Origin: Paraburkholderia acidicola
GTDB lineage: Bacteria; Pseudomonadota; Gammaproteobacteria; Burkholderiales; Burkholderiaceae
Assembly: GCF_002362315.1 (NCBI RefSeq)
Contig: NZ_MTZV01000002.1
Location: 868,001-932,000 of the forward strand
DNA: 64,000 bases
Direction of reading: 5' to 3'
In this document: positions 1 to 64,000 of the stretch, piece after piece
How the letters are laid out: each line of letters starts with the position of its first letter
Numbering within the stretch: the first letter of the stretch is position 1
Translations under genes and position numbers: made by a program
The notes under the pieces: model-generated
The model's input: only the letters and a program-made list of their open reading frames with translations
Database searches by the model: none
Told to the model about the DNA's origin: nothing

Positions 1-761
1 GACGCAGACAACCCGAGCCGGTGTACGGCGTACGGCACATAGACCGATTGCAGCGTGAAGAAGCCGAGGTTGAAGAACACCGCGGTGGCGAGCATCGGTC
101 GCAGCAGCGCGTCGCCGAGCACGAAGCGCGCGCCATCGCGCAGTTCGAGCAGGAAGTGCCGCGGTGCTGCGGGCGTTCGCGCCGGCTCGCGCAAGCCGGC
201 CAGCAAACCGACTGCGAGCATCGACAATGCGGCCGCGCAGCCGTACGCCCAACCCGCGCCGATCCACCCAACCAGCAAACCACCGAGCGCCGGCCCCGCC
301 GAATAGGCAACGCTGCGCGCGAGCTCGATGCGGCCGTTCGCCGCGGCAAGCGCGGTGCGCGGTACGAGCGAAGGCACGAGCGCCGGCGCCGCGACGCTGT
401 ACGCAACCGTGCCAGTCGCGCCGAGAAAACCGAGCACGGCGAGCAGCGATAGCGACAACGTGTGCATGGCGATCAGCAGCAATACGCCCAGCATCGCGAG
501 GGCACGCACTGCTTCGGCGACCGTCATCAGCGTGCGGCGCGAGCGGCGATCGGCCCATACGCCAAGCGGAATCGACAGCAACAAAAACGGCAACGTCTGC
601 GCGGTTTGCAGCAAGCCCGTTTCATGCGCAGACGCGCCCAGCATGAACACGGCGACGAGCGGCGCGGCGGCGAGACTGACCTGCTCGGCGGACTGTGCGA
701 CGAGATTCGACCACGCGAGCCGCTGGAATGCGGCCGGCAGTTGCGGATGCAAGGAAGCCAT
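1..761 (-). CDS. MFS transporter, N-terminal part (runs off the left edge)
   Basis: The frame opens with ATG at 761 and stays open to the window edge, giving about 253 residues of the amino-terminal half of a major facilitator superfamily permease. The translation starts MASLHPQLPAAFQRLAW and shows alternating hydrophobic helices. The loop between helices 2 and 3 contains a WADRRSRRTL segment, the classic MFS motif A. Members of this family exchange drugs or metabolites at the inner membrane; no substrate can be read from this fragment. It is transcribed in the same direction as the MocR gene at 866-2296, whose stop lies 105 bases upstream of this start. The C-terminal half lies outside the window. 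Confidence 0.85.
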   Translation of the reverse strand, partial: MASLHPQLPAAFQRLAWSNLVAQSAEQVSLAAAPLVAVFMLGASAHETGLLQTAQTLPFLLLSIPLGVWADRRSRRTLMTVAEAVRALAMLGVLLLIAMHTLSLSLLAVLGFLGATGTVAYSVAAPALVPSLVPRTALAAANGRIELARSVAYSAGPALGGLLVGWIGAGWAYGCAAALSMLAVGLLAGLREPARTPAAPRHFLLELRDGARFVLGDALLRPMLATAVFFNLGFFTLQSVYVPYAVHRLGLSA

Positions 762-865
762 AGTGATCTCCGGTGACGATGACGCCATCGTCACCGGAGT
801 GCTTATCGGAGGCGCTCCGGTTCTTGCTCTGTTATTCGACTATGCGACTACGACCGCGCTACGCC

Positions 866-2296
866 TCAAGGCGCGTATGACGACGCCACGCCGCTTTCGA
901 GTCCATGTTCGAGCGTCGCACGCACGATCGACAGCCCACGCGTCAACGCCTCGCGCGAAGTCGCGCCGGTCATGCAGATGCGCACCGCGTGCGGCGCGGC
1001 ATTGCGACCGATCACGAAGCTATCGGCGGTCTTTACGAGCACGCCTTCGTGACGCAGCGCCGCTGCGAATTCCGCGGCGCGCCACGGCTCGGGCAGCGGC
1101 AGCCACAAATGCGAACTCGTCGCCGCGTGCCGGTATGCGATGCCCGCGAGCACCTCGCGCGCCACCGCGTGCTGCGTCTCGATGTGCGCGCGCTGCAAAC
1201 CGTACAGTCGCTCCATCTCGCCGTTCTCCACCCAGCGCGCAACGATCTCCGCCATCAGCGGCGCGGTCATCCAGCAGTCGCTGCGAATCACCGCCGCAAT
1301 CTTCGAGCACCACGCCTGCGGCGCCTGCAGATAACCGACGCGCAACCCCGGCGCGACGGATTTCGATAACCCTGCAATCAGAAACGCCTGTTCGGGCAAC
1401 CATACCGACAACGGATCGGGCGGACTCTCGAGCAGCATCGCCGGCACGATGTCTTCGATCAGCAGCACGGCGTGCCGGCGCAGGATGTCCGCGACGGCCT
1501 CGCGCCGCTCGACGGACATCGTCGCGGTGGTCGGATTGTGGATGGTCGGCACACAGAAGATGGCGCGCGGATGCAGCGACTTGCACGCGAGTTCGAGCGC
1601 GGCGGGCACGAGCCCTTCGTGATCGATCTCGACGCCGACCAGATGCAACCGCAGTTGCCGCGCGAGCGCGATGATGCCCGGATAGCTGACCACTTCGGCG
1701 AGCACCGTATCGCCAGGACGCGCGACCGCGCGTAGTACCGAGGCAAGCGCGTGCTGCGCGCCTTGCGTGACGAGCACGCGTGCGGCGCTCGCCGGGCTGC
1801 CCGAACGCGCGAGCCACGCAGCACCGGCCAGGCGATGGCGCATCGAGCCCGCTTCGGGCGCGTACTGCAGCAGGTCGGCGGTAAGGCGTTCGTCCGCTGC
1901 GATCTCGCGCAGTGTCGCCGACAACGCCGCTGCTTCTGCCGTGGATTGCGGCACGTTCTGGCCGAGATCGATCAGCGCCGGCGCCGCCGGCATGCCGGGG
2001 CGCGTCTCGAGCGGCGGTGCACCGCCGCCCGGCACATCGCGTACACGCGCTTGCGCCACATAGGTGCCGTCGCCCACACGTGCATTCGCTAGCCCCTGGC
2101 GTTCGAGCTCCGCATAAGCGCGACTGATCGTGCCCGTCGTCACATGCAGTTCGTTCGCGAGCGAGCGATGCGGCGGCAGTTTTTCGCCGGCCGGCAATTG
2201 CCCGTTGAGGATCGCCTGCGCAAACGCGCGCGCAATAACCTGGTACTTCGGATCGCTACCCGCCTCGATTCGCGGCAACCACGCATTCGTCGCCAT
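866..2296 (-). CDS. MocR/PdxR-type regulator: GntR winged helix fused to aminotransferase-like domain
   Basis: The protein has 476 residues. An N-terminal winged-helix domain of about 75 residues (LPPHRSLANELHVTTGTISR is the recognition region) is joined by a linker to a fold-type I PLP aminotransferase-like domain. The likely PLP lysine lies in AGLSKSVAPGLRVGYL. Proteins of this layout act as transcription factors, usually sensing PLP or an amino compound rather than catalysing transamination. The gene diverges from the enolase-superfamily and ABC-transporter genes starting at 2505, with 208 bp between them, so it is the natural candidate regulator of that unit and of itself. That regulatory role is inferred from position; the family assignment is firm. 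Confidence 0.9.
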   Translation of the reverse strand: MATNAWLPRIEAGSDPKYQVIARAFAQAILNGQLPAGEKLPPHRSLANELHVTTGTISRAYAELERQGLANARVGDGTYVAQARVRDVPGGGAPPLETRPGMPAAPALIDLGQNVPQSTAEAAALSATLREIAADERLTADLLQYAPEAGSMRHRLAGAAWLARSGSPASAARVLVTQGAQHALASVLRAVARPGDTVLAEVVSYPGIIALARQLRLHLVGVEIDHEGLVPAALELACKSLHPRAIFCVPTIHNPTTATMSVERREAVADILRRHAVLLIEDIVPAMLLESPPDPLSVWLPEQAFLIAGLSKSVAPGLRVGYLQAPQAWCSKIAAVIRSDCWMTAPLMAEIVARWVENGEMERLYGLQRAHIETQHAVAREVLAGIAYRHAATSSHLWLPLPEPWRAAEFAAALRHEGVLVKTADSFVIGRNAAPHAVRICMTGATSREALTRGLSIVRATLEHGLESGVASSYAP

Positions 2297-2504
2297 GATG
2301 CGACCGTCTCCATTGTCGGGTCAGGGTGTCATTTAAATGATACGCAGACAATCGGGCCGGATTGCACCCGATTGCATGCAGTCATTTACTTTAATTGAAG
2401 CGATTGAATTGCATGATTTGACTTCATAGCATGACACCCATCCTGATTCAATCGATTCTGCCGCCACCACAAGAAATAACGCGGCGCCCCCGGGAGGAGA
2501 CCCG
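2297..2504. promoter_or_regulatory. Divergent control region between mocR and the enolase/ABC operon
   Basis: This 208-bp gap is far more AT-rich than its surroundings. It holds a perfect 12-bp palindrome TCATTTAAATGA at 2329-2340, near the mocR start, and a ten-base-spaced direct repeat GATTGCA at 2360 and 2370. A further related ATTGCAT lies near 2408. MocR-family proteins typically bind direct repeats, often combined with an inverted one, so these are plausible operator sites; binding itself is inferred. A strong ribosome binding site GGGAGGAG at 2489-2497 precedes the ATG at 2505. Confidence 0.5.
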
Positions 2505-3653
2505 ATGAGCCACGCAGCAACGGCCTCGACGCGCATCGTCCGCATCGAGATCACGCACCATCAGCTCGATCTCGATCCGCCGTTTCCGGCGTCGTGGGAT
2601 AGCCAGCCGCGCCGCAAGTTTCCCGCGACGATCGTGCGCGTCCACGACGACGCGGGCCACGTCGGCATCGGTTCCGGCGATGCGATGTACGGCTTCGCCG
2701 ACTACCAGCATCTGTTTATCGGCACCGATCCGCTCGATCTCGTGCGGCACAGCGCGGTGCTCGACAACATCGGTTTTCACGCAGGCCGCCCCTGGCCGCT
2801 CGATATCGCGCTGTGGGACCTCGCGGGCAAGATTCGCGGCGAGCCATGCTGGAAGATGGCCGGCGGCCGCGGCCAGCGCGTGCGGGCGTATGCGTCGAGC
2901 GGTGTGCATCGGCGGCCCGACGAGATGGCTGAGATGGCGCGGCACGTCATGACACGCGGCTTTCCTGCCTTGAAAATCCGCTTCGGCAGACCGCGTCTCG
3001 CCGATGATCTCGACGCGCTCGCCGCCGTACGCGACGCCGTCGGCTCGCAGCTCGAATTGATGGTGGACTGCAACCAGGGCTGGCGTATGCCATGGGACAC
3101 GGCCGCGCCGTGGACCGTTGCCGAAGCGCTCGAAGTCGCCCGCGAACTCGAGAAGCAAAACGTCTACTGGATCGAAGAACCGCTGCATCGCGGCGATTAC
3201 GACGGCTATGCGCAACTACGCCGGATGACGCCGCTGCGCGTCGCGGGCGGCGAGTTGACGCGCGAGCGCTACGAGTTCGATCAACTGCTCGCACGCGACT
3301 GCCTCGATGTCTTTCAGCCCGACGTCGCCTGCACGCTCGGCATGGAAGGTCTGCGGCAACTCGCGCAGGCCGTCGAAGCGCACGGCAAGGTATTTACGCC
3401 GCACACGTGGGGCAACGGCATCGGTCTCGCAGCGAACCTGCATCTGACCGCCGGCGCCGCGTCGGCATCGTTCATCGAGTTTCCATACGACCCGCCGGAG
3501 TGGTCAATCGCGCGGCGCGATTTCATGTTGCAGCAACCGATCGACATCGATGCGCAAGGCTGGCTCACGCTGTCCGATGCGCCGGGTCTCGGTCTTGTGC
3601 TCGACGAAGCCGTACTGAATGCCACGCAAAGCGCGCGCAGCACGTACGCGTGA
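2505..3653 (+). CDS. Enolase-superfamily enzyme (mandelate racemase / muconate lactonizing type), substrate unknown
   Basis: The 382-residue protein has the whole enolase-superfamily active-site order: K157-I-R159 on the second barrel strand, metal ligands D188 (VDCNQ), E224 or E225 (IEEPLH) and E250 (GGE), and H300 in [10 protein letters not shown]. The Asp/Glu/Glu triad binds Mg2+ and the enzyme abstracts a proton alpha to a carboxylate, giving racemisation, epimerisation or dehydration. The K-x-R element differs from the common K-x-K, while H300 resembles the mandelate racemase subgroup. It is the first gene of a unit with a quaternary-amine ABC transporter, so a betaine-like or other carboxylate imported by that system is the likely substrate. 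That is inference; acid-sugar dehydratase activity is the main alternative. Confidence 0.85.
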
Positions 3654-3710
3654 TGGGTGATGTGTCACGCAGCCGGCCCAGCCCCCGATATCAACAGGAA
3701 GGAGACAGTT

Positions 3711-4751
3711 ATGCAGATCAAACCCTGGATGCGCGCCACCTGTGTCGCATTCGCGGCCGCCGTATGCTGGCCTGCTGCCGCACAGGCGGGCAGCTGGTGT
3801 TCGGCGGGCAAGACCGTGCGCTTTGCGGGCGTCACATGGGAGAGCGGATCGTTTAGCTCCGAAGTGCTGCGCTTCATCGCCGAGAAGGGTTACGGCTGCA
3901 AGACCGACACGGTACCGGGCAGCACCGCGGCCACCGAAACCGCGATGTCGCGCAACGATCTACAGGTCTGGTCCGAGCAATGGACCGGCCGCTCGGAGAT
4001 CATCGCCAAGGCGGTCAAGGACGGCCAGGTCAAGCTGATCGGCGACACGCTGCCGGGCGGCACTAACGAAGGCTGGTACGTGCCTGAGTACGTCGTGAAG
4101 GGTGACGCGAAGCGCAACATCAAACCGCTCGCGCCGAACCTCGTATCGGTGGCCGATCTGCCGAAGTACAAGGATCTCTTCGAAGACGACGAAGAGCCGG
4201 GCAAGGGCCGCTTCCTGAACTGTCCCGCCGGCTGGGATTGCGAGCGCGTGAACCGGCGCCTGCTGAAAGTGTTCAACCTCGAAGATTCGTACACCGACTT
4301 CCGTCCGGGCACGGGCGCTGCGCTCGATGCGGCGATCACCTCGGCCTACGAGCGCGGCAAACCGATTCTCTTCTACTACTGGCAGCCGGCCGCGCTGATG
4401 GCGAAATACCGCTTCGTCCAGCTGAAGATGCCGCCATTCGACCAGAAATGCTGGGAAACGCTGCGCGCCGATAACAGCGCGTCGCAGTGCGCATCGTCGT
4501 ATCTGGTTTCGCATCTGAAGGTCGGTGTGTCGACGCCGTTCTATCAGGCCGAGCCCGATCTGATGACCGCGTATTCGAAGGTCAGTTTCCCGATGGACTT
4601 CCTGAACAAGACCATTCTGGAGATGACCAGCAAGAAGATCGACGGCGAAACGATGGCGAAGCAGTTCCTGCGCGAGCATCCGGAGATGTGGAAGGCCTGG
4701 GTGCCGGCCGACGTCGCGCAGAAGATGCAGACCGCGCTGGCGGGTAGCTGA
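3711..4751 (+). CDS. Quaternary-amine (glycine betaine/choline-type) ABC transporter, periplasmic binding protein
   Basis: Of two in-frame starts (3657 and 3711), ATG 3711 is chosen because an AAGGAGAC ribosome site lies just before it and a normal signal peptide follows (MQIKPWMRATC, hydrophobic core, AQAG cleavage region). The product has 346 residues and resembles ProX/OpuAC-type proteins, which capture betaines through an aromatic box; many Trp and Tyr residues are present, for example TWESG, WSEQWTG, EGWYVPEY and FYYWQP. It stands 57 bases after the enolase-superfamily gene and before the permease and ATPase, completing a transporter. Five cysteines in the mature part are unusual for such a protein. 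The exact ligand is not known. Confidence 0.88.
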   Translation: MQIKPWMRATCVAFAAAVCWPAAAQAGSWCSAGKTVRFAGVTWESGSFSSEVLRFIAEKGYGCKTDTVPGSTAATETAMSRNDLQVWSEQWTGRSEIIAKAVKDGQVKLIGDTLPGGTNEGWYVPEYVVKGDAKRNIKPLAPNLVSVADLPKYKDLFEDDEEPGKGRFLNCPAGWDCERVNRRLLKVFNLEDSYTDFRPGTGAALDAAITSAYERGKPILFYYWQPAALMAKYRFVQLKMPPFDQKCWETLRADNSASQCASSYLVSHLKVGVSTPFYQAEPDLMTAYSKVSFPMDFLNKTILEMTSKKIDGETMAKQFLREHPEMWKAWVPADVAQKMQTALAGS

Positions 4752-4756
4752 GTATT

Positions 4757-4796
4757 GTCAGCCCCGGTCAGCCGCGGTCAGCGGCGGTTAGCCGCG
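4757..4796. repeat. Four tandem copies of a 10-bp unit
   Basis: Immediately after the binding-protein stop codon the sequence reads as four head-to-tail copies of GTCAGCCGCG with one or two changes in the first, third and fourth copies. The array sits between the binding-protein and permease genes. Confidence 0.85.
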
Positions 4797-4832
4797 ACGC
4801 GGTGTGACATGAGGTGACGTGGAGGATTCGTC

Positions 4833-5831
4833 ATGAGTTCGATTTTCCTGCATCTGTCGATCGCCGACTGGGTGAACGACCGCGTGCAAACCTTCGTCGC
4901 TGCATACGGCGACAGCTTCCATACCTTCAGCATCGCGGTGCTGCGCTATGTGCTCGTGCCGCTCGAAGGCGCACTGCGCGCGCTGCCGCCGTGGCTGATC
5001 CTGCTCGCGGTCGGTGTGCTCGCGTGGCATGCGACACGGCGTCTCAGTGCAGCCGCGTTCTTCATGCTGCTGCTCTACGCGATCGGTTGCTTCGGGCTGT
5101 GGGACAAGCTGATGCAGACGCTCGCGCTGATGCTCGTTGCGACGGTGCTGTCGGTGGCGTTCGGTGTGCCGATCGGCATTCTCACGTCGCGCAGTGCGTG
5201 GCTGCGCCGCATCCTGCTGCCGGTGCTCGACATCATGCAGACGCTGCCGAGCTTCGTGTATCTGATCCCCGTGCTGATGCTGTTCGGGCTCGGCAAGGTG
5301 CCAGCGATTTTCGCCACCATCATCTACGCGTTGCCGCCGCTCATCCGTCTGACCGATCTCGGCATCCGTCACGTCGATAGCGATGTCGTCGAGGCCGCGC
5401 GCGCATTCGGTACGACGCGCTGGCAGTTGCTGATCAACGTGCAGTTGCCGCTCGCGCGGCCGAGCATCATGGCCGGCATCAACCAGACGACGATGATGGC
5501 GCTTTCGATGGTCGTGATCGCTTCGATGATCGGCTCGCGCGGACTCGGCGAAGACGTGCTCGCCGGCATCCAGACACTCGATGTCGGCAAGGGCATGCAG
5601 GCCGGTATCGCGATCGTGATTCTGGCGATCGTCATCGACCGGATCAGTCAGGGGTATGGCCAGGACCGTCGCCAGCGACGTCTGCTGGCGTTGCGTCGTC
5701 GGGCGCGCACGGCTTCGCGTGTGCCCTATCGTACTGACCGTACTGACCGCGCCGGTAATGCCGCCGCCGACAACGCACCCGCGGCAGCCGGCACGCAGGA
5801 CGGCAACCTCGAAGCCCGCACGGCGAAGTAA
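4833..5831 (+). CDS. Quaternary-amine ABC transporter permease (ProW/OpuAB-like)
   Basis: The 332-residue membrane protein carries about six to seven hydrophobic helices and the binding-protein-dependent permease signature around [20 protein letters not shown], the loop that contacts the ATPase. A GGAGG site precedes ATG 4833. It would form the inner-membrane channel for substrate delivered by the protein at 3711-4751 and driven by the ATPase at 5845-6666. The last 60 or so residues form a polar Arg/Ala-rich tail ([10 protein letters not shown]) that is longer than in typical members and looks repeat-generated at the DNA level. Confidence 0.9.
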
Positions 5832-5844
5832 CCAGGAGCCTCTG

Positions 5845-6666
5845 ATGGCAGCGATCGAAGTCAGACATGTGTACAAACTCTTCGGCCCCGAAGCGAGCCA
5901 TGCGCGGGTGCTCGATTTGCTCAAAGGCGGCAAATCGAAAGCCGACCTACTTGCACAGACAGGCTGCAACGTCGGCCTGAACGATGTGAGCCTGCATATC
6001 GGCTCGGGTGAAATCTACGTGATTATGGGGCTGTCGGGTTCGGGCAAATCGACGCTCGTGCGGCACTTCAACCGGTTGATCGAACCGACCGCGGGCGAGA
6101 TCGTGATCGACGGCTCGGATGTGATCCAGCTCGACGCGCGCGGTCTGCGTGAATTGCGCCGCTTCAAGGTCAGCATGGTGTTTCAGAATTTCGGACTGCT
6201 GCCGCATCAGAGCGTGCTCGACAACACGGCCTACGCGCTGCGTACGCGCGGCGAGAGCCGGCAGCAGGCGCATGAGAAAGCGCGGATGTGGCTCGGTAAG
6301 GTCGGCCTCGACGGTTATGCGGATCACTATCCCGACGAGCTGTCGGGCGGTATGCGGCAACGCGTCGGGCTCGCGCGCGCGCTCGCCGCAGATACGGACG
6401 TGCTGCTGATGGACGAAGCGTTCTCCGCGCTCGATCCGCTGATCCGTACCGAGATGCAGGACCAGTTGCTGCAGCTGCAGGCGACGTTGAACAAGACCAT
6501 CGTCTTCATCACGCACGATCTCGACGAGGCGCTACGTATCGGCAACCGCATCGCGATCCTGCGCGACGGCACGCTGGTGCAGGAAGGCACGCCCGATGAA
6601 ATTCTCACCCGACCCGCCGATGAATACGTGCGCCGGTTCGTCGAGCGACGCGCGAGTGTGCAGTAG
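5845..6666 (+). CDS. Quaternary-amine ABC transporter ATP-binding protein (ProV/OpuAA-like)
   Basis: ATG 5845 follows an AGGAGCC ribosome site; a longer frame exists but its extra residues only mirror the permease gene. The 273-residue protein has Walker [10 protein letters not shown] at residues 62-70, a QNFGLLPH Q-loop, the ABC signature LSGGM, Walker [12 protein letters not shown] and the switch histidine in FITHDLDEA. Its start (VYKLFG, then a KGGKSK insertion) is typical of ProV-type ATPases. It lacks the C-terminal CBS pair that gives osmotic sensing in OpuAA/ProV, ending soon after the ATPase core. That suggests nutrient uptake rather than osmoregulated import, but this is inference. 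Confidence 0.92.
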
Positions 6667-6836
6667 CAGCGACGCTGTAGCGAGATTGATGTTGAAGGGA
6701 TGCGTGCGGTCGGTCGCGCGTTGTCGCCCGGTGCGGTCGCTCGGCCTCGCTGCCTCCGGCGGGTAAAATGCGCTCGCACGGCGTTGCCGCAGCTACCGCG
6801 GCAAGCAACGTGCGCCGCTCCCCTTCGCCCTCGCCC

Positions 6837-7541
6837 ATGAATCTCGAAAGCATTCTCTTCACCCAGGGTTTCGGTTCCCGACGCCAGTGCCGCGCGCTGA
6901 TCACGGAAGGTCGCGTCGAGATCGACGGCGCGATATCCGGCGATCCCAACGCCGAGGTCACGACCGATGCGCTCACGTTCTGCGTCGACGGTGCGCCCTG
7001 GCCGTATCGCGAGCGCGCGTATGTGCTGCTCAACAAGCCGGCTGGCTACGAGTGCTCACGCGAACCGCAACATCATTTGAGCGTATTCAGCCTGCTGCCT
7101 TCGCAGTTCGCGGCGCGCGGCGTGCAATGCGTCGGCCGGCTCGACCAGGACACGACCGGCCTGCTGCTCCTCTCCGACGACGGCCAGTTCGTGCACGCGC
7201 TGACCGCGCCGCGCCGCAAGGTGCCGAAGACCTATGTCGCGACCACCCGCCATCCGCTCGACGATACGCAGCTCGCCGCGTTGCGTGACGGCGTGCTGCT
7301 GCACGGCGAAGCGCAACCGGTCGTCGCCGTCGATGCCCGCGCGCGCGATACGAATGTGCTCGAGCTGACGGTGCTCGAAGGCAAGTATCACCAGGTCAAA
7401 CGGATGGTGGCGGCAGCAGGCAATCGGGTGGAGGCGCTGCATCGCGAGCGGATCGGCGGACTCGTGCTGCCGGCGGCACTCGCCGAAGGAAAATGGCAGT
7501 GGCTCGACGCCGCCGATCTCACCACCCTGCAAGCCCGCTGA
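6837..7541 (+). CDS. rsuA: RsuA-family rRNA pseudouridine synthase
   Basis: The likely start is ATG 6837, because the S4 RNA-binding domain (MNLESILFTQGFGSRRQC) begins there; the longer open frame adds only non-conserved residues. At 234 residues it matches RsuA, which isomerises a uridine of 16S rRNA. The catalytic aspartate is in GRLDQDTTGLLLL, and the conserved KTYVA and GKYHQVKRM elements follow. It is a single gene downstream of the ABC operon. Assignment to RsuA rather than another small-family member such as RluB or RluE rests on the S4 domain plus length, and is probable rather than proven. Confidence 0.85.
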   Translation: MNLESILFTQGFGSRRQCRALITEGRVEIDGAISGDPNAEVTTDALTFCVDGAPWPYRERAYVLLNKPAGYECSREPQHHLSVFSLLPSQFAARGVQCVGRLDQDTTGLLLLSDDGQFVHALTAPRRKVPKTYVATTRHPLDDTQLAALRDGVLLHGEAQPVVAVDARARDTNVLELTVLEGKYHQVKRMVAAAGNRVEALHRERIGGLVLPAALAEGKWQWLDAADLTTLQAR

Positions 7542-7551
7542 GCGACCGAAT

Positions 7552-7599
7552 AACCGCACGAAAAACCGCCCGATTAACCGCCCGATTAACCGCCCGGCC
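7552..7599. repeat. 12-bp tandem repeat, about four copies
   Basis: Just past the pseudouridine synthase stop, the unit AACCGCCCGATT appears twice exactly (7564-7575 and 7576-7587), flanked by diverged copies at 7552-7563 and 7588-7599. No open reading frame or clear terminator depends on it. Confidence 0.85.
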
Positions 7600-7805
7600 C
7601 CGCCCATATTCCTTCAGGAAGATTACCAGGCGGGTAAACCGGTAGCGCCACCCTCATTGCCCCGCAAACCCCCGCCAGAGCGTGAATGGCTGCGCGTCGA
7701 CCCGATGCGCGCCGGCTTTTTGCGTTGCGCCGCAGCATGCCCTTCCTGACAGCGCACCCTATACTCGATTAAACAACCATTACAAAGGATTCAGGGAGAA
7801 GCGCC

Positions 7806-7994
7806 ATGGTCATCAATGAAACTTTTGGGGTTACCTACGTGATGATTGCGGTCACGTGTCTAGGCGCGGTTCTGGTCGGCGGCTTGCTGACCGCGATGCA
7901 TCTGAGGCATCAATATCATCCGAATCTGATCGGTGCATTGATCGGCGCACTACTGTGCTTCCTCGTACTCGAAGCACTGCCGGCGCTGACCTGA
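7806..7994 (+). CDS. Small two-helix inner-membrane protein, unknown function
   Basis: ATG 7806 is preceded by AGGGAGAAG at 7793-7801. The 62-residue product has two hydrophobic stretches (roughly residues 10-30 and 40-58) separated by a short His-rich loop, HLRHQYHPN, so it should span the inner membrane twice. I do not recognise a family. It lies alone, about 260 bp after the pseudouridine synthase and convergent with the epimerase-like gene at 8075. Confidence 0.65.
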   Translation: MVINETFGVTYVMIAVTCLGAVLVGGLLTAMHLRHQYHPNLIGALIGALLCFLVLEALPALT

Positions 7995-8074
7995 CGCTCA
8001 CGCCATCGAAGCGAAGCGTCGCTCGAAGCACCATGACAGATTGTCTGACGGCACGGATCTGGGTCCGTGCCGCT

Positions 8075-9097
8075 TCAGTTCGTCTCGTGAGTTGCGCGCA
8101 GGAAATCGTCGACGCTCGGGTAGCGCAGACGTACCTTTAGCTCGTCCTTCAATCGCGCATTATCGAGCCGGCGCGACTCGCGCATGAACGACAGCAGCAT
8201 CGGATCGAGTTGCTGTTCCGCGGCCTCGCGCGTCACGCGCGGCGCGCGCGCAAGACCGTACGCATCCGCGACACGGTCGAAGTATTCCCCCATCTTCATC
8301 TCGCTGTCGTCCGACGCATGGATCACGCGTGCCGGCCGGCCGTGCGTCGTCATGCGCACAAGAATCGCCGCGAGATCGTCGGCGTGGATGTGGCTCGTGT
8401 AGACGTCGTCTGCATCGACCAGCGCGGGGGTGCGCTTCTCGAGCCGGGCAAGCGGCAGGCGGTTCGCCGCATAGATGCCGGGGATGCGCGCGATCGATGC
8501 GCTGATCGCGCCGCGTGCGGTCGCGTGCCGCAACTGCTGCTCGGCGGACACGCGGCGCTTTGCCCGCGCATTCGCCGGCCGGGGTGTGCGCGTCTCGTCG
8601 ATCAGCGCGCCGCCGCAGTCGCCGTAGACGCCGGTCGTACTCGCATAGACGATCTTCGGCACGGTCCGTGAGCGGCCGGTTCGCGCAACCCCGTCGGGTA
8701 CAATAGCGCCTGTTTCGCGTTCCACCGCCAAACCGCTGCGCAGACGGCGCAAGCGCGCCACAGGTACGGTTGCATTGCGTGCCGGGCCGCCCCGGCGAGC
8801 GCTCAACGCGGCAAGCAGCGCGCGCGTGCGGCGATCGTCGTCGCCGGTTTTCTGCGGCGGCGCCAGATGCAGCACGGTCGGCGCCAGTCCCGCGAGCCGC
8901 CTGAGGCTGCCGCGCACGTCGAGGTCCCCGACCAGTGGCGTCACACCGGCTGCGCGCAGCTCGACGCAGCGGGCCAGTTGGCTCGTCAATGCAACGACGC
9001 GCATGTGCGGCAGCAGATGTCCGACGCAGCGCATGCCGACGTCGCCGCAGCCCACAATCAGTACGCGCGGGCGGCGCAGGTTTCGTGTCGCTTTCAT
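8075..9097 (-). CDS. NAD(P)-binding epimerase/dehydratase-like protein (YeeZ-like)
   Basis: The longest frame reaches 9646, but the real start is ATG 9097, because the Rossmann motif VLIVGCGDVG follows directly and residues before it only mirror the opposite gene. The 340-residue protein resembles extended short-chain reductases: a GxGxxG-type nucleotide loop, YASTTGVYGDCGG, where the catalytic Ser/Thr and Tyr normally lie, and an IPGIYAANR element. YeeZ-like proteins have no settled substrate. An Arg/Ala-rich insertion in the middle (about residues 85-130) is low in complexity. The gene diverges from the oxidoreductase at 9176 with only 78 bp between, so the two probably share a control region. 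Confidence 0.8.
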   Translation of the reverse strand: MKATRNLRRPRVLIVGCGDVGMRCVGHLLPHMRVVALTSQLARCVELRAAGVTPLVGDLDVRGSLRRLAGLAPTVLHLAPPQKTGDDDRRTRALLAALSARRGGPARNATVPVARLRRLRSGLAVERETGAIVPDGVARTGRSRTVPKIVYASTTGVYGDCGGALIDETRTPRPANARAKRRVSAEQQLRHATARGAISASIARIPGIYAANRLPLARLEKRTPALVDADDVYTSHIHADDLAAILVRMTTHGRPARVIHASDDSEMKMGEYFDRVADAYGLARAPRVTREAAEQQLDPMLLSFMRESRRLDNARLKDELKVRLRYPSVDDFLRATHETN

Positions 9098-9175
9098 GGT
9101 GGACGCATTGTAGCCGCGATGTAGCTGAAACAAACGGCGCGCACCGATTACCGACTTTTCGAATTCGATCACTTT

Positions 9176-10207
9176 ATGGCATTTAACGTAACGCTCCGGC
9201 AAAGCGGCCGGCAGTTTCAGGTAGAACCCGACGAACCCGTCCTCACCGCGGCCCTGCGCCAGGGCATCGGCCTGCCGTACGGTTGCAAGAACGGCGCATG
9301 CGGCTCGTGCAAGGGCACGGTGGTGAGCGGCCAGGTCGAACAGCGCGTGCATTCGTCGTCGGCACTGTCGAACGACGAAAAGACCCGCGGCATGGCGCTC
9401 TTTTGCTGCGCCACGCCGCAGACCGATCTCGAGATCGATATCCGCGAAGTAGCAGGTGTCGGCGATGTGCAGGTGAAGAAGCTGCCGTGCCGCGTGAATG
9501 CGATCGAGCGCAAGGCTGACGACGTCGTCGTGCTGAAGCTGCAGTTGCCGGCCAACGAACGCCTGCAATATCTCGCGGGCCAGTACCTCGAATTCATCCT
9601 GAAAGACGGCAAGCGCCGCAGTTACTCGATGGCGACCGCGCCGCACGCGGAAGGCCCGATCGAACTACACATCCGCCACATGCCCGGCGGCGCGTTCACC
9701 GATCACGTGTTCAACACGATGAAAGAGCGCGACATCCTGCGCTTCGAAGCACCGCTCGGCACGTTCTTCCTGCGCGAAGACTCGGAGCGGCCGATCGTGC
9801 TGCTCGGTTCGGGTACCGGCTTTGCGCCGCTGAAGGCGATCATCGAACATGCGGCGTTCCAGAATATCGAACGCCCGATGACGCTCTACTGGGGCGCGCG
9901 CCGCAAGAAAGACCTGTACCTGCTGGAACTCGCCGAACAATGGACGAAGGATCTGCCGAACTTCCGCTTCGTGCCGGTTCTGTCCGAACCCGACGCGGGC
10001 GATGCCTGGACCGGCCGTATCGGCTTCGTTCATCGGGCCGTCATCGAAGATCTGCCAGACTTGTCCGCTTATCAGGTGTATGCGTGCGGCGCACCGGTCA
10101 TGGTCGAGTCGGCACAGCGCGATTTCACCCAGCATCACGGGTTGCCGGAAGGCGAGTTCTACGCGGATTCGTTCACCAGTGCCGCCGATCTGGCGAACCC
10201 GGTCTGA
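9176..10207 (+). CDS. [2Fe-2S] ferredoxin / FAD / NAD oxidoreductase (AscD-like reductase)
   Basis: The 343-residue protein starts with a plant-type ferredoxin domain holding the cluster ligands in CKNGACGSCKG and a fourth cysteine in LFCCATP, then an FAD-binding ferredoxin-reductase domain (RRSYSMATAP) and an NAD-binding domain (LLGSGTGFAPLKAI, YACGAPVMV). The domain order matches CDP-6-deoxy-3,4-glucoseen reductase and phenol or benzoate oxygenase reductases. It would pass electrons from NAD(P)H through FAD to the iron-sulfur centre for a partner enzyme. No oxygenase or deoxysugar genes lie nearby, so the partner is unknown. It is a single-gene unit ending at the terminator near 10399. Confidence 0.9.
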   Translation: MAFNVTLRQSGRQFQVEPDEPVLTAALRQGIGLPYGCKNGACGSCKGTVVSGQVEQRVHSSSALSNDEKTRGMALFCCATPQTDLEIDIREVAGVGDVQVKKLPCRVNAIERKADDVVVLKLQLPANERLQYLAGQYLEFILKDGKRRSYSMATAPHAEGPIELHIRHMPGGAFTDHVFNTMKERDILRFEAPLGTFFLREDSERPIVLLGSGTGFAPLKAIIEHAAFQNIERPMTLYWGARRKKDLYLLELAEQWTKDLPNFRFVPVLSEPDAGDAWTGRIGFVHRAVIEDLPDLSAYQVYACGAPVMVESAQRDFTQHHGLPEGEFYADSFTSAADLANPV

Positions 10208-10398
10208 CGACGATCAACGGCAGATCAGCGGCAAAATGGGCGAAATTGATGGTTTACACGAACGCGCGCGGTGTCGTATTCTTTCGCCCATGAACCGCAT
10301 CCAGTCCGAACTCCGACGTCGCCGCTCGCCGCTCCCTTAGGGGCGCCGCTGGCTTCGTCACGGATTCGCGCCGTCAGGCGCATGTTGTTCGAATCATG

Positions 10399-10430
10399 AA
10401 AGCCACGGCCTGCCGTGGCTTTTTTGTTTT
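10399..10430 (+). terminator. Intrinsic terminator after the AscD-like gene
   Basis: A perfect 10-bp stem (10399-10408 with 10413-10422) closes a CCTG loop and runs into a T-rich tract. About 190 bp of non-coding sequence lies between the oxidoreductase stop and this hairpin, and the ArgD-like start is 41 bp further on. Confidence 0.85.
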
Positions 10431-10471
10431 TCCAGTCCTTCTTCTATCCGCTTCGCCTGGAGCCTGCTGCC

Positions 10472-11656
10472 ATGAATTTCAATGAGTATCCCATCGAGTC
10501 GTTGATGTACATCACGAACCGGCCCGAGATCGTGTTCACGCACGGCAAGGGCTCGTGGATCTACGACAACGAAGGCAAGCGCTATCTCGACTTCATCCAG
10601 GGCTGGGCCGTGAACAGCCTCGGCCACTGCAACGAAGGCATGATCGAAGCGCTGGAAAAACAGGCGCGTCTGCTGATCAACCCGTCGCCGGCGTTCTACA
10701 ACGAACCGATGGCGCAGCTGGCCAACCTGCTCACGCAGCACAGTTGCTTCGACAAGGTGTTCTTCGCGAACAGCGGCGCGGAAGCAAACGAAGGCGCGAT
10801 CAAGCTCGCGCGCAAGTGGGGCAAGAAATTCCGCGACGGCGCGTACGAGATCATCACCTTCGATCACAGCTTCCACGGCCGCACGCTCGCAACCATGTCG
10901 GCAAGCGGCAAGCCGGGCTGGGACACGATCTACGCGCCGCAGGTGCCGGGCTTTCCGAAGGCCGATCTGAACGACATCGCATCGGTGGAAAAACTGATCA
11001 CCGGCAAGACGGTTGCGGTGATGCTCGAACCGATCCAGGGCGAAGGCGGCGTGATTCCGGCTACGCGCGAATTCATGCAGCAACTGCGCGATCTGACGAA
11101 ACGGCACGGCATCCTGCTGATCGTCGATGAAGTGCAAAGCGGCTGCGGCCGTGCGGGCACGCTGTTCGCGTACGAGCTGTCGGGTGTCGAGCCGGACATC
11201 ATGACGCTGGGCAAGGGCATCGGCGGCGGTGTGCCGCTGGCGGCGCTGCTCGCGAAGAAGGAAGTGGAAGTGTTCGAAGCTGGCGATCAGGGCGGCACCT
11301 ATAACGGCAATCCGTTGATGACTGCCGTCGGTTACTCGGTGATTTCGCAACTCACCGCGCCCGGTTTTCTCGAAGGCGTGCGCGAACGCAGCGAGTATCT
11401 GCGCACGAAACTGCTCGAGTTGTCGGAAGAGCGCGGCTTTGCGGGCGAACGCGGTGAAGGTCTGTTGCGTGCGCTGTTGCTCGGCAAGGACATCGGCCCG
11501 CAGATCGTTGAAAAAGCGCGTCTGATGCAACCGGACGGTCTGCTGCTGAACGCCGCCCGCCCCAACCTGCTGCGCTTCATGCCCGCACTGAACGTCACGC
11601 ACGAAGAAATCGACCAGATGCTGGCGATGCTGCGCACGGTGCTCGACTCGCTATAA
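10472..11656 (+). CDS. argD: Acetylornithine aminotransferase-family protein
   Basis: ATG 10472 starts the conserved part; an earlier in-frame ATG at 10415 lies in the terminator T-tract and is unlikely. The 394-residue class III PLP aminotransferase has the FANSGAEANEGAIK phosphate-binding region, DHSFHGRT, the aspartate in VDEVQSGCGR and the PLP lysine in TLGKGIGGG. Such enzymes interconvert N-acetylglutamate semialdehyde and acetylornithine in arginine synthesis, and some members work on ornithine or succinylornithine instead. It is followed 19 bp later by an acetyltransferase gene, with which it is probably cotranscribed. ArgD is the best single name, but paralogues exist in this group of bacteria. 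Confidence 0.82.
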   Translation: MNFNEYPIESLMYITNRPEIVFTHGKGSWIYDNEGKRYLDFIQGWAVNSLGHCNEGMIEALEKQARLLINPSPAFYNEPMAQLANLLTQHSCFDKVFFANSGAEANEGAIKLARKWGKKFRDGAYEIITFDHSFHGRTLATMSASGKPGWDTIYAPQVPGFPKADLNDIASVEKLITGKTVAVMLEPIQGEGGVIPATREFMQQLRDLTKRHGILLIVDEVQSGCGRAGTLFAYELSGVEPDIMTLGKGIGGGVPLAALLAKKEVEVFEAGDQGGTYNGNPLMTAVGYSVISQLTAPGFLEGVRERSEYLRTKLLELSEERGFAGERGEGLLRALLLGKDIGPQIVEKARLMQPDGLLLNAARPNLLRFMPALNVTHEEIDQMLAMLRTVLDSL

Positions 11657-11675
11657 GCAACGGGAGGCCTCGCCG

Positions 11676-12137
11676 ATGACATCCGCTACGCTCTCGATCC
11701 GCTGCTTCGATGCCCGCGACACCGACACGGTCATCGCGCTATGGCAAGACGTGTTCCCCGAATACCGGAACCCGGACAAGCCGCAGCGCGACCCGCGCCT
11801 GTCGATCGCGAACAAGCTCGCGACGCAACCCGAACTGTTCTTCGTCGCAGAACGTGCGGGGCGCCTGGTCGGCACCGTCATGAGCGGCTACGACGGCCAC
11901 CGCGGCTGGATTTACTCGCTGGCGGTCGATCCCGCGCATCGCAGGCTCGGTATCGGCACACAGCTCGTCGAGTACGCGGAAGCTGCACTGACCGCGCGCG
12001 GCTGTCCGAAGGTCAACCTGCAGGTGCTGTCGACGCGTAGCGATGTGCAGGCGTTCTACGAAGCGCTCGGTTATCGCGCCGATGAAGTGATCAGCATGGG
12101 TAAACGTCTCGGCGCTGCGGCGGCGGTTGCTGGTTGA
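11676..12137 (+). CDS. ypeA: GNAT-family N-acetyltransferase, YpeA-like
   Basis: The 153-residue protein matches the GNAT fold throughout. The acetyl-CoA binding motif is DPAHRRLGIGTQL, and the segment GTVMSGYDGHRG followed by ARGCPKVNLQV and EALGYRADEVISMGKRL is characteristic of the YpeA group. These proteins transfer an acetyl group to an unknown amine. The preceding gene is ArgD-like and 19 bp away, so the two may act in the same pathway, although YpeA itself has no assigned substrate. Confidence 0.85.
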   Translation: MTSATLSIRCFDARDTDTVIALWQDVFPEYRNPDKPQRDPRLSIANKLATQPELFFVAERAGRLVGTVMSGYDGHRGWIYSLAVDPAHRRLGIGTQLVEYAEAALTARGCPKVNLQVLSTRSDVQAFYEALGYRADEVISMGKRLGAAAAVAG

Positions 12138-12173
12138 GGTCTTTTTTAGCCCGGGCCGGTGGGTGGTGCAAAG

Positions 12174-12216
12174 AAAAAGCCGCATGCCTCCTTGAACTGA
12201 GGCATGCGGCTTTTTT
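12174..12216. terminator. Bidirectional terminator between ypeA and livF
   Basis: A 17-bp perfect stem (12174-12190 with 12199-12215) closes an 8-base loop, with A-runs on the left and T-runs on the right. The two flanking genes converge, and the hairpin can end transcription from both strands. Confidence 0.92.
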
Positions 12217-12231
12217 GTGCTTCTACAACGC

Positions 12232-12948
12232 TTATTCACCCAGATAAGCAGCCCGCACCTTCGGATCATCAAGCATCTGCTTCGCGTCGCCGGACATCGT
12301 GACCAGGCCCGAGTCCATCACGTAGGCGCGATTCGCAGCCTGCAGCGCGAGCCGCGCATTCTGCTCAACGAGCAGCACCGTGATGCCTTCCTTCGAGATC
12401 TCGCGCACCACTTCGAAGATCTTCTCGACCATGATCGGCGACAGGCCCATCGACGGTTCGTCGAGCAACAGCAGCTTGGGCTTGCTGATGATCGCGCGCG
12501 CCATCGCCAGCATCTGCTGTTCGCCACCCGACAACGTGCCCGCGTATTGCGAAGCGCGTTCCTTCAGACGCGGAAAGAAGCCGAACATACGCTCGACGTC
12601 CTTCTTGATGCCGTCCGTGTCGCTGCGCAGATACGCACCCATCTGCATGTTCTCGATGATCGACATGCGCGCGAAGATGCCGCGGCCTTCCGGCACCATC
12701 GCGAGTCCGCGACGCAGCAGTTCATGCGCGGGCACACCGCGGATCGACGCGCCCATGTACTCGATGTCGCCAGCCGAGTAAGGCTTCAGCCCCGTGATCG
12801 CCTTCATCGTCGTCGTCTTGCCCGCGCCGTTCGCGCCGATCAGCGTAACGAGTTCGCCCTGCGCGACTTCGAGGTCCACGCCCTTCACTGCCTGGATGCC
12901 GCCGTAGTTGACCTGCAGGCCCTTGATTTTCAACATTGCCGTAGCCAT
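12232..12948 (-). CDS. livF: Branched-chain amino acid ABC transporter, ATP-binding protein LivF
   Basis: The 238-residue ATPase shows Walker A GANGAGKTT, the LSGGEQQM signature, Walker B LLLLDEPSMGL and a switch histidine replaced by glutamine (VEQNARLAL), which is normal for LivF. The start ATG (12946-12948) overlaps the livG stop as TGATG, indicating translational coupling. It is the last gene of the liv operon and powers amino acid import with LivG. The longer open frame upstream is only livG in another frame. Confidence 0.93.
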   Translation of the reverse strand: MATAMLKIKGLQVNYGGIQAVKGVDLEVAQGELVTLIGANGAGKTTTMKAITGLKPYSAGDIEYMGASIRGVPAHELLRRGLAMVPEGRGIFARMSIIENMQMGAYLRSDTDGIKKDVERMFGFFPRLKERASQYAGTLSGGEQQMLAMARAIISKPKLLLLDEPSMGLSPIMVEKIFEVVREISKEGITVLLVEQNARLALQAANRAYVMDSGLVTMSGDAKQMLDDPKVRAAYLGE

Positions 12949-13721
12949 CAGTGAACTCCCGCGCCCAGATATGCCTCGATCACCTTCGGGTCTTTCTGCA
13001 CGTCCTGCGGCAGTCCCTGAGCGATCACCTTGCCGTAGTCGAGCACTGTCATCTGATTGCACAGGCCCATCACCAGTTTGACGTCGTGCTCGATCAGCAG
13101 GATCGTCTTGCCGTCGGAGCGGATCTTGTCGAGCAGTTTGGTCAGCTCGACCTTCTCCGTCGCGTTCATACCGGCCGCGGGTTCGTCGAGTGCGAGGAGC
13201 TTCGGATCGGTGGCGAGTGCACGCGCGATCTCAAGACGCCGCTGGTGCCCATACGACAGATTGCGCGACGTGTAGTCCGCGTACTGTGCGATCCCAACGT
13301 AGTCGAGCAGTTCGATCGCACGTTCCTTGATTTCGCGCTCTTCCTTGCGCTCCGACGGCGTCTGGAACACCGCGCCGATCAGACCGTGGCGCGTGCGCAC
13401 GTGGCGCCCCACCATCACGTTTTCCAGCGCAGTCATGCCGCCGAACAGACGGATGTTCTGGAACGTCCGCGCGATGCCGGCCTTCGCGACCTGGTACACC
13501 GCGGTCGGCGTGTAGTTCGTGCCGTCGAGCTTGAACTCGCCGGAATCGGGCGTGTACAGACCCGTGATCACGTTGAAGAACGTCGTCTTGCCCGCGCCGT
13601 TCGGTCCGATCAGACCGTAGATCTGCCCTGCCTTGATCTCGATGCCGACGTCGGACAGAGCCTGCAGGCCGCCGAAGCGCTTGTTGACGCCCTTGACGGA
13701 CAGTCGAATGTCATTGCTCAT
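12948..13721 (-). CDS. livG: Branched-chain amino acid ABC transporter, ATP-binding protein LivG
   Basis: ATG 13721 is chosen over the upstream in-frame start because MSNDIRLSVKGVNKRFGG is the conserved N-terminus and an AGGAGAA site precedes it. The 257-residue protein has Walker A GPNGAGKTT, the Q-loop QNIRLFGGM, an unusual but LivG-typical signature LSYGHQRRLEIARAL, Walker B LLALDEPAAGMN and the switch histidine in IEHDVKLVM. It lies 16 bp after livM and is coupled to livF. Confidence 0.93.
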   Translation of the reverse strand: MSNDIRLSVKGVNKRFGGLQALSDVGIEIKAGQIYGLIGPNGAGKTTFFNVITGLYTPDSGEFKLDGTNYTPTAVYQVAKAGIARTFQNIRLFGGMTALENVMVGRHVRTRHGLIGAVFQTPSERKEEREIKERAIELLDYVGIAQYADYTSRNLSYGHQRRLEIARALATDPKLLALDEPAAGMNATEKVELTKLLDKIRSDGKTILLIEHDVKLVMGLCNQMTVLDYGKVIAQGLPQDVQKDPKVIEAYLGAGVH

Positions 13722-13737
13722 GCGTTTTCTCCTGTCC

Positions 13738-14907
<1,170 letters not shown>

Positions 14908-14933
14908 GTCTGTTTGCTCCTTATGGCCCGGGA

Positions 14934-15884
14934 TCAGGCGCGATCCGCAACACGTTCGCCCAGCAGCCCCGACGGACGGAACACGAGCACGATGATCAGC
15001 ACGACAAACGCAAACACGTCCTGATAGTTACTGCCGAACACACCGCCTGTGAGATTGCCGATATAGCCCGCACCCAGCTGCTCGATCAGGCCGAGCAGTA
15101 CCCCGCCCACCATTGCGCCACCCAGGTTGCCGATCCCGCCGAGCACCGCCGCGGTAAAGGCCTTCAGACCAGGAATGAAGCCCATATAGAAGTGCGCATT
15201 GCCGTACTCGGACGCGATCATCACGCCGGCCAGCGCTGCGAGCGCCGAGCCGATCATGAAAGTGGCCGAGATCACGAAGTTCGGGTTCACGCCCATCAGG
15301 CTCGCGACGCCGGGGTTCTCGGCGATCGCCCGCATCGCGCGGCCGAGCTTCGTCTTGTGGACCAGCAGCAGCAGGCCGCCCATCACGAGGAACGCCACCA
15401 CGATGATCACGATTTCGGTCATCGAGATCACCGCACCTGGTGTCGATTCGGTGGCCTTGATCACGTTGATCGGATCGGTCGGCAGCAGTTGCGGGAACGG
15501 CAGCGGGTTACGCGACCAGATCATCATCGCGAGCGTTTGCAGCAGGATCGACACGCCGATCGCGGTGATCAGCGGGGCGAGACGCGGGGCCTTACGCAAC
15601 GGCCGGTAGGCAACCCGCTCGATCGTGTAACCGACCAGCGAGCACACCACGGCTGCAATGATCAGCGCGATGATGAGCGTCGGCACATTGCCGAGCCCGG
15701 GGAAATGATTGTGCAGGACTCCGATCGCGGACAGCGCAACCATCGCGCCTACCATCAACACATCGCCGTGCGCGAAGTTGATGATGCCGAGAATCCCGTA
15801 AACCATCGTATAGCCCAGTGCAATGATGGCGTAGACGCTACCAAGCACCAGACCGTTGAGGATCTGCTGGACGAAGATATCCAT
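14934..15884 (-). CDS. livH: Branched-chain amino acid ABC transporter permease LivH
   Basis: The 316-residue hydrophobic protein begins MDIFVQQILNGLVLGSVYAI, the standard LivH opening, followed by GILGIINFAHGD and later AFTAAVLGGIGNLGGAMVGG. It pairs with LivM to form the membrane channel. It is the first intact gene of the operon. The 227 bp before it hold a hairpin and the C-terminal end of a collapsed binding-protein gene, so expression of livHMGF probably starts upstream of that remnant and reads through the hairpin. Confidence 0.93.
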   Translation of the reverse strand: MDIFVQQILNGLVLGSVYAIIALGYTMVYGILGIINFAHGDVLMVGAMVALSAIGVLHNHFPGLGNVPTLIIALIIAAVVCSLVGYTIERVAYRPLRKAPRLAPLITAIGVSILLQTLAMMIWSRNPLPFPQLLPTDPINVIKATESTPGAVISMTEIVIIVVAFLVMGGLLLLVHKTKLGRAMRAIAENPGVASLMGVNPNFVISATFMIGSALAALAGVMIASEYGNAHFYMGFIPGLKAFTAAVLGGIGNLGGAMVGGVLLGLIEQLGAGYIGNLTGGVFGSNYQDVFAFVVLIIVLVFRPSGLLGERVADRA

Positions 15885-16060
15885 CTAAAGCTCCTTAGCG
15901 CGTGCGACTGGATTCACGTTTTTCATCGACCGGTGGGCGGTGATGGGTCGGAGAATCGCAACGGCACTGCGGGTACTGATATTAAGAACCGGTCAGGGTT
16001 ATCCGCCTTCGATACCCCGGGCGACCGGAATGCGGTCGTCGGGTTGCCGGAAGCGGATGC

Positions 16061-16092
16061 AAAAACGGCACCGTCGGATGGTTCGGTGCCGT
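16061..16092 (-). terminator. Attenuator-type hairpin between the liv binding-protein remnant and livH
   Basis: On the minus strand a 9-bp perfect stem (16084-16092 with 16065-16073) closes a 10-base loop and is followed by five T residues (A at 16061-16065). A terminator just after a periplasmic binding-protein gene is commonly used to keep that protein more abundant than the membrane components. Here it remains although the gene before it is collapsed. Confidence 0.8.
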
Positions 16093-16111
16093 CACGTTGT
16101 ACGTCCCGTCG

Positions 16112-16681
16112 TTACATGTTGACGACGTCGAGGACCGCACGGTTGCCGTCCCTGAAGTCGTAAAACGTAATGGCGCCTTCTTGCAAATCGCCCTTGCCAC
16201 TAGATGCGATCCCGCCGGCCACCGGGTCGTAACCGGTGAGCGGCATCGCACCCCTCAGCAGGAGCGGCTCAGCCGAACTGGCGTCACCCGCCAGCTTGCC
16301 CACCTTGTCGGCACACACACCGTCGCCGCCAAGGATTTTTGCCCTGATGCCGGGCGCCGCCTGCTTCGCAGACAGCCCGCCCGTCGTGTCCATACGACCG
16401 GACAGGATCACGTCCGGCTGAACACGCTTGATCTTTGTGAGGATGCCGCAGGCCGTGGCGTTCGCCACCTGCGTGCCGGTTTCCGGGTCGGTTGCGGCGG
16501 CGCGGGCGTCGAACTGCAGCTCGATCCGGCGGCCGTCGATGGTCAAACCCTGTGCGTTGATGTCCTTTACAGCCAACCGTGCCCCATTTTCGTTGTCCCT
16601 GCACTCACTCTTCCTGCTGCTCGCGGTCACCATCGCAACCGCGGCCGCGTCGGGCACCGCGTGAGCAATCCTGGCTTGCAT
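16112..16681 (-). pseudogene. Internally deleted branched-chain amino acid binding protein (LivJ/LivK type)
   Basis: The open frame of about 189 residues is a patchwork of an otherwise well-known periplasmic binding protein. The conserved DNENGARLAVKDINAQGL runs into TDPETGTQVA, which jumps directly to ILTKIKRVQPDVI. Then GGLSAKQAAPGIRAKILGGDGVCADK continues to LAGDAS, where the long C-lobe segment is missing, and the tail resumes at MPLTGYDPVAGG, GKGDLQEGAITFYD and the normal end LDVVNM. Intact homologues have roughly 370 residues. The signal-peptide region has also lost its beginning of the mature chain. All visible deletions keep one reading frame. The product lacks most of both ligand lobes and cannot be a normal receptor. 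Its position at the head of livHMGF shows it was the operon's binding protein. Confidence 0.8.
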
Positions 16682-17190
16682 TAAACAGGTCTCCTGCGCC
16701 TTGCAAAATCCGCTGTCCCAAGGCCCACAGGGCTTCAGAAACGCGCGCATTGTAACTCCAATTATGCGACGGCCAATATATTGAGCCGGCAGGGTTTTCC
16801 TGCATTGCAACCTGATTTTAGGATCAATAATCGACCGATGGCGCAACCGGGTTGCACATCTTTGAAGCGCATCAGTTGCACCACACTGAACCCGGCCTGC
16901 ACCAACTGTTGCACGCGATCCTTTTGAGAGCCCGTTTTCATCGGGTTTGGCGAGATTGGCAGGTCACCCGATTTCACGGCGCCAGTCTGAAGCGTCAAAA
17001 ATCCGCCGAATAGGTCGGATCGGCGGGAAATAGGGAATGACCGTGTTATGTGTGCCAAAAATAATCGTCGGGAGACGAGAAATCTGTCGACTTCAGATGG
17101 GTCGAGCCGGTATTTCGTCTGATGCGCCCCCTAAATTTTCGGACCGTATTCGGCCAGTCAGGAACGCGATAGAAACGCAGACGGCAATAA
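16682..17190. other. Non-coding stretch upstream of the liv remnant
   Basis: I see no supported gene here. The 98-residue minus-strand frame at 16762-17058 has no ribosome site and no family resemblance. The region contains three GTTGCAC motifs at 16851, 16875 and 16908 and presumably holds the old liv promoter. Confidence 0.5.
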
Positions 17191-17217
17191 AAAACGCGCC
17201 GAAGCGCGTTTTTTTTC
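17186..17217. terminator. Terminator downstream of ispH
   Basis: A 9-bp stem (17191-17199 with 17204-17212) closes a CGAA tetraloop. It is flanked by an A-run on the left and a T-run on the right, so it can work on either strand. It lies just beyond the ispH stop on the minus strand. Confidence 0.85.
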
Positions 17218-17237
17218 ACCTGAGGGGTGTGATTGGA

Positions 17238-18197
17238 TCAGGCGGGCAATCCAAGCCCGCGCGGCAGCGGAAACGCGATGTTTTCCTCGATGCCTTCGAG
17301 CGCACGCACATTGCGCACGCCGAGCTCATGCAGACGGGCTATCACAGCCTGCGCCAGCACTTCCGGGGCCGACGCGCCCGCCGTGACGCCGATGCGGCGC
17401 TTGCCGACAATCCACTGCGGATCGATCTGATCCGGCGAGTCCACCATATAGGCAGGGATGCCGCGCTTCTCGGCCACTTCGCGCAGCCGGTTCGAGTTCG
17501 AGCTGTTTGGGCTACCGACCACGATCACCACGTCGCATTGCGGCGCCATGAACTTCACCGCGTCCTGGCGGTTCTGCGTTGCATAGCAGATATCCTGCTT
17601 TTTCGGTTCGCGGATCGCCGGGAATTTGGCCTTCAGCGCGGCGATGATCTCGGCGGCGTCGTCGACGGACAGCGTGGTCTGCGTGACGAACGCGATCCGC
17701 TCCGGATCGGCGAGCACCAGCGCCTGCACGTCCTCGATATCTTCGACGAGATGCATACCCTCGCCCGTCTGCCCCATCGTGCCTTCCACTTCGGGGTGCC
17801 CCTTGTGGCCGATCATGACGATGTCAAAGCCGTCCTGGCGCATCTTCGCGACTTCGATATGTACCTTGGTCACGAGCGGGCAGGTGGCGTCGTACACGCG
17901 CAGGCCGCGCGATTCGGCTTCCGTGCGCACCGCCTTCGACACACCGTGCGCGCTGAAGATCACCGTATTGCCAGCTGGCACTTCTTCGAGCTGCTCGATG
18001 AAGATCGCGCCTTTCTTGCGCAGGTCTTCGACGACGTAAGCGTTATGCACAATCTCGTGGCGCACGTAGATCGGGGAGCCGTGCAGCTTGATCGCGCGCT
18101 CGACGATTTCGATGGCCCGGTCGACGCCGGCGCAAAATCCCCGCGGCTGGGCCAGCAGGATTTCGGTTTCGGCGAGGGTCGTGTCCGTGGTGCTCAT
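17238..18197 (-). CDS. ispH: 4-hydroxy-3-methylbut-2-enyl diphosphate reductase IspH
   Basis: The 319-residue iron-sulfur enzyme makes isopentenyl and dimethylallyl diphosphate in the last step of the MEP pathway. The three cluster cysteines are visible in [23 protein letters not shown] and [12 protein letters not shown]. The substrate-binding histidines lie in VRHEIVHN and GHKGHPE, and [10 protein letters not shown] binds the diphosphate. It is the second gene of a two-gene unit; the FKBP gene ends two bases before its ATG. Confidence 0.96.
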
Positions 18198-18199
18198 GT

Positions 18200-18655
18200 T
18201 TACAGAATCCCGATGATTTTCACTTCGAACGCCAGCGCCTGGCCGGCAAGCGGGTGATTGAAATCGAACAGGGCGGACGTTTCGCCGACTTCCTTCAGCA
18301 CGCCCGCGTAGCGTCCGCCGCCCGGTGCGTTGAATTCGACGAGATCGCCCGGAGAAAAATCCTCACCGATCATGCTGTTTTCGCGCAACGTTGCCAGCGA
18401 CACCCGCTGGATCAGCTCCGGATTGCGTGGGCCGAACGCCGCACCGGGCGTTAGCTGAAAGGTCGAGTGGTGACCGACCTTCAACCCCAGCAGAATGTCT
18501 TCGAGCGGCGGGGCCAGTTGGCCGGCGCCCAGCAGCAGCGTAGCGGGCTTCTCGGTGAAGGTATTGATGACATCGGCGCCATCGGCGAGCGAAAGCCGGT
18601 AGTGAAGCGTGACGTGCGAACCGGGTTTCACTTCGGAAATATCGATGATGCTCAT
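18200..18655 (-). CDS. fkpB: FKBP-type peptidyl-prolyl isomerase, SlpA/FkpB-like
   Basis: ATG 18655 starts the conserved sequence ([21 protein letters not shown]); the longer frame reaching 18700 is unsupported. The 151-residue protein has the FKBP core interrupted by an IF domain, with [19 protein letters not shown] and [16 protein letters not shown], the latter characteristic of SlyD/SlpA. It acts as a cytoplasmic chaperone and prolyl isomerase. Cotranscription with ispH, two bases apart, is the standard arrangement in many proteobacteria. Confidence 0.92.
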
Positions 18656-18811
18656 GCGGTACTCATTCAGTCGGGACGCGCCGGAGGCGCATTCACACAT
18701 TCACAGCGCACGGCGCGTATACACGCTGCGCCATACGCAAAGGCTCCATTGTAAGCCACATATCCCGCCGCGGTTGTGCGCGACACGGGACCGCCCTTCC
18801 GGAGACCCTGC

Positions 18812-19546
18812 ATGAACGACGCCTTACTTGCCTCACCCGACGCCCGGTGCGAGGCGCCGCCCACTACGGCTTTACGCCCTGTCCGGCAGCGCCACCAGGA
18901 CATGCCACGCGAACGACTGCTCGAAGCGGGGCCCAGCACGCTGAGCGACATCGAACTAATCGCGCTCGTCCTCGGCTCCGGATTGCCGGGCCAGAACGTG
19001 CTCGAACTCGCGCGCTCGCTGCTGGTGCGCTTCGGTTCGCTGCGCGCGATGCTCGACGCGACGCCTGGTGATTTCAGCGGAATTCGCGGCATCGGCCCAG
19101 CCCAAACGGCCCAGTTGCTCGCTATCCTGGAGACGGCGCGGCGCGCGCTGGCGGAAAAAATCCGCGAACGTCCGGTCATCGACTCGCCGGAAGCCGTAGA
19201 AGACTACCTGCGGTTGCTGATCGGCACCCGGCCCTATGAGGTCTTCGTCAGCCTGTTTCTGGATGCGCGGCACCGCCTGATCCGCTCGGAGGAAAGCTCG
19301 CGCGGCTCGCTGACGCGGATGGCGGTCTATCCGCGGGAAATCGTCCGGCGGACGCTCGCCCTGAATGCGGCAAGCCTGATCGTGGCGCATAATCACCCCT
19401 CCGGGGCAGTCAAACCGAGCGCCAGCGACCGCCGGCTAACGCGCATGCTGCGTGAAACACTGGCGCTGATCGACGTGCAACTGATCGATCACCTGATCGT
19501 CGGGGCGCAGGAAACGTTCTCGTTCGCCCGCGCCGGCCTGTCGTGA
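18812..19546 (+). CDS. radC: RadC-family (JAB/MPN) protein
   Basis: ATG 18812 follows CGGAGACC. The 244-residue protein has an N-terminal helix-hairpin-helix region ([16 protein letters not shown]) and a C-terminal JAB1/MPN-like domain with the metal motif [14 protein letters not shown]. The family was linked to DNA repair by name, but its biochemical role is unsettled. It diverges from fkpB with 156 bp between and precedes the ribosomal protein genes. Confidence 0.94.
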
Positions 19547-19595
19547 CAGCAGCCCGTACGAGTGCCCGGTCCGCTCCCGGTTCCGCAAATAAGGT

Positions 19596-19625
19596 TTGAT
19601 TTATCGGCTTTTTTCCTGCTAAAAT
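19596..19625 (+). promoter_or_regulatory. Sigma-70-type promoter for rpmB-rpmG
   Basis: TTGATT at 19596-19601 and TAAAAT at 19620-19625 are separated by 18 bp, in an AT-rich patch. The predicted transcript has a leader of about 130 bases before the rpmB ATG at 19762. Confidence 0.6.
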
Positions 19626-19761
19626 CGCGGTTTGCTTCTTTCCAACCCTGTTCTGAAGCCGCCAAGGCGTTTCTGGAAGCCGCGACCCACCGGGTCCTTC
19701 CGCTTTCGGGAAACTTTCACGGCGTTCGAACTCAGAATTTAAGCGTATTAGGAGTGCTCTC

Positions 19762-19995
19762 ATGGCACGCGTATGCCAAGTAACTGGGAAAGCGCCGATG
19801 AGCGGCAATAACGTTTCCCACGCGAACAACCGAACCAAGCGTCGTTTTCTCCCGAATCTGCAAAACCGCCGTTTCTGGGTCGAAAGCGAAAATCGCTGGG
19901 TGCGTCTGCGCGTCTCGAACGCCGGTCTGCGCCTGATCGACAAGAACGGTATCGACACCGTGCTCGCAGATTTGCGCGCACGCGGCGAAGCCTAA
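19762..19995 (+). CDS. rpmB: 50S ribosomal protein L28
   Basis: The 77-residue basic protein starts [27 protein letters not shown], the L28 signature, and ends [17 protein letters not shown]. It binds 23S rRNA in the large subunit. TTAGGAGTG precedes the ATG. It is coupled to rpmG, ten bases downstream. Confidence 0.98.
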
Positions 19996-20005
19996 GGAGT
20001 AAATC

Positions 20006-20173
20006 ATGGCAAAAGGCGCACGCGACAAGATCAAGCTGGAATCGACCGCAGGTACGGGTCACTTCTACACCACGACGAAAAACAAACGCAACATGCCGGA
20101 AAAGATGACGATCTCGAAGTTCGATCCCGTCGTCCGTAAGCACGTTGAGTACAAAGAAACCAAGATCAAGTAA
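20006..20173 (+). CDS. rpmG: 50S ribosomal protein L33
   Basis: The 55-residue product starts [21 protein letters not shown] and ends [13 protein letters not shown], a standard L33. It lacks the CxxC zinc pairs, so it is the zinc-independent form. TAAGGAGT gives a good ribosome site in the ten-base gap after rpmB. A terminator follows 20 bases after the stop. Confidence 0.98.
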
Positions 20174-20193
20174 TCTGGTTTCCGAGCTTGTCA

Positions 20194-20224
20194 AAAAAAC
20201 CCCGCATCTGCGGGGTTTTTGTTT
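20194..20224 (+). terminator. Terminator of the rpmB-rpmG operon
   Basis: A GC-rich 7-bp core stem (20199-20205 with 20210-20216), extended by A-T pairs, closes an ATCT loop and is followed by a T-run. Confidence 0.92.
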
Positions 20225-20393
20225 TTCTCCCCTCGTATCCGTTCCAGTCCGTCTCTTATCGTCGCCGCATTTCTTGCCCGTCGGCCGACTAGCCAGCTTT
20301 TCCTTGCGGGCTGTGGCGCGTATGCTCTCTCGTTTGGTCGGAAGCGCCTGAAGGCGCGCCGCAACAGCAAAGCGAGAGACGGAGAAGCAGCGA

Positions 20394-21992
20394 ATGAATT
20401 TCGATGTGGCGATTGTCGGTAGCGGTCTGGCAGGTCTGAGCGTTGCGCTGAATCTGGCGGAAACGCGGCGTGTCGCGATCGTGGCCAAACGCTCGATGAC
20501 CGAGGGTGCCAGCGACTGGGCCCAGGGCGGCATCGCCGCCGTACTCGATTCCGCGGATAGCGTCGAGAATCATGTGCGCGACACACTGGTCGCCGGCGGC
20601 GGGCTGTGCGACGAAGCGGCAACGCGTTTCATCGTCGAAAACGGTCGGGCCGCCATCGAATGGCTGATCGATCAGGGTGTGCCGTTCACCAAAGACGATG
20701 CCGCCGAACTCGGCTTCCACCTGACGCGCGAAGGTGGCCACAGTCATCGCCGGATCATTCACGCTGCCGATGCGACCGGCCATGCGGTCGTCGCCACGCT
20801 CAGCGAGCGCGTGCGCCAGCACCCGAACATCACGCTGCTCGAAGACCACTACGCCATCGATCTCATCACCTCGGACCGGCTCGGCCTGCCCGGGCGTCGC
20901 TGTCACGGCCTGTATGCGCTCGATCTAGCCAGCGGCCGCACGGTCACCATCGAGGCGCCGCACACCGTGCTCGCCACCGGTGGCGCAGGCAAGGTCTATC
21001 TCTATACGACCAACCCCGACACCGCGACCGGCGACGGCATCGCGATGGCCTGGCGCGCCGGCTGCCGGGTGTCGAACATGGAGTTCATCCAGTTTCATCC
21101 GACCTGCCTGTTCCACCCGTACGCCAAGTCGTTCCTCATTTCCGAAGCGGTGCGCGGCGAAGGCGGCATCCTGAAACTGCCCGACGGTACGCGCTTCATG
21201 GCAAATCACGACGAGCGTGCCGAACTCGCGCCGCGCGACATCGTTGCGCGCGCGATCGATTTCGAAATCAAGAAACGCGGTATCGACTGTGTGTATCTCG
21301 ACATCAGTCATCAACCGGCGGCGTTCTTGCAGGAGCACTTCCCGACCATCCTCGCGCGCTGCCGCGAATTCGGCATCGATATCACCCAGCAGCCGATCCC
21401 CGTCGTGCCGGCCGCGCACTACACGTGCGGCGGCGTTGTCACAGATCTCGCGGGCCGCACCGATCTGGCGGGCCTGTACGCGGTCGGCGAGACATCATGC
21501 ACGGGCCTGCATGGTGCGAACCGGCTGGCAAGCAACTCGCTGCTCGAATGTCTCGTGATCGGGCGATCGACGGCGACATCGATCGAAAAGGAAGGTTTTA
21601 GCGCTGCAGTACACGCACCGCTGCCGGACTGGGACGAAAGCCGCGTGTCCGATCCAGACGAGGAAGTGGTGGTCGCGCACAACTGGGACGAACTGCGTCG
21701 GCTGATGTGGAATTACGTCGGCATCGTGCGCACCGACAAACGGCTTGCGCGGGCGAAGCATCGGCTTGCGCTACTGCGCGACGAGATCCACGAGTACTAC
21801 GCGAATTTCCGCGTAAGCCGCGATCTGCTCGAACTGCGCAATCTGGTCGACGTCGCGTCGTTGATCGTCGACAGTGCGCGCTCGCGGCGTGAAAGCCGCG
21901 GGCTCCACTACAGTCGCGACTGGCCCGCCACATTGCCGAAGGCGCTACCGACCGTGTTGTCGCCGGAACGGGTGCGCAACCGCAACGTGTGA
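20394..21992 (+). CDS. nadB: L-aspartate oxidase NadB
   Basis: The 532-residue flavoprotein oxidises L-aspartate to iminoaspartate, the first step of NAD synthesis from aspartate. It starts [16 protein letters not shown], an FAD-binding dinucleotide fold, and carries [12 protein letters not shown], the active-site region [10 protein letters not shown] and the later HYTCGGV with [26 protein letters not shown]. The C-terminal helical domain is complete. It converges on nadA with a 19-bp gap. The next pathway enzyme after NadA, NadC, is not in this window. Confidence 0.96.
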
Positions 21993-22011
21993 CCGGGCAC
22001 CCGCAACAACA

Positions 22012-23148
22012 CTACGCCGGGCCGACGTTCGAAAACAACGCTGCGTCACGCGCCAGATCGCCGCTCGTCTGCACACGCTTCTTGTGGCGCGCCGCGAAAT
22101 CGAGCATCCGGTCGATCGGCTGCTTCGCCCGCTCACCGATGGCCGCATCGACGAAGATTTCGTTCTGACCGTGCTCGAGCACGTGGGCGAGATTCGTGAG
22201 GCCGTTCATCGCCATCCACGGACAATGCGCGCAGCTCTTGCAGCTCGCGCTGTTGCCGGCGGTCGGCGCCTCGATAAAGATCTTGCCAGGTGCTGCGAGC
22301 CGCATCTTGTGCAGGATGCCGAGATCGGTTGCCACGATGAAATGCGTTGCGTCGAGCCGCTGCGCCGCGTCGATCAACTGCGTCGTCGAGCCGACGACAT
22401 CGGCCAGCGCCACAACGCTTTCCGGCGACTCCGGATGCACGAGCACTTTCGCGTGCGGATACTCGGCGCGCAGCAGATCGAGTTCGATGCCCTTGAACTC
22501 GTCGTGCACGAGACACGAGCCCTGCCACAGCAGCATGTCCGCACCGGTCTTCTTCTGAATGTAGCCACCGAGGTGCCGGTCCGGTGCCCAGAGGATTTTC
22601 TCGCCTCGTGCATGCAGGTCGGCCACGATCTCGAGGCCGATCGACGACGTCACCATCCAGTCCGCGCGCGCCTTCACGGCTGCGCTCGTATTCGCGTAGA
22701 CGACCACCGTGCGGTCGGGATGTGCATCGCAGAATGCTGAGAATTCGTCGGCGGGACAACCGAGATCGAGCGAGCAGGTCGCATCGAGATCGGGCATCAG
22801 GATGCGCTTGCCGGGACTCAGGATCTTCGCGGTTTCGCCCATGAAACGCACACCCGCAACCACCAGGGTCTGCGCCTCGTGATCGCGACCGAAACGTGCC
22901 ATCTCGAGTGAATCAGCGACGCAGCCGCCGGTCTCATCGGCAAGCTCTTGCAGTTCCGCGTCCACGTAGTAATGCGCGACAAGCACGGCCTTTTCGCGCG
23001 CAAGCAACGCGCGAATGCGTGCCTTCAGTGCGACCCGCTCCTCCGCCGATGGCGTCTCGGGCACCTTCGCCCACGCCTGACCGACACCGCATATCAGCCC
23101 CTGGGGCTGTGGCCGGTCGTATTCGACGCTCCTGATCGCCTGATTCAT
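22012..23148 (-). CDS. nadA: Quinolinate synthase NadA
   Basis: ATG 23148 follows CAGGAGCC; the 19 extra residues of the longer frame are unsupported. The 378-residue enzyme condenses iminoaspartate with dihydroxyacetone phosphate to quinolinate using a [4Fe-4S] cluster. Candidate ligands are the cysteines in DLDATCSLD or [20 protein letters not shown] and [13 protein letters not shown]. The phosphate-binding [17 protein letters not shown] is clear. It lies convergent to nadB and 119 bp downstream of the desaturase, separated from it by a terminator. Confidence 0.95.
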
Positions 23149-23211
23149 GATGGCTCCTGTCCGGCTGATCTGTGGCACGCCGCGAGATGCTCCGGGCGCG
23201 CCCAAAAAAGA

Positions 23212-23235
23212 AAAACCCCGCCAACGCGGGGTTTT
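23212..23235 (-). terminator. Terminator of the desaturase gene
   Basis: A perfect 10-bp stem (23212-23221 with 23226-23235) closes a CAAC loop. Read on the minus strand it follows the desaturase stop by about 33 bases and precedes nadA. Confidence 0.88.
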
Positions 23236-23267
23236 ATGACGTGCTGAAATTTTAAAGGATTTCGTGC

Positions 23268-24464
23268 TCAGGCGTAGCGGCGCAAACGCATGGCGAATTC
23301 CTGCAGGGCCTTGATGCCGCTCTGTTCAGCACGGTGGCACCAGTCCTGCAATTGCGTCAGCAACTGGTCGCGCGATGCATTCGAACGCTCCCACATCGAC
23401 GCCAGTTCGTTACGCAATTCGATATACGTGCGCAGCTTCTGGCTGTTCGCGAAGATCTGCGGCAACTGACGCTTCTGCGGTTCGTCGAGGCCCGACTCTT
23501 CCTTGTGGAACCAGCTGCGCGCGTTGCGCATGACCTGGTACTTTTCGCGCGCGCCCACTTCCTTCAGATGCGCGAGTTCCTGGCGGTATGCGCGCTTCAC
23601 AGCCTTGCCATAACTGGCCATGACTTCGTAGCGGTTTGCGAGCACGGCTTGCAGCGTGTCCTGATCGAGAACCAGCTTGCCTGTAGACAGGCGCGGCGTC
23701 GGTGCGATCTTCTTCACCTTGGCCAGACGGAACGCCGAGAGAATGCGGATGTACATCCAGCCGATATCGAACTCGAACCACTTGTTCGACATCTTGGCCG
23801 ACGTCGCATACGTGTGGTGATTGTTGTGCAGCTCTTCACCGCCGATCAGGATGCCCCACGGGAAGATGTTCGTGCTTGCATCTGCCGAGTTGAAGTTGCG
23901 GTAGCCCCAGAAGTGCGCGAGACCGTTGACCACGCCTGCGGCCCAGAACGGAATCCAGATCATCTGGATAGCCCACACGCTCAAACCGACGATACCGAAC
24001 AGCGCAACGTCGATCACCATCATCAGGCTGATACCGAGGATCGGGTACTTCGAGTAGACGTTGCGTTCCATCCAGTCGTTCGGCGTGCCGTGGCTGAACT
24101 TGCGCATCGTTTCTTCGTTCTTCGCTTCCGCGCGATACAGTTCGGCGCCTTCGAGCAGCACCTTCCAGAAACCGCGCGTCTGCGGGCTATGCGGATCTTC
24201 TTCGGTCTCGCACTTCGCGTGGTGCTTGCGGTGAATCGCGGCCCACTGACCGGTCAGCATGCCCGTGGTCATCCACAGCCAGAGCCGGAAGAAATGACTG
24301 GCGACGGGGTGCAGATCGAGCGCGCGATGCGCCTGGCAGCGGTGCAGATACACCGTTACGCCGATGATCGTCACGTGCGTCATTGCCAGTGCGGACAATA
24401 TGATCTGCCACCACGAAAGACGCAGCAGGCCGTTGCCAAGGAAATCAAGCGAGGAATTCAACAA
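23268..24464 (-). CDS. Membrane fatty acid (acyl-CoA type) desaturase
   Basis: The 398-residue membrane protein carries three histidine clusters of the delta-9 desaturase family: [21 protein letters not shown] and [12 protein letters not shown]. These bind the diiron centre that inserts a cis double bond into an acyl chain. Four hydrophobic helices flank them (first near residues 15-40). The C-terminal 130 residues are polar and helical and appear longer than in minimal desaturases. Control of membrane fluidity is the expected role. It is a single-gene unit. Confidence 0.92.
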
Positions 24465-24643
24465 GGTCGTTTACCTGTGGAACAGAAAACATCCGCGCAG
24501 TGGCGGATGTCAAGAAAGTGAAAGCATACGTCGAGATTGGACGGTAGTTTACTAGAACCGTTCCAAGTGTATGTAACAAATGGATATTTTTTTACCCTGG
24601 CGAGAATTCACGGGGGTTCGACGCGGTGTTTTAAGTGCCGTTT

Positions 24644-26035
24644 TTAGCGCGCGACCGGCTCTGGCGGGGCGTCCGGCGGCAGTGCAGACTCGTTCGCGGC
24701 ATGCCCGGTCATTGTTACCGCCTGTGGCAGGATGTCGCTGGCGCTGCCCACAATTCGGACTTCGCGCTGCGCGTACGGAATCGAAATGCCGTGTTCGACA
24801 AAAAGCCGCCAGATATTCCGGTTCACCGCCGAGCGGACCGAGGCAGTCCCGGTCGCGGCGTCTTCGATCCAGAAACCCAGTTCGAGATTGATGCCGTCGG
24901 GGCCAAAACTGGCGAGGTAAGGCGTCGGCACCGGTTCCTGCAGCACGCGGCTCACCCCTTGGGTCGCCTCGACCAGCAGGGCCATCGCCTGCTCGACATC
25001 CGATGTATAAGCGACCTGGACCGCCGCCTTCGAATAGCCTCGCGTCAGATACGACGACTGGTTCTGCACGACATCGGTGATCAGCTTTTCGTTCGGAATC
25101 AGCGTCTCGTTGCCGTCGAGCCCGCGCACCACCGTATAGCGAGTACGGATCTGCGTGACCATGCCCTGCAGTCCGCTCACGTTGATCGTGTCGCCGATAC
25201 GCAGCGACCGGTCGATCAGGATGATGAAGCCCGACACGTAGTTGCTCGCGATCTTCTGCAAGCCGAACCCGAGCCCAACGCCAAGCGCGCCGCCGAACAC
25301 CCCCAGCACCGTAATGTCGATGCCGACCAGCGACAGGCTGATCAACACCGCCGCCAGCATGAAGAGCGCCCGGCCGACACGCGCCAGCACCACCTTCAGG
25401 TTCGCATCGAGCGAACGGGAGCGGATCAGCCGCTCTTCGAACGTTGCACCGAGCCACATCGCGACGATCATCGTCACGCACACCCACAGCACGCCGCTTA
25501 GCAGCGACAGCAGCGTCAGATGGGTATTCGCGATGCGAAACTTCACGCTCCCCATCCACGCGAGCACGTCGTCCTGAATGCCCATCACGGTGAGCACCAT
25601 GCCCACCCACACCACCAGTGAGACGAGCTTCTCGACGAGCGACAGCCATGCATGCGTCTCGCCGTGCGCGCCGAATACGCGCCGCGCGACGAAGAACACG
25701 AGATAGATCAGGCCGATGCCGAATAGCGGCACGAGCGCGAGATCGAGTAGCGACGTGTCCATGAACTGCTCGGCAATGGCTTGCGCGATCAGCACGAACA
25801 CGCCGCCAATCAGCGGGAAGAACGCCTTGTTCAGGCTTTCTGCGCCGAAGCGCAGCGTCTGGTAACGCGTCTGGCGCCGCAGGTCCAGCGTCCGCCGCAA
25901 CAGCCGTGCGAGCAGCCACGCGAGCGCCAGTGTGCCGAGCAGCACGCCGGCCTGCCACACGATCTCCGGCTGGCCGAAATCACGCGTAAGGCCGCCGAGC
26001 ATATGGGACAAGATGCGATCGGACAGGGTCGTCAA
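24644..26035 (-). CDS. MscS-family mechanosensitive channel
   Basis: The 463-residue protein has several N-terminal membrane helices, then the MscS pore helix and beta domain: GVFGGALGVGLGFGLQKIASNYVSGFIILIDR followed by IGDTINVSGLQGMV and a RYTVVRGLDGNETLIPNE segment. It would open under membrane tension to release solutes. It is longer than E. coli MscS because of additional helices, like the YnaI group. It is followed closely by the methyltransferase-purN pair, 43 bp upstream on the same strand. Confidence 0.92.
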   Translation of the reverse strand: MTTLSDRILSHMLGGLTRDFGQPEIVWQAGVLLGTLALAWLLARLLRRTLDLRRQTRYQTLRFGAESLNKAFFPLIGGVFVLIAQAIAEQFMDTSLLDLALVPLFGIGLIYLVFFVARRVFGAHGETHAWLSLVEKLVSLVVWVGMVLTVMGIQDDVLAWMGSVKFRIANTHLTLLSLLSGVLWVCVTMIVAMWLGATFEERLIRSRSLDANLKVVLARVGRALFMLAAVLISLSLVGIDITVLGVFGGALGVGLGFGLQKIASNYVSGFIILIDRSLRIGDTINVSGLQGMVTQIRTRYTVVRGLDGNETLIPNEKLITDVVQNQSSYLTRGYSKAAVQVAYTSDVEQAMALLVEATQGVSRVLQEPVPTPYLASFGPDGINLELGFWIEDAATGTASVRSAVNRNIWRLFVEHGISIPYAQREVRIVGSASDILPQAVTMTGHAANESALPPDAPPEPVAR

Positions 26036-26077
26036 GAGTGTCTCGCGTGAAGTCGAAGGTTGCGTGCCGCAGCCGGC

Positions 26078-27337
26078 CTAGGCACGGCGTTCCAGCACGG
26101 CCGCGAAGAAGCCGTCGGTTGCATGGCGGTGCGGCCACAGCGAGAGATAGTCCCCCGTATCGACGTCGATGCGCTGCTCGGCGAGTACGTCTCGCGCCGG
26201 TACCAGCACGAATTCTGCGTGGTCAGCGAGAAACTGCGTCACGATCGCCTCGTTCTCCGCCTCGAGAATGCTGCACGTCGCATAGATGAGCCGGCCGCCC
26301 TTCTTCACGAGCCGCGACGCGCTCGCCAGAATCGACGCCTGCTTGGGCGCGAGTTCGGTGATCGACGCCGGCGTCTGGCGCCACTTCAGGTCCGGATTGC
26401 GGCGCAGCGTACCGAGCCCGCTGCACGGCGCGTCGACCAGCACGCGATCGATCTTGCCCGCAAGGCGCTTGATCTTCGCGTCGTGCTCGCTGTCGATCAG
26501 CACCGGGTTCACGTTCGACAGCCCGCTGCGTGCGAGCCGCGGCTTGAGCTTCGCGAGCCGCCGGTCGGAAATGTCGAAGGCATAGAGGCGACCGGTGGAA
26601 CGCATCATCGCGCCGAGCGCGAGCGTCTTGCCGCCCGCGCCCGCGCAAAAGTCGACGATCATCTCGCCGCGCTTGGGCGCCACCAGCGAGCACAGCAGCT
26701 GGCTGCCTTCGTCCTGCACTTCGACCCAGCCGTTCTGGAATGCATCGAGCTTGGTGAGCGGCGGCTTGCCGACCACCCGCACACCGAACGGCGCAAACGG
26801 CGTCGCGCCCGCTTCGATGCCGGCCTTGCCGAGCGCATTCAACACCTCGTCGCGACTCGCCTTTTGCGGGTTCGCACGCAGATCGAGCGGCGCCGGATAG
26901 TTGAGTGCGGCAGCGAGCTGGGCCAGTTCTTCGGGCGGGAAGCGTCCGGTGAGTGCTTCGGCGATCCAGTCGGGCAGGTTCATGCGGATGCGCAGCGACA
27001 GGCTCTCCGGGTCGATCTTCGCCACGTGTTCGAGCCACGTGCTTTCGGAATCGGACACGAACGGCTTGAGCGCGCTGCGGCCCGCCGTCTGCATCAGGCC
27101 GAGTAGCGCAAGCCGGCGGGCGGGGCTGCCGGTGCCACTCTCGGCCAGATGGGCGAACTCCATCCGGCGGCGCAGCACAGCGAACACGGCCTCGGCGATC
27201 ACACCGCGCTCGCCGTGCCCGAGCTTCGGGTGGGCACGGAAAAAGCGGCTGGTAGTAGCGTCGGCCGGGCCTGCGAACTTCAGGACCTCGGCCAGCAGCG
27301 TTTCGGTTTGTCCAATCAGGAATCCATGTAGTCTCAT
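26078..27337 (-). CDS. RsmB/NOP2-family RNA (cytosine-5) methyltransferase
   Basis: The 419-residue protein combines an N-terminal helical region (residues 1-150) with a SAM-dependent domain: DFCAGAGGKTLALGAMM is motif I, VDAPCSGLGTLRR is motif IV with one catalytic cysteine, and IYATCSILEAEN contains the second. It methylates cytosine in rRNA or tRNA. The N-terminus is less like NusB than in true RsmB, so no specific name is given. Its ATG overlaps the purN stop in an ATGA, so it is coupled to purN. Confidence 0.88.
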   Translation of the reverse strand: MRLHGFLIGQTETLLAEVLKFAGPADATTSRFFRAHPKLGHGERGVIAEAVFAVLRRRMEFAHLAESGTGSPARRLALLGLMQTAGRSALKPFVSDSESTWLEHVAKIDPESLSLRIRMNLPDWIAEALTGRFPPEELAQLAAALNYPAPLDLRANPQKASRDEVLNALGKAGIEAGATPFAPFGVRVVGKPPLTKLDAFQNGWVEVQDEGSQLLCSLVAPKRGEMIVDFCAGAGGKTLALGAMMRSTGRLYAFDISDRRLAKLKPRLARSGLSNVNPVLIDSEHDAKIKRLAGKIDRVLVDAPCSGLGTLRRNPDLKWRQTPASITELAPKQASILASASRLVKKGGRLIYATCSILEAENEAIVTQFLADHAEFVLVPARDVLAEQRIDVDTGDYLSLWPHRHATDGFFAAVLERRA

Positions 27338-27993
27338 GCGCCCTCTCCGGCGTAGCTTGTCGTTTCAGCAAAGAGCCACTGCGGCTCGGGCGGTGTTACG
27401 GCGACGCGCAGTCCGTCGGGCGCAAGACGCCCTTCGACAAACCAGCGCACCGCGCGTGGGTAAAGGATATGTTCGGCGGCCAGCACACGGGCGGCGAGCG
27501 TCGTGGCGTCGTCGCCGGCGAGTACCGGCACGGCCACCTGGGCGACGATCGGCCCGTGATCGAGCTGCGACGTGACAAAATGCACCGATGCGCCGTGCAG
27601 ACGAACGCCGGCGTCGAGCGCCTGCTGATGGGTTTTCAGGCCGGGAAAGCTCGGCAGCAACGAAGGATGGATGTTCAGCATGCGCCCCGCGTAGCGATCG
27701 ACGAAGCCGGCGGTCAGCACCCGCATGAAGCCGGCGAGCAAGACCAGATCGGGCGCAAAGCCGTCGATCTGCGCGGCCAGCGCGGCGTCGAAGGCCTCGC
27801 GGTCAGGGTACTGGCGGTGGTCGACGACCGCCGTGGCAATGCCTTGCGACGCGGCGAACGCAAGGCCCGCAGCGTCGAGACGGCTGGCAATCACGGCGGC
27901 GACCTGCGCTGGCCAGCGCTCACGCGCGCAGGCGCGGACGACCGCTTCCATGTTGCTGCCCCGCCCCGAAATCAGGATGACGAGTTTTTTCAT
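27334..27993 (-). CDS. purN: Phosphoribosylglycinamide formyltransferase PurN
   Basis: The 219-residue enzyme transfers a formyl group from 10-formyltetrahydrofolate to GAR in purine synthesis. ISGRGSNMEAVV binds the substrate phosphate, and the catalytic Asn-His-Asp set is visible in NIHPSLLPSFPGLKTH and SQLDHGPIV. It overlaps the methyltransferase by four bases. It diverges from ribF with 119 bp between. Confidence 0.95.
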   Translation of the reverse strand: MKKLVILISGRGSNMEAVVRACARERWPAQVAAVIASRLDAAGLAFAASQGIATAVVDHRQYPDREAFDAALAAQIDGFAPDLVLLAGFMRVLTAGFVDRYAGRMLNIHPSLLPSFPGLKTHQQALDAGVRLHGASVHFVTSQLDHGPIVAQVAVPVLAGDDATTLAARVLAAEHILYPRAVRWFVEGRLAPDGLRVAVTPPEPQWLFAETTSYAGEGA

Positions 27994-28112
27994 TGGCGGA
28001 TTTTATCATTCGGGGACCCCCGAAACCGCGCTGCGCCGCCGTGGCCGGCTCCGAGCGTTTATAATCGTTTGTTTTGCGGCATTCCAGCCGCCTCATATAA
28101 CGCCCCGCTATC

Positions 28113-29108
28113 GTGAGAGTTTTCCGCGGTCTTCCCAATGCCGAAAGCCGTGCGCCGTGCGCATTGACGATCGGCAACTTCGACGGTGTCCACCGCGGCC
28201 ATCAGGCTCTGCTCGCGCACGTGCGCGCCGCGGCCGATGCACGCGGGCTGCCCGTCTGCGTGATGACCTTCGAGCCCCACCCCCGCGAATTCTTCAACCC
28301 GGCCGGCGCGCCGCCGCGCATCGCGATGCTGCGCGACAAGCTCGAAGCGCTGCGCATGAACGGTGTCGACCGTGTGGTGGTCGAGCATTTCAACCAGACT
28401 TTCGCGAGCCAGTCGCCGGATGCGTTTGTTGAACGGATCATCGTGAACGGGCTGCACGCGCGCTGGGTGATGATCGGCGACGACTTCCGCTACGGCGCCC
28501 GACGTGCCGGCGATTTCGCTTCGTTGAAGGCGGCCGGCAACCATCACGGTTTCGAAGTCGAGCAGATGGCAACCGTTGCCGATCCGTCCGGCGCACGCAT
28601 CTCGAGTTCCGGTGTTCGCGCAGCGCTCGTCGCTGGCGATCTCGATGCGGCGCGCGGTGCGCTCGGCCGCGACTATCTGATCAGCGGCCACGTCGTACAC
28701 GGCATGAAGCTCGGCCGCGACCTCGGCTTCCCCACACTGAACCTGCCGATCGCCCACAAGCGGCCGGCGCTCGCGGGCATTTTCGTGGTCCGTGTGCATG
28801 GCATCGAAGACCAGCCGTTGCCGGGCGTCGCAAGCCTCGGCCTGCGGCCGACCGTCGACGACTCCGGCCGCGTGCTGCTCGAAGTGCATCTGCTCGACTG
28901 GCACGGCGATGCGTACGGCAAGCTCGTGCGCGTCGAATTCCTGAAGAAGCTGCGCGACGAAGAGAAGTACGTCGATCTCGAAACATTGACCGCTGCGATC
29001 GCCCGCGACGTCGCCCATGCACGCGAGTGGTTCGCTGCCGCCAGTGGCGCTGCACCGGGCCGCAGCGCAACGGGCTTCGCCACCTCGGCGACCGATCGAA
29101 TTAGCTAG
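28113..29108 (+). CDS. ribF: Bifunctional riboflavin kinase / FAD synthetase RibF
   Basis: The start codon is GTG at 28113; the conserved sequence begins a few residues later. In 331 residues it has the adenylyltransferase domain (TIGNFDGVHRGHQALL, then the ISSSGVRAALVAGD segment) and a C-terminal riboflavin kinase domain (GRDLGFPTLNL, GVASLGLRPTVDD). It turns riboflavin into FMN and FAD. It precedes ileS by about 165 bp, the usual ribF-ileS-lspA order. No FMN riboswitch is seen upstream. Confidence 0.94.
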   Translation: MRVFRGLPNAESRAPCALTIGNFDGVHRGHQALLAHVRAAADARGLPVCVMTFEPHPREFFNPAGAPPRIAMLRDKLEALRMNGVDRVVVEHFNQTFASQSPDAFVERIIVNGLHARWVMIGDDFRYGARRAGDFASLKAAGNHHGFEVEQMATVADPSGARISSSGVRAALVAGDLDAARGALGRDYLISGHVVHGMKLGRDLGFPTLNLPIAHKRPALAGIFVVRVHGIEDQPLPGVASLGLRPTVDDSGRVLLEVHLLDWHGDAYGKLVRVEFLKKLRDEEKYVDLETLTAAIARDVAHAREWFAAASGAAPGRSATGFATSATDRIS

Positions 29109-29273
29109 CCTTATGCGGTACCGTGCCGGCACGCTGCCCGCACAGTACCGATCGCCGCGTCCCGGCAGGCCTGCCGCGCACCGCGCGGAACCGCCCGCCA
29201 GACGCTCCCCGTACAGCTCGCGCCGTTGCGCGGACCGCATACACCCAGACACTGTATCTAACGCGACTTCATC

Positions 29274-32111
29274 ATGAGCAACAAGAAAGCCGATTCGAAA
29301 CCGCAGAGCCGCTACCCGGTCAACCTGCTCGACACGCCGTTCCCGATGCGCGGCGACCTGCCGAAGCGCGAGCCGCAATGGGTCAAGGACTGGCAGGAAC
29401 ACAAGATCTACGAAAAGATCCGCGCTGCCAGCAAGGGCCGCAAGAAGTTCATCCTGCACGATGGCCCGCCGTATGCGAACGCCAACATTCACCTCGGCCA
29501 CGCGGTGAACAAGATCCTCAAGGACATGATCGTCAAGGCGCGCAATCTCGCGGGCTTCGACGCGGTCTATGTGCCCGGTTGGGATTGCCACGGCATGCCG
29601 ATCGAAATCCAGATCGAAAAGCAGTTCGGCAAGTCGTTGCCGGCCGCCGAAGTCATGCAGAAGGCGCGCGCCTACGCGACCGAACAGATCGAGATCCAGA
29701 AAGCTGGCTTCCGGCGTCTCGGCGTGCTCGGCGAGTGGGACAACCCGTACAAGACAATGAACTTCGTGAACGAGGCCGGTGAGCTTCGTGCGCTCGCGAA
29801 GATCATGGAAAAGGGCTACGTGTTCCGCGGTCTGAAGCCGGTGAACTGGTGCTTCGATTGCGGCTCCGCGTTAGCTGAGGCAGAAGTCGAGTACGCGGAC
29901 AAGACCGATCCGACCATCGACGTGCTGTTCCCGTTCGCCGATCCGGAAAAAACCGCTCAGGCTTTCGGCCTCGCCGCGCTGCCGCGCAACGAAGGCGGCA
30001 TTGTCATCTGGACGACGACACCGTGGACGATCCCTGCGAACCAGGCGCTCAACGTGCATCCGGAAGTGGTGTACGCGCTCGTCGATACGTCGCGCGGCCT
30101 GCTGATCCTCGCGCAGGAACGCGTCGAAGCGTGCATGAAGGACTTTGGCCTCGAAGGCACGGTGCTCGCAACGACCGTCGGTGCGAAGCTCGCGAATCTG
30201 CGCTTCCATCATCCGCTCGCGTCCGCGCATCCGGGCTACAAGCGCACGTCGCCGGTGTATCTCGGCGACTACGTGACCACCGATACCGGCACCGGCATCG
30301 TCCATTCATCGCCGGCGTATGGCGTCGAGGACTTCGTGTCGTGCAAGGCGCACGGCATGGCCGACTCCGACATCATCAATCCGGTGATGGGCGATGGGCG
30401 CTATATCGAATCACTGGCGTTGTTCGGCGGCCTGTCGATCTGGGCGGCCAATCCGAAGGTGGTCGAAGCGCTGCGCGACGCAGGTACGCTGTTGCGCAGC
30501 GAAAAGTACACGCACAGCTACATGCATTGCTGGCGCCACAAGACACCGATCATCTATCGCGCGACATCGCAGTGGTTCGCCGGTATGGACGTCGTGCCGA
30601 AGGACAGCGAGAAAACGCTGCGCGAAACCGCGCTCGAAGGGATCGAGGCAACCGCGTTCTACCCATCGTGGGGCAAGCAGCGCCTGTTTTCGATGATCGC
30701 GAATCGTCCCGACTGGACACTGTCGCGCCAGCGTCAATGGGGCGTGCCGATGGCGTTCTTCGTGCACAAGGAAACCGGCGAACTGCATCCGCGCACGATC
30801 GAACTGCTGGAACAGGTTGCACAACGCGTCGAAAAGGCCGGCATCGAAGCGTGGCAAACGCTCGACCCGCGCGAACTGATCGGCGACGACGCGAATCTCT
30901 ATGAGAAGAATCGCGACACGCTCGACGTCTGGTTCGATTCCGGCACGACGCACTGGCACGTGCTGCGCGGCTCGCACAAGGAAGAGTTGCAGTTCCCCGC
31001 CGACATCTATGTCGAAGGCTCCGATCAGCACCGCGGCTGGTTCCATTCGTCGCTGCTCACGGCATCGATGATCGACGGACGGCCGCCCTACAACGCGCTG
31101 CTCACGCACGGCTTCACCGTCGACGGCGAAGGCCGCAAGATGAGCAAGTCGCTTGGTAACGGCATCGATCCGGCGGAAGTTTCGAACCGGCTGGGCGCGG
31201 AAATCATCCGTCTGTGGATCGCCTCGACCGATTATTCGGGTGAGCTCTCGATCTCCGAAGAAATTCTCAAGCGCGTGACGGAGAGCTATCGCCGGATTCG
31301 CAACACATTGCGCTTCCTGCTCGCGAATCTGTCGGACTTCAACTTTGCCGAGCATGCGCGCCCGGTCGAAGACTGGCTCGAGATCGATCGCTATGCGGTG
31401 GCGTTGTCGGCCGCCTTGCAAACGGATGTGCTCGCGCATTACGACAAGTACGAGTTCCACCCGGTCGTCGCGAAGCTGCAGACGTTCTGCTCGGAAGATC
31501 TCGGCGGCTTCTATCTCGACGTGCTGAAGGACCGGCTCTATACGACCGCGCCTGATTCCGCTGCGCGCCGCGCCGCGCAGACCGCGCTGTATCACATCGC
31601 GCACAGCCTGCTGCGCGTTATGGCGCCGTTCATGTCGTTCACCGCGGAAGAAGCGTGGAAGGTGTTCCAGCCGGACAGCGAGACGATCTTCACCGAGACG
31701 TATCACGTGTTCCCGCAAGTGCCCAATGCAGCCGCGCTGCTCGACAAGTGGACGCTGCTGCGCGCAGTGCGCAGCGATGTGACGAAGGCACTCGAAGAAG
31801 CGCGTGTTGCGAATCTGATCGGTTCGTCGCTGCAAGCCGAAGTCGAAATTCGCGCGAGCGGTGCGCGCCACGATGCACTCGCGAGCCTCGGCGCCGACCT
31901 GAAATTCGTGCTGATCACGTCGGCGGCGACGGTCGTGCGGGTGGACAGCGAAGCGGATGAAAGCGTCGAAGTCATCGCGTCGAAATACCTGAAGTGCGAG
32001 CGTTGCTGGCACTACCGTGCGGATGTCGGCGAGAACGCCGAACATCCGACGCTGTGCGGACGCTGTATCAGCAATCTGTTCGGGAGCGGCGAAACGAGGA
32101 GCGCGGCATAA
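29274..32111 (+). CDS. ileS: Isoleucyl-tRNA synthetase
   Basis: The 945-residue class I synthetase shows the HIGH element as HLGH near residue 69, the large CP1 editing domain with [12 protein letters not shown], the WFDSGTTHW region, and the KMSKS loop ([11 protein letters not shown]). A zinc-binding C-terminus ([12 protein letters not shown] and LCGRCISNL) completes the type common in bacteria sensitive to mupirocin. Its stop overlaps the lspA start as TAATG. Confidence 0.97.
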
Positions 32112-32611
32112 TGGCCAGAACCCTGTCGAAATCGAGCGGCGGAACGCTCGCACCGTGGCTCGGCGTTGCGCTGATCGTGATCCTGTTCGACCAGTTGTCG
32201 AAGATCGCCGTATCGAAGGTATTTGCGTACGCTCAACCGTATGAACTGACGCCGTTCTTCAACCTGTTTCTGGTGTTCAACCGTGGCGCTGCGTTTAGTT
32301 TTCTCGCCACGGCAGGCGGCTGGCAACGCTGGGGGTTCACTGCCCTCGGCGTGGTCGCAGCGCTCGTGATCTGCTATCTGTTGAAACGCCATGGCGCGCA
32401 GCGACTTTTTTGCACGGCGCTGGCGTTGATACTCGGCGGTGCGCTCGGCAATGTGATTGACCGGTTGATGTACGGCCACGTGATCGACTTCCTCGATTTT
32501 CACGTGCGCGCATGGCACTGGCCGGCGTTCAATCTCGCCGACAGCGCGATCACGATCGGCGCAGCCCTGCTCGTGTTCGACGAATTGCGGCGCGTGCGCG
32601 GTTCGCGCTAA
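32111..32611 (+). CDS. lspA: Lipoprotein signal peptidase LspA
   Basis: ATG at 32111-32113 overlaps the ileS stop, so the gene is translationally coupled. The 166-residue protein has four membrane helices. The two catalytic aspartates sit in [15 protein letters not shown] and [11 protein letters not shown], and [10 protein letters not shown] is conserved. It cleaves the signal peptide of prolipoproteins after lipid modification. Confidence 0.96.
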
Positions 32612-32676
32612 TGCCGTAGCGGTTCGCAGACCGGTGCAGTACGCGCCGGTCGCTCATGTTTTGTCGGAGGCTTGCG

Positions 32677-33900
32677 TTGGCCACTGTCGCACCCGGAGAA
32701 CTCGCAGGTAAACATCTCGTCCTCGGTCTGACGGGGGGGATTGCCTGCTACAAGATCGCTGAACTCACGCGCCTGCTCACCAAGGCCGGCGCGACCGTGC
32801 AGGTCGTGATGACCGACGCGGCCACGCAGTTCATCACGCCCGTTACGATGCAGGCACTGTCGGGCCGGCCCGTCTACACGAGTCAGTGGGACGCGCGCAT
32901 CGCGAACAACATGCCGCACATCGATTTGTCGCGCGAAGCGGACGCGATCGTGATTGCGCCGGCATCGACGGATTTTCTCGCGCGGCTTGCGCACGGCATG
33001 GCCGACGATCTGTTGTCCACGCTGTGCATCGCACGCGATTGCCCGTTGCTCGTCGTTCCCGCGATGAACCGGCAGATGTGGCAAAACCCGGCCACGCAAC
33101 GCAACGTCGCGCAGCTACGCGCAGACGGCGTCGAAGTGCTCGGGCCGGATTCGGGTCCGCAAGCCTGCGGCGAAGTCGGTGACGGCCGGATGCTCGAACC
33201 CGAAGCCACTTACGAAGCCATTGCTTCGTTCTTCCATCCGAAGCTCCTCGCAGGTCGCCGCTTGTTGCTCACCGCGGGTCCGACCTTCGAACCGCTCGAT
33301 CCGGTACGCGGTATCACCAATCGTTCGAGCGGCAAGATGGGTTTCTCGCTTGCACGCGCCGCGCAGCAGGCAGGTGCCGAGGTGCATCTGATCGCAGGGC
33401 CAGTCGCGCTCGACACACCGTGGGGCGTGTACCGTGAAGACGTGCAGACCGCACAGCAGATGCACGACGCCGTGATGCGCGCGGTGGCCGACTGCGACGT
33501 GTTCATCGGTGTGGCTGCAGTGGCCGACTGGCGCGTCGATCACGCGAGCCCGCAGAAGATCAAGAAAACCGCCGACAAACCGATGCCGACGTTTACGTTC
33601 GTCGAGAATCCGGACATCCTCGCGGCCGTCGCGAAGCTTGCCCATCCGCCGTTCTGCGTCGGCTTTGCCGCGGAAAGCGGCGATCTCGAGTTGCACGGCG
33701 AAGAGAAGCGCGTGCGCAAGAACGTGCCGCTACTGATCGGCAACCTGGGGCCGCTGACCTTCGGCCTCGACGACAACGAAGTCGTCCTGTTCGAAGCATC
33801 CGGTGCGACGAAACTGCCGCGCGCGGACAAACGCGCGCTGGCGGGTACGCTGATCGCGGAGATCGCGAAGCGTCTACCCGATACGAGCCTGATCCGCTGA
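32677..33900 (+). CDS. coaBC: Bifunctional phosphopantothenoylcysteine decarboxylase / synthetase CoaBC
   Basis: A TTG start at 32677 is preferred because CGGAGG lies six bases before it, although an in-frame ATG exists at 32656. The 407-residue flavoprotein has the CoaC half (LGLTGGIACYKIAELTRLL, catalytic His in NNMPHIDL, the APASTDFLARLAHGMADDLL region and the cysteine in PQACGEVGDGRM) and the CoaB half (NRSSGKMGFSLARAA). Together these make 4'-phosphopantetheine for coenzyme A. It lies 65 bases after lspA. Confidence 0.93.
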   Translation: MATVAPGELAGKHLVLGLTGGIACYKIAELTRLLTKAGATVQVVMTDAATQFITPVTMQALSGRPVYTSQWDARIANNMPHIDLSREADAIVIAPASTDFLARLAHGMADDLLSTLCIARDCPLLVVPAMNRQMWQNPATQRNVAQLRADGVEVLGPDSGPQACGEVGDGRMLEPEATYEAIASFFHPKLLAGRRLLLTAGPTFEPLDPVRGITNRSSGKMGFSLARAAQQAGAEVHLIAGPVALDTPWGVYREDVQTAQQMHDAVMRAVADCDVFIGVAAVADWRVDHASPQKIKKTADKPMPTFTFVENPDILAAVAKLAHPPFCVGFAAESGDLELHGEEKRVRKNVPLLIGNLGPLTFGLDDNEVVLFEASGATKLPRADKRALAGTLIAEIAKRLPDTSLIR

Positions 33901-33926
33901 ACTGAAATCCCCGGAGCGGTACAGCC

Positions 33927-34928
33927 ATGACGCTACTTTCCGTGCTCGATCAAACGCCCGTGATCGACGGGCACTCGGTGGCCGATGCAATCGCGGCGAC
34001 GGTCGAACTCGCGCAGCTCGCCGACGACCTCGGCTACACGCGCTACTGGTGCGCCGAGCATCACGGTCTGCGCGGCGTCTCCAATCCCTGTCCTGAAGTG
34101 ATGCTCGCGCGACTCGGCAGTGTGACCAAGCGCATCCGCATCGGCTCCGGCGGCGTGATGCTGCCGTACTACAGCCCGTTCAAGCTCGCCGAACAGTTCA
34201 TGATGCTTGAAGCGCTGTTCCCGAACCGCGTCGATCTCGGCGTCGGGCGCGCACCGGGCGGCGATATGAAAACCGCACAAGCGGTTGCAGCCGGTGCGTA
34301 CAACCGCGGCGACATCTTTCCGCAACAGGTGGCCGAGCTGGTCGGCCTGATGAACGGCACGCTGCCCGCCGACCATATCGCCCACGGCGTGCTGCTGCAG
34401 CCGCAAGTCGACACACGCCCGCAGCTATGGATGCTCGGTTCAAGCGAATTCGGCGGGCTGCTTGCCGCGCAGCTCGGTATCCGCTTCGCGTTCGCGCATT
34501 TCATCAACGCGCACTTCGGGTATCAGGTCGCCGAGGCGTATCGCGAGCGCTTCGCGGCAGGCAACGAAGCGCGGCCGTACCTCGCGGCCGCAGTCTTCGC
34601 GATTTGCGCGGACACCGAACAGGAAGCCGCCGACCTCGAAAAAGCTGTCGACCTGCGCCGCGTGCAGATGGCCTACGGCCTCAACGCACCGATCCCGTCG
34701 ATCGAACAGGGACTCGCGCAGGAATACGGCGAACGCGAGCAATTGGTGATCGCGCGCGAGAAACCGCGCAGCGTGATCGGCACGCCCGAGACGGTGACCG
34801 AACGCCTGCTCTCGATCAAAGACCATTTCCAGGCCGACGAGCTGATCGTGCTGACCGTCGCAGGCAGTTATCGCGCGCGGCTGCGCTCCTATGAACTGCT
34901 TGCCGACGCGTTCCAGCTAAAACGCTAA
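33927..34928 (+). CDS. LLM-class (luciferase-like) flavin-dependent oxidoreductase
   Basis: The 333-residue protein has the bacterial luciferase-like TIM-barrel sequence: SVLDQTPVIDGHS at the N-terminus, YWCAEHHGLRGVSNPCPEV, IRIGSGGVMLPYYSPFKLAEQ and VDLGVGRAPGGD. These enzymes use reduced FMN or F420; the substrate is unknown. A GGAGCGG site precedes ATG 33927. It lies between coaBC (26 bp) and dut (36 bp), so it may simply be carried in that transcript. Confidence 0.9.
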   Translation: MTLLSVLDQTPVIDGHSVADAIAATVELAQLADDLGYTRYWCAEHHGLRGVSNPCPEVMLARLGSVTKRIRIGSGGVMLPYYSPFKLAEQFMMLEALFPNRVDLGVGRAPGGDMKTAQAVAAGAYNRGDIFPQQVAELVGLMNGTLPADHIAHGVLLQPQVDTRPQLWMLGSSEFGGLLAAQLGIRFAFAHFINAHFGYQVAEAYRERFAAGNEARPYLAAAVFAICADTEQEAADLEKAVDLRRVQMAYGLNAPIPSIEQGLAQEYGEREQLVIAREKPRSVIGTPETVTERLLSIKDHFQADELIVLTVAGSYRARLRSYELLADAFQLKR

Positions 34929-34964
34929 CGCCCCCTCTTCTCTCCTGACCTCTTCCGAAACTGC

Positions 34965-35411
34965 ATGAAACTCGACCTGAAGATTCTCAATCCGAAGATG
35001 CGCGACCAGTTGCCCCATTACGCGACGACGGGTAGCGCTGGGCTTGATCTGCGCGCGTGCCTCGACGAACCGCTGATACTCGAACCCGGACAAACCGCGC
35101 TCGTGCCGACGGGTCTCGCGATCCACGTTGGCGACCCAGGCTACGCCGCATTGATCCTGCCGCGCTCCGGGCTCGGTCACAAGCACGGCATCGTGCTTGG
35201 CAATCTCGTCGGGCTGATCGATTCGGATTACCAGGGCGAACTGATGATCTCGACATGGAACCGCGGGCAGACCACCTTCACGCTGAATCCGCTGGAACGG
35301 CTCGCGCAACTCGTGATCGTGCCGGTCGTGCAGGCGCAGTTCAATATCGTCGATGACTTCGAGCAGAGCGAGCGTGGTGCGGGTGGTTTTGGTAGCACCG
35401 GGAAGCACTGA
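34965..35411 (+). CDS. dut: Deoxyuridine triphosphatase Dut
   Basis: The 148-residue trimeric dUTPase has all five motifs, including [44 protein letters not shown] and the C-terminal [12 protein letters not shown]. It hydrolyses dUTP to dUMP, protecting DNA from uracil and feeding thymidylate synthesis. The coaBC-dut pairing is widely conserved; here the LLM gene separates them. Confidence 0.97.
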
Positions 35412-35451
35412 GGTTCGCTTCACGCACGCGGTGGCGAGCCGGGCAATGAAA

Positions 35452-35481
35452 AACGGCGTGGGTTTTTAAGCCCACGCCGTT
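35452..35481. terminator. Hairpin between convergent dut and clpA
   Basis: An 11-bp perfect stem (35452-35462 with 35471-35481) closes an 8-base loop. A-rich sequence before and T-rich sequence after suggest it serves both strands. Confidence 0.88.
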
Positions 35482-35507
35482 CTTGTTTCAGCCTGCCTGC
35501 TTCAGAA

Positions 35508-37805
35508 TCACTCGACCTCGACAGCCTCCGGATTCGGATTGCGCGGCTCCGACTGCTCGTCGAACGTCAGTTGCACCTTGTCGTTCTCGTCGACGTCGAC
35601 CGTTACACGGCCGCCAGTGACGAGCTTGCCGAACAGCAATTCGTCGGCAAGCGCGCGGCGAATCGTGTCCTGGATCAGGCGCTGCATCGGCCGTGCACCC
35701 ATCAGCGGATCGAAGCCGTGCTTGGCGAGATGCGCACGCAGCGCGTCGGTGAAGAGCGCGTCGACCTTCTTCTCGTGCAACTGGTCTTCGAGCTGCATCA
35801 GGAACTTGTCGACCACGCGCATGATGATTTCTTCATCGAGCGAGCGGAAGCTGATCGTCGCGTCCAGACGGTTGCGGAACTCCGGCGTGAACATGCGCTT
35901 GATATCGACCATTTCGTCGCCGGTCTCACGCTTGGTCGTGAAACCGATCGTCGACTTCTGCATCGATTCGGCGCCCGCATTCGTCGTCATGATGATGATG
36001 ACGTTGCGGAAGTCCGCCTTGCGACCGTTGTTGTCCGTCAGCGTGCCGTGATCCATCACCTGCAGCAGCACGTTGTAGATGTCCGGATGCGCTTTTTCGA
36101 TTTCGTCGAGCAGCAGCACGCAATGCGGCTTCTTCGTGACGGCTTCGGTCAGCAAACCGCCCTGATCGAAACCGACATAGCCCGGCGGCGCGCCGATCAG
36201 TCGGCTCACCGCATGACGTTCCATGTATTCCGACATGTCGAAGCGCAGCAGCTCGATGCCGAGCGTGAACGCGAGTTGCCGCGCCACTTCGGTCTTGCCG
36301 ACGCCCGTCGGGCCGGAGAACAGGAACGCACCGATCGGCTTGTCCGTCTTGCCGAGGCCCGCGCGCGCCATCTTGATCGCGGCCGACAGCGCATCGATAG
36401 CCGGGTCTTGCCCGAACACGACGCTCTTCAGGTCGCGATCGAGCGTTTGCAGCTTGCTGCGATCGTCCTGCGACACGCTTTGCGGCGGCACGCGCGCGAT
36501 CTTCGAAATGATCTCTTCGATCTCGCCCTTGCCGATCGTCTTCTTCTGCTTCGACTTCGGCAGGATGCGTTGCGCTGCGCCGGCTTCGTCGATCACGTCG
36601 ATCGCCTTGTCAGGCAGATGACGGTCGGTGATGAAGCGCGCCGACAGTTCAGCCGCTGCCGACAGCGCACCCGACGAATACTTCACGCCGTGATGCTCTT
36701 CGAAGCGCGACTTCAGGCCGCGCAGGATCGCCACCGTCTGTTCGACGGTCGGCTCGGCCACGTCGACTTTCTGGAAGCGGCGTGACAGTGCGGCGTCCTT
36801 TTCGAAGATGCCACGGTATTCAGTGAAGGTCGTTGCGCCGATGCACTTCAACACACCCGACGACAACGCCGGCTTCAACAGATTGGATGCGTCGAGCGTA
36901 CCGCCCGATGCGGCACCTGCGCCGATCAACGTATGAATTTCATCGATGAACAGAATGGCGTGCGGGCGCTCCTTCAATTCCTTGAGCACCGTCTTCAGGC
37001 GCTGTTCGAAATCGCCGCGATACTTCGTACCGGCGAGCAACGCGCCCATGTCGAGCGAGTACACCTGGGCATCCGCGAGAATGTCCGGCACTTCGCCACG
37101 CGTGATGCGATACGCGAGCCCTTCCGCGATCGCCGTCTTGCCGACACCGGCCTCACCGACCAGCAGCGGGTTGTTCTTGCGCCGACGGCACAGCACCTGC
37201 ACGACGCGCTCGACTTCGGCTTCGCGACCGATCAGCGGATCGATGCGACCGTCCTTCGCCATCTGGTTCAGATTCGCCGTGAACTGCGCGAGCGGCGTTT
37301 CCTTCTGCGCGCCGGCCTCGTCGGATTCGGCGTTCGCGTCGCTCGCCTTCGCGGGGTCGGTGCTACTTGTCTTCGCGATGCCATGCGAAATGAAGTTCAC
37401 GACATCGAGCCGCGTGACGCCCTGCTGTTGCAGGTAGTACACCGCGTGCGAATCCTTTTCTCCGAAGATCGCCACCAGCACGTTCGCGCCGGTCACTTCC
37501 TTCTTGCCATTCGAGGTGGACTGCACATGCATGATCGCGCGCTGAATCACGCGCTGGAAACCGAGCGTGGGTTGCGTGTCGACGTCATCCGTGCCAGGCA
37601 CGGTTGGCGTGTTGTCATGAATGAAGTTGCGCAGGTTCTGCCGCAGATCCTCGATGTTGGCCGCGCATGCGCGCAACACCTCTGCGGCCGTCGGATTGTC
37701 CAACAGGGCCAGTAAAAGATGTTCGACCGTTATGAACTCGTGCCGCGCCTGGCGTGCTTCCATGAACGCCATGTGCAGGCTGACTTCCAGTTCCTGGGCA
37801 ATCAT
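35508..37805 (-). CDS. clpA: ATP-dependent Clp protease ATP-binding subunit ClpA
   Basis: ATG 37805 is chosen because [18 protein letters not shown] is the conserved start, and it overlaps the clpS stop as ATGA. The 765-residue unfoldase has the N-terminal Clp domain that binds ClpS, and two AAA+ modules with Walker [14 protein letters not shown] and [13 protein letters not shown]. It feeds substrates, including N-degron proteins brought by ClpS, into ClpP. The ClpP-binding loop appears as the IGFTTKRE region. The final residues are acidic. Confidence 0.97.
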
Positions 37806-38116
37806 GCTTCCTCCATCACACACTGCAGCGGATGCCCGGCCTGCCGTGCGTGGGTAACGACTTGCTCGACTTTGGTCGACGCGATGTCCCGCGTATAGAC
37901 CCCACAGACTCCCCTACCTTCGCGATGCACCTTCAACATAATCTGCGTTGCGGTCTCACGATCTTTACTGAAATACTCCTGCACGATCATCACGACAAAT
38001 TCCATCGGCGTGAAGTCGTCATTCAGCAGCACCACCTTATACATGGATGGCGGTTTCAGCTTTTGTTCCTGCCGCTCCAGTACGGTGCCGTCCTGCTTGT
38101 CCGGAATAATCGCCAT
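37802..38116 (-). CDS. clpS: ATP-dependent Clp protease adaptor ClpS
   Basis: The 104-residue adaptor contains [23 protein letters not shown], which forms the pocket for N-terminal bulky hydrophobic residues, then [18 protein letters not shown]. It delivers N-end-rule substrates to ClpA and overlaps the clpA start by four bases. Confidence 0.97.
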
Positions 38117-38656
38117 ACACCCATTCTAAACATCTCGGACAGGCCCGCAATCCTGCCAAAACCCCGACCGCCCGGCCGGTGACCATTCCGCCTCGGCCCT
38201 GCGGCCGAGTATGTCGGCGCGAGCGTTCCGCGATGAGCCGAATGCGGTGCCGGCCCTCCCGAAAATCGATCTTGCATCAATCAAAACCACCTTTGGATCG
38301 AGTATCGCATAACCCGTCCAGACCCGTTGGCCGCACCACACTCACCGCGACCCGCAGAACTGCATGTGAGTCGATTATGCGACTTTTCAAGACACCACGC
38401 TCGCGTGAACACATATAAAGAAAAGCCGGAAAAACCCTGAAAATGGGATTCCCGCAACGGCCCTGCGCCTGTCTCAAAATTTTCTTGACACTCGAATTAA
38501 GAGCCTCAACAATCAAGCTGGCACTTTTTTCAACCAGCCAAGTTATTCCGAAAAAATGCCGATGGTGAGCTTGTGAGGAGGGGACGGCTGCAACCGCGGT
38601 CGTTAAGCTTTTCGAGCGTGCTCGTGGTAGGAACATGAGTTACAGGGGAAGTAGGT
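38117..38656. other. 540-bp divergent region between clpS and cspA
   Basis: I see no protein gene here. Toward cspA the sequence becomes AT-rich and contains the promoter at 38485. A short inverted repeat AGTCG-ATTATG-CGACT lies at 38369-38384. The clpS promoter must also be in this gap, but I cannot place it. Confidence 0.5.
38485..38513 (+). promoter_or_regulatory. Candidate cspA promoter with long 5' leader
   Basis: A consensus TTGACA at 38485-38490 is followed after 17 bp by AACAAT at 38508-38513. Transcription starting about seven bases later would give a leader of roughly 135 bases before the cspA ATG, the sort of long untranslated leader that controls cold-shock mRNAs. A GGAAGTAGGT element precedes the start codon. 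Confidence 0.6.
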
Positions 38657-38863
38657 ATGTCAACTGGTACGGTCAAATGGTTCAATGACGCGAAAGGTTT
38701 CGGATTCATTACGCCCGACGAAGGCGGTGAGGATCTGTTTGCACACTTTTCGGCCATCCAGATGAATGGGTTCAAGACCCTCAAGGAAGGTCAGAAGGTG
38801 AGCTTTGAGGTCGTGCAAGGCCCCAAAGGCAAGCAGGCATCGAACATCCAGGCTGCCGCCTGA
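38657..38863 (+). CDS. cspA: Cold-shock protein, CspA family
   Basis: The 68-residue protein has both RNA-binding motifs, KGFGFITPD and DLFAHFSAI, and begins [18 protein letters not shown]. It acts as an RNA chaperone. Several paralogues normally exist, so the symbol is generic. It is a single-gene unit with its own terminator. Confidence 0.95.
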
Positions 38864-38887
38864 ATCTGTTCGATTCCCGTACCCTCG

Positions 38888-38918
38888 GAAACCCGGCCTC
38901 GTGCCGGGTTTCTTCGTT
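38888..38918 (+). terminator. cspA terminator
   Basis: A 10-bp perfect stem (38888-38897 with 38903-38912) closes a CTCGT loop and is followed by TTCGTTTT. Confidence 0.88.
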
Positions 38919-38950
38919 TTGGGGTCCTGCGCGAGCGGACAATGCGCCGC

Positions 38951-40603
38951 TCAAACGACGCGCAGCGTGCCCATCATGCCCAGATCCTCATGCTCGAGGA
39001 TGTGGCAATGGAACATGCGCTCGCCCGCCATGTGCTGCACGGTCGCGATGCGCACCGTTTCCTCGGGCTGCACGTTTACGGTGTCGCGCCATGCCCGATA
39101 AGGCTCCGGCGTCGTCACGCCACCGCTTTGCCGTTCGATTATCTGAAACTGCGTGCCGTGCAAATGGAACGGATGATCCATGTCGGTGCGGTTTTCGATC
39201 GACCAGATTTCCACTTCGTCGCGACGGCTGGTCAGCGTGACGCGCGCCGGGTCGAAGGTCGATCCGTTGATCATGAACGTCATTCCCGCCGGCATGCCGT
39301 GCGCGGATGCGCCCGGGCGGTGCATCGCGGACATATCCATCTTTTCGGAAAAGACGACCGATTTTCGTACCGTCGACGCGACGAGTGGTGCGATAACGGC
39401 GAGCTTCGCGGGTAGCGCGCGCGGTGCCTGCGCATTTTTTTCTGGCGGCTCGAAACTGACGTCGGCCAGCGCACGGGCGGGATCGGCGGGCAGGCTACTG
39501 CCCTCGGACATCGACATCTTGCGGCGGTCGTATACCGCGGCGCTCAGCACCGCCTGCCGCGAGCCCGTCCCGGCGCGAACGATCAGTTCCGCCCGTTCGC
39601 CAGGTGCGAGCAACAGTTCGGTCAACCCGTCGCGTGGCGCTTCCAGCAAGCCGCCGTCGGTGCCGACCTGAACGAACGACGCGGCACCCAGCGACAGTTT
39701 CAGGTACCGCGCATTGCAGCCGTTCCAGACGCGCCAGCGTTCGTCGTTGGTCACGACGATGCGCGGACGGCGCGCGCCGTTCACCAGCACGAACTGCCCT
39801 TCGCGGCCGTTCATCCAGTCCATCATGTCGTTGGGCGGGATCGAGCCGTCGCTCGCGAGCCGCAGATCCGAGAAGAACAGATGACGTTCCGGCCACGCCG
39901 CGAGCGGATCGGCGGCCGCACGCACGACGATCGGGCCGGCCAGCCCGCGAAACACTTGTTCCGCCGACATCATGTGCGGATGCGGGTGATACCAGTACGT
40001 GCCGGCACTGCCCACCGGCAGCGTGAAACGATAAACGCGGGTTGCGCCCGGCGCGACGGGATCGGCGGGATTGCCGTCCTGGTCGGGTGGCACCGGCAGA
40101 CCGTGCCAGTGAATAGTTGAAGGTTGAGCGAGCTTGTTGACGAAACGGATCTCGACGGTATCGCCTTCGCGTACGTCGATCAGCGGTCCGATCACCGGGC
40201 CCTGCGACGCATTGTCCTTCAGTAACCCACCGCCGCTCATCGCGTCGTATTGCCAGAAAGTGGTCGGCTTGCCCGCCAGCATCTCGCGCTGCACCGGATG
40301 CGCCACCAGCGTTGCGCGAAACATGCCGGGCTCGCGGCTCTCGTTAGCGAGCACGCGCAATGCGGCGAGCGGGCGGCCGGCTGGCAGCGCGTCCGCGGGA
40401 GCGAGTGACGCAGTTGCGTGGGTCGCCGCGCCCGAATGCGGCGACATGCCGGGCATGCTCCCCATCCCTTCCATGCCCTTCATATCCTGCATGCCGGACA
40501 TATCGTGCGTGTCATGCGCGGCGTTCTGCGCGAGCGCACCGCGCGCCACCAGCGTCGCCACGGCCGCGCTCAACGTGCGAACCAGAAATTCTCTGCGGAT
40601 CAT
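38951..40603 (-). CDS. Periplasmic multicopper oxidase (CueO/CopA-like), Tat-exported
   Basis: ATG 40603 gives a 550-residue protein that begins MIRREFLVRTLSAAV, a twin-arginine signal with a hydrophobic core and an ALAQ cleavage region. The copper ligands of a multicopper oxidase are visible: HWHGLP and YWYHPHPHMM in the first domain, HPFHLHGTQF and HCHILEHEDLGMM in the last. Just after the signal lies a methionine-rich stretch (residues 35-60, repeats of MxxM), a cuprous-ion binding feature of copper-tolerance oxidases. It probably oxidises Cu(I) in the periplasm. It lies 160 bp downstream of a small Cys/His-rich exported protein on the same strand. Confidence 0.93.
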   Translation of the reverse strand: MIRREFLVRTLSAAVATLVARGALAQNAAHDTHDMSGMQDMKGMEGMGSMPGMSPHSGAATHATASLAPADALPAGRPLAALRVLANESREPGMFRATLVAHPVQREMLAGKPTTFWQYDAMSGGGLLKDNASQGPVIGPLIDVREGDTVEIRFVNKLAQPSTIHWHGLPVPPDQDGNPADPVAPGATRVYRFTLPVGSAGTYWYHPHPHMMSAEQVFRGLAGPIVVRAAADPLAAWPERHLFFSDLRLASDGSIPPNDMMDWMNGREGQFVLVNGARRPRIVVTNDERWRVWNGCNARYLKLSLGAASFVQVGTDGGLLEAPRDGLTELLLAPGERAELIVRAGTGSRQAVLSAAVYDRRKMSMSEGSSLPADPARALADVSFEPPEKNAQAPRALPAKLAVIAPLVASTVRKSVVFSEKMDMSAMHRPGASAHGMPAGMTFMINGSTFDPARVTLTSRRDEVEIWSIENRTDMDHPFHLHGTQFQIIERQSGGVTTPEPYRAWRDTVNVQPEETVRIATVQHMAGERMFHCHILEHEDLGMMGTLRVV

Positions 40604-40763
40604 CGATTGATTCCTCGTTACTCGCGCGCGGCGACAGCGTGTTCGGTTGCTTCGCGCGCATTCGTTATCAGGGTCGGCGGCATGAATGCCTGCCTGACCA
40701 GCGTATTCGAAGGAGACATTGTGCCGCTCGCTCCGCGTAAAGACCGGGCGATGCGACCAACGA

Positions 40764-41114
40764 TCAGGCGATCGGCGGCCGCAGCAGCGGCGCGTAGGAG
40801 ACGCCGACGCGATGAGGATCGGCAAGCGGAAGCGGCAATGTAGCGGTGGACGTCCACGGCTCGAAACGCAGCGCAGCGAAGAGTGCGCCGCAGTGCGCAC
40901 CGCACATCGTCATGCAGCATGGTCCGTGACCGTCTGCGCAATGCATGCCGGCACAGTGCACCGCTTCGTCGGAAACAACCTGCGAATGTTCGACACCTGC
41001 AAGGCTATGTGCGACGACATGATCGCCTCTGGCAATCGACACGTGCGCCGACGCACCCTGCATGAACAGCAGGACAGTGCACAGCACGATGAAGACACGC
41101 GACGATAAAGACAT
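40764..41114 (-). CDS. Small exported Cys/His-rich protein beside the copper oxidase
   Basis: ATG 41114 starts a 116-residue product with a good signal peptide (MSLSSRVFIVLCTVLLFMQGASAH). The mature part contains CAGMHCADGHGPCCMTMCGAHCG, in which six cysteines, methionines and histidines cluster as in copper-binding proteins, and ends in LLRPPIA, resembling DUF2946-type proteins linked to copper genes. A longer frame reaches 41390 but its first part lacks conservation signs. It probably forms an operon with the multicopper oxidase, 160 bp downstream. Its function is not known. Confidence 0.7.
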   Translation of the reverse strand: MSLSSRVFIVLCTVLLFMQGASAHVSIARGDHVVAHSLAGVEHSQVVSDEAVHCAGMHCADGHGPCCMTMCGAHCGALFAALRFEPWTSTATLPLPLADPHRVGVSYAPLLRPPIA

Positions 41115-41411
41115 GCGAGGAAGCAGACAGAAGTGTTCGGGAATCATACCGCACCGCGCCTCGACGCACCGCCACGCACGCTTCACGTCCAACACGGTTG
41201 TAGAACAAGAAACACTCTCAACATGCTTGTAGCCCCGAACGCAATCAGTACCCCGATACAAAATCTCACACTTTCTTCCGCGCCATATTCCATCTGCCTC
41301 TCCATCGACCCGATAGAGAAACGAAAGCCCCGCTTCATCAAACGTTTGCATTGCGCATGCAGATTGCGACCCCAGGTATGAGCAGTCCAATCCAGAACGA
41401 TGAGGTCAACG

Positions 41412-43058
41412 ATGAAGAAAATCAGGTGGTGGTCTGGAGTCAGTGCAGTAGTCGGTGCGAGCGCTCTGACGTTCGTCAGTATGGCCGCGACAGCGCAGGA
41501 TCATGGTCGCGGTAGTGACGTAAAGCATGTATTGCTGATCAGCGTGGACGGTCTTCACGAGCAGGATGTCGCGCGTTGTGTCGCAGCGAATACCTGTCCG
41601 AATCTCGCGTTGCTTGCCAAAGCGGGGGTGACGTACACCAATGCCTATACGCCGGGTCTGTCGGATTCGTTCCCCGGTCTCGCCGCGCTGTTGACGGGTG
41701 GCTCACCAAAGAGCGCGGGGTTGTTCTACGACGTCACGTATGACCGTACGTTCTACGCGCCTTCGGATACAACGTGCTCGGGCAAGCAGGGCTGGAATGT
41801 CGTGTTCGATGAAACAACGGGTATCGATGCCGAAAACGGCGGTCCGCTGATTCACCTCGACGGTGGTGGCGCATTCAATCCTCAGGCCATCCCGCATGCG
41901 TTGATCAACGGTCGCTGCACGCCGGTCTATCCGCACAACTACGTGAAGACGAACACGATCTTCGAAGTCGTCAAGGAGCACATTCACGGGTCGCGCACCG
42001 CGTGGGCCGACAAGCATGCATGGGGTTATGACTGGGTGAACGGTCCGTCGGGTCGCGGCGTCGACGATCTCGCTCGCACCGAGATCAACTCGATCGACCC
42101 CGCTACGAACACGAACTACCTGGACAGCTATACGCACACCGAGAAGTTCGATAACTATCACGTGCAGGTGCTGATCAACGAGATCGACGGCAAGGATTCG
42201 ACCGGCGCGAGTAGCGCGACCATTCCGACGTTGTTCGGTACGAACTTCCAGACGCTGAGTGTCGCGGAGAAAGCGACGGTGGCCTCGGGCGGCGGATACC
42301 TCGATGCGGACTTCACACCGGGCACCGAAGTGGCTGGCGCGATTGGTTACGTCGACGAAGCGCTTGGTCGGATCGTGTCGGAACTCAAGCAGCGCAACCT
42401 GTATAACTCGACGGTCGTTATCGTGACGGCGAAGCATGGTCAGTCGCCGACCGATCATACGAAGCTCGTGAAGAACGGCGACACGCTGACGAAGCTGCTC
42501 GAGGCAAACAACTATCTAGATCCGAACGGCAACTTCGGCCAGAACAACACGAAGACCGGCAATCTGAACGACGGCTCGGGTCTCGTCAACACCGGCTTCG
42601 TGCAGACCGATGACGTCGGCCTCATCTGGTTGCGCGATCAGAGCCAGTTGAATGCGGTGGTCACGTCGCTGAAGGGCAACCTCGGATGCAACGCGCCAGG
42701 CATCTGCGCAGATGGGCCGCAGGCTTATATCCTGACCGGCGCGCGTCTGTCCAAGTGGTTCGGCGATCCTGCGCAAGGCCGTACGCCTGACATCATCGTG
42801 CAACCGAATCCCGGCGTCATCTACACGTCGAGCAAGTCGAAGGATGAAGAGCACGGCGGCAACGCACCGGACGACAGCCACCTCGCGCTCGTCGTATCGT
42901 TCGCGCGATTCCACGGCGGTCGCATCGAGAAAGGTCGGGTTCAGACCACTCAGGTCGCGCCGACCATCGTGCAGTTGCTGGGCCTCGAACCGACGCTGTT
43001 GAATGCGGTTGTAGCGGAAGGTACGCAGGTCTTGCCGGGGCTGGGCGTCGCGCATTGA
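41412..43058 (+). CDS. Exported alkaline phosphatase-superfamily (nucleotide pyrophosphatase-like) hydrolase
   Basis: Two in-frame ATGs (41400, 41412) exist; 41412 is preferred because TGAGG lies six bases before it. The 548-residue protein has a signal peptide ending near ATAQDHG. The metal-binding core is recognisable: VLLISVDGLHEQDV supplies the first aspartate, LSDSFPGLAALLTGG the probable nucleophile, WADKHAWGYDW a later motif, VTAKHGQSPTDH and EEHGGNAPDDSHLALVVS further metal ligands. It should hydrolyse phosphomono- or diesters, or related sulfates, in the periplasm. The exact substrate cannot be read. It diverges from the copper genes and converges with icd. Confidence 0.85.
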   Translation: MKKIRWWSGVSAVVGASALTFVSMAATAQDHGRGSDVKHVLLISVDGLHEQDVARCVAANTCPNLALLAKAGVTYTNAYTPGLSDSFPGLAALLTGGSPKSAGLFYDVTYDRTFYAPSDTTCSGKQGWNVVFDETTGIDAENGGPLIHLDGGGAFNPQAIPHALINGRCTPVYPHNYVKTNTIFEVVKEHIHGSRTAWADKHAWGYDWVNGPSGRGVDDLARTEINSIDPATNTNYLDSYTHTEKFDNYHVQVLINEIDGKDSTGASSATIPTLFGTNFQTLSVAEKATVASGGGYLDADFTPGTEVAGAIGYVDEALGRIVSELKQRNLYNSTVVIVTAKHGQSPTDHTKLVKNGDTLTKLLEANNYLDPNGNFGQNNTKTGNLNDGSGLVNTGFVQTDDVGLIWLRDQSQLNAVVTSLKGNLGCNAPGICADGPQAYILTGARLSKWFGDPAQGRTPDIIVQPNPGVIYTSSKSKDEEHGGNAPDDSHLALVVSFARFHGGRIEKGRVQTTQVAPTIVQLLGLEPTLLNAVVAEGTQVLPGLGVAH

Positions 43059-43120
43059 AGAAGCGGGACATTCTGCTCAGGGGCGGAGTAAAACCAGCTG
43101 TCTCCGAACTGAAAAACAAA

Positions 43121-43152
43121 AACCCCGGCAGCACATCGTGCTTGCCGGGGTT
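43121..43152 (-). terminator. icd terminator between convergent genes
   Basis: The stem 43121-43130 with 43143-43152 is extended by GCAC/GTGC around an ATC loop, with one bulged base. On the minus strand it is followed by a T-rich tract and lies about 33 bases after the icd stop. Confidence 0.85.
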
Positions 43153-43184
43153 CGCCGGATCACTCCGGATCAAGCCAACCGCGC

Positions 43185-44441
<1,257 letters not shown>

Positions 44442-44766
44442 GATCGACTCCAGTGATGGCTGTGCTGATGAAAGCTCTGTGGGGAAATGCAGACGATGGA
44501 CTGCGGAACCGGGCGCTTCTCGCTGCGCGCAATGCCGGGCGCCAACAAGCGGCCAGGCCGCTATTCTAGCCCACAGGTGCACATGCGCGCCCGCTGCAGA
44601 CCATGACAATTCCCGCACGCGATGCCGCGCATGCAACACCGGTTCGCCTAGGTCTTATATAAGACAAAAGACCTGCCATTTCGTATTATGCATTAATATC
44701 CCGCCATTTGCCACAGAACCCGCGCTGCGCGGGCGTCCTGCGGTACTCCATCTGCCGGATTCACGC
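44442..44766. other. 325-bp divergent region between icd and rluE
   Basis: No gene is supported here. Its centre is AT-rich in contrast to the flanks and holds the perfect palindrome at 44652-44665 and a TATTATGCATTAATAT segment at 44683-44698. Promoters for icd and rluE should lie here. Confidence 0.5.
44652..44665. promoter_or_regulatory. Perfect 14-bp palindrome, probable transcription-factor site
   Basis: GTCTTATATAAGAC is a perfect inverted repeat 211 bases upstream of the icd start codon and about 100 upstream of the rluE start. Its shape (GTC-TTATATAA-GAC) resembles sites bound by dimeric GntR/FadR-type regulators of central metabolism. The cognate protein is not shown by this window. 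Confidence 0.55.
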
Positions 44767-45339
44767 ATGCGCCTCATCGCTCTCAACAAGCCCTTCGGGA
44801 CGATCTGCCAGTTTTCTCCGCACGAAACGCGGGCGTCGCTGGCGGACTGGATCACGCTGCCCGGCGTTTATCCCGCCGGCAGGCTCGACTCGGACAGCGA
44901 AGGTCTGCTGCTGCTCACCGACGACGGCGCGTTGCAGGCCCGTATCGCCGAGCCGCGGCACAAGCTGGTCAAGCGCTACTGGGCTCAGGTGGACGGCATA
45001 CCCGACACCGCAGCGCTGGCAGCGCTCGCAGGCGGCGTCGATCTCGGCGATTACGTGACACGCCCCTGCCAGGCGCAGCTCATCGAGCCACCAGCCACAT
45101 TGTGGACACGCACGCCGCCGATCCGTTATCGCGCGGCCATCCCGACCAGCTGGATCGAACTGTCGATCACCGAAGGCAAGAACCGCCAGGTCCGCCGCAT
45201 GACGGCCGCTGTCGGCTTCCCTACCCTGCGGCTCGTACGCGTCGGCATCGGCGCACTCGATATTTTTTCGCTCGGCCTGCAACCCGGCGAAAGTATCGAC
45301 CTGCCGCCGCGCGCGCCATGGGACGGCATCACGCGATAA
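44767..45339 (+). CDS. rluE: 23S rRNA pseudouridine synthase, RluE-like
   Basis: ATG 44767 gives 190 residues beginning MRLIALNKPFGTICQF. It lacks an S4 domain, and the catalytic aspartate is in AGRLDSDSEGLLLL; the late element EGKNRQVRRMTAAVG is also conserved. RluE modifies a single uridine of 23S rRNA. It is a single-gene unit. Confidence 0.9.
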   Translation: MRLIALNKPFGTICQFSPHETRASLADWITLPGVYPAGRLDSDSEGLLLLTDDGALQARIAEPRHKLVKRYWAQVDGIPDTAALAALAGGVDLGDYVTRPCQAQLIEPPATLWTRTPPIRYRAAIPTSWIELSITEGKNRQVRRMTAAVGFPTLRLVRVGIGALDIFSLGLQPGESIDLPPRAPWDGITR

Positions 45340-45771
45340 AGCCCGCGGGCACCTTGCAAACCCTCGCAAAGGCATCGAACGGTTTGCCGACTCACGCTAA
45401 CTCGTTGTGCCAGCACGCATTTCTGTTTTCCGAAACAATAAATCCCGCACGTACTGCCCCACACACAAGCGCACGAATCCACCGCGAATAAGCAATCCCG
45501 AAATTCCACGAAAGTTTTTCGTCAACCGCGTAGAGAACTCACGCGTTATTCGACGCAGATGCCGTCCGAAGCTATCCGGCATTCAGCCTTAAGGGCCTTT
45601 GCACACGCCGCTCCAACGGTGAGTACAGATGGTTCGAGCGCTCGCAGTGCCCGTCGACGAAATTCTTCGATGGGTCTGTCAACCGAAAGGTGGATGGCAC
45701 GTTTACCGGCATGACTCCAAGAACCGGGTCATCTGGTCAATTAACCGCAACTCATGCTGAGGATTTACAAA
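45340..45771. other. 432-bp intergenic region
   Basis: No gene is convincing; the roughly 60-residue frames at 45397-45592 lack ribosome sites and look like shadows of each other. The last 70 bases presumably hold the promoter of the small exported protein at 45772. Confidence 0.5.
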
Positions 45772-45978
45772 ATGAACAAACTGATCGCTGCTCTGGTCGC
45801 TGGCCTGTTCGCAACGGCTGCTTTCGCACAAGCTTCGGCTCCGGTCGCTCCGGCTGCTGCTCCGGCTGAAGCTGCTTCGGCACCGGCAAAGAAGGCTGTT
45901 AAGAAGCACGCAGCCAAGAAGCACCACGCCAAGAAGGCAGCTTCGGAAGCCGAAGCTCCGGCAGCAGCTTCGAACTAA
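45772..45978 (+). CDS. Small exported Ala/Lys/His-rich protein
   Basis: ATG 45772 follows TGAGGATT. The 68-residue product has a clear signal peptide (MNKLIAALVAGLFATAAFAQ). The mature part is an Ala/Pro stretch, then a basic KKAVKKHAAKKHHAKKAA block, then an acidic-alanine end. Lys/His-rich small periplasmic peptides of this kind resemble acid-shock proteins, but I cannot claim homology. Its codon use is strongly biased (GCT and GCA for Ala, AAG for Lys), suggesting high expression. A terminator follows 55 bases after the stop. Confidence 0.75.
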   Translation: MNKLIAALVAGLFATAAFAQASAPVAPAAAPAEAASAPAKKAVKKHAAKKHHAKKAASEAEAPAAASN

Positions 45979-46033
45979 GCTGGTTGTAAAAACGCAGTCA
46001 AGAACTAGCAGTATTGCCGTTCTTACGGCGTTG

Positions 46034-46069
46034 AAAGGCAGATTGCTGAAAGGCGATCTGCCTTTTTGT
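46034..46069 (+). terminator. Terminator of the small exported protein gene
   Basis: A 10-bp perfect stem (46034-46043 with 46056-46065) closes a 12-base loop and ends in a T-rich tract. Confidence 0.85.
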
Positions 46070-46123
46070 TTTTGCCGCGCTCGCGTAACATGCGCGGGTT
46101 ATTTTCCAGCAAGGAGTGTTGCC

Positions 46124-46639
46124 GTGCGATTTCCCCTGCGCCTGTCGATTGCGCGTCTTGCGATTGCGATCGCGCTGCCGCTCGCTGCCTTGTCGTCGGT
46201 CTGGTTCGCCGTTCCCGGTGTGAATAGCGCGCATGCGCAGCAGATGCCTGCGGGTGCCAAACAGCCCGGCGATTTTCCGCGCGCGAAGCTCACGGCCGGC
46301 ATGTTCGTGATCGACGCCGCAGTCGCGGCCAACGATGCGGATCGCGAACAAGGCTTGATGTACCGGTCGCAGCTCGCACCGAACGAAGGCATGCTCTTCG
46401 TCTTCAACGAGAATGCGGTGCACTGCTTCTGGATGAAGAACACGTTGATCCCGCTGTCGATTGCCTTCATGCGCGCCGACGGTACGGTCACCGACATCGA
46501 CGAGATGCAGGCCGAAACAACCGACAACCACTGCCCGAGAAACAACGGGGTCTATGCGCTTGAAATGAGCAAGGGCTGGTTTGCCTCGAAAGGCATCACG
46601 CCCGGCACGAAGATTCAGGGGCTGCCCGCTCCGCAATGA
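46124..46639 (+). CDS. Exported DUF192 protein
   Basis: GTG 46124 is preferred over the upstream ATG at 46031, which lies in the terminator of the previous gene; AAGGAG lies seven bases before GTG. The 171-residue product has a signal peptide (core about residues 8-30, ending NSAHAQQ). The DUF192 signature follows: LMYRSQLAPNEGMLFVFNENAVHCFWMKNTLIPLSIAF and YALEMSKGWFASKGI. The family has no settled function. It is a single-gene unit. Confidence 0.87.
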   Translation: MRFPLRLSIARLAIAIALPLAALSSVWFAVPGVNSAHAQQMPAGAKQPGDFPRAKLTAGMFVIDAAVAANDADREQGLMYRSQLAPNEGMLFVFNENAVHCFWMKNTLIPLSIAFMRADGTVTDIDEMQAETTDNHCPRNNGVYALEMSKGWFASKGITPGTKIQGLPAPQ

Positions 46640-46682
46640 GGTTCGGGCGAGTTGCTCGCCCCGCCTTCGTTGAGAAATGGTC

Positions 46683-46716
46683 AAGCCGGCGCGCCACGAG
46701 GCGCGCCGGCTTTTTA
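46683..46716 (+). terminator. Terminator after the DUF192 gene
   Basis: A 12-bp very GC-rich stem (46683-46694 with 46701-46712) closes a 6-base loop, then T5. Confidence 0.92.
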
Positions 46717-46907
46717 CATGGCGTGTCGGCAGTCACGCCCCGATCCTGACGGCAACGCCAGGCCGCCACGGGGAAGATTCCTGCAAAAGCCTGACACAGG
46801 CGCTATGCTTGTAGTCTTTACACCGTAGTAGCACCGCAATCGCCCGGGTAGCGTAAGCTGCCCTCGACGCCTTTTTCACCGGCGCGCCCCAATCCAAGGA
46901 GATTCAC

Positions 46908-49013
<2,106 letters not shown>

Positions 49014-49039
49014 ATCACATATCGTTGTTAGTTGGGAAG

Positions 49040-49070
49040 AAGCCCGTTCTGGAATGAATGGGCTTTTTTC
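49040..49070 (+). terminator. fusA2 terminator
   Basis: A 10-bp stem with one G-T wobble (49040-49049 with 49056-49065) is followed by T-rich sequence. Confidence 0.8.
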
Positions 49071-49217
49071 TTTTTGGGCTCCTGGTTCGTGCGTAGGTCG
49101 ACGTTGCGGGAGCAACGAGCGCAGCAGGAAACATCGGTTGTTCAATTTTGGCCGGGCAGAATACGGCGTAAACCACGGCAGTCCGCGCGACGCTGGAAAG
49201 ACGATGGAGAGATGCAG

Positions 49218-49742
49218 ATGAGCCACCACCACGATGACCCGCATAGCCACGATAGCCACGACGATCACTCCGCACCGACGCCGAACTGGCGCGACAACGG
49301 CGTCAAGGTCATTCGCGGCGATCAGCTCGACACGAATACCGCGCAGACACCGGGCATGAACCGCGCGGCTGCGATCAACGCCGCTCGCGTAGGCGCACAA
49401 AAAATCTGGGCTGGCACAGTGACGATTCATCCGAATGCGAAGACCGGTGCGCATCATCACGGCGCGCTCGAGAGCGTGATCTATGTCGTACGCGGCCATG
49501 CGCGGATGCGCTGGGGCGAACAGCTCGAGTTCACCGCCGAAGCCGAGCCTGGTGACTTCATCTTCGTTCCGCCGTTCGTGCCGCATCAGGAGATCAATGC
49601 GAGCACCGACGACCCGCTCGAGTGTGTGCTCGTGCGCAGCGACAACGAAGCGGTCGTCGTCAATCTGAACATCGATGCCGTCGAAACGCCGCAGACCGTG
49701 CACTGGGTCGATCCGATCCACAAGCACCCGCACGAACACTGA
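49218..49742 (+). CDS. Cupin-domain protein with His/Asp-rich N-terminus
   Basis: Two close ATGs (49212, 49218) exist; 49218 has a better spacing from GGAG at 49205. The 174-residue protein starts with a stretch of about 20 residues almost entirely His, Asp and Ser. A single cupin domain follows: HHHGALESVIYVVRGHARM supplies the first metal-binding motif and PGDFIFVPPFVPHQEIN the second. The C-terminus is again His-rich (IHKHPHEH). Cupins bind a metal and may be enzymes or storage and sensing proteins. It lies 48 bp before a nickel/cobalt permease, so a metal-binding role is plausible but inferred. Confidence 0.85.
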   Translation: MSHHHDDPHSHDSHDDHSAPTPNWRDNGVKVIRGDQLDTNTAQTPGMNRAAAINAARVGAQKIWAGTVTIHPNAKTGAHHHGALESVIYVVRGHARMRWGEQLEFTAEAEPGDFIFVPPFVPHQEINASTDDPLECVLVRSDNEAVVVNLNIDAVETPQTVHWVDPIHKHPHEH

Positions 49743-49790
49743 GACGCGCCGCTTCGACCCACCCACCTTCATCTTCATCGTTCAACCTTC

Positions 49791-50813
49791 ATGACGCCGA
49801 CCGCCAGCCTGCGCCCTCGCCTCTTCATGCTCTACGCGGCGCTGATCGCCGCCAATCTGGCGGCGTGGGCATGGGCGCTGATCGCGTTTCGCCATTACCC
49901 GCTGCTGCTCGGTACTGCGCTGCTCGCGTACGGCTTCGGCCTGCGTCATGCGGTCGACGCGGATCACATCGCAGCCATCGACGCCGTCACGCGCAAGCTG
50001 ATGCAAACCGGCAAGCGACCGCTCGGTGTCGGCCTCGCCTTCTCGCTGGGCCACTCGACGATCGTTGTCGCCGCAACCGTCGGCATCGCGTTGACCGCAC
50101 TCAAACTGCACAGCAGCTTCGATACGTTCAAGGAGATCGGTGGGACGATCGGCACGCTCGTGTCGGCTTCGTTTTTGCTGGTGCTCGCTGGTGTAAACCT
50201 CGTGATCCTGCGCGACGTGTGGCGGCGCTATCGCAACGTGCAAAACGGTAGCGAGCCCGCTGACGAACCTGCGTCGAATGTCGCTGCGCCCGCCGGTCTG
50301 TTGTCGCGCGCACTACGTCCATTGTTCCGCCTCGTTACGAAAAGCTGGCACATGTACCCGGTCGGCGTGCTGTTCGGCCTCGGCTTCGACACGGCAACGG
50401 AAATCGGTTTGCTCGCCATCGCCGCCGCCGAAGCCGGCAAGGGCATGCCGCTCTACTCGATCCTCGTGTTCCCCGCGCTCTTCACCGCGGGCATGACGCT
50501 CGTCGATTCCACCGACAACGTCCTGATGGTTCACGCGTACGGTTGGGCAATGGACGACCCGAAGCGCAAGCTCTACTACAACGCGAGCATCACGTTCGTG
50601 TCGGCGCTGGTGGCGATCGTAATCGGCGGCATCGAGGCGCTGGGGCTGCTGTCCGACAAGCTCGGTTTCAGCGGCGGCGTGTGGGACGCGATCGGTGCGG
50701 CCAACGATCAGTTCGGCCCGCTCGGGTACGGCATCGTCGCGCTCTTCACCGCGTGCTGGATCGGTTCGATATTGTTCCATCGGTGGCGCAAACCTGCGTT
50801 GCCTGGGCGCTGA
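49791..50813 (+). CDS. hoxN: NiCoT-family nickel/cobalt permease (HoxN-like)
   Basis: The 340-residue protein has about eight membrane helices and the NiCoT signatures: RHAVDADHIAAID in helix 2, LGHSTIVV, LFGLGFDTATEIGLL and TAGMTLVDSTDNVLM. It takes up Ni2+ or Co2+ at low abundance. Which of the two is transported cannot be decided here. It follows the His-rich cupin gene by 48 bp, and the remains of a peptide-type ABC ATPase lie immediately after. Confidence 0.92.
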   Translation: MTPTASLRPRLFMLYAALIAANLAAWAWALIAFRHYPLLLGTALLAYGFGLRHAVDADHIAAIDAVTRKLMQTGKRPLGVGLAFSLGHSTIVVAATVGIALTALKLHSSFDTFKEIGGTIGTLVSASFLLVLAGVNLVILRDVWRRYRNVQNGSEPADEPASNVAAPAGLLSRALRPLFRLVTKSWHMYPVGVLFGLGFDTATEIGLLAIAAAEAGKGMPLYSILVFPALFTAGMTLVDSTDNVLMVHAYGWAMDDPKRKLYYNASITFVSALVAIVIGGIEALGLLSDKLGFSGGVWDAIGAANDQFGPLGYGIVALFTACWIGSILFHRWRKPALPGR

Positions 50814-50818
50814 AAAAC

Positions 50819-51084
50819 GCGAGGCCGGTGCCGGCGGCCGTCCTCAACCTGCTGGCCGACCTGCAGCGCGAACGCGACGTGAACAACGTATTCATCTCGC
50901 ACGATCGGCATGTCGCGCGTTATCGGGCTGTGTGTTCCCTACGCGCTATCTGCGCAAGCCCGGCGAGATCTGCAAGCGGCAGGACCCGCCCCTCCTCGAT
51001 GCCGGCGCAGCCCACCACATCCGCTGTCATATCCCGCTCGTCGACCTTCGCGCCCGGCAGGGCGACGCGCATCGCCAGGCCTGA
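50819..51084 (+). pseudogene. Remnant of a Dpp/Opp-type peptide ABC transporter ATPase
   Basis: Two pieces in different frames belong to the C-terminal half of one ATPase. The first (50819-50926) reads VPAAVLNLLADLQRER and FISHDRHVARYR, matching the region after Walker B and the switch histidine. The second, one frame over (50923-51084), reads SGCVFPTRYLRKPGEICKRQ, DPPLLDAG and HHIRCHIPLVDLRARQ, the Cys-containing C-terminal domain of such ATPases. About 65 residues normally between them are missing, and the whole N-terminal half is absent. The gene cannot work. Confidence 0.75.
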
Positions 51085-51471
51085 CAGCGTGGCTCTCCGC
51101 GCGTTTCAGGTTCGAAACATTTTCTACTGATTTATCGCTGCCACCGTCGCGGTGGCTTCGTCGCTGCCATGTACGGCGCGGCTTCCCGGTCAATGGCATG
51201 GTTATCGCTAAGTAACCCGCAGGCATCCGGTTCACGCAGGACGGACATCACGACGGCGAGCAAGCTGCCATCCACCGCCCGCGCGAACCTCGCGCTATGG
51301 ACGATCGCGCCATCGTGCGTATCCGTTCGTGCGCACGTTGCGGCATGCACGCCGGACGCCTGGCCACGGATAAACCGCGCAGCATGGCTGCGCGCTGTCC
51401 GGCCTGCTTCGCGTGCACAACAGGATGGAGATGACGTCGACGAGGAACGTCGTCTCGCAGGGAGAGCAGTG
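51085..51471. other. Non-coding region before the poly-Gly gene
   Basis: I see no supported gene in these 387 bases. The open frame running from 51169 into the poly-Gly gene has no ribosome site or domain before 51472. The promoter of that gene should lie here. Confidence 0.5.
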
Positions 51472-52296
51472 ATGAAAACTACAACGTTAAATCAGTATTA
51501 CTACGTGATGCTGCGGGGTACGGCGCTTCTGGCTGCCGGTACGGGAATGCTGCTGGCCGCACATACGGCGCACGGAGCGCCCGCCGATGACGTGCTGCCG
51601 AAGTGGATCGTCGCAGCCGATGCACCACTTCCCGCGAGCGGCGCAGCGCCGGTTGCGCTGCTGGCGCAGGACACCTCGTCCGCGACAGCGACAGCGGCGG
51701 CTGCCAGCGCTTCGAGCGCCGCCGACGATGCCTCGCTTGTCTTCCTCGTGAGGACCTGTACCGGCGACGCCGGTCATTGCATGCCGAATCGCAGCGGCGG
51801 CTCGGGCAACTCGGGTAACTCGGGTAACTCAGGCGGCTCCGGCGGTAGTGGTGGCGGCAGCAGCGGCTCGGGTGGCAAGGGCGGCGGTAGCGGCAGTAGC
51901 GGTGGTGGTAGCAGTGGTGGTGGTAGTAGCGGCGGTGGTGGCGGTGGCGGTGGCAGTGGCAGTGGCGGTGGCGGTGGCGGTGGCGGTGGCGGTGGCGGTG
52001 GCGGTGGCGGTGGCGGTGGCGGCGGCGGCGGTGGTGGCGGCGGTGGCGGCGGTGGCGGCGGTGGCGGCGGTGGCGGCACTGGCGGGTGCGGTTGCGGCGG
52101 CGGCGGTCCCAGCGGCGGCCCCAGTGGTGGTCCCAGCGGCGGTCCCTCCGGAGGTTTCGGTGGCGGCTTCGGTGGTGGAATGGGCGGTATGGGTGGCGGC
52201 TTCGGTGCAGGTTCGGGCAAAGGTGGCTTCGGCGGAGGCTACGGCGGCGGATCTGGCGCGGGAGGCGGCGGCAAAGGTGGTGGCAACGGACATTAG
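51472..52296 (+). CDS. Exported glycine-rich protein with a 38-Gly run
   Basis: ATG 51472 follows GGGAGAGC. The 274-residue product has an N-terminal hydrophobic signal (TALLAAGTGMLLAAHTAHG), an Ala-rich stretch, one SLVFLVRTCTGDAGHC segment, and then about 165 residues of Gly/Ser. That part includes an uninterrupted run of 38 glycines encoded at 51964-52077, a TGGCGCGGGGP element and repeated GGPS and GFGGGF units. No family is recognised. Poly-Gly sequences occur in cell-surface or matrix proteins and adhesin-like molecules. It lies 310 bp before the Rap1a/Tai-like gene on the same strand. Confidence 0.75.
   Translation: MKTTTLNQYYYVMLRGTALLAAGTGMLLAAHTAHGAPADDVLPKWIVAADAPLPASGAAPVALLAQDTSSATATAAAASASSAADDASLVFLVRTCTGDAGHCMPNRSGGSGNSGNSGNSGGSGGSGGGSSGSGGKGGGSGSSGGGSSGGGSSGGGGGGGGSGSGGGGGGGGGGGGGGGGGGGGGGGGGGGGGGGGGGGGGGTGGCGCGGGGPSGGPSGGPSGGPSGGFGGGFGGGMGGMGGGFGAGSGKGGFGGGYGGGSGAGGGGKGGGNGH
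51964..52077 (+). repeat. GGTGGC/GGCGGT hexanucleotide repeat coding for poly-glycine
   Basis: The left part (51964-52020) is an almost perfect array of GGCGGT hexamers, and the right part mixes GGC and GGT triplets. In-frame arrays of this type change length readily by slippage. Confidence 0.9.
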
Positions 52297-52455
52297 ATCC
52301 GTGCGACGGCGCCCCCGCGCCGCGCCCCACGATGCAGTCCCTCGACAGGCCGCATCCCCCCGGCCAGCATCGGCGGCGACGTTTCGATCCCCCGGTCGAA
52401 CGTCGCCGCCGGGAGCCGGGAGCCGGGAGCCCGGACAGGCAGGATGCTCTCAGGC

Positions 52456-52494
52456 AACGGTCGGCGCGCGCACCGCCGACCGTTTTCGTTTTTG
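52456..52494 (+). terminator. Terminator after the poly-Gly gene
   Basis: An 11-bp perfect stem (52456-52466 with 52474-52484) closes a 7-base loop and is followed by TTTCGTTTTT. The rest of the gap between the poly-Gly gene and 52606 shows no gene. Confidence 0.88.
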
Positions 52495-52605
52495 AGGCAC
52501 CGGAAGCTCGGACTGCCTCGCCTCCAGATCGCAAGCGCACCAGGAACCAAACAGCCCGCGGTGCCTCATAGCAGATTCAACGATCGATATGAGGACAACA
52601 CACAC

Positions 52606-53088
52606 ATGAATCGAAACGTCCCCCACGCTTCATCGCGCGCAGCCGCTGCACTGCTGATCGCTGCGGCCATTAGCCTTGTTCCGTCACTGGTCCGCGCGCA
52701 AACAGCCGCACCGGCCGCACCAGCCACAGCAGCAACTACCGGCAACGAACAGGAACAGGCCGCCCCCCCCGTCGATCCCAGCTTCTCCGCGTGGTCGCTC
52801 GCGCAGCAGTGCCGCAACAAGGACAACAATGCCCATGCCCAATGCATTGGCGCGGTCCGCGGCGTTATTCACGGTTATCAATACGGTGTGCTGTTCCTCG
52901 GCGAGCGCGCGTCGCTGCCGGCCAACGAAACGCAACGCGTGTCGCTGTGCCTGCGTGGTGTGCCGGTGTCGTCGATCGTCGATGAATTCGTCACCGATGC
53001 GGCCCAGGTCAGCGACGATTCGCTGAAACGCACGCCCGCCGAGGTCGCCGTGCTCGGCTCGGTCCATCTGCACCACGCCTGCAACTGA
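52606..53088 (+). CDS. Exported Rap1a/Tai-like protein
   Basis: ATG 52606 starts a 160-residue product with a signal peptide (AAALLIAAAISLVPSLVRAQ) and an Ala/Pro/Gln linker. The C-terminal 100 residues contain QQCRNKDNNAHAQCIGAVRGVIHGYQYG, a cysteine in SLCLRGVPVSSIV and a final HHAC. The spacing of four cysteines and the CxGxxxG element resemble the Rap1a/Tai domain, found in periplasmic immunity proteins of type VI secretion toxins and in many orphan proteins. No toxin or secretion gene lies next to it, so the role is open. The poly-Gly gene upstream could be a partner, but a terminator separates them. Confidence 0.65.
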   Translation: MNRNVPHASSRAAAALLIAAAISLVPSLVRAQTAAPAAPATAATTGNEQEQAAPPVDPSFSAWSLAQQCRNKDNNAHAQCIGAVRGVIHGYQYGVLFLGERASLPANETQRVSLCLRGVPVSSIVDEFVTDAAQVSDDSLKRTPAEVAVLGSVHLHHACN

Positions 53089-53107
53089 TGCAGCGGGCCG
53101 CACGCGC

Positions 53108-53953
53108 TCACAGCATTTCGAGCGGCCGTTTGCTGCGCGGTGGTCTGAAGTGCGCATCGATTTGCGCGCATTCGCTTTCGGTCAGGCGTAGATCGAGCGC
53201 GCGGCGATTATCGCGCACGTGCTCGACTCTTCCCGACTTCGGAATTGCAAAGACACCGGGCTGTCGCAACGTCCACGCGAGCGCCACCTGAAACACCGAC
53301 ACGCCGCGCGCTTCGGCAATATCGTCGAGCGGCGAGCGTTTCGGCAGGCGGGCGTGATCGATCGGGCTGTAGGCCATCGCTGGCATGCTCCGGCCCGCGA
53401 GCCACGGCAGCAGATCGAACTCCGGTCCGCGGCGCGCGACGTTATAGAGAATCTGGTTCGTCGCGCAGTGCTCGCCGCCCGCTATGCCAACCAGTTCTTC
53501 CATATCGTCGGTATCGAAGTTGCTCACACCCCAGTGACGAATCTTGCCCGCCCGGCGCAGCGCTTCGAATCCGGCAACGGTCTCCTCGAGCGGCACCGAG
53601 CCGCGCCAGTGCAACAGATACAGATCGAGCCGGTCGGTACGCAAGCGTTTCAGGCTCTGCTCGCACGCGGCCTGCACACCGCGACGGCTGCCGTTGTGCG
53701 GATAGACCTTGCTGACGAGAAACACGTCATCGCGCAAACCGGCAAGCGCCTCGCCGAGCAGCGATTCGGTTGCGCCGTCGCCGTACATTTCGGCGGTATC
53801 GATCAGCGTCATACCAAGTTCGATGCCGGTACGCAGCGCAGCGATGTCGGCCGCGCGCTGCGTCTGCCGCTCGCCCATCTCCCACGTACCCTGCCCGAGC
53901 TTCGGGATACGTTCGCCGTCGGGCAACGCAACGCTGGGGAAATCGGTCGTCAT
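53108..53953 (-). CDS. Aldo/keto reductase
   Basis: ATG 53953 gives 281 residues; the extra 90 residues of the longer frame only mirror the other strand. The TIM-barrel reductase has the catalytic tetrad regions GMTLIDTAEMYG (Asp, Tyr), VSKVYP (Lys) and LLHW (His), and the NADPH-binding end AIPKSGRVEHVRDN. It reduces aldehydes or ketones; the substrate is unknown. It converges with the Rap1a/Tai-like gene and diverges from the GntR regulator at 54124. Confidence 0.93.
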   Translation of the reverse strand: MTTDFPSVALPDGERIPKLGQGTWEMGERQTQRAADIAALRTGIELGMTLIDTAEMYGDGATESLLGEALAGLRDDVFLVSKVYPHNGSRRGVQAACEQSLKRLRTDRLDLYLLHWRGSVPLEETVAGFEALRRAGKIRHWGVSNFDTDDMEELVGIAGGEHCATNQILYNVARRGPEFDLLPWLAGRSMPAMAYSPIDHARLPKRSPLDDIAEARGVSVFQVALAWTLRQPGVFAIPKSGRVEHVRDNRRALDLRLTESECAQIDAHFRPPRSKRPLEML

Positions 53954-54123
53954 GAAGTCTCCGGTGAAATGCGCGCGGCCCTTGCTACGACAGGCCGCCG
54001 CCGATGCGTACCGGCTCAGTGTAGCCGCTCGTCGCAGGCGCGGGCGTCGGCCAGACAAAAGGCCGCTATAACGCGACGCGCCGATGTCATAGAATTGTCG
54101 CTTGCCCTTCTTGCGTCCGTCCC

Positions 54124-54870
54124 ATGACCTCAGCCTCGGAAGACCGCTGGCGCGACCTGCGCCCGGACCCGGAAAACGACACACCGCTTTACCTGCAGCT
54201 CGCCCGCAAGCTCGGCAACGCAATTCACGAAAACCGCTGGAATGCCGGCGAGGCGCTGCCGTCGGAGCGTGTGCTCTCCGATGCGCTCGGCGTATCGCGC
54301 ATTACGTCCCGCAAGGCGATCGCGCTGCTCGTCGAGCAAGGTTTGATCCGCCGCACCCAGGGCGCGGGCAGTTTCATCACGCCGCGCTACGAAGACCCGC
54401 TGTCGCGTCTGTCGAGCTTTAGCGAAATGCTGCGTCGACGCGGTTTCACGCCGAGTTCGCAATGGCTGTCGCGCGACATCGTGCCGGCCAATCGCGATGA
54501 AGTGATCCAGCTGGGCCTGTCGCCGGCGGCGGCGGTGACGCGGTTGCGCCGTCTGCGGCTCGCGGACGGCATCGTGATGGCGGTCGAGAACTCGACCTTC
54601 CCTGCCTCGGTGATTCCCGATCCGCAGGCAATCGGCGACTCGCTGTATAGCTACCTCGAACATCGTGGGCTGTCGATCGTGCGTGCGTTGCAGCACTTTC
54701 GCGCGGTCAACGCGAGCGAAGAGATTGCGCGGCAAATGAGCATCGCCACGAACGAGGCGCTGCTGCTGATCACCCGTGTCGGTTATACGGCCGATCAACG
54801 GGCGATCGAATTGACCGATACGTATTGCCGCAACGACTACTACGACTTTGTCGCGGAGTTGCGTAAGTAG
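54124..54870 (+). CDS. GntR-family regulator, HutC/UTRA type
   Basis: The 248-residue protein has an N-terminal winged helix (LPSERVLSDALGVSRITSRKAIALLVEQGLI) and a C-terminal UTRA ligand domain (LSSFSEMLRRRGFTP, later RLRLADGIVMAVENSTFP). Such regulators often control uptake and use of N-acetylglucosamine, histidine or similar compounds. No catabolic operon follows it here, so its target lies elsewhere or is the divergent aldo/keto reductase. Confidence 0.9.
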   Translation: MTSASEDRWRDLRPDPENDTPLYLQLARKLGNAIHENRWNAGEALPSERVLSDALGVSRITSRKAIALLVEQGLIRRTQGAGSFITPRYEDPLSRLSSFSEMLRRRGFTPSSQWLSRDIVPANRDEVIQLGLSPAAAVTRLRRLRLADGIVMAVENSTFPASVIPDPQAIGDSLYSYLEHRGLSIVRALQHFRAVNASEEIARQMSIATNEALLLITRVGYTADQRAIELTDTYCRNDYYDFVAELRK

Positions 54871-55011
54871 GCGTTACACGCCTACGTCAGCGCGTCGCCA
54901 CGTTGTTGCACAACGTACTGCGCTCGCTCACGTATCGTGGCCGATTGGCTCCGGCGTTTGCGCAAAGCGCAGTCGTCCCGTCGTTGCAAAACACAAACGC
55001 ACCGCGTCCGC

Positions 55012-56418
55012 TCAGTCTTCCCAGCACGCGGCGTCGTGACCGATCGGCACGGGCGGTCGCGCAAAAAACGGTGGTGTCTCCGACAGGTGTTCTGCGGGCA
55101 ACGTACCGCGTACGCGGCCGAACGGTGAATCGACGGTCTCCAGACAATCGGCGACATCTTCCAGCGTGACATCGGGCGTGCGCCAGCCATCTTCGATCTG
55201 CCCCAGCGACTGCAACCAGCGGCCGGTCTGCGCCAGCGACACCCGTACATGCCAGCTACCGCCCTCGGTCGCGCGTCGCGCAAGCGCCGTCATCGCGCCG
55301 AACGCAGCCAGATAGCCGGTTGCATGATCGAGCGCCTGACACGGCAGATGCTTCGGCACTTCGCTCTGCGCAGCGCGACTCTCCGTCCACGCGATACCGC
55401 TCGCGGACTGCACGAGACTGTCGAAACCGCGACGTGTCGCCCACGGCCCCGCATGGCTATATGCGGACACCGAGACGTACACGATGCCCGGCCGCATCTG
55501 CGCCAGCGCATCGTGGCCGAAGCCGCGCGCCGCCAGCGCACCAGGACGATAGGCCTGCAGGAACACGTCGGCGCCAGTTGCCAGCTCGCGTAACTGGGCA
55601 CGTGCCGCGTCATCGCGCAGATCGAGCGCAGCAGAGCGTTTGCCACGCCCCGTATCGATCACGAGCGGCGCGATGTTCGGTAGATGCGGACCATTGATCA
55701 ACAACACCTGCGCGCCATGCTGCGCGAGCGCGCGACCCGCCGTCGGCCCCGCGATGATGCGCGACAGATCGAGCACCCGCACGCCAGCGAGCGGCCGGTC
55801 GAAGCCACCCCGGCCAGGCGGTTCGGGCGGCGCTTCGCCGATCCGCTCGATCTCGAAGAGCGGTAGATCGGCAATCGCCTTCGCCTGTTCGAGCGTGGCC
55901 CATTCGCGTGGCGAACGGATCAGCGCCGCGCACAGGCCCGCATTGGCCAGCGTCTGATCAAGCGCCGCGCCGTCCCAGCCGCGGATTGCCTCGGCCACCG
56001 CCGCAGGCTCATTCGCGCAACCGAGCACGTCCAGCACGCCGCGCAGATGATGCGGAAAATTCGTATGCAGTTGCACCCAGCGACCGTCGCGCGTCGCATA
56101 GAAGCCCATGATGGGATCGCGCAGCGCAGGCGGCGGTCCGTCGTTCAGGCGGAGATAGCGCTCGCTGCGAAAAGCGGCCAGCGCACGACGCACATCGACA
56201 TCGACGCGCTGCCGACAACCGGTGCGCAAACGAAAACATTCGGCGGCAGCGAGCCCGGTTGCGGCAATCGTCGATGCCGCCAGCGTGCCGACGCGATAGA
56301 CAGACGGCAACCCGGGATCGGTGCCTGTGAGGGAAACGGCATCGAGCGCAGCCGGATCGCAGCCGGCCAAGCTCCAGAGATGATCGAGCGCAAGAGAAGG
56401 AGTCATGTTGATCGGCAT
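55012..56418 (-). CDS. CaiB/BaiF-type CoA-transferase (class III)
   Basis: The 468-residue protein is a family III CoA-transferase. LAGVRVLDLSRIIAGPTAGRALAQHGAQVLLI holds the CoA-binding start, and GKRSAALDLRDDAARAQLREL follows, then the AYRPGALAARGFGHDAL and VSVSAYSHAGPWATRRGFDSLVQ regions. The first 200 residues contain a second, partly degenerate copy of the fold (ECFRLRTGCRQRVDVDVR, MGFYATRDGRWVQLH), as in two-domain members. It moves CoA between carboxylic acids; the acids are unknown. It diverges from the HTH-citrate synthase gene, sharing a 122-bp control region. Confidence 0.88.
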   Translation of the reverse strand: MPINMTPSLALDHLWSLAGCDPAALDAVSLTGTDPGLPSVYRVGTLAASTIAATGLAAAECFRLRTGCRQRVDVDVRRALAAFRSERYLRLNDGPPPALRDPIMGFYATRDGRWVQLHTNFPHHLRGVLDVLGCANEPAAVAEAIRGWDGAALDQTLANAGLCAALIRSPREWATLEQAKAIADLPLFEIERIGEAPPEPPGRGGFDRPLAGVRVLDLSRIIAGPTAGRALAQHGAQVLLINGPHLPNIAPLVIDTGRGKRSAALDLRDDAARAQLRELATGADVFLQAYRPGALAARGFGHDALAQMRPGIVYVSVSAYSHAGPWATRRGFDSLVQSASGIAWTESRAAQSEVPKHLPCQALDHATGYLAAFGAMTALARRATEGGSWHVRVSLAQTGRWLQSLGQIEDGWRTPDVTLEDVADCLETVDSPFGRVRGTLPAEHLSETPPFFARPPVPIGHDAACWED

Positions 56419-56465
56419 CGCCTGACAGGAAGAATGGCTTCGAGTCTAGAATTGCCTCTTATCGC

Positions 56466-56490
56466 AATCAATCTTGATTAATATAATCAA
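56466..56490. promoter_or_regulatory. Three-half-site operator between CoA-transferase and HTH-citrate synthase genes
   Basis: Three alternating half-sites stand in a row: AATCAA at 56466-56471, TTGATTA at 56474-56480 and TAATCAA at 56484-56490. Left and middle form one inverted repeat with a 2-base spacer; middle and right form a perfect 7-bp inverted repeat with a 3-base spacer. The site is AT-rich in a GC-rich setting and lies 51 bases before the citrate synthase-like start and about 48 before the CoA-transferase start. Its location suggests binding by the HTH domain of the neighbour. Confidence 0.6.
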
Positions 56491-56540
56491 CATAGATCGA
56501 TTTCTATGGTTTTCCGCCGCTCTTATACGCATACCCGCCC

Positions 56541-57779
56541 ATGCCCGATCAACTGACCGCCACCGAAGCCGCCGAGACCCTCGGCATCAGCGTCGCCACG
56601 CTCTATGCCTACGTGAGCCGCGGCATGTTGCGCTCGACGCCCGATGTCGAGGGACAGCGCCATCTGTACGACGCAGCCGACGTGCGTCGTCTTGCGCGTC
56701 GCAAGGCGGATGGCAAACGGGCAGGCAAGGTTGCGCAGAAGGTGCTGGACTGGGGCGTACCGGTGCTGGAATCGTCGATCACGCTGATTGCAGACGGCCA
56801 GCTTTTCTATCGCGGCCGCGATGCCATCGATCTCGCGCGCAAGGCGAGCCTTGAAGAAGTTGCCGCGCTGCTGTGGGAATGCACGCCGCGACGCATTGCC
56901 GATACGCCACCGACGCAGCCGGGACCGCCCTCCCCCGCGCAATGGGCCGCGTGGCTAAAGCTATGGAGCGACAGCGCACCGCTCGATCGCGCGCTGGTGC
57001 TTCTACCCGCGGCCGCCGCCCAGATGCCGCGCGTCTGGGCGCTCGGCCGCGATGCACAACTCGATGCTGCGTGTTCACTGGTGCGGCTACTCGCTGCCGC
57101 GATGATCTCAAGCGCGCCGTCTAGCAATCCGCTGCATCGACAACTCGCCGCTACATGGGGCGTGCGCAACCGGCAACAGGCCGACCTGCTGCGCATGGCG
57201 CTGGTGCTATGTGCGGATCATGAGTTGAACGCGTCGACGTTTACCGTGCGCTGCATTACGTCGACCGGCACCCATCTGTTCGGTGCGGTGGCGGGCGGTC
57301 TCGCCGCGCTGGCCGGGCCGCGCCATGGCGGCGAAACCACGCGCGTCGCCGCGCTGTTCGATGAAGCTGAGCGTGCCGGCGATCTCGACCGCTTCCTCGC
57401 CACCCGCATCGCGCACAACGAACACGACGGTGCGCCTGGTGCGGTGCTGTCGGGCTTCGGTCATCCGCTGTACCCGCAAGGTGATCCGCGCGCGGCGCTG
57501 CTACTGGACGCGCTGACGCAATGCGCGCCGGCGCGCTCGCCGCTGCCGGCGATCCTCGCGCTCGCGCAGACCGTGCGCGAAACCACAGGTGCCGAACCGA
57601 CAGTCGACTTCGCTCTCGCCGCCCTCGAGCGCGTGCTCGATCTACCGAAGGAAGCGGCGTTCACGCTGTTCGCCGTCGGGCGGACGGTCGGCTGGATCGC
57701 CCACGCGATGGAACAGGCCGCGGACGGAAGACTGATCCGGCCGCGCGCCCGTTACATCGGCGAACACTACGAAGACTGA
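56541..57779 (+). CDS. Citrate synthase-family enzyme fused to an N-terminal MerR/excisionase-type HTH
   Basis: The 412-residue protein begins with a helix-turn-helix of MerR or excisionase type (residues 5-55: LTATEAAETLGISVATLYAYVSRGML, then RHLYDAADVRRLA). A citrate synthase domain follows (about residues 65-410). The active-site residues are kept: ADHELNASTFTVR, H262 in GPRHGGET, H308 in GFGHPLYPQGDPRA and D356 in TVDFAL. So it can probably still condense acetyl-CoA or propionyl-CoA with an oxo acid, while the HTH suggests DNA binding. The neighbour is a CoA-transferase on the other strand. The pair may act together in making or using an acyl-CoA. This fusion family is known by sequence, but its role is not settled. 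Confidence 0.87.
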   Translation: MPDQLTATEAAETLGISVATLYAYVSRGMLRSTPDVEGQRHLYDAADVRRLARRKADGKRAGKVAQKVLDWGVPVLESSITLIADGQLFYRGRDAIDLARKASLEEVAALLWECTPRRIADTPPTQPGPPSPAQWAAWLKLWSDSAPLDRALVLLPAAAAQMPRVWALGRDAQLDAACSLVRLLAAAMISSAPSSNPLHRQLAATWGVRNRQQADLLRMALVLCADHELNASTFTVRCITSTGTHLFGAVAGGLAALAGPRHGGETTRVAALFDEAERAGDLDRFLATRIAHNEHDGAPGAVLSGFGHPLYPQGDPRAALLLDALTQCAPARSPLPAILALAQTVRETTGAEPTVDFALAALERVLDLPKEAAFTLFAVGRTVGWIAHAMEQAADGRLIRPRARYIGEHYED

Positions 57780-57829
57780 CGCCGGGTTTGCTGCATCACC
57801 CGGTTACGCCAGCCAATTACCTCGCTCGC

Positions 57830-57855
57830 TTACGCCACCCGATTACGCCACCCGA
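57830..57855. repeat. 13-bp tandem duplication
   Basis: TTACGCCACCCGA is present twice head to tail (57830-57842 and 57843-57855), with a degenerate copy about 30 bases before, just after the citrate synthase-like stop. Confidence 0.8.
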
Positions 57856-57868
57856 CCGCTCTGCCCGA

Positions 57869-58186
57869 TCACGCCGCAAGCAACCACCGCGGCAACCAGC
57901 TACGTACCGGTGCACGCAGCCCAGCAGCAGCCGGCCGCGGCGTGCCGACACGCCCTTCCTCGACCGCCAGCGCGACGCGCGCACCCGTGCGTCCGGCACT
58001 GATCCACGCCTGCGCACCGCGCGGCAATTCGAAGGACTCGCCAGAGGCAAGCCAGTGATCGGTCAGGTCGCCGCTGACGGTCAACCAGACCTCGCCCGCC
58101 ATCACTTTGAGTACGAGCGGCTGCGCGACACGCCAGGCGGCCGCGGGCTCGCCGTGTTCGAGTTCGAAAGTACGGATTTCGCGCAT
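57869..58186 (-). CDS. DUF2917 protein
   Basis: ATG 58186 follows CAAGGAGAAC. The 105-residue protein matches the small DUF2917 type: a beta-rich cupin-like core with LVLKVMAGEVWLTVSGDLTDHWLASGESFELPRG and a variable basic tail. Its function is unknown. It is paired divergently with a MocR regulator, an arrangement often seen for this family. Confidence 0.8.
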   Translation of the reverse strand: MREIRTFELEHGEPAAAWRVAQPLVLKVMAGEVWLTVSGDLTDHWLASGESFELPRGAQAWISAGRTGARVALAVEEGRVGTPRPAAAGLRAPVRSWLPRWLLAA

Positions 58187-58250
58187 TGCTGTTCTCCTTG
58201 CAGGGCACTCTGGATGAAACATTATTGCTGTGCGATGATCAGAAACCCAT

Positions 58251-58315
58251 GAACACTTCCGAACAGTTTTAACAGAACTGTTCAGTCGAAAAACCGGACA
58301 GTTACCGGACAACTG
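58251..58315. promoter_or_regulatory. Operator array between the DUF2917 and MocR genes
   Basis: A set of repeated half-sites lies in the gap. GAACACTT at 58251 and GAACAGTT at 58261 are direct repeats ten bases apart. GAACAGTT at 58261-58268 also forms an inverted repeat with AACTGTTC at 58276-58283. CCGGACA occurs at 58294 and 58305, eleven bases apart. MocR proteins typically bind such combinations of direct and inverted repeats. Confidence 0.6.
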
Positions 58316-58367
58316 CGCAAACAACCGCGCGAACCGGCGCCTCGACAGCCAGACCAGGAGGACGCAC

Positions 58368-59780
58368 ATGAAACTCGATATCGAACTCGATCGCGACAAC
58401 GGCGTACCGCTCATCGAGCAGATCGTGCACGGCGTGCAGACGTGGATCCGGTCGCGCGCGGCGCGCCCCGGTGCGAAGCTGCCGTCGATCCGTCAGTTCG
58501 CCGCCGACTACGCAATCAGCCGCTTTCCGGTGATCGAAGCGTATGACCGGCTCGTCTCGCTTGGTTACGTCGACTCGCGTCACGGCTCCGGTTTTTATGT
58601 GGCCGAACGGCTGCGCACCGGCATGTCCGGTCGCGGCACCTCGGACCCACGCCGTGCCGAAGAGGAATCCGTTCACCTCCTGCAGGAATTCAACCACCCG
58701 GGCGGCACACTGAAGCTCGGCAGCGGCTTCACCCCGGAAGCGTGGCGCGACATGGATAGCCTCGTGCATGCCATCCGTCACGTATCGCGCGTCGACACCG
58801 AAAGCCTGATCGACTACTCGACACCGCTCGGCAATGCGACGCTGCGCGAACATCTGCAGGCACGCATCGCACAGCTCGGCATCGTCGTGGATGCATCGCA
58901 GATCCTCATCACGAACGGCGCAAGCCACGCGCTCGACCTGCTGATGCGTTACCGGCTCAAGCCCGGCGACACCGTGTTTGTCGAAGACCCCGGCTACTTC
59001 AACCTGAACGGCCTGCTGAAGCTGCACGGCGTCAAGCTGATCGGCATTCCGCGCAATCACGGCGGCCCGGATCTCGATGTGCTGCAGGCACAGTTGCAGC
59101 AGCATCGGCCGAAGCTGTTCTTCATCAACACCGTGTTTCACAATCCCACCGGCACGTCGGTGTCGCCACCGGTTGCGTTCCGGTTGCTGCAGTTCGCCCG
59201 CGAGCACGATTTCACGTTCGTCGAAGACGACATCTTCGCGGACTTCCAGAGCGAACCGACGGCGCGACTCGCGACGCTCGATCAGCTCGAACATGTGGTC
59301 TATATCGGTGGGCTGTCGAAGACGCTGTCGTCGTCGCTGCGCATCGGCTACCTCGTGGCGAGCCATGCGATCGTCAAGGATCTGATCGACATCAAGATGC
59401 TGACGAGCATCGGCGGGTCGCGTTTTGTCGAAGCGGTCGCGGTTGCGCTGCTCGAGCGCGGCATGTACCGGAAGTATCTCGAGCGGCTGCGGCGCCGGAT
59501 GAGCGATGCGATGGGCCTCACCGTGCAGACGCTCGAAGACCACGGCTGGGAAGTGTTCGAAAAGCCGCTCGGCGGTCAGTTCGTGTGGGCGCGTGTGCCC
59601 GGTATCGACGACGCGGCGCGGCTCGTCGAATGCGGCGAGCCGCTTGGCGTGACGGTCCCGCCGGGCAGCTACTTCCGGCCCAACGCGGAGACGAGCCCGT
59701 GGATTCGTATCAATGCGGCGTTCGGCAACGATCCGCGTGCGCATGCGTTCTTTGCGGCGGCGGCGCAACTCCCACGCTGA
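58368..59780 (+). CDS. MocR-type GntR/aminotransferase-like regulator (second in the window)
   Basis: ATG 58368 follows AGGAGG. The 470-residue protein has a GntR winged helix (LPSIRQFAADYAISRFPVIEAYDRLVSLGYV) and an aminotransferase-like domain (NGASHALDLLMRY, the FVEDDIFADF region, and the PLP lysine in GGLSKTLSSSLRIGYL). It is expected to bind DNA at the operator array just upstream and to control the divergent DUF2917 gene and itself. It could keep residual aminotransferase activity. Confidence 0.92.
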   Translation: MKLDIELDRDNGVPLIEQIVHGVQTWIRSRAARPGAKLPSIRQFAADYAISRFPVIEAYDRLVSLGYVDSRHGSGFYVAERLRTGMSGRGTSDPRRAEEESVHLLQEFNHPGGTLKLGSGFTPEAWRDMDSLVHAIRHVSRVDTESLIDYSTPLGNATLREHLQARIAQLGIVVDASQILITNGASHALDLLMRYRLKPGDTVFVEDPGYFNLNGLLKLHGVKLIGIPRNHGGPDLDVLQAQLQQHRPKLFFINTVFHNPTGTSVSPPVAFRLLQFAREHDFTFVEDDIFADFQSEPTARLATLDQLEHVVYIGGLSKTLSSSLRIGYLVASHAIVKDLIDIKMLTSIGGSRFVEAVAVALLERGMYRKYLERLRRRMSDAMGLTVQTLEDHGWEVFEKPLGGQFVWARVPGIDDAARLVECGEPLGVTVPPGSYFRPNAETSPWIRINAAFGNDPRAHAFFAAAAQLPR

Positions 59781-59790
59781 CCAGCGTGGG
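59771..59790. terminator. Hairpin overlapping the MocR stop codon
   Basis: CCCACGCTG (59771-59779) can pair with CAGCGTGGG (59782-59790); the closing pair probably opens to give a four-base loop. No T-tract follows, so termination is uncertain. The flanking genes converge. Confidence 0.45.
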
Positions 59791-59801
59791 GGCGTCCCGA
59801 C

Positions 59802-61109
59802 TCAGCCTTCGAGCGGCCGCTTCGCCGTTTCACGCGCGGCCAGCAACGCGACGGCCGTGACGACGAGCGCCCCGCTCACGTATATCGACACCGCGGTCGT
59901 GCCATGCCAGTGGCGATACAACGCAACGATGATGAGCGGCGCAAAGCCACCACCGACGATACCCGCCAGCGTATAGGCCAGCGACGAACCGGCATAACGC
60001 ACGCGCGTCGGAAACTGCTCGGTGACGAACGCCGCCTGCGGACCGTACATCATCGCGTGGATGACGAGACCCACGACAACCGCAAGCACGATGGTGAGCG
60101 GCCGCGCGCTATCCATCAGCACGAAAAACACGAACGCCCACACGATCGCCGCCACGACGCCAGCCAGATACACCGGCCGCCGGCCGAAGCGATCGGACAA
60201 CGCTCCGAAGAGCGGCACGCTCAACGCATTGAACGCGGTGCCGGCCAGCACGGCACCAAGCGCCAGCGATCTCGGCAGGTTGAGCACGGTGGTCACATAG
60301 GTCAGCGTGAACACGACGAGCAGCGCATACAGCACATCCGAGCCGATCCGCGAGCCACCTGCGATGAGAAGCCGCCGCCAATGCTGCGCGAACACCTCGG
60401 CGACCGGTACTTTCGCGGTGGCATGTGCGTCGCTCAGTTGCTGGAATTGCGGGGTTTCCTCGACGCCGTTGCGCACCCAGATGCCGAACGCGACCAGCAG
60501 CAGGCTCGCGAGAAACGGCACGCGCCAACCCCACGACAGAAAATCGCCGGAGGAAATCGTCATCGTGATGGCCGCGATAAAGCCGGTCCCGAGCAACGTT
60601 CCGAATGACGGCCCGACCTGCGTCCACGACGCATTGAGCCCGCGCTTCTTCTGGTCGCCATGCTCGACCGATAACAGCACCGCACCGGCCCATTCGCCAC
60701 CGAGCGCCACGCCTTGCACGAAGCGCAGCGCAATCAGCAGGATCGGGCTCAGGATGCCGGCGGTCTCGTAGGTGGGCAGCACGCCCATCAACGCGGTGGT
60801 AATGCCCATCAGCACGAGCGTGATCATCAGCACCGCACGGCGCCCCACGCGATCGCCGAGATTGCCGAACACCAGACCGCCGAGCGGCCGCGACACATAG
60901 CCGACCGCATAGGTGGAAAACGCGAGCAGCGTACCGGCGAGCGGATCGACGGACGGAAAGAACAGGTGATTGAAGACGAGCGCGGCAAGCGTGTTGTAGA
61001 CCGTGAAGTCATACCATTCGAGCGACGTGCCAACCATGCTGGCAGTCGCGAGCCGCCCCCGGCCCGCACGCGGACGGCCGAGCACCGCGGGTTGTGCAAC
61101 GGTGTTCAT
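59802..61109 (-). CDS. MHS-family (metabolite:H+ symporter) MFS permease
   Basis: The 435-residue protein has twelve predicted helices. MVGTSLEWYDFTVYNTLAALVF, GGLVFGNLGDRVGRRAVL (motif A) and RFVQGVALGGEWAGAVLL are typical of the metabolite:H+ symporter group with shikimate, proline/betaine and citrate permeases. The second motif A appears in LSDRFGRRPVYLAG. It lies 54 bases downstream of the barrel protein gene on the same strand, and a LysR gene lies further upstream, so the three probably form a catabolic uptake unit with unknown substrate. Confidence 0.9.
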   Translation of the reverse strand: MNTVAQPAVLGRPRAGRGRLATASMVGTSLEWYDFTVYNTLAALVFNHLFFPSVDPLAGTLLAFSTYAVGYVSRPLGGLVFGNLGDRVGRRAVLMITLVLMGITTALMGVLPTYETAGILSPILLIALRFVQGVALGGEWAGAVLLSVEHGDQKKRGLNASWTQVGPSFGTLLGTGFIAAITMTISSGDFLSWGWRVPFLASLLLVAFGIWVRNGVEETPQFQQLSDAHATAKVPVAEVFAQHWRRLLIAGGSRIGSDVLYALLVVFTLTYVTTVLNLPRSLALGAVLAGTAFNALSVPLFGALSDRFGRRPVYLAGVVAAIVWAFVFFVLMDSARPLTIVLAVVVGLVIHAMMYGPQAAFVTEQFPTRVRYAGSSLAYTLAGIVGGGFAPLIIVALYRHWHGTTAVSIYVSGALVVTAVALLAARETAKRPLEG

Positions 61110-61163
61110 CAGATTCTCCAGGTTGGGATGGATGCCGGTCGTCGGGCGTTGAATGGCAGTTCG

Positions 61164-61820
61164 CTACGCGCCAAGGCGCCACAGGAGGCTGAAGGTACGC
61201 ACGTCGTCCGGCGATGCACCGGCCTCGCGTGCCAGCGTTTCGGCCACCGCGCGAGTCGCCGCGGCATCGCTGCCTTCGACGAACACGATCGCATCGGCCG
61301 CTGCAAGCTGCGGTGTGCCGCCGGACGTCGCGAGCGGAGTGGAGAGTCGCGCATCGGTGCAGAACATCCGGATCGCGTGAATACTGGCTTGCTGCGCGCC
61401 GGCTTCGGCGTGCGCATGCCAGCGCGTTGAATCGGCGGCTTGCGGCGGCAGCACGAACAAGGCGAGCTGGCCGCCCTCGCCCGCGCCGGCTTCGAGCACC
61501 AGCTCGCCGACGCGCCGTTGCGTATTCGTCATGCGCGCAAAGTTGCGCAGCGACCAGTCCGTCTGCACGGTAAAAGCCTGCTTGTACGACGCGCTATCGA
61601 ACACACCGAGCGAGTCGGTCACATACAGCGCGAGATAGCGGCGCGCCTGACCGTCGTTGGCCAGAAAACGGCGTGCATGCCGAAAGCCCGGCAACCCAAC
61701 GCGCTCCTGCATGTGTTCGCGGTCGTACCAGGCGTTGAAGTCGGCGTCCACCAGCGGATCCGCTTCGGTATCGGTCCAGATGCAGAGCTGGCCGAACGGA
61801 GAGGACGGTTTGAGATTCAT
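61164..61820 (-). CDS. Dimeric alpha/beta-barrel-like protein of unknown function
   Basis: AGGAG lies eight bases before ATG 61820, which is preferred over an upstream TTG. The 218-residue protein begins MNLKPSSPFGQLCIWTD and contains the element FNAWYDREHMQERVGLPGFRHARRF, which resembles small dimeric ferredoxin-like barrel (DUF4286-like) proteins; a second diverged half follows after residue 110. Such proteins can be decarboxylases or isomerases of catabolic pathways. Its position before a permease and after a LysR gene suggests a role in the same pathway. Function is unknown. Confidence 0.7.
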   Translation of the reverse strand: MNLKPSSPFGQLCIWTDTEADPLVDADFNAWYDREHMQERVGLPGFRHARRFLANDGQARRYLALYVTDSLGVFDSASYKQAFTVQTDWSLRNFARMTNTQRRVGELVLEAGAGEGGQLALFVLPPQAADSTRWHAHAEAGAQQASIHAIRMFCTDARLSTPLATSGGTPQLAAADAIVFVEGSDAAATRAVAETLAREAGASPDDVRTFSLLWRLGA

Positions 61821-61924
61821 GGGCAACGCTCCTGCGCACTGAAAGAAATCGGTCAGTGCACAGTGTCGCCAGTACGCGCCACTTCAATCCAACAAGAAAA
61901 AAAATCCGCAGCGAACAGGTTTTC

Positions 61925-62950
61925 TTATGGCTTACGTTTGCGCGGCGCGGTCGCCGCCGGCGCCTTGGCGTTAGCCTTTCCTTGACGCGGTTTTGCTGCT
62001 GCGGCGCGTTTGCTTGCAGCACGCGGCGGGCGTGCCGCGGTCGCGGTGCCTACGAGCGCGGGCCCAAGCGCGTGTACGAACACCCTCGCCTGCTCGGCGG
62101 CCAGCTCGACGATACGGGCCGACAGCTCGCCGCCCTGCGCGCGATGCGTTGCGATAAGCGGCAGCGGCGCGAAGCCGCCGTCTACATCCAGCAGCTCCAG
62201 CACGCCTTCCGTCAGTTCGCGCTGGATGATCGCGGGCGGCAGCACGGCCACGCCGAAGCCGTCCGCGACGAGCCGGATCATCGCGGCCACCGAGCTGATG
62301 CAGTTGATCCGCGCGGGCCGCTCGACATCCGCGAACACACGCTCCAGCGCGGCATGCGGCCCGGAATGGCGCGAAAAGCTGAGCACCGGAAACTCGGCCA
62401 CGCGATCGAGATTGATCGTGTTGCCGGACAGCCCAAGCGTCGGACTCGCCACCCAGCGCAGCGGAAATTCGCACAGCGGATGATTGACGAACTCCGGCCC
62501 GGACAGCAGATCGGTCTGCAGGATCAGATCGACGGAATCGGTGCGCAGCAGTTGCTCGAGATGGATCGTCGTATCGCTCGTCACCTCGATCTCGAGACGC
62601 GGATAGCGATCGCGGACCACCCTCATCAGCGCGGGAAACCAGCTATGCACGATCGATTCGATCACGCCGATGCGGATCAACCCGGCATCGCCGCTCGCAT
62701 CGTCGACTTCGCGGCGCATCTCGTCGCCGAGTCGCACGATGCGCTCAGCGTAAGCGAGCAGCTTGCGGCCAGCGGGCGTGAGCGTCGCCGAGCGCGAGTT
62801 GCGGTCGAACAGACGCACATCGAAGCTGTCTTCAAGCGACGCAATGCGGCTCGATACGGCCGCCTGGGTCGTATGCAGTTTCTCCGCGGTGAGGCGGAAG
62901 TTTCGCAGTCGCGCCAGCCAGATGAAGGTCTCGAGGAAACGGATATTCAT
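61925..62950 (-). CDS. LysR-family transcriptional regulator
   Basis: ATG 62950 starts MNIRFLETFIWLARLRNFRLTAEKL, a standard LysR winged helix (TTQAAVSSRIASLEDSFDVRLFDRNS). The effector domain follows (GLIRIGVIESIVHSWFPALM, later AAMIRLVADGFGVAVLPP). The last 40 residues form an unusual Ala/Lys/Arg-rich tail with repeated AAAKPRQGKANAKAP-like sequence, as in histone-like proteins. It is transcribed in the same direction as the barrel protein and permease genes and probably controls them. It diverges from the exporter at 63128. Confidence 0.92.
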   Translation of the reverse strand: MNIRFLETFIWLARLRNFRLTAEKLHTTQAAVSSRIASLEDSFDVRLFDRNSRSATLTPAGRKLLAYAERIVRLGDEMRREVDDASGDAGLIRIGVIESIVHSWFPALMRVVRDRYPRLEIEVTSDTTIHLEQLLRTDSVDLILQTDLLSGPEFVNHPLCEFPLRWVASPTLGLSGNTINLDRVAEFPVLSFSRHSGPHAALERVFADVERPARINCISSVAAMIRLVADGFGVAVLPPAIIQRELTEGVLELLDVDGGFAPLPLIATHRAQGGELSARIVELAAEQARVFVHALGPALVGTATAARPPRAASKRAAAAKPRQGKANAKAPAATAPRKRKP

Positions 62951-63127
62951 GGTGTGGGCCAACGGACAGAGGCAGGAAAGCTTGCATGGTAGCGCGCCGC
63001 ATTGAACCGTAACGAAGCAGGACTTGGGCTATCCCACCCTTTTCCCTAGAATGTGGCCTACCCGGTCCACCAGGTTCAACCGCAGCGCTGTGTCGCAGCC
63101 GCGCGTCCCACACGCTCCCAGGCCCTC

Positions 63128-64000
63128 ATGTCCACGCCATCGACCGCCGCCTCGCCGTCCCCTCGCATGCTCACCGTGATGCTGTGGCTCGTCGCCACCG
63201 GCTTCTTCATGCAGACGCTCGACTCGACGATCGTCAACACCGCGCTGCCCGCGATGGCGACGAGTCTCGGCGAGCTGCCGCTGCGGATGCAATCGGTGGT
63301 GATCGCGTATTCGCTGACGATGGCGGTGATGATCCCGGTATCGGGCTGGCTCGCGGACCGCTTCGGCACGCGGCGCGTGTTCTTCAGCGCGATCCTCGTG
63401 TTCACGATCGGCTCGCTGCTGTGCGCGAACGCGCATACGCTGACACAGCTGGTGCTCTGGCGCATCGTGCAAGGCGTGGGTGGCGCGATGCTGCTGCCGG
63501 TCGGCCGGCTCGCGGTGCTGCGCACCTTTCCCGCCGAGCGCTATCTGCCCGCGCTGTCGTTCGTCGCGATTCCGGGCCTGGTCGGGCCGCTGATCGGACC
63601 GACGCTCGGCGGCTGGCTCGTCAAGATCGCGTCGTGGCACTGGATCTTCCTGATCAACGTGCCGGTCGGGCTGATCGGTTGCATCGCGACGTTCATCTTC
63701 ATGCCGGACAGCCGCAATCCGGATACCGCACCCTTCGACATGAAGGGCTATCTGCTGCTGGTCATCGGCATGGTGGCGATTTCGTTTGCGCTCGACGGGC
63801 GCACCGAACTCGGCATTCAACACGCCGCCGTACTGGTGCTGCTGATTCTCAGCCTCGCGGCCTTCGTCGCCTACGGGCTGCATGCGGTGCGCGCACCGCA
63901 GCCGATTTTCTCACTCGATCTGTTCAGGATTCACACGTTCAGCGTCGGCCTGCTCGGCAACCTGTTTGCGCGGATCGGCAGTGGCGCGATGCCGTATCTG
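63128..64000 (+). CDS. DHA2-family MFS exporter (MdtD/EmrB-like), N-terminal part
   Basis: The frame opens with ATG 63128 and runs off the right edge, giving 291 residues. TLDSTIVNTALPAMATSL is the DHA2-family motif of helix 1, GWLADRFGTRRVFF is motif A, and GAMLLPVGRLAVLRTF follows with VGPLIGPTLGGWLV (motif C). It pumps drugs or metabolites out with protons. It diverges from the LysR gene by about 177 bp. The C-terminal part lies outside. Confidence 0.88.
   Translation, partial: MSTPSTAASPSPRMLTVMLWLVATGFFMQTLDSTIVNTALPAMATSLGELPLRMQSVVIAYSLTMAVMIPVSGWLADRFGTRRVFFSAILVFTIGSLLCANAHTLTQLVLWRIVQGVGGAMLLPVGRLAVLRTFPAERYLPALSFVAIPGLVGPLIGPTLGGWLVKIASWHWIFLINVPVGLIGCIATFIFMPDSRNPDTAPFDMKGYLLLVIGMVAISFALDGRTELGIQHAAVLVLLILSLAAFVAYGLHAVRAPQPIFSLDLFRIHTFSVGLLGNLFARIGSGAMPYL

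Follow-up and report, generated by a model that had tools for sequence, protein, structure and literature searches.

A winged-helix citrate synthase fusion of Paraburkholderia acidicola as a predicted one-component regulator of its own gene and a divergent CoA-transferase gene

PutA, BirA, NadR and MocR each join an enzyme or enzyme-like fold to DNA binding, an arrangement resembled by the helix-turn-helix (HTH)-citrate synthase fusion, HTH-CS, considered here. We know of no trigger enzyme or enzyme-derived regulator with a citrate synthase domain, and a literature search, which covered few subscription papers, returned no HTH-citrate synthase described as a DNA-binding regulator. MerR-type activators bind a dyad between the -35 and -10 boxes of promoters with a spacer of 19-20 bp. 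Caulobacter CitC is, we presume, the HTH-CS of its citrate synthase pair. CitB replaces E. coli citrate synthase (gltA), the citrate-synthase-like CitC does not, and the regulatory role shown belongs to CitA, whose effect on the cell cycle does not depend on catalysis (PMC7083601). The locus tags of citB and citC are consecutive, and 14 of the 21 Caulobacteraceae loci compared here likewise pair an HTH-less citrate synthase with HTH-CS; the term 'HTH' does not occur in the text of that paper (PMC7083601). The methylcitrate genes of Mycobacterium are regulated by MtPrpR, which binds CoA and short-chain acyl-CoA and is a different protein with a [4Fe4S] cluster (PMC6765138); HTH-CS, in contrast, would sense through its citrate synthase active site.

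The window (the whole 64,000-nt stretch of DNA that was analysed) contains an HTH-CS gene divergent from a CaiB-type CoA-transferase gene (Table 1). The earlier note had read in the fusion a MerR/excisionase-type N-terminal HTH and intact H262, H308 and D356, and both observations hold: Pfam matches to HTH_17 (PF12728, aa 5-55, 30.4 bits, cut-off 27), MerR_1 (PF13411, 26.8 bits, cut-off 21.6) and Citrate_synt (PF00285, aa 71-402, 230.6 bits, cut-off 27) all exceed their cut-offs, and the three residues, at the positions given, are as invariant as R317, R381 and R402 (each 91/91 aligned members; H227, 88/91). We take the former to be the catalytic His/His/Asp and the arginines to bind oxaloacetate. 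All catalytic and oxaloacetate-binding residues examined are common to HTH-CS and the citrate and 2-methylcitrate synthases of PF00285, from which it differs by its N-terminal winged helix and family-wide operator. Salmonella PrpC (3o8j), its best PDB sequence match, shares its fold and ranks second after 7e8n in Foldseek (E 4.7e-15). However, none of the NCBIfam citrate synthase models among the matches listed gives HTH-CS a score above its cut-off; the PrpR propionate regulator model TIGR02329 is absent from its 22 NCBIfam matches.

In the AlphaFold2 model (mean pLDDT 91.6, pTM 0.82), the head has winged-helix topology (helices 7-14 and 18-26, strands 32-34 and 41-44, helix 45-70), with a predicted recognition helix at aa 18-26 (TLYAYVSRG); positions 20-28 are 93-100% conserved across 91 members. 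The HTH_17/MerR_1 matches and the modelled winged helix are shared with MerR-family/HTH_17 proteins (SkgA, SoxR, MtaN, MerR), to whose PDB sequences the HTH fragment gives no significant match (E 0.2-1). Whereas MerR-family heads are joined to a coiled coil and effector domain and MerR binds a single dyad in the promoter spacer, this head is fused to an enzyme domain and its predicted operator consists of several TCAA/TTGA half-sites.

Table 1. Features of the divergent locus, with positions counted from the first letter of the window.
Feature	Position	Strand	Basis
CaiB/BaiF-type (class III) CoA-transferase, divergent partner, predicted target	55012..56418	-	PF02515, conserved D364
Putative -10 box of the caiB-like gene, TAGACT	56443..56448	-	inferred; 17 bp from -35
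Putative -35 box of the caiB-like gene, TTGATT	56466..56471	-	inferred; overlaps half-site 1
Predicted operator core TCAATCTTGATTAATATAATCAA, half-sites 1-3	56468..56490	+	comparison across loci and motif scans
Fourth half-site TCGATT, one mismatch	56497..56502	+	second inverted repeat with 56485-56490
HTH-citrate synthase fusion, predicted regulator	56541..57779	+	412 aa; Pfam domains, AlphaFold2 model
HTH_17/MerR-type winged helix, aa 5-55	56553..56705	+	Pfam; model secondary structure
Citrate synthase domain, aa 71-402	56751..57746	+	Pfam; H262, H308, D356, R317, R381, R402

The CoA-transferase matches PF02515 with 190.9 bits, and its D364 aligns (counted by hand on the alignment) with D175 of Rv3272, the residue mutated in structure entry 5yiy; an equivalent Asp is present in 28/28 CaiB-like CoA-transferases compared. 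The usual order in class III CoA-transferases places the catalytic half first; here the match to that half, profile positions 1-204, spans aa 210-404, behind some 205 residues, and most of the 50 Foldseek matches listed align over only about 200-220 columns. Within its own bacterial family, CaiB and HTH-CS genes are adjacent in at least 65 genomes, and at least 25 have CaiB with no HTH-CS beside it (lower bounds, from 69 HTH-CS and 93 CaiB coordinates); the pairing recurs in an Alphaproteobacterial clade. In several of the CaiB-only genomes an HTH-CS paralogue, about 49% identical, lies at another place.

Between the two genes, the half-site row at 56466-56490 described by the earlier note is present (AATCAA 56466-56471, TTGATT 56474-56479, AATCAA 56485-56490) but incomplete, the core being followed by an imperfect fourth half-site, which reads TTGATT in many relatives and is not retained in the g36 loci compared. 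The inverted repeat CATAGA/TCTATG (56491-56508) was rejected as part of the operator, being absent from most relatives. The pattern TCAA-N2-TTGA-N9-TCAA, with at most one mismatch, is expected by chance 0.11 times per 64,000-nt window and occurs at this place only (two matches, since the site also matches in reverse reading), and TCAANCTTGATN7ATCAA with 0 mismatches occurs once in the 7.17-Mb genome. Allowing up to two mismatches gives 13 matches there: the site itself (0 mismatches), its reverse, and 11 other places with two each, versus 2 for the reversed pattern. Eight of these 11 were inspected, with five falling within ORFs, two at an ORF end and one between genes (G000:C4:564593-564615). 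A regulon extending past the locus was considered and set aside.

The predicted operator overlaps the -35 box of a putative caiB promoter with a 17-bp spacer. That promoter has 8/12 consensus matches by hand count, under the reporting level of the promoter scan, which gave no promoter at threshold in the locus.

The search of relatives for conserved pairing and half-sites that the earlier note had suggested found the CaiB gene adjoining HTH-CS in 27/28 and the site retained in 28/28 of the closest loci, our own included; with palindrome and pairing both present in related genomes, the proposal that HTH-CS would bind its own promoter is strongly supported by comparison. In a blind scan of public genomes with a DNA pattern derived from previously examined loci, 100 of 120 stretches had an HTH-CS gene among the matches listed, and in 98 the site lay between -20 and +82 bp of that gene's 5' end as aligned to the HMM, always (98/98) in the orientation of the gene, whose match to the model included the HTH. 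Of the 20 matches without HTH-CS, 18 look like chance: their genomes, some of them incomplete, gave no full-length HTH-CS match. The other two, L132 and L195, stand away from HTH-CS, in HTH-CS-bearing genomes.

A phylum-wide sample gave the same picture. Among 26 HTH-CS loci (L255, at a contig end, was left out), the site stands at the gene start with at most one mismatch in 22 and with a 1-bp shorter spacer in one more; the canonical site was not found at three (L239, L252, L254), and the reversed motif was found at none. The exact motif occurs in 20/249 genomes of the sample, once apiece and always at the HTH-CS gene, all 20 falling among the 27 that bear HTH-CS. It was sharpened on sites from 22 genomes of the same sample, so the independent evidence is its absence from 222/222 genomes without an HTH-CS match, together with the reversed control (0). 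At seven loci whose HTH-CS is only 33-42% identical to ours, the site is upstream with 0-1 mismatch. Usually it lies within tens of bases of the HTH-CS start codon and at some loci reaches into the open frame; where HTH-CS is last in an operon, two sites are found kilobases off, at a divergent gene pair, in 6/6 clusters.

Loci of the same bacterial family that lack HTH-CS show what becomes of the site. The comparison sampled 20 of the at least 65 pairs and 20 of the at least 25 CaiB-only genomes, excluded L036 and L037, and used AGTCTA as anchor, which lies 19 bp ahead of TCAA in 37/48 loci with HTH-CS and is missing in 11. In these 37 the site has 0 mismatches in 34, 1 in two and 3 in one, and the unanchored 11 have 0 (six loci) or 2 (five, of genus g48). 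In 14 anchored loci that kept CaiB without HTH-CS, the mismatches number 0, 1, 3, 3, 3, 4, 4, 4, 5, 7, 7, 9, 9 and 10, that is, at least three in 12/14 (raw locus counts, kinship ignored; at L083 and L089 the anchor is possibly a false one). The locus with 0 mismatches, L081, still has a C-terminal HTH-CS remnant; L085 has the single mismatch. The six unanchored of the 20 loci without HTH-CS have 5-7 mismatches at best within the 260 bp examined, and at L030, the single case of CaiB loss, the site is intact. In half-site 1, which overlaps the -35 box, the C, A and A are altered in only 0, 1 and 0 of the 14.

An operator at its own gene and at a divergent target, lost together with the protein, is what would mark a one-component local regulator, and it is what the comparison found. 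HTH-CS looks first like a regulator, and we consider it probable, judging from sequence comparison, that it is a one-component regulator with its citrate synthase body as sensor, controlling itself and the divergent CoA-transferase gene. Its winged-helix head would bind the predicted operator at 56466-56502, the citrate synthase dimer holding two heads against the inverted repeats; seated at its own gene start and across the presumed -35 box of caiB, it would repress both genes, and a ligand such as oxaloacetate, an acyl-CoA (e.g., propionyl-CoA) or citrate/2-methylcitrate would alter binding. A metabolite-sensing switch derived from an enzyme is likely because the site is near-identical in distant bacteria and, within the own bacterial family, has mostly decayed where HTH-CS was lost. 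Counting against the regulator reading are the HTH-CS loci that lack the canonical site (3/26 of the phylum sample, 7/21 in Caulobacteraceae), the well-kept sites of L081 and L085, and the excess of 2-mismatch places in the own genome over the reversed pattern. If it is correct, citrate-synthase look-alikes in many Proteobacteria make up a family of regulators that a shared operator gives away, a fusion so far known by sequence alone gains a function, and its genes should not be tallied as TCA-cycle enzymes in metabolic models.

That another regulator binds the site, whether the GntR/UTRA protein (54124-54870), the MocR protein (58368-59780) or a distant one, is very improbable. Both genes are near the operator, and GntR-type proteins bind short inverted repeats; however, the site decays without HTH-CS though a GntR and/or MocR match remains in 14/14 anchored loci (the GntR matches being clipped by stretch ends), a loss pattern that disfavours either as binder, and HTH-CS genes with different neighbours, as in Bradyrhizobium, Stenotrophomonas, Variovorax and other bacteria, bear this site too. 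There is scarcely a better case for a conserved promoter or RNA element in place of a protein-binding operator: the block is A+T rich and its position near the start codon would suit one, but half-sites and spacing are fixed, the copies in operon-type clusters stand at another gene pair, and the site goes when a protein-coding gene goes, yet 14/20 loci without HTH-CS keep the putative -10 box of caiB.

It is less easy to dismiss, though still doubtful, that HTH-CS is a working enzyme controlling its own promoter (a trigger enzyme) in a small acyl-CoA route with CaiB. In that route the acyl-CoA made by CaiB would be condensed with a 2-oxo acid, or the reverse, citrate-lyase-like, reaction would take place. 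The six invariant active-site residues, the catalytic-type Asp of CaiB and the recurrent gene pair all favour such an enzyme; against it stand the family genomes in which CaiB has no adjacent HTH-CS, the failure of Caulobacter CitC to complement gltA, and the 53 loci where a separate citrate synthase is already the partner. With such a partner at hand, the enzyme need not be the fusion. The small acyl-CoA pathway proposed in the earlier note is unsupported, CaiB being one of several divergent partners and the presumed homologue CitC non-complementing. Even so, the catalytic Asp and His residues are perfectly conserved, which would be superfluous for a mere sensor, and catalysis may weigh more than the regulator reading allows. 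More speculatively, the family might consist of widespread trigger enzymes whose intact citrate/methylcitrate synthase active site reads oxaloacetate/acyl-CoA supply and sets promoter occupancy directly at the operator shared across the family. They would then stand in for PrpR at the methylcitrate genes in Stenotrophomonas and kin, and would govern a second citrate synthase in Alphaproteobacteria and the CoA-transferase here.

For HTH-CS as a one-component regulator, the neighbours name the likely targets: a second citrate synthase, methylcitrate genes, the CoA-transferase and transporter-dehydrogenase clusters. The upstream neighbour is divergent in 113/123 loci and is a separate HTH-less citrate synthase in the 53 mentioned above (loci not independent; L147, L149, L192 and L215 are referenced on the HTH-less partner). 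In Caulobacteraceae, the site was found in 14/14 loci with a divergent citrate synthase partner and in 0/7 without one (p 8.6e-6, 21 loci, being the 20 best-scoring of 40 genomes with matches plus L265, with partners sought within about 1.5 kb); L264 lies outside the family and is uncounted, and L285 looks like the gene of L239, with identical contig coordinates.

In Stenotrophomonas and kin, the divergent partner is prpB of the methylcitrate cycle (PrpB assigned by family model in one member, L173; prpC, acnD and prpF by eye), and HTH-CS, if a regulator, is a candidate for their missing methylcitrate regulator. PrpR exceeds the model cut-off in 0/10 prp-linked genomes (G447 counting as such only because a prpF-like gene lies at 3 kb distance), versus one in our own genome, and lower-scoring relatives of the PrpR model occur in all 11 genomes tested, these ten and our own.

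The fusion of a helix-turn-helix head to a citrate synthase (HTH-CS) is predicted to be a DNA-binding regulator, a reading that is well supported by sequence comparison; our literature search did not find its family described as DNA-binding regulators. The half-sites that an earlier note had seen in the gap between HTH-CS and the divergent CoA-transferase gene (caiB) are indeed present, but they number four of the TCAA/TTGA type rather than three, arranged as AATCAA-TC-TTGATT and AATCAA-N6-TCGATT. Pairing and half-sites are both conserved in relatives: among the 28 closest loci, our own included, CaiB is divergent and adjoining in 27, and TCAANCTTGAT-N7-ATCAA is retained without mismatch in all 28. 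Across 249 genomes of the same family, there are at least 65 adjacent divergent HTH-CS/CaiB pairs. Elsewhere in the 7.17 Mb genome, an intergenic match with two mismatches (TCATGCTTGATTTATGGCATGAA, G000:C4:564593-564615) is possibly a weak second site.

Features in and around the HTH-CS/caiB pair
Feature	Position	Strand	Basis or remark
HTH-CS	56541-57779	+	MerR/HTH_17-type head, aa 5-55; full citrate synthase domain, aa 71-402 (domain search)
Class III CoA-transferase (caiB)	55012-56418	-	divergent to HTH-CS; domain search and D364 alignment
Predicted operator core	56468-56490		between the HTH-CS and caiB starts
DUF2917	57872-58231		syntenic with HTH-CS in 28/28 closest loci
MocR-type regulator	58368-59780		syntenic with HTH-CS in 27/28 closest loci
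ORF	51169-52296		long stretch of glycine-rich repeats

The site has mostly decayed in loci that retain CaiB but have lost the neighbouring HTH-CS gene. Twenty such loci were compared, 14 of which could be anchored on AGTCTA, the putative caiB -10 box, and scored over 15 positions: these carry 0, 1, 3, 3, 3, 4, 4, 4, 5, 7, 7, 9, 9 and 10 mismatches, against zero mismatches in 34 of the 37 anchored loci with HTH-CS (Mann-Whitney p 1.6e-9, shared ancestry ignored). The sole unchanged site among the HTH-CS-less loci is in genome G092, in which a C-terminal remnant of HTH-CS persists. A GntR and/or MocR match persists in all 14 of these loci, so neither regulator is likely to explain the site. The same 14 loci keep the CAA of half-site 1 and AGTCTA 17 bp off, and we infer that the corresponding minus-strand TTG...TAGACT forms the putative -35 and -10 of caiB; the single genome found to lack CaiB (L030) retains an intact site and has no AGTCTA.

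The association extends across the HTH-CS family. A blind pattern scan of public genomes returned at least 120 stretches, and among those listed 100 contain HTH-CS; in 98 of the 100 the site is on the HTH-CS strand, at -20 to +82 bp relative to the HMM-aligned 5' end of the gene, and two have an operon-type arrangement; of the remaining 20 listed, 18 come from genomes without a full-length HTH-CS match. Of 249 phylum genomes, 20 contain the exact motif, each as a single copy that lies at HTH-CS, and the 222 that have no HTH-CS match do not contain it. In 1 Mb of simulated sequence of like composition, the site pattern had no matches with up to two mismatches allowed. In a sample of 26 members drawn by protein match, the site shows no more than one mismatch in 22, has a shortened spacer in one and is missing from three; the recognition helix is altered in one of these three (L252) and unaltered in the other two. 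The site lies upstream with 0-1 mismatch in seven loci where HTH-CS shares 33-42% identity with our own, in variant form in two at 31% identity (L051, L053), and more weakly (3-4 mismatches; variant TCAACGTTGATTATGCTG) in L055 and L056, whose HTH-CS of about 50% identity is near PQQ-type genes (named by eye). In six clusters (L045-L050), HTH-CS is the terminal gene of a dehydrogenase-transporter operon, and two site copies with 0-1 mismatch are found at a distance of kilobases, where the operon and a 2-hydroxyacid dehydrogenase gene start divergently (ORF starts approximate), likely marking a sugar-acid-type regulon. The operon order is SDR, MFS, VOC (in 4/6; labelled by eye) and HTH-CS. The other two of those 20 stretches come from genomes that do have HTH-CS: an exact match in Phenylobacterium (L132, 4582-4605) off the HTH-CS gene, which has a separate site of its own, and beside an RNase HII-like gene (by eye), and a second one near a stretch end in the Pseudoxanthomonas genome of L217 (L195, 7438-7461).

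Of 123 loci, 113 have a divergent gene as the upstream neighbour of HTH-CS, the partners being an HTH-less citrate synthase (53), CaiB (29), PrpB (8), MFS (3) and rarer others; incomplete loci add a few more to the first three classes, whose family-model matches were checked for one member each. CaiB pairing requires four changes on the tree and is seen in one Burkholderiaceae and one Alphaproteobacterial group. PrpB-partnered HTH-CS form one clade (5 rows, 100/100) of three Xanthomonadaceae (Lysobacteraceae in the taxonomy used), one Nevskiaceae and one Eremiobacterota record, and several of their loci run on into prpC- and acnD-like genes (by eye). In 10 genomes whose HTH-CS is prp-linked, no PrpR scores above the curated cut-off; in our own, one does, and a citrate-synthase-family gene lies about 1.2 kb from it. 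Among 21 Caulobacteraceae loci (the 20 best-scoring plus L265, from 40 genomes with matches), the site is present in all 14 with a citrate-synthase partner and in none of the seven without (Fisher p 8.6e-6). Other TTGATCAAC-like repeats upstream of three partnerless genes (L272, L273, L279) are perhaps a drifted operator.

In the AlphaFold2 model of HTH-CS (mean pLDDT 91.6), a winged helix precedes the citrate synthase domain, and the nearest solved folds listed are citrate and 2-methylcitrate synthases. Citrate synthases are dimers, and two HTH heads could therefore face inverted repeats. As the site overlaps the putative caiB -35 in 37 anchored loci and also lies at the start of HTH-CS itself, the simplest reading would be that HTH-CS represses both its own gene and caiB. 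The invariance of six active-site residues in 91/91 members calls for binding of the natural substrates, and perhaps catalysis. Because of the methylcitrate link and the nearness of PrpC in both sequence and fold, propionyl-CoA or 2-methylcitrate is weakly favoured as ligand. PMC7083601 reports that in Caulobacter CitB, unlike CitC, replaced the E. coli citrate synthase; citB and citC bear consecutive locus tags, and in this they resemble the Caulobacteraceae citrate synthase/HTH-CS pair.

The acyl-CoA pathway proposed in the earlier note is possible but less well supported. D364 of the CoA-transferase aligns with D175 of Rv3272 and is kept in all 28 sequences compared. The catalytic half is C-terminal (aa 210-404, after about 205 aa), and its domains may stand in a permuted order compared with those of CaiB. 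Our own genome has another divergent citrate-synthase-like gene, with a 375-aa frame, at C6:623654-624376 (L006/L007).
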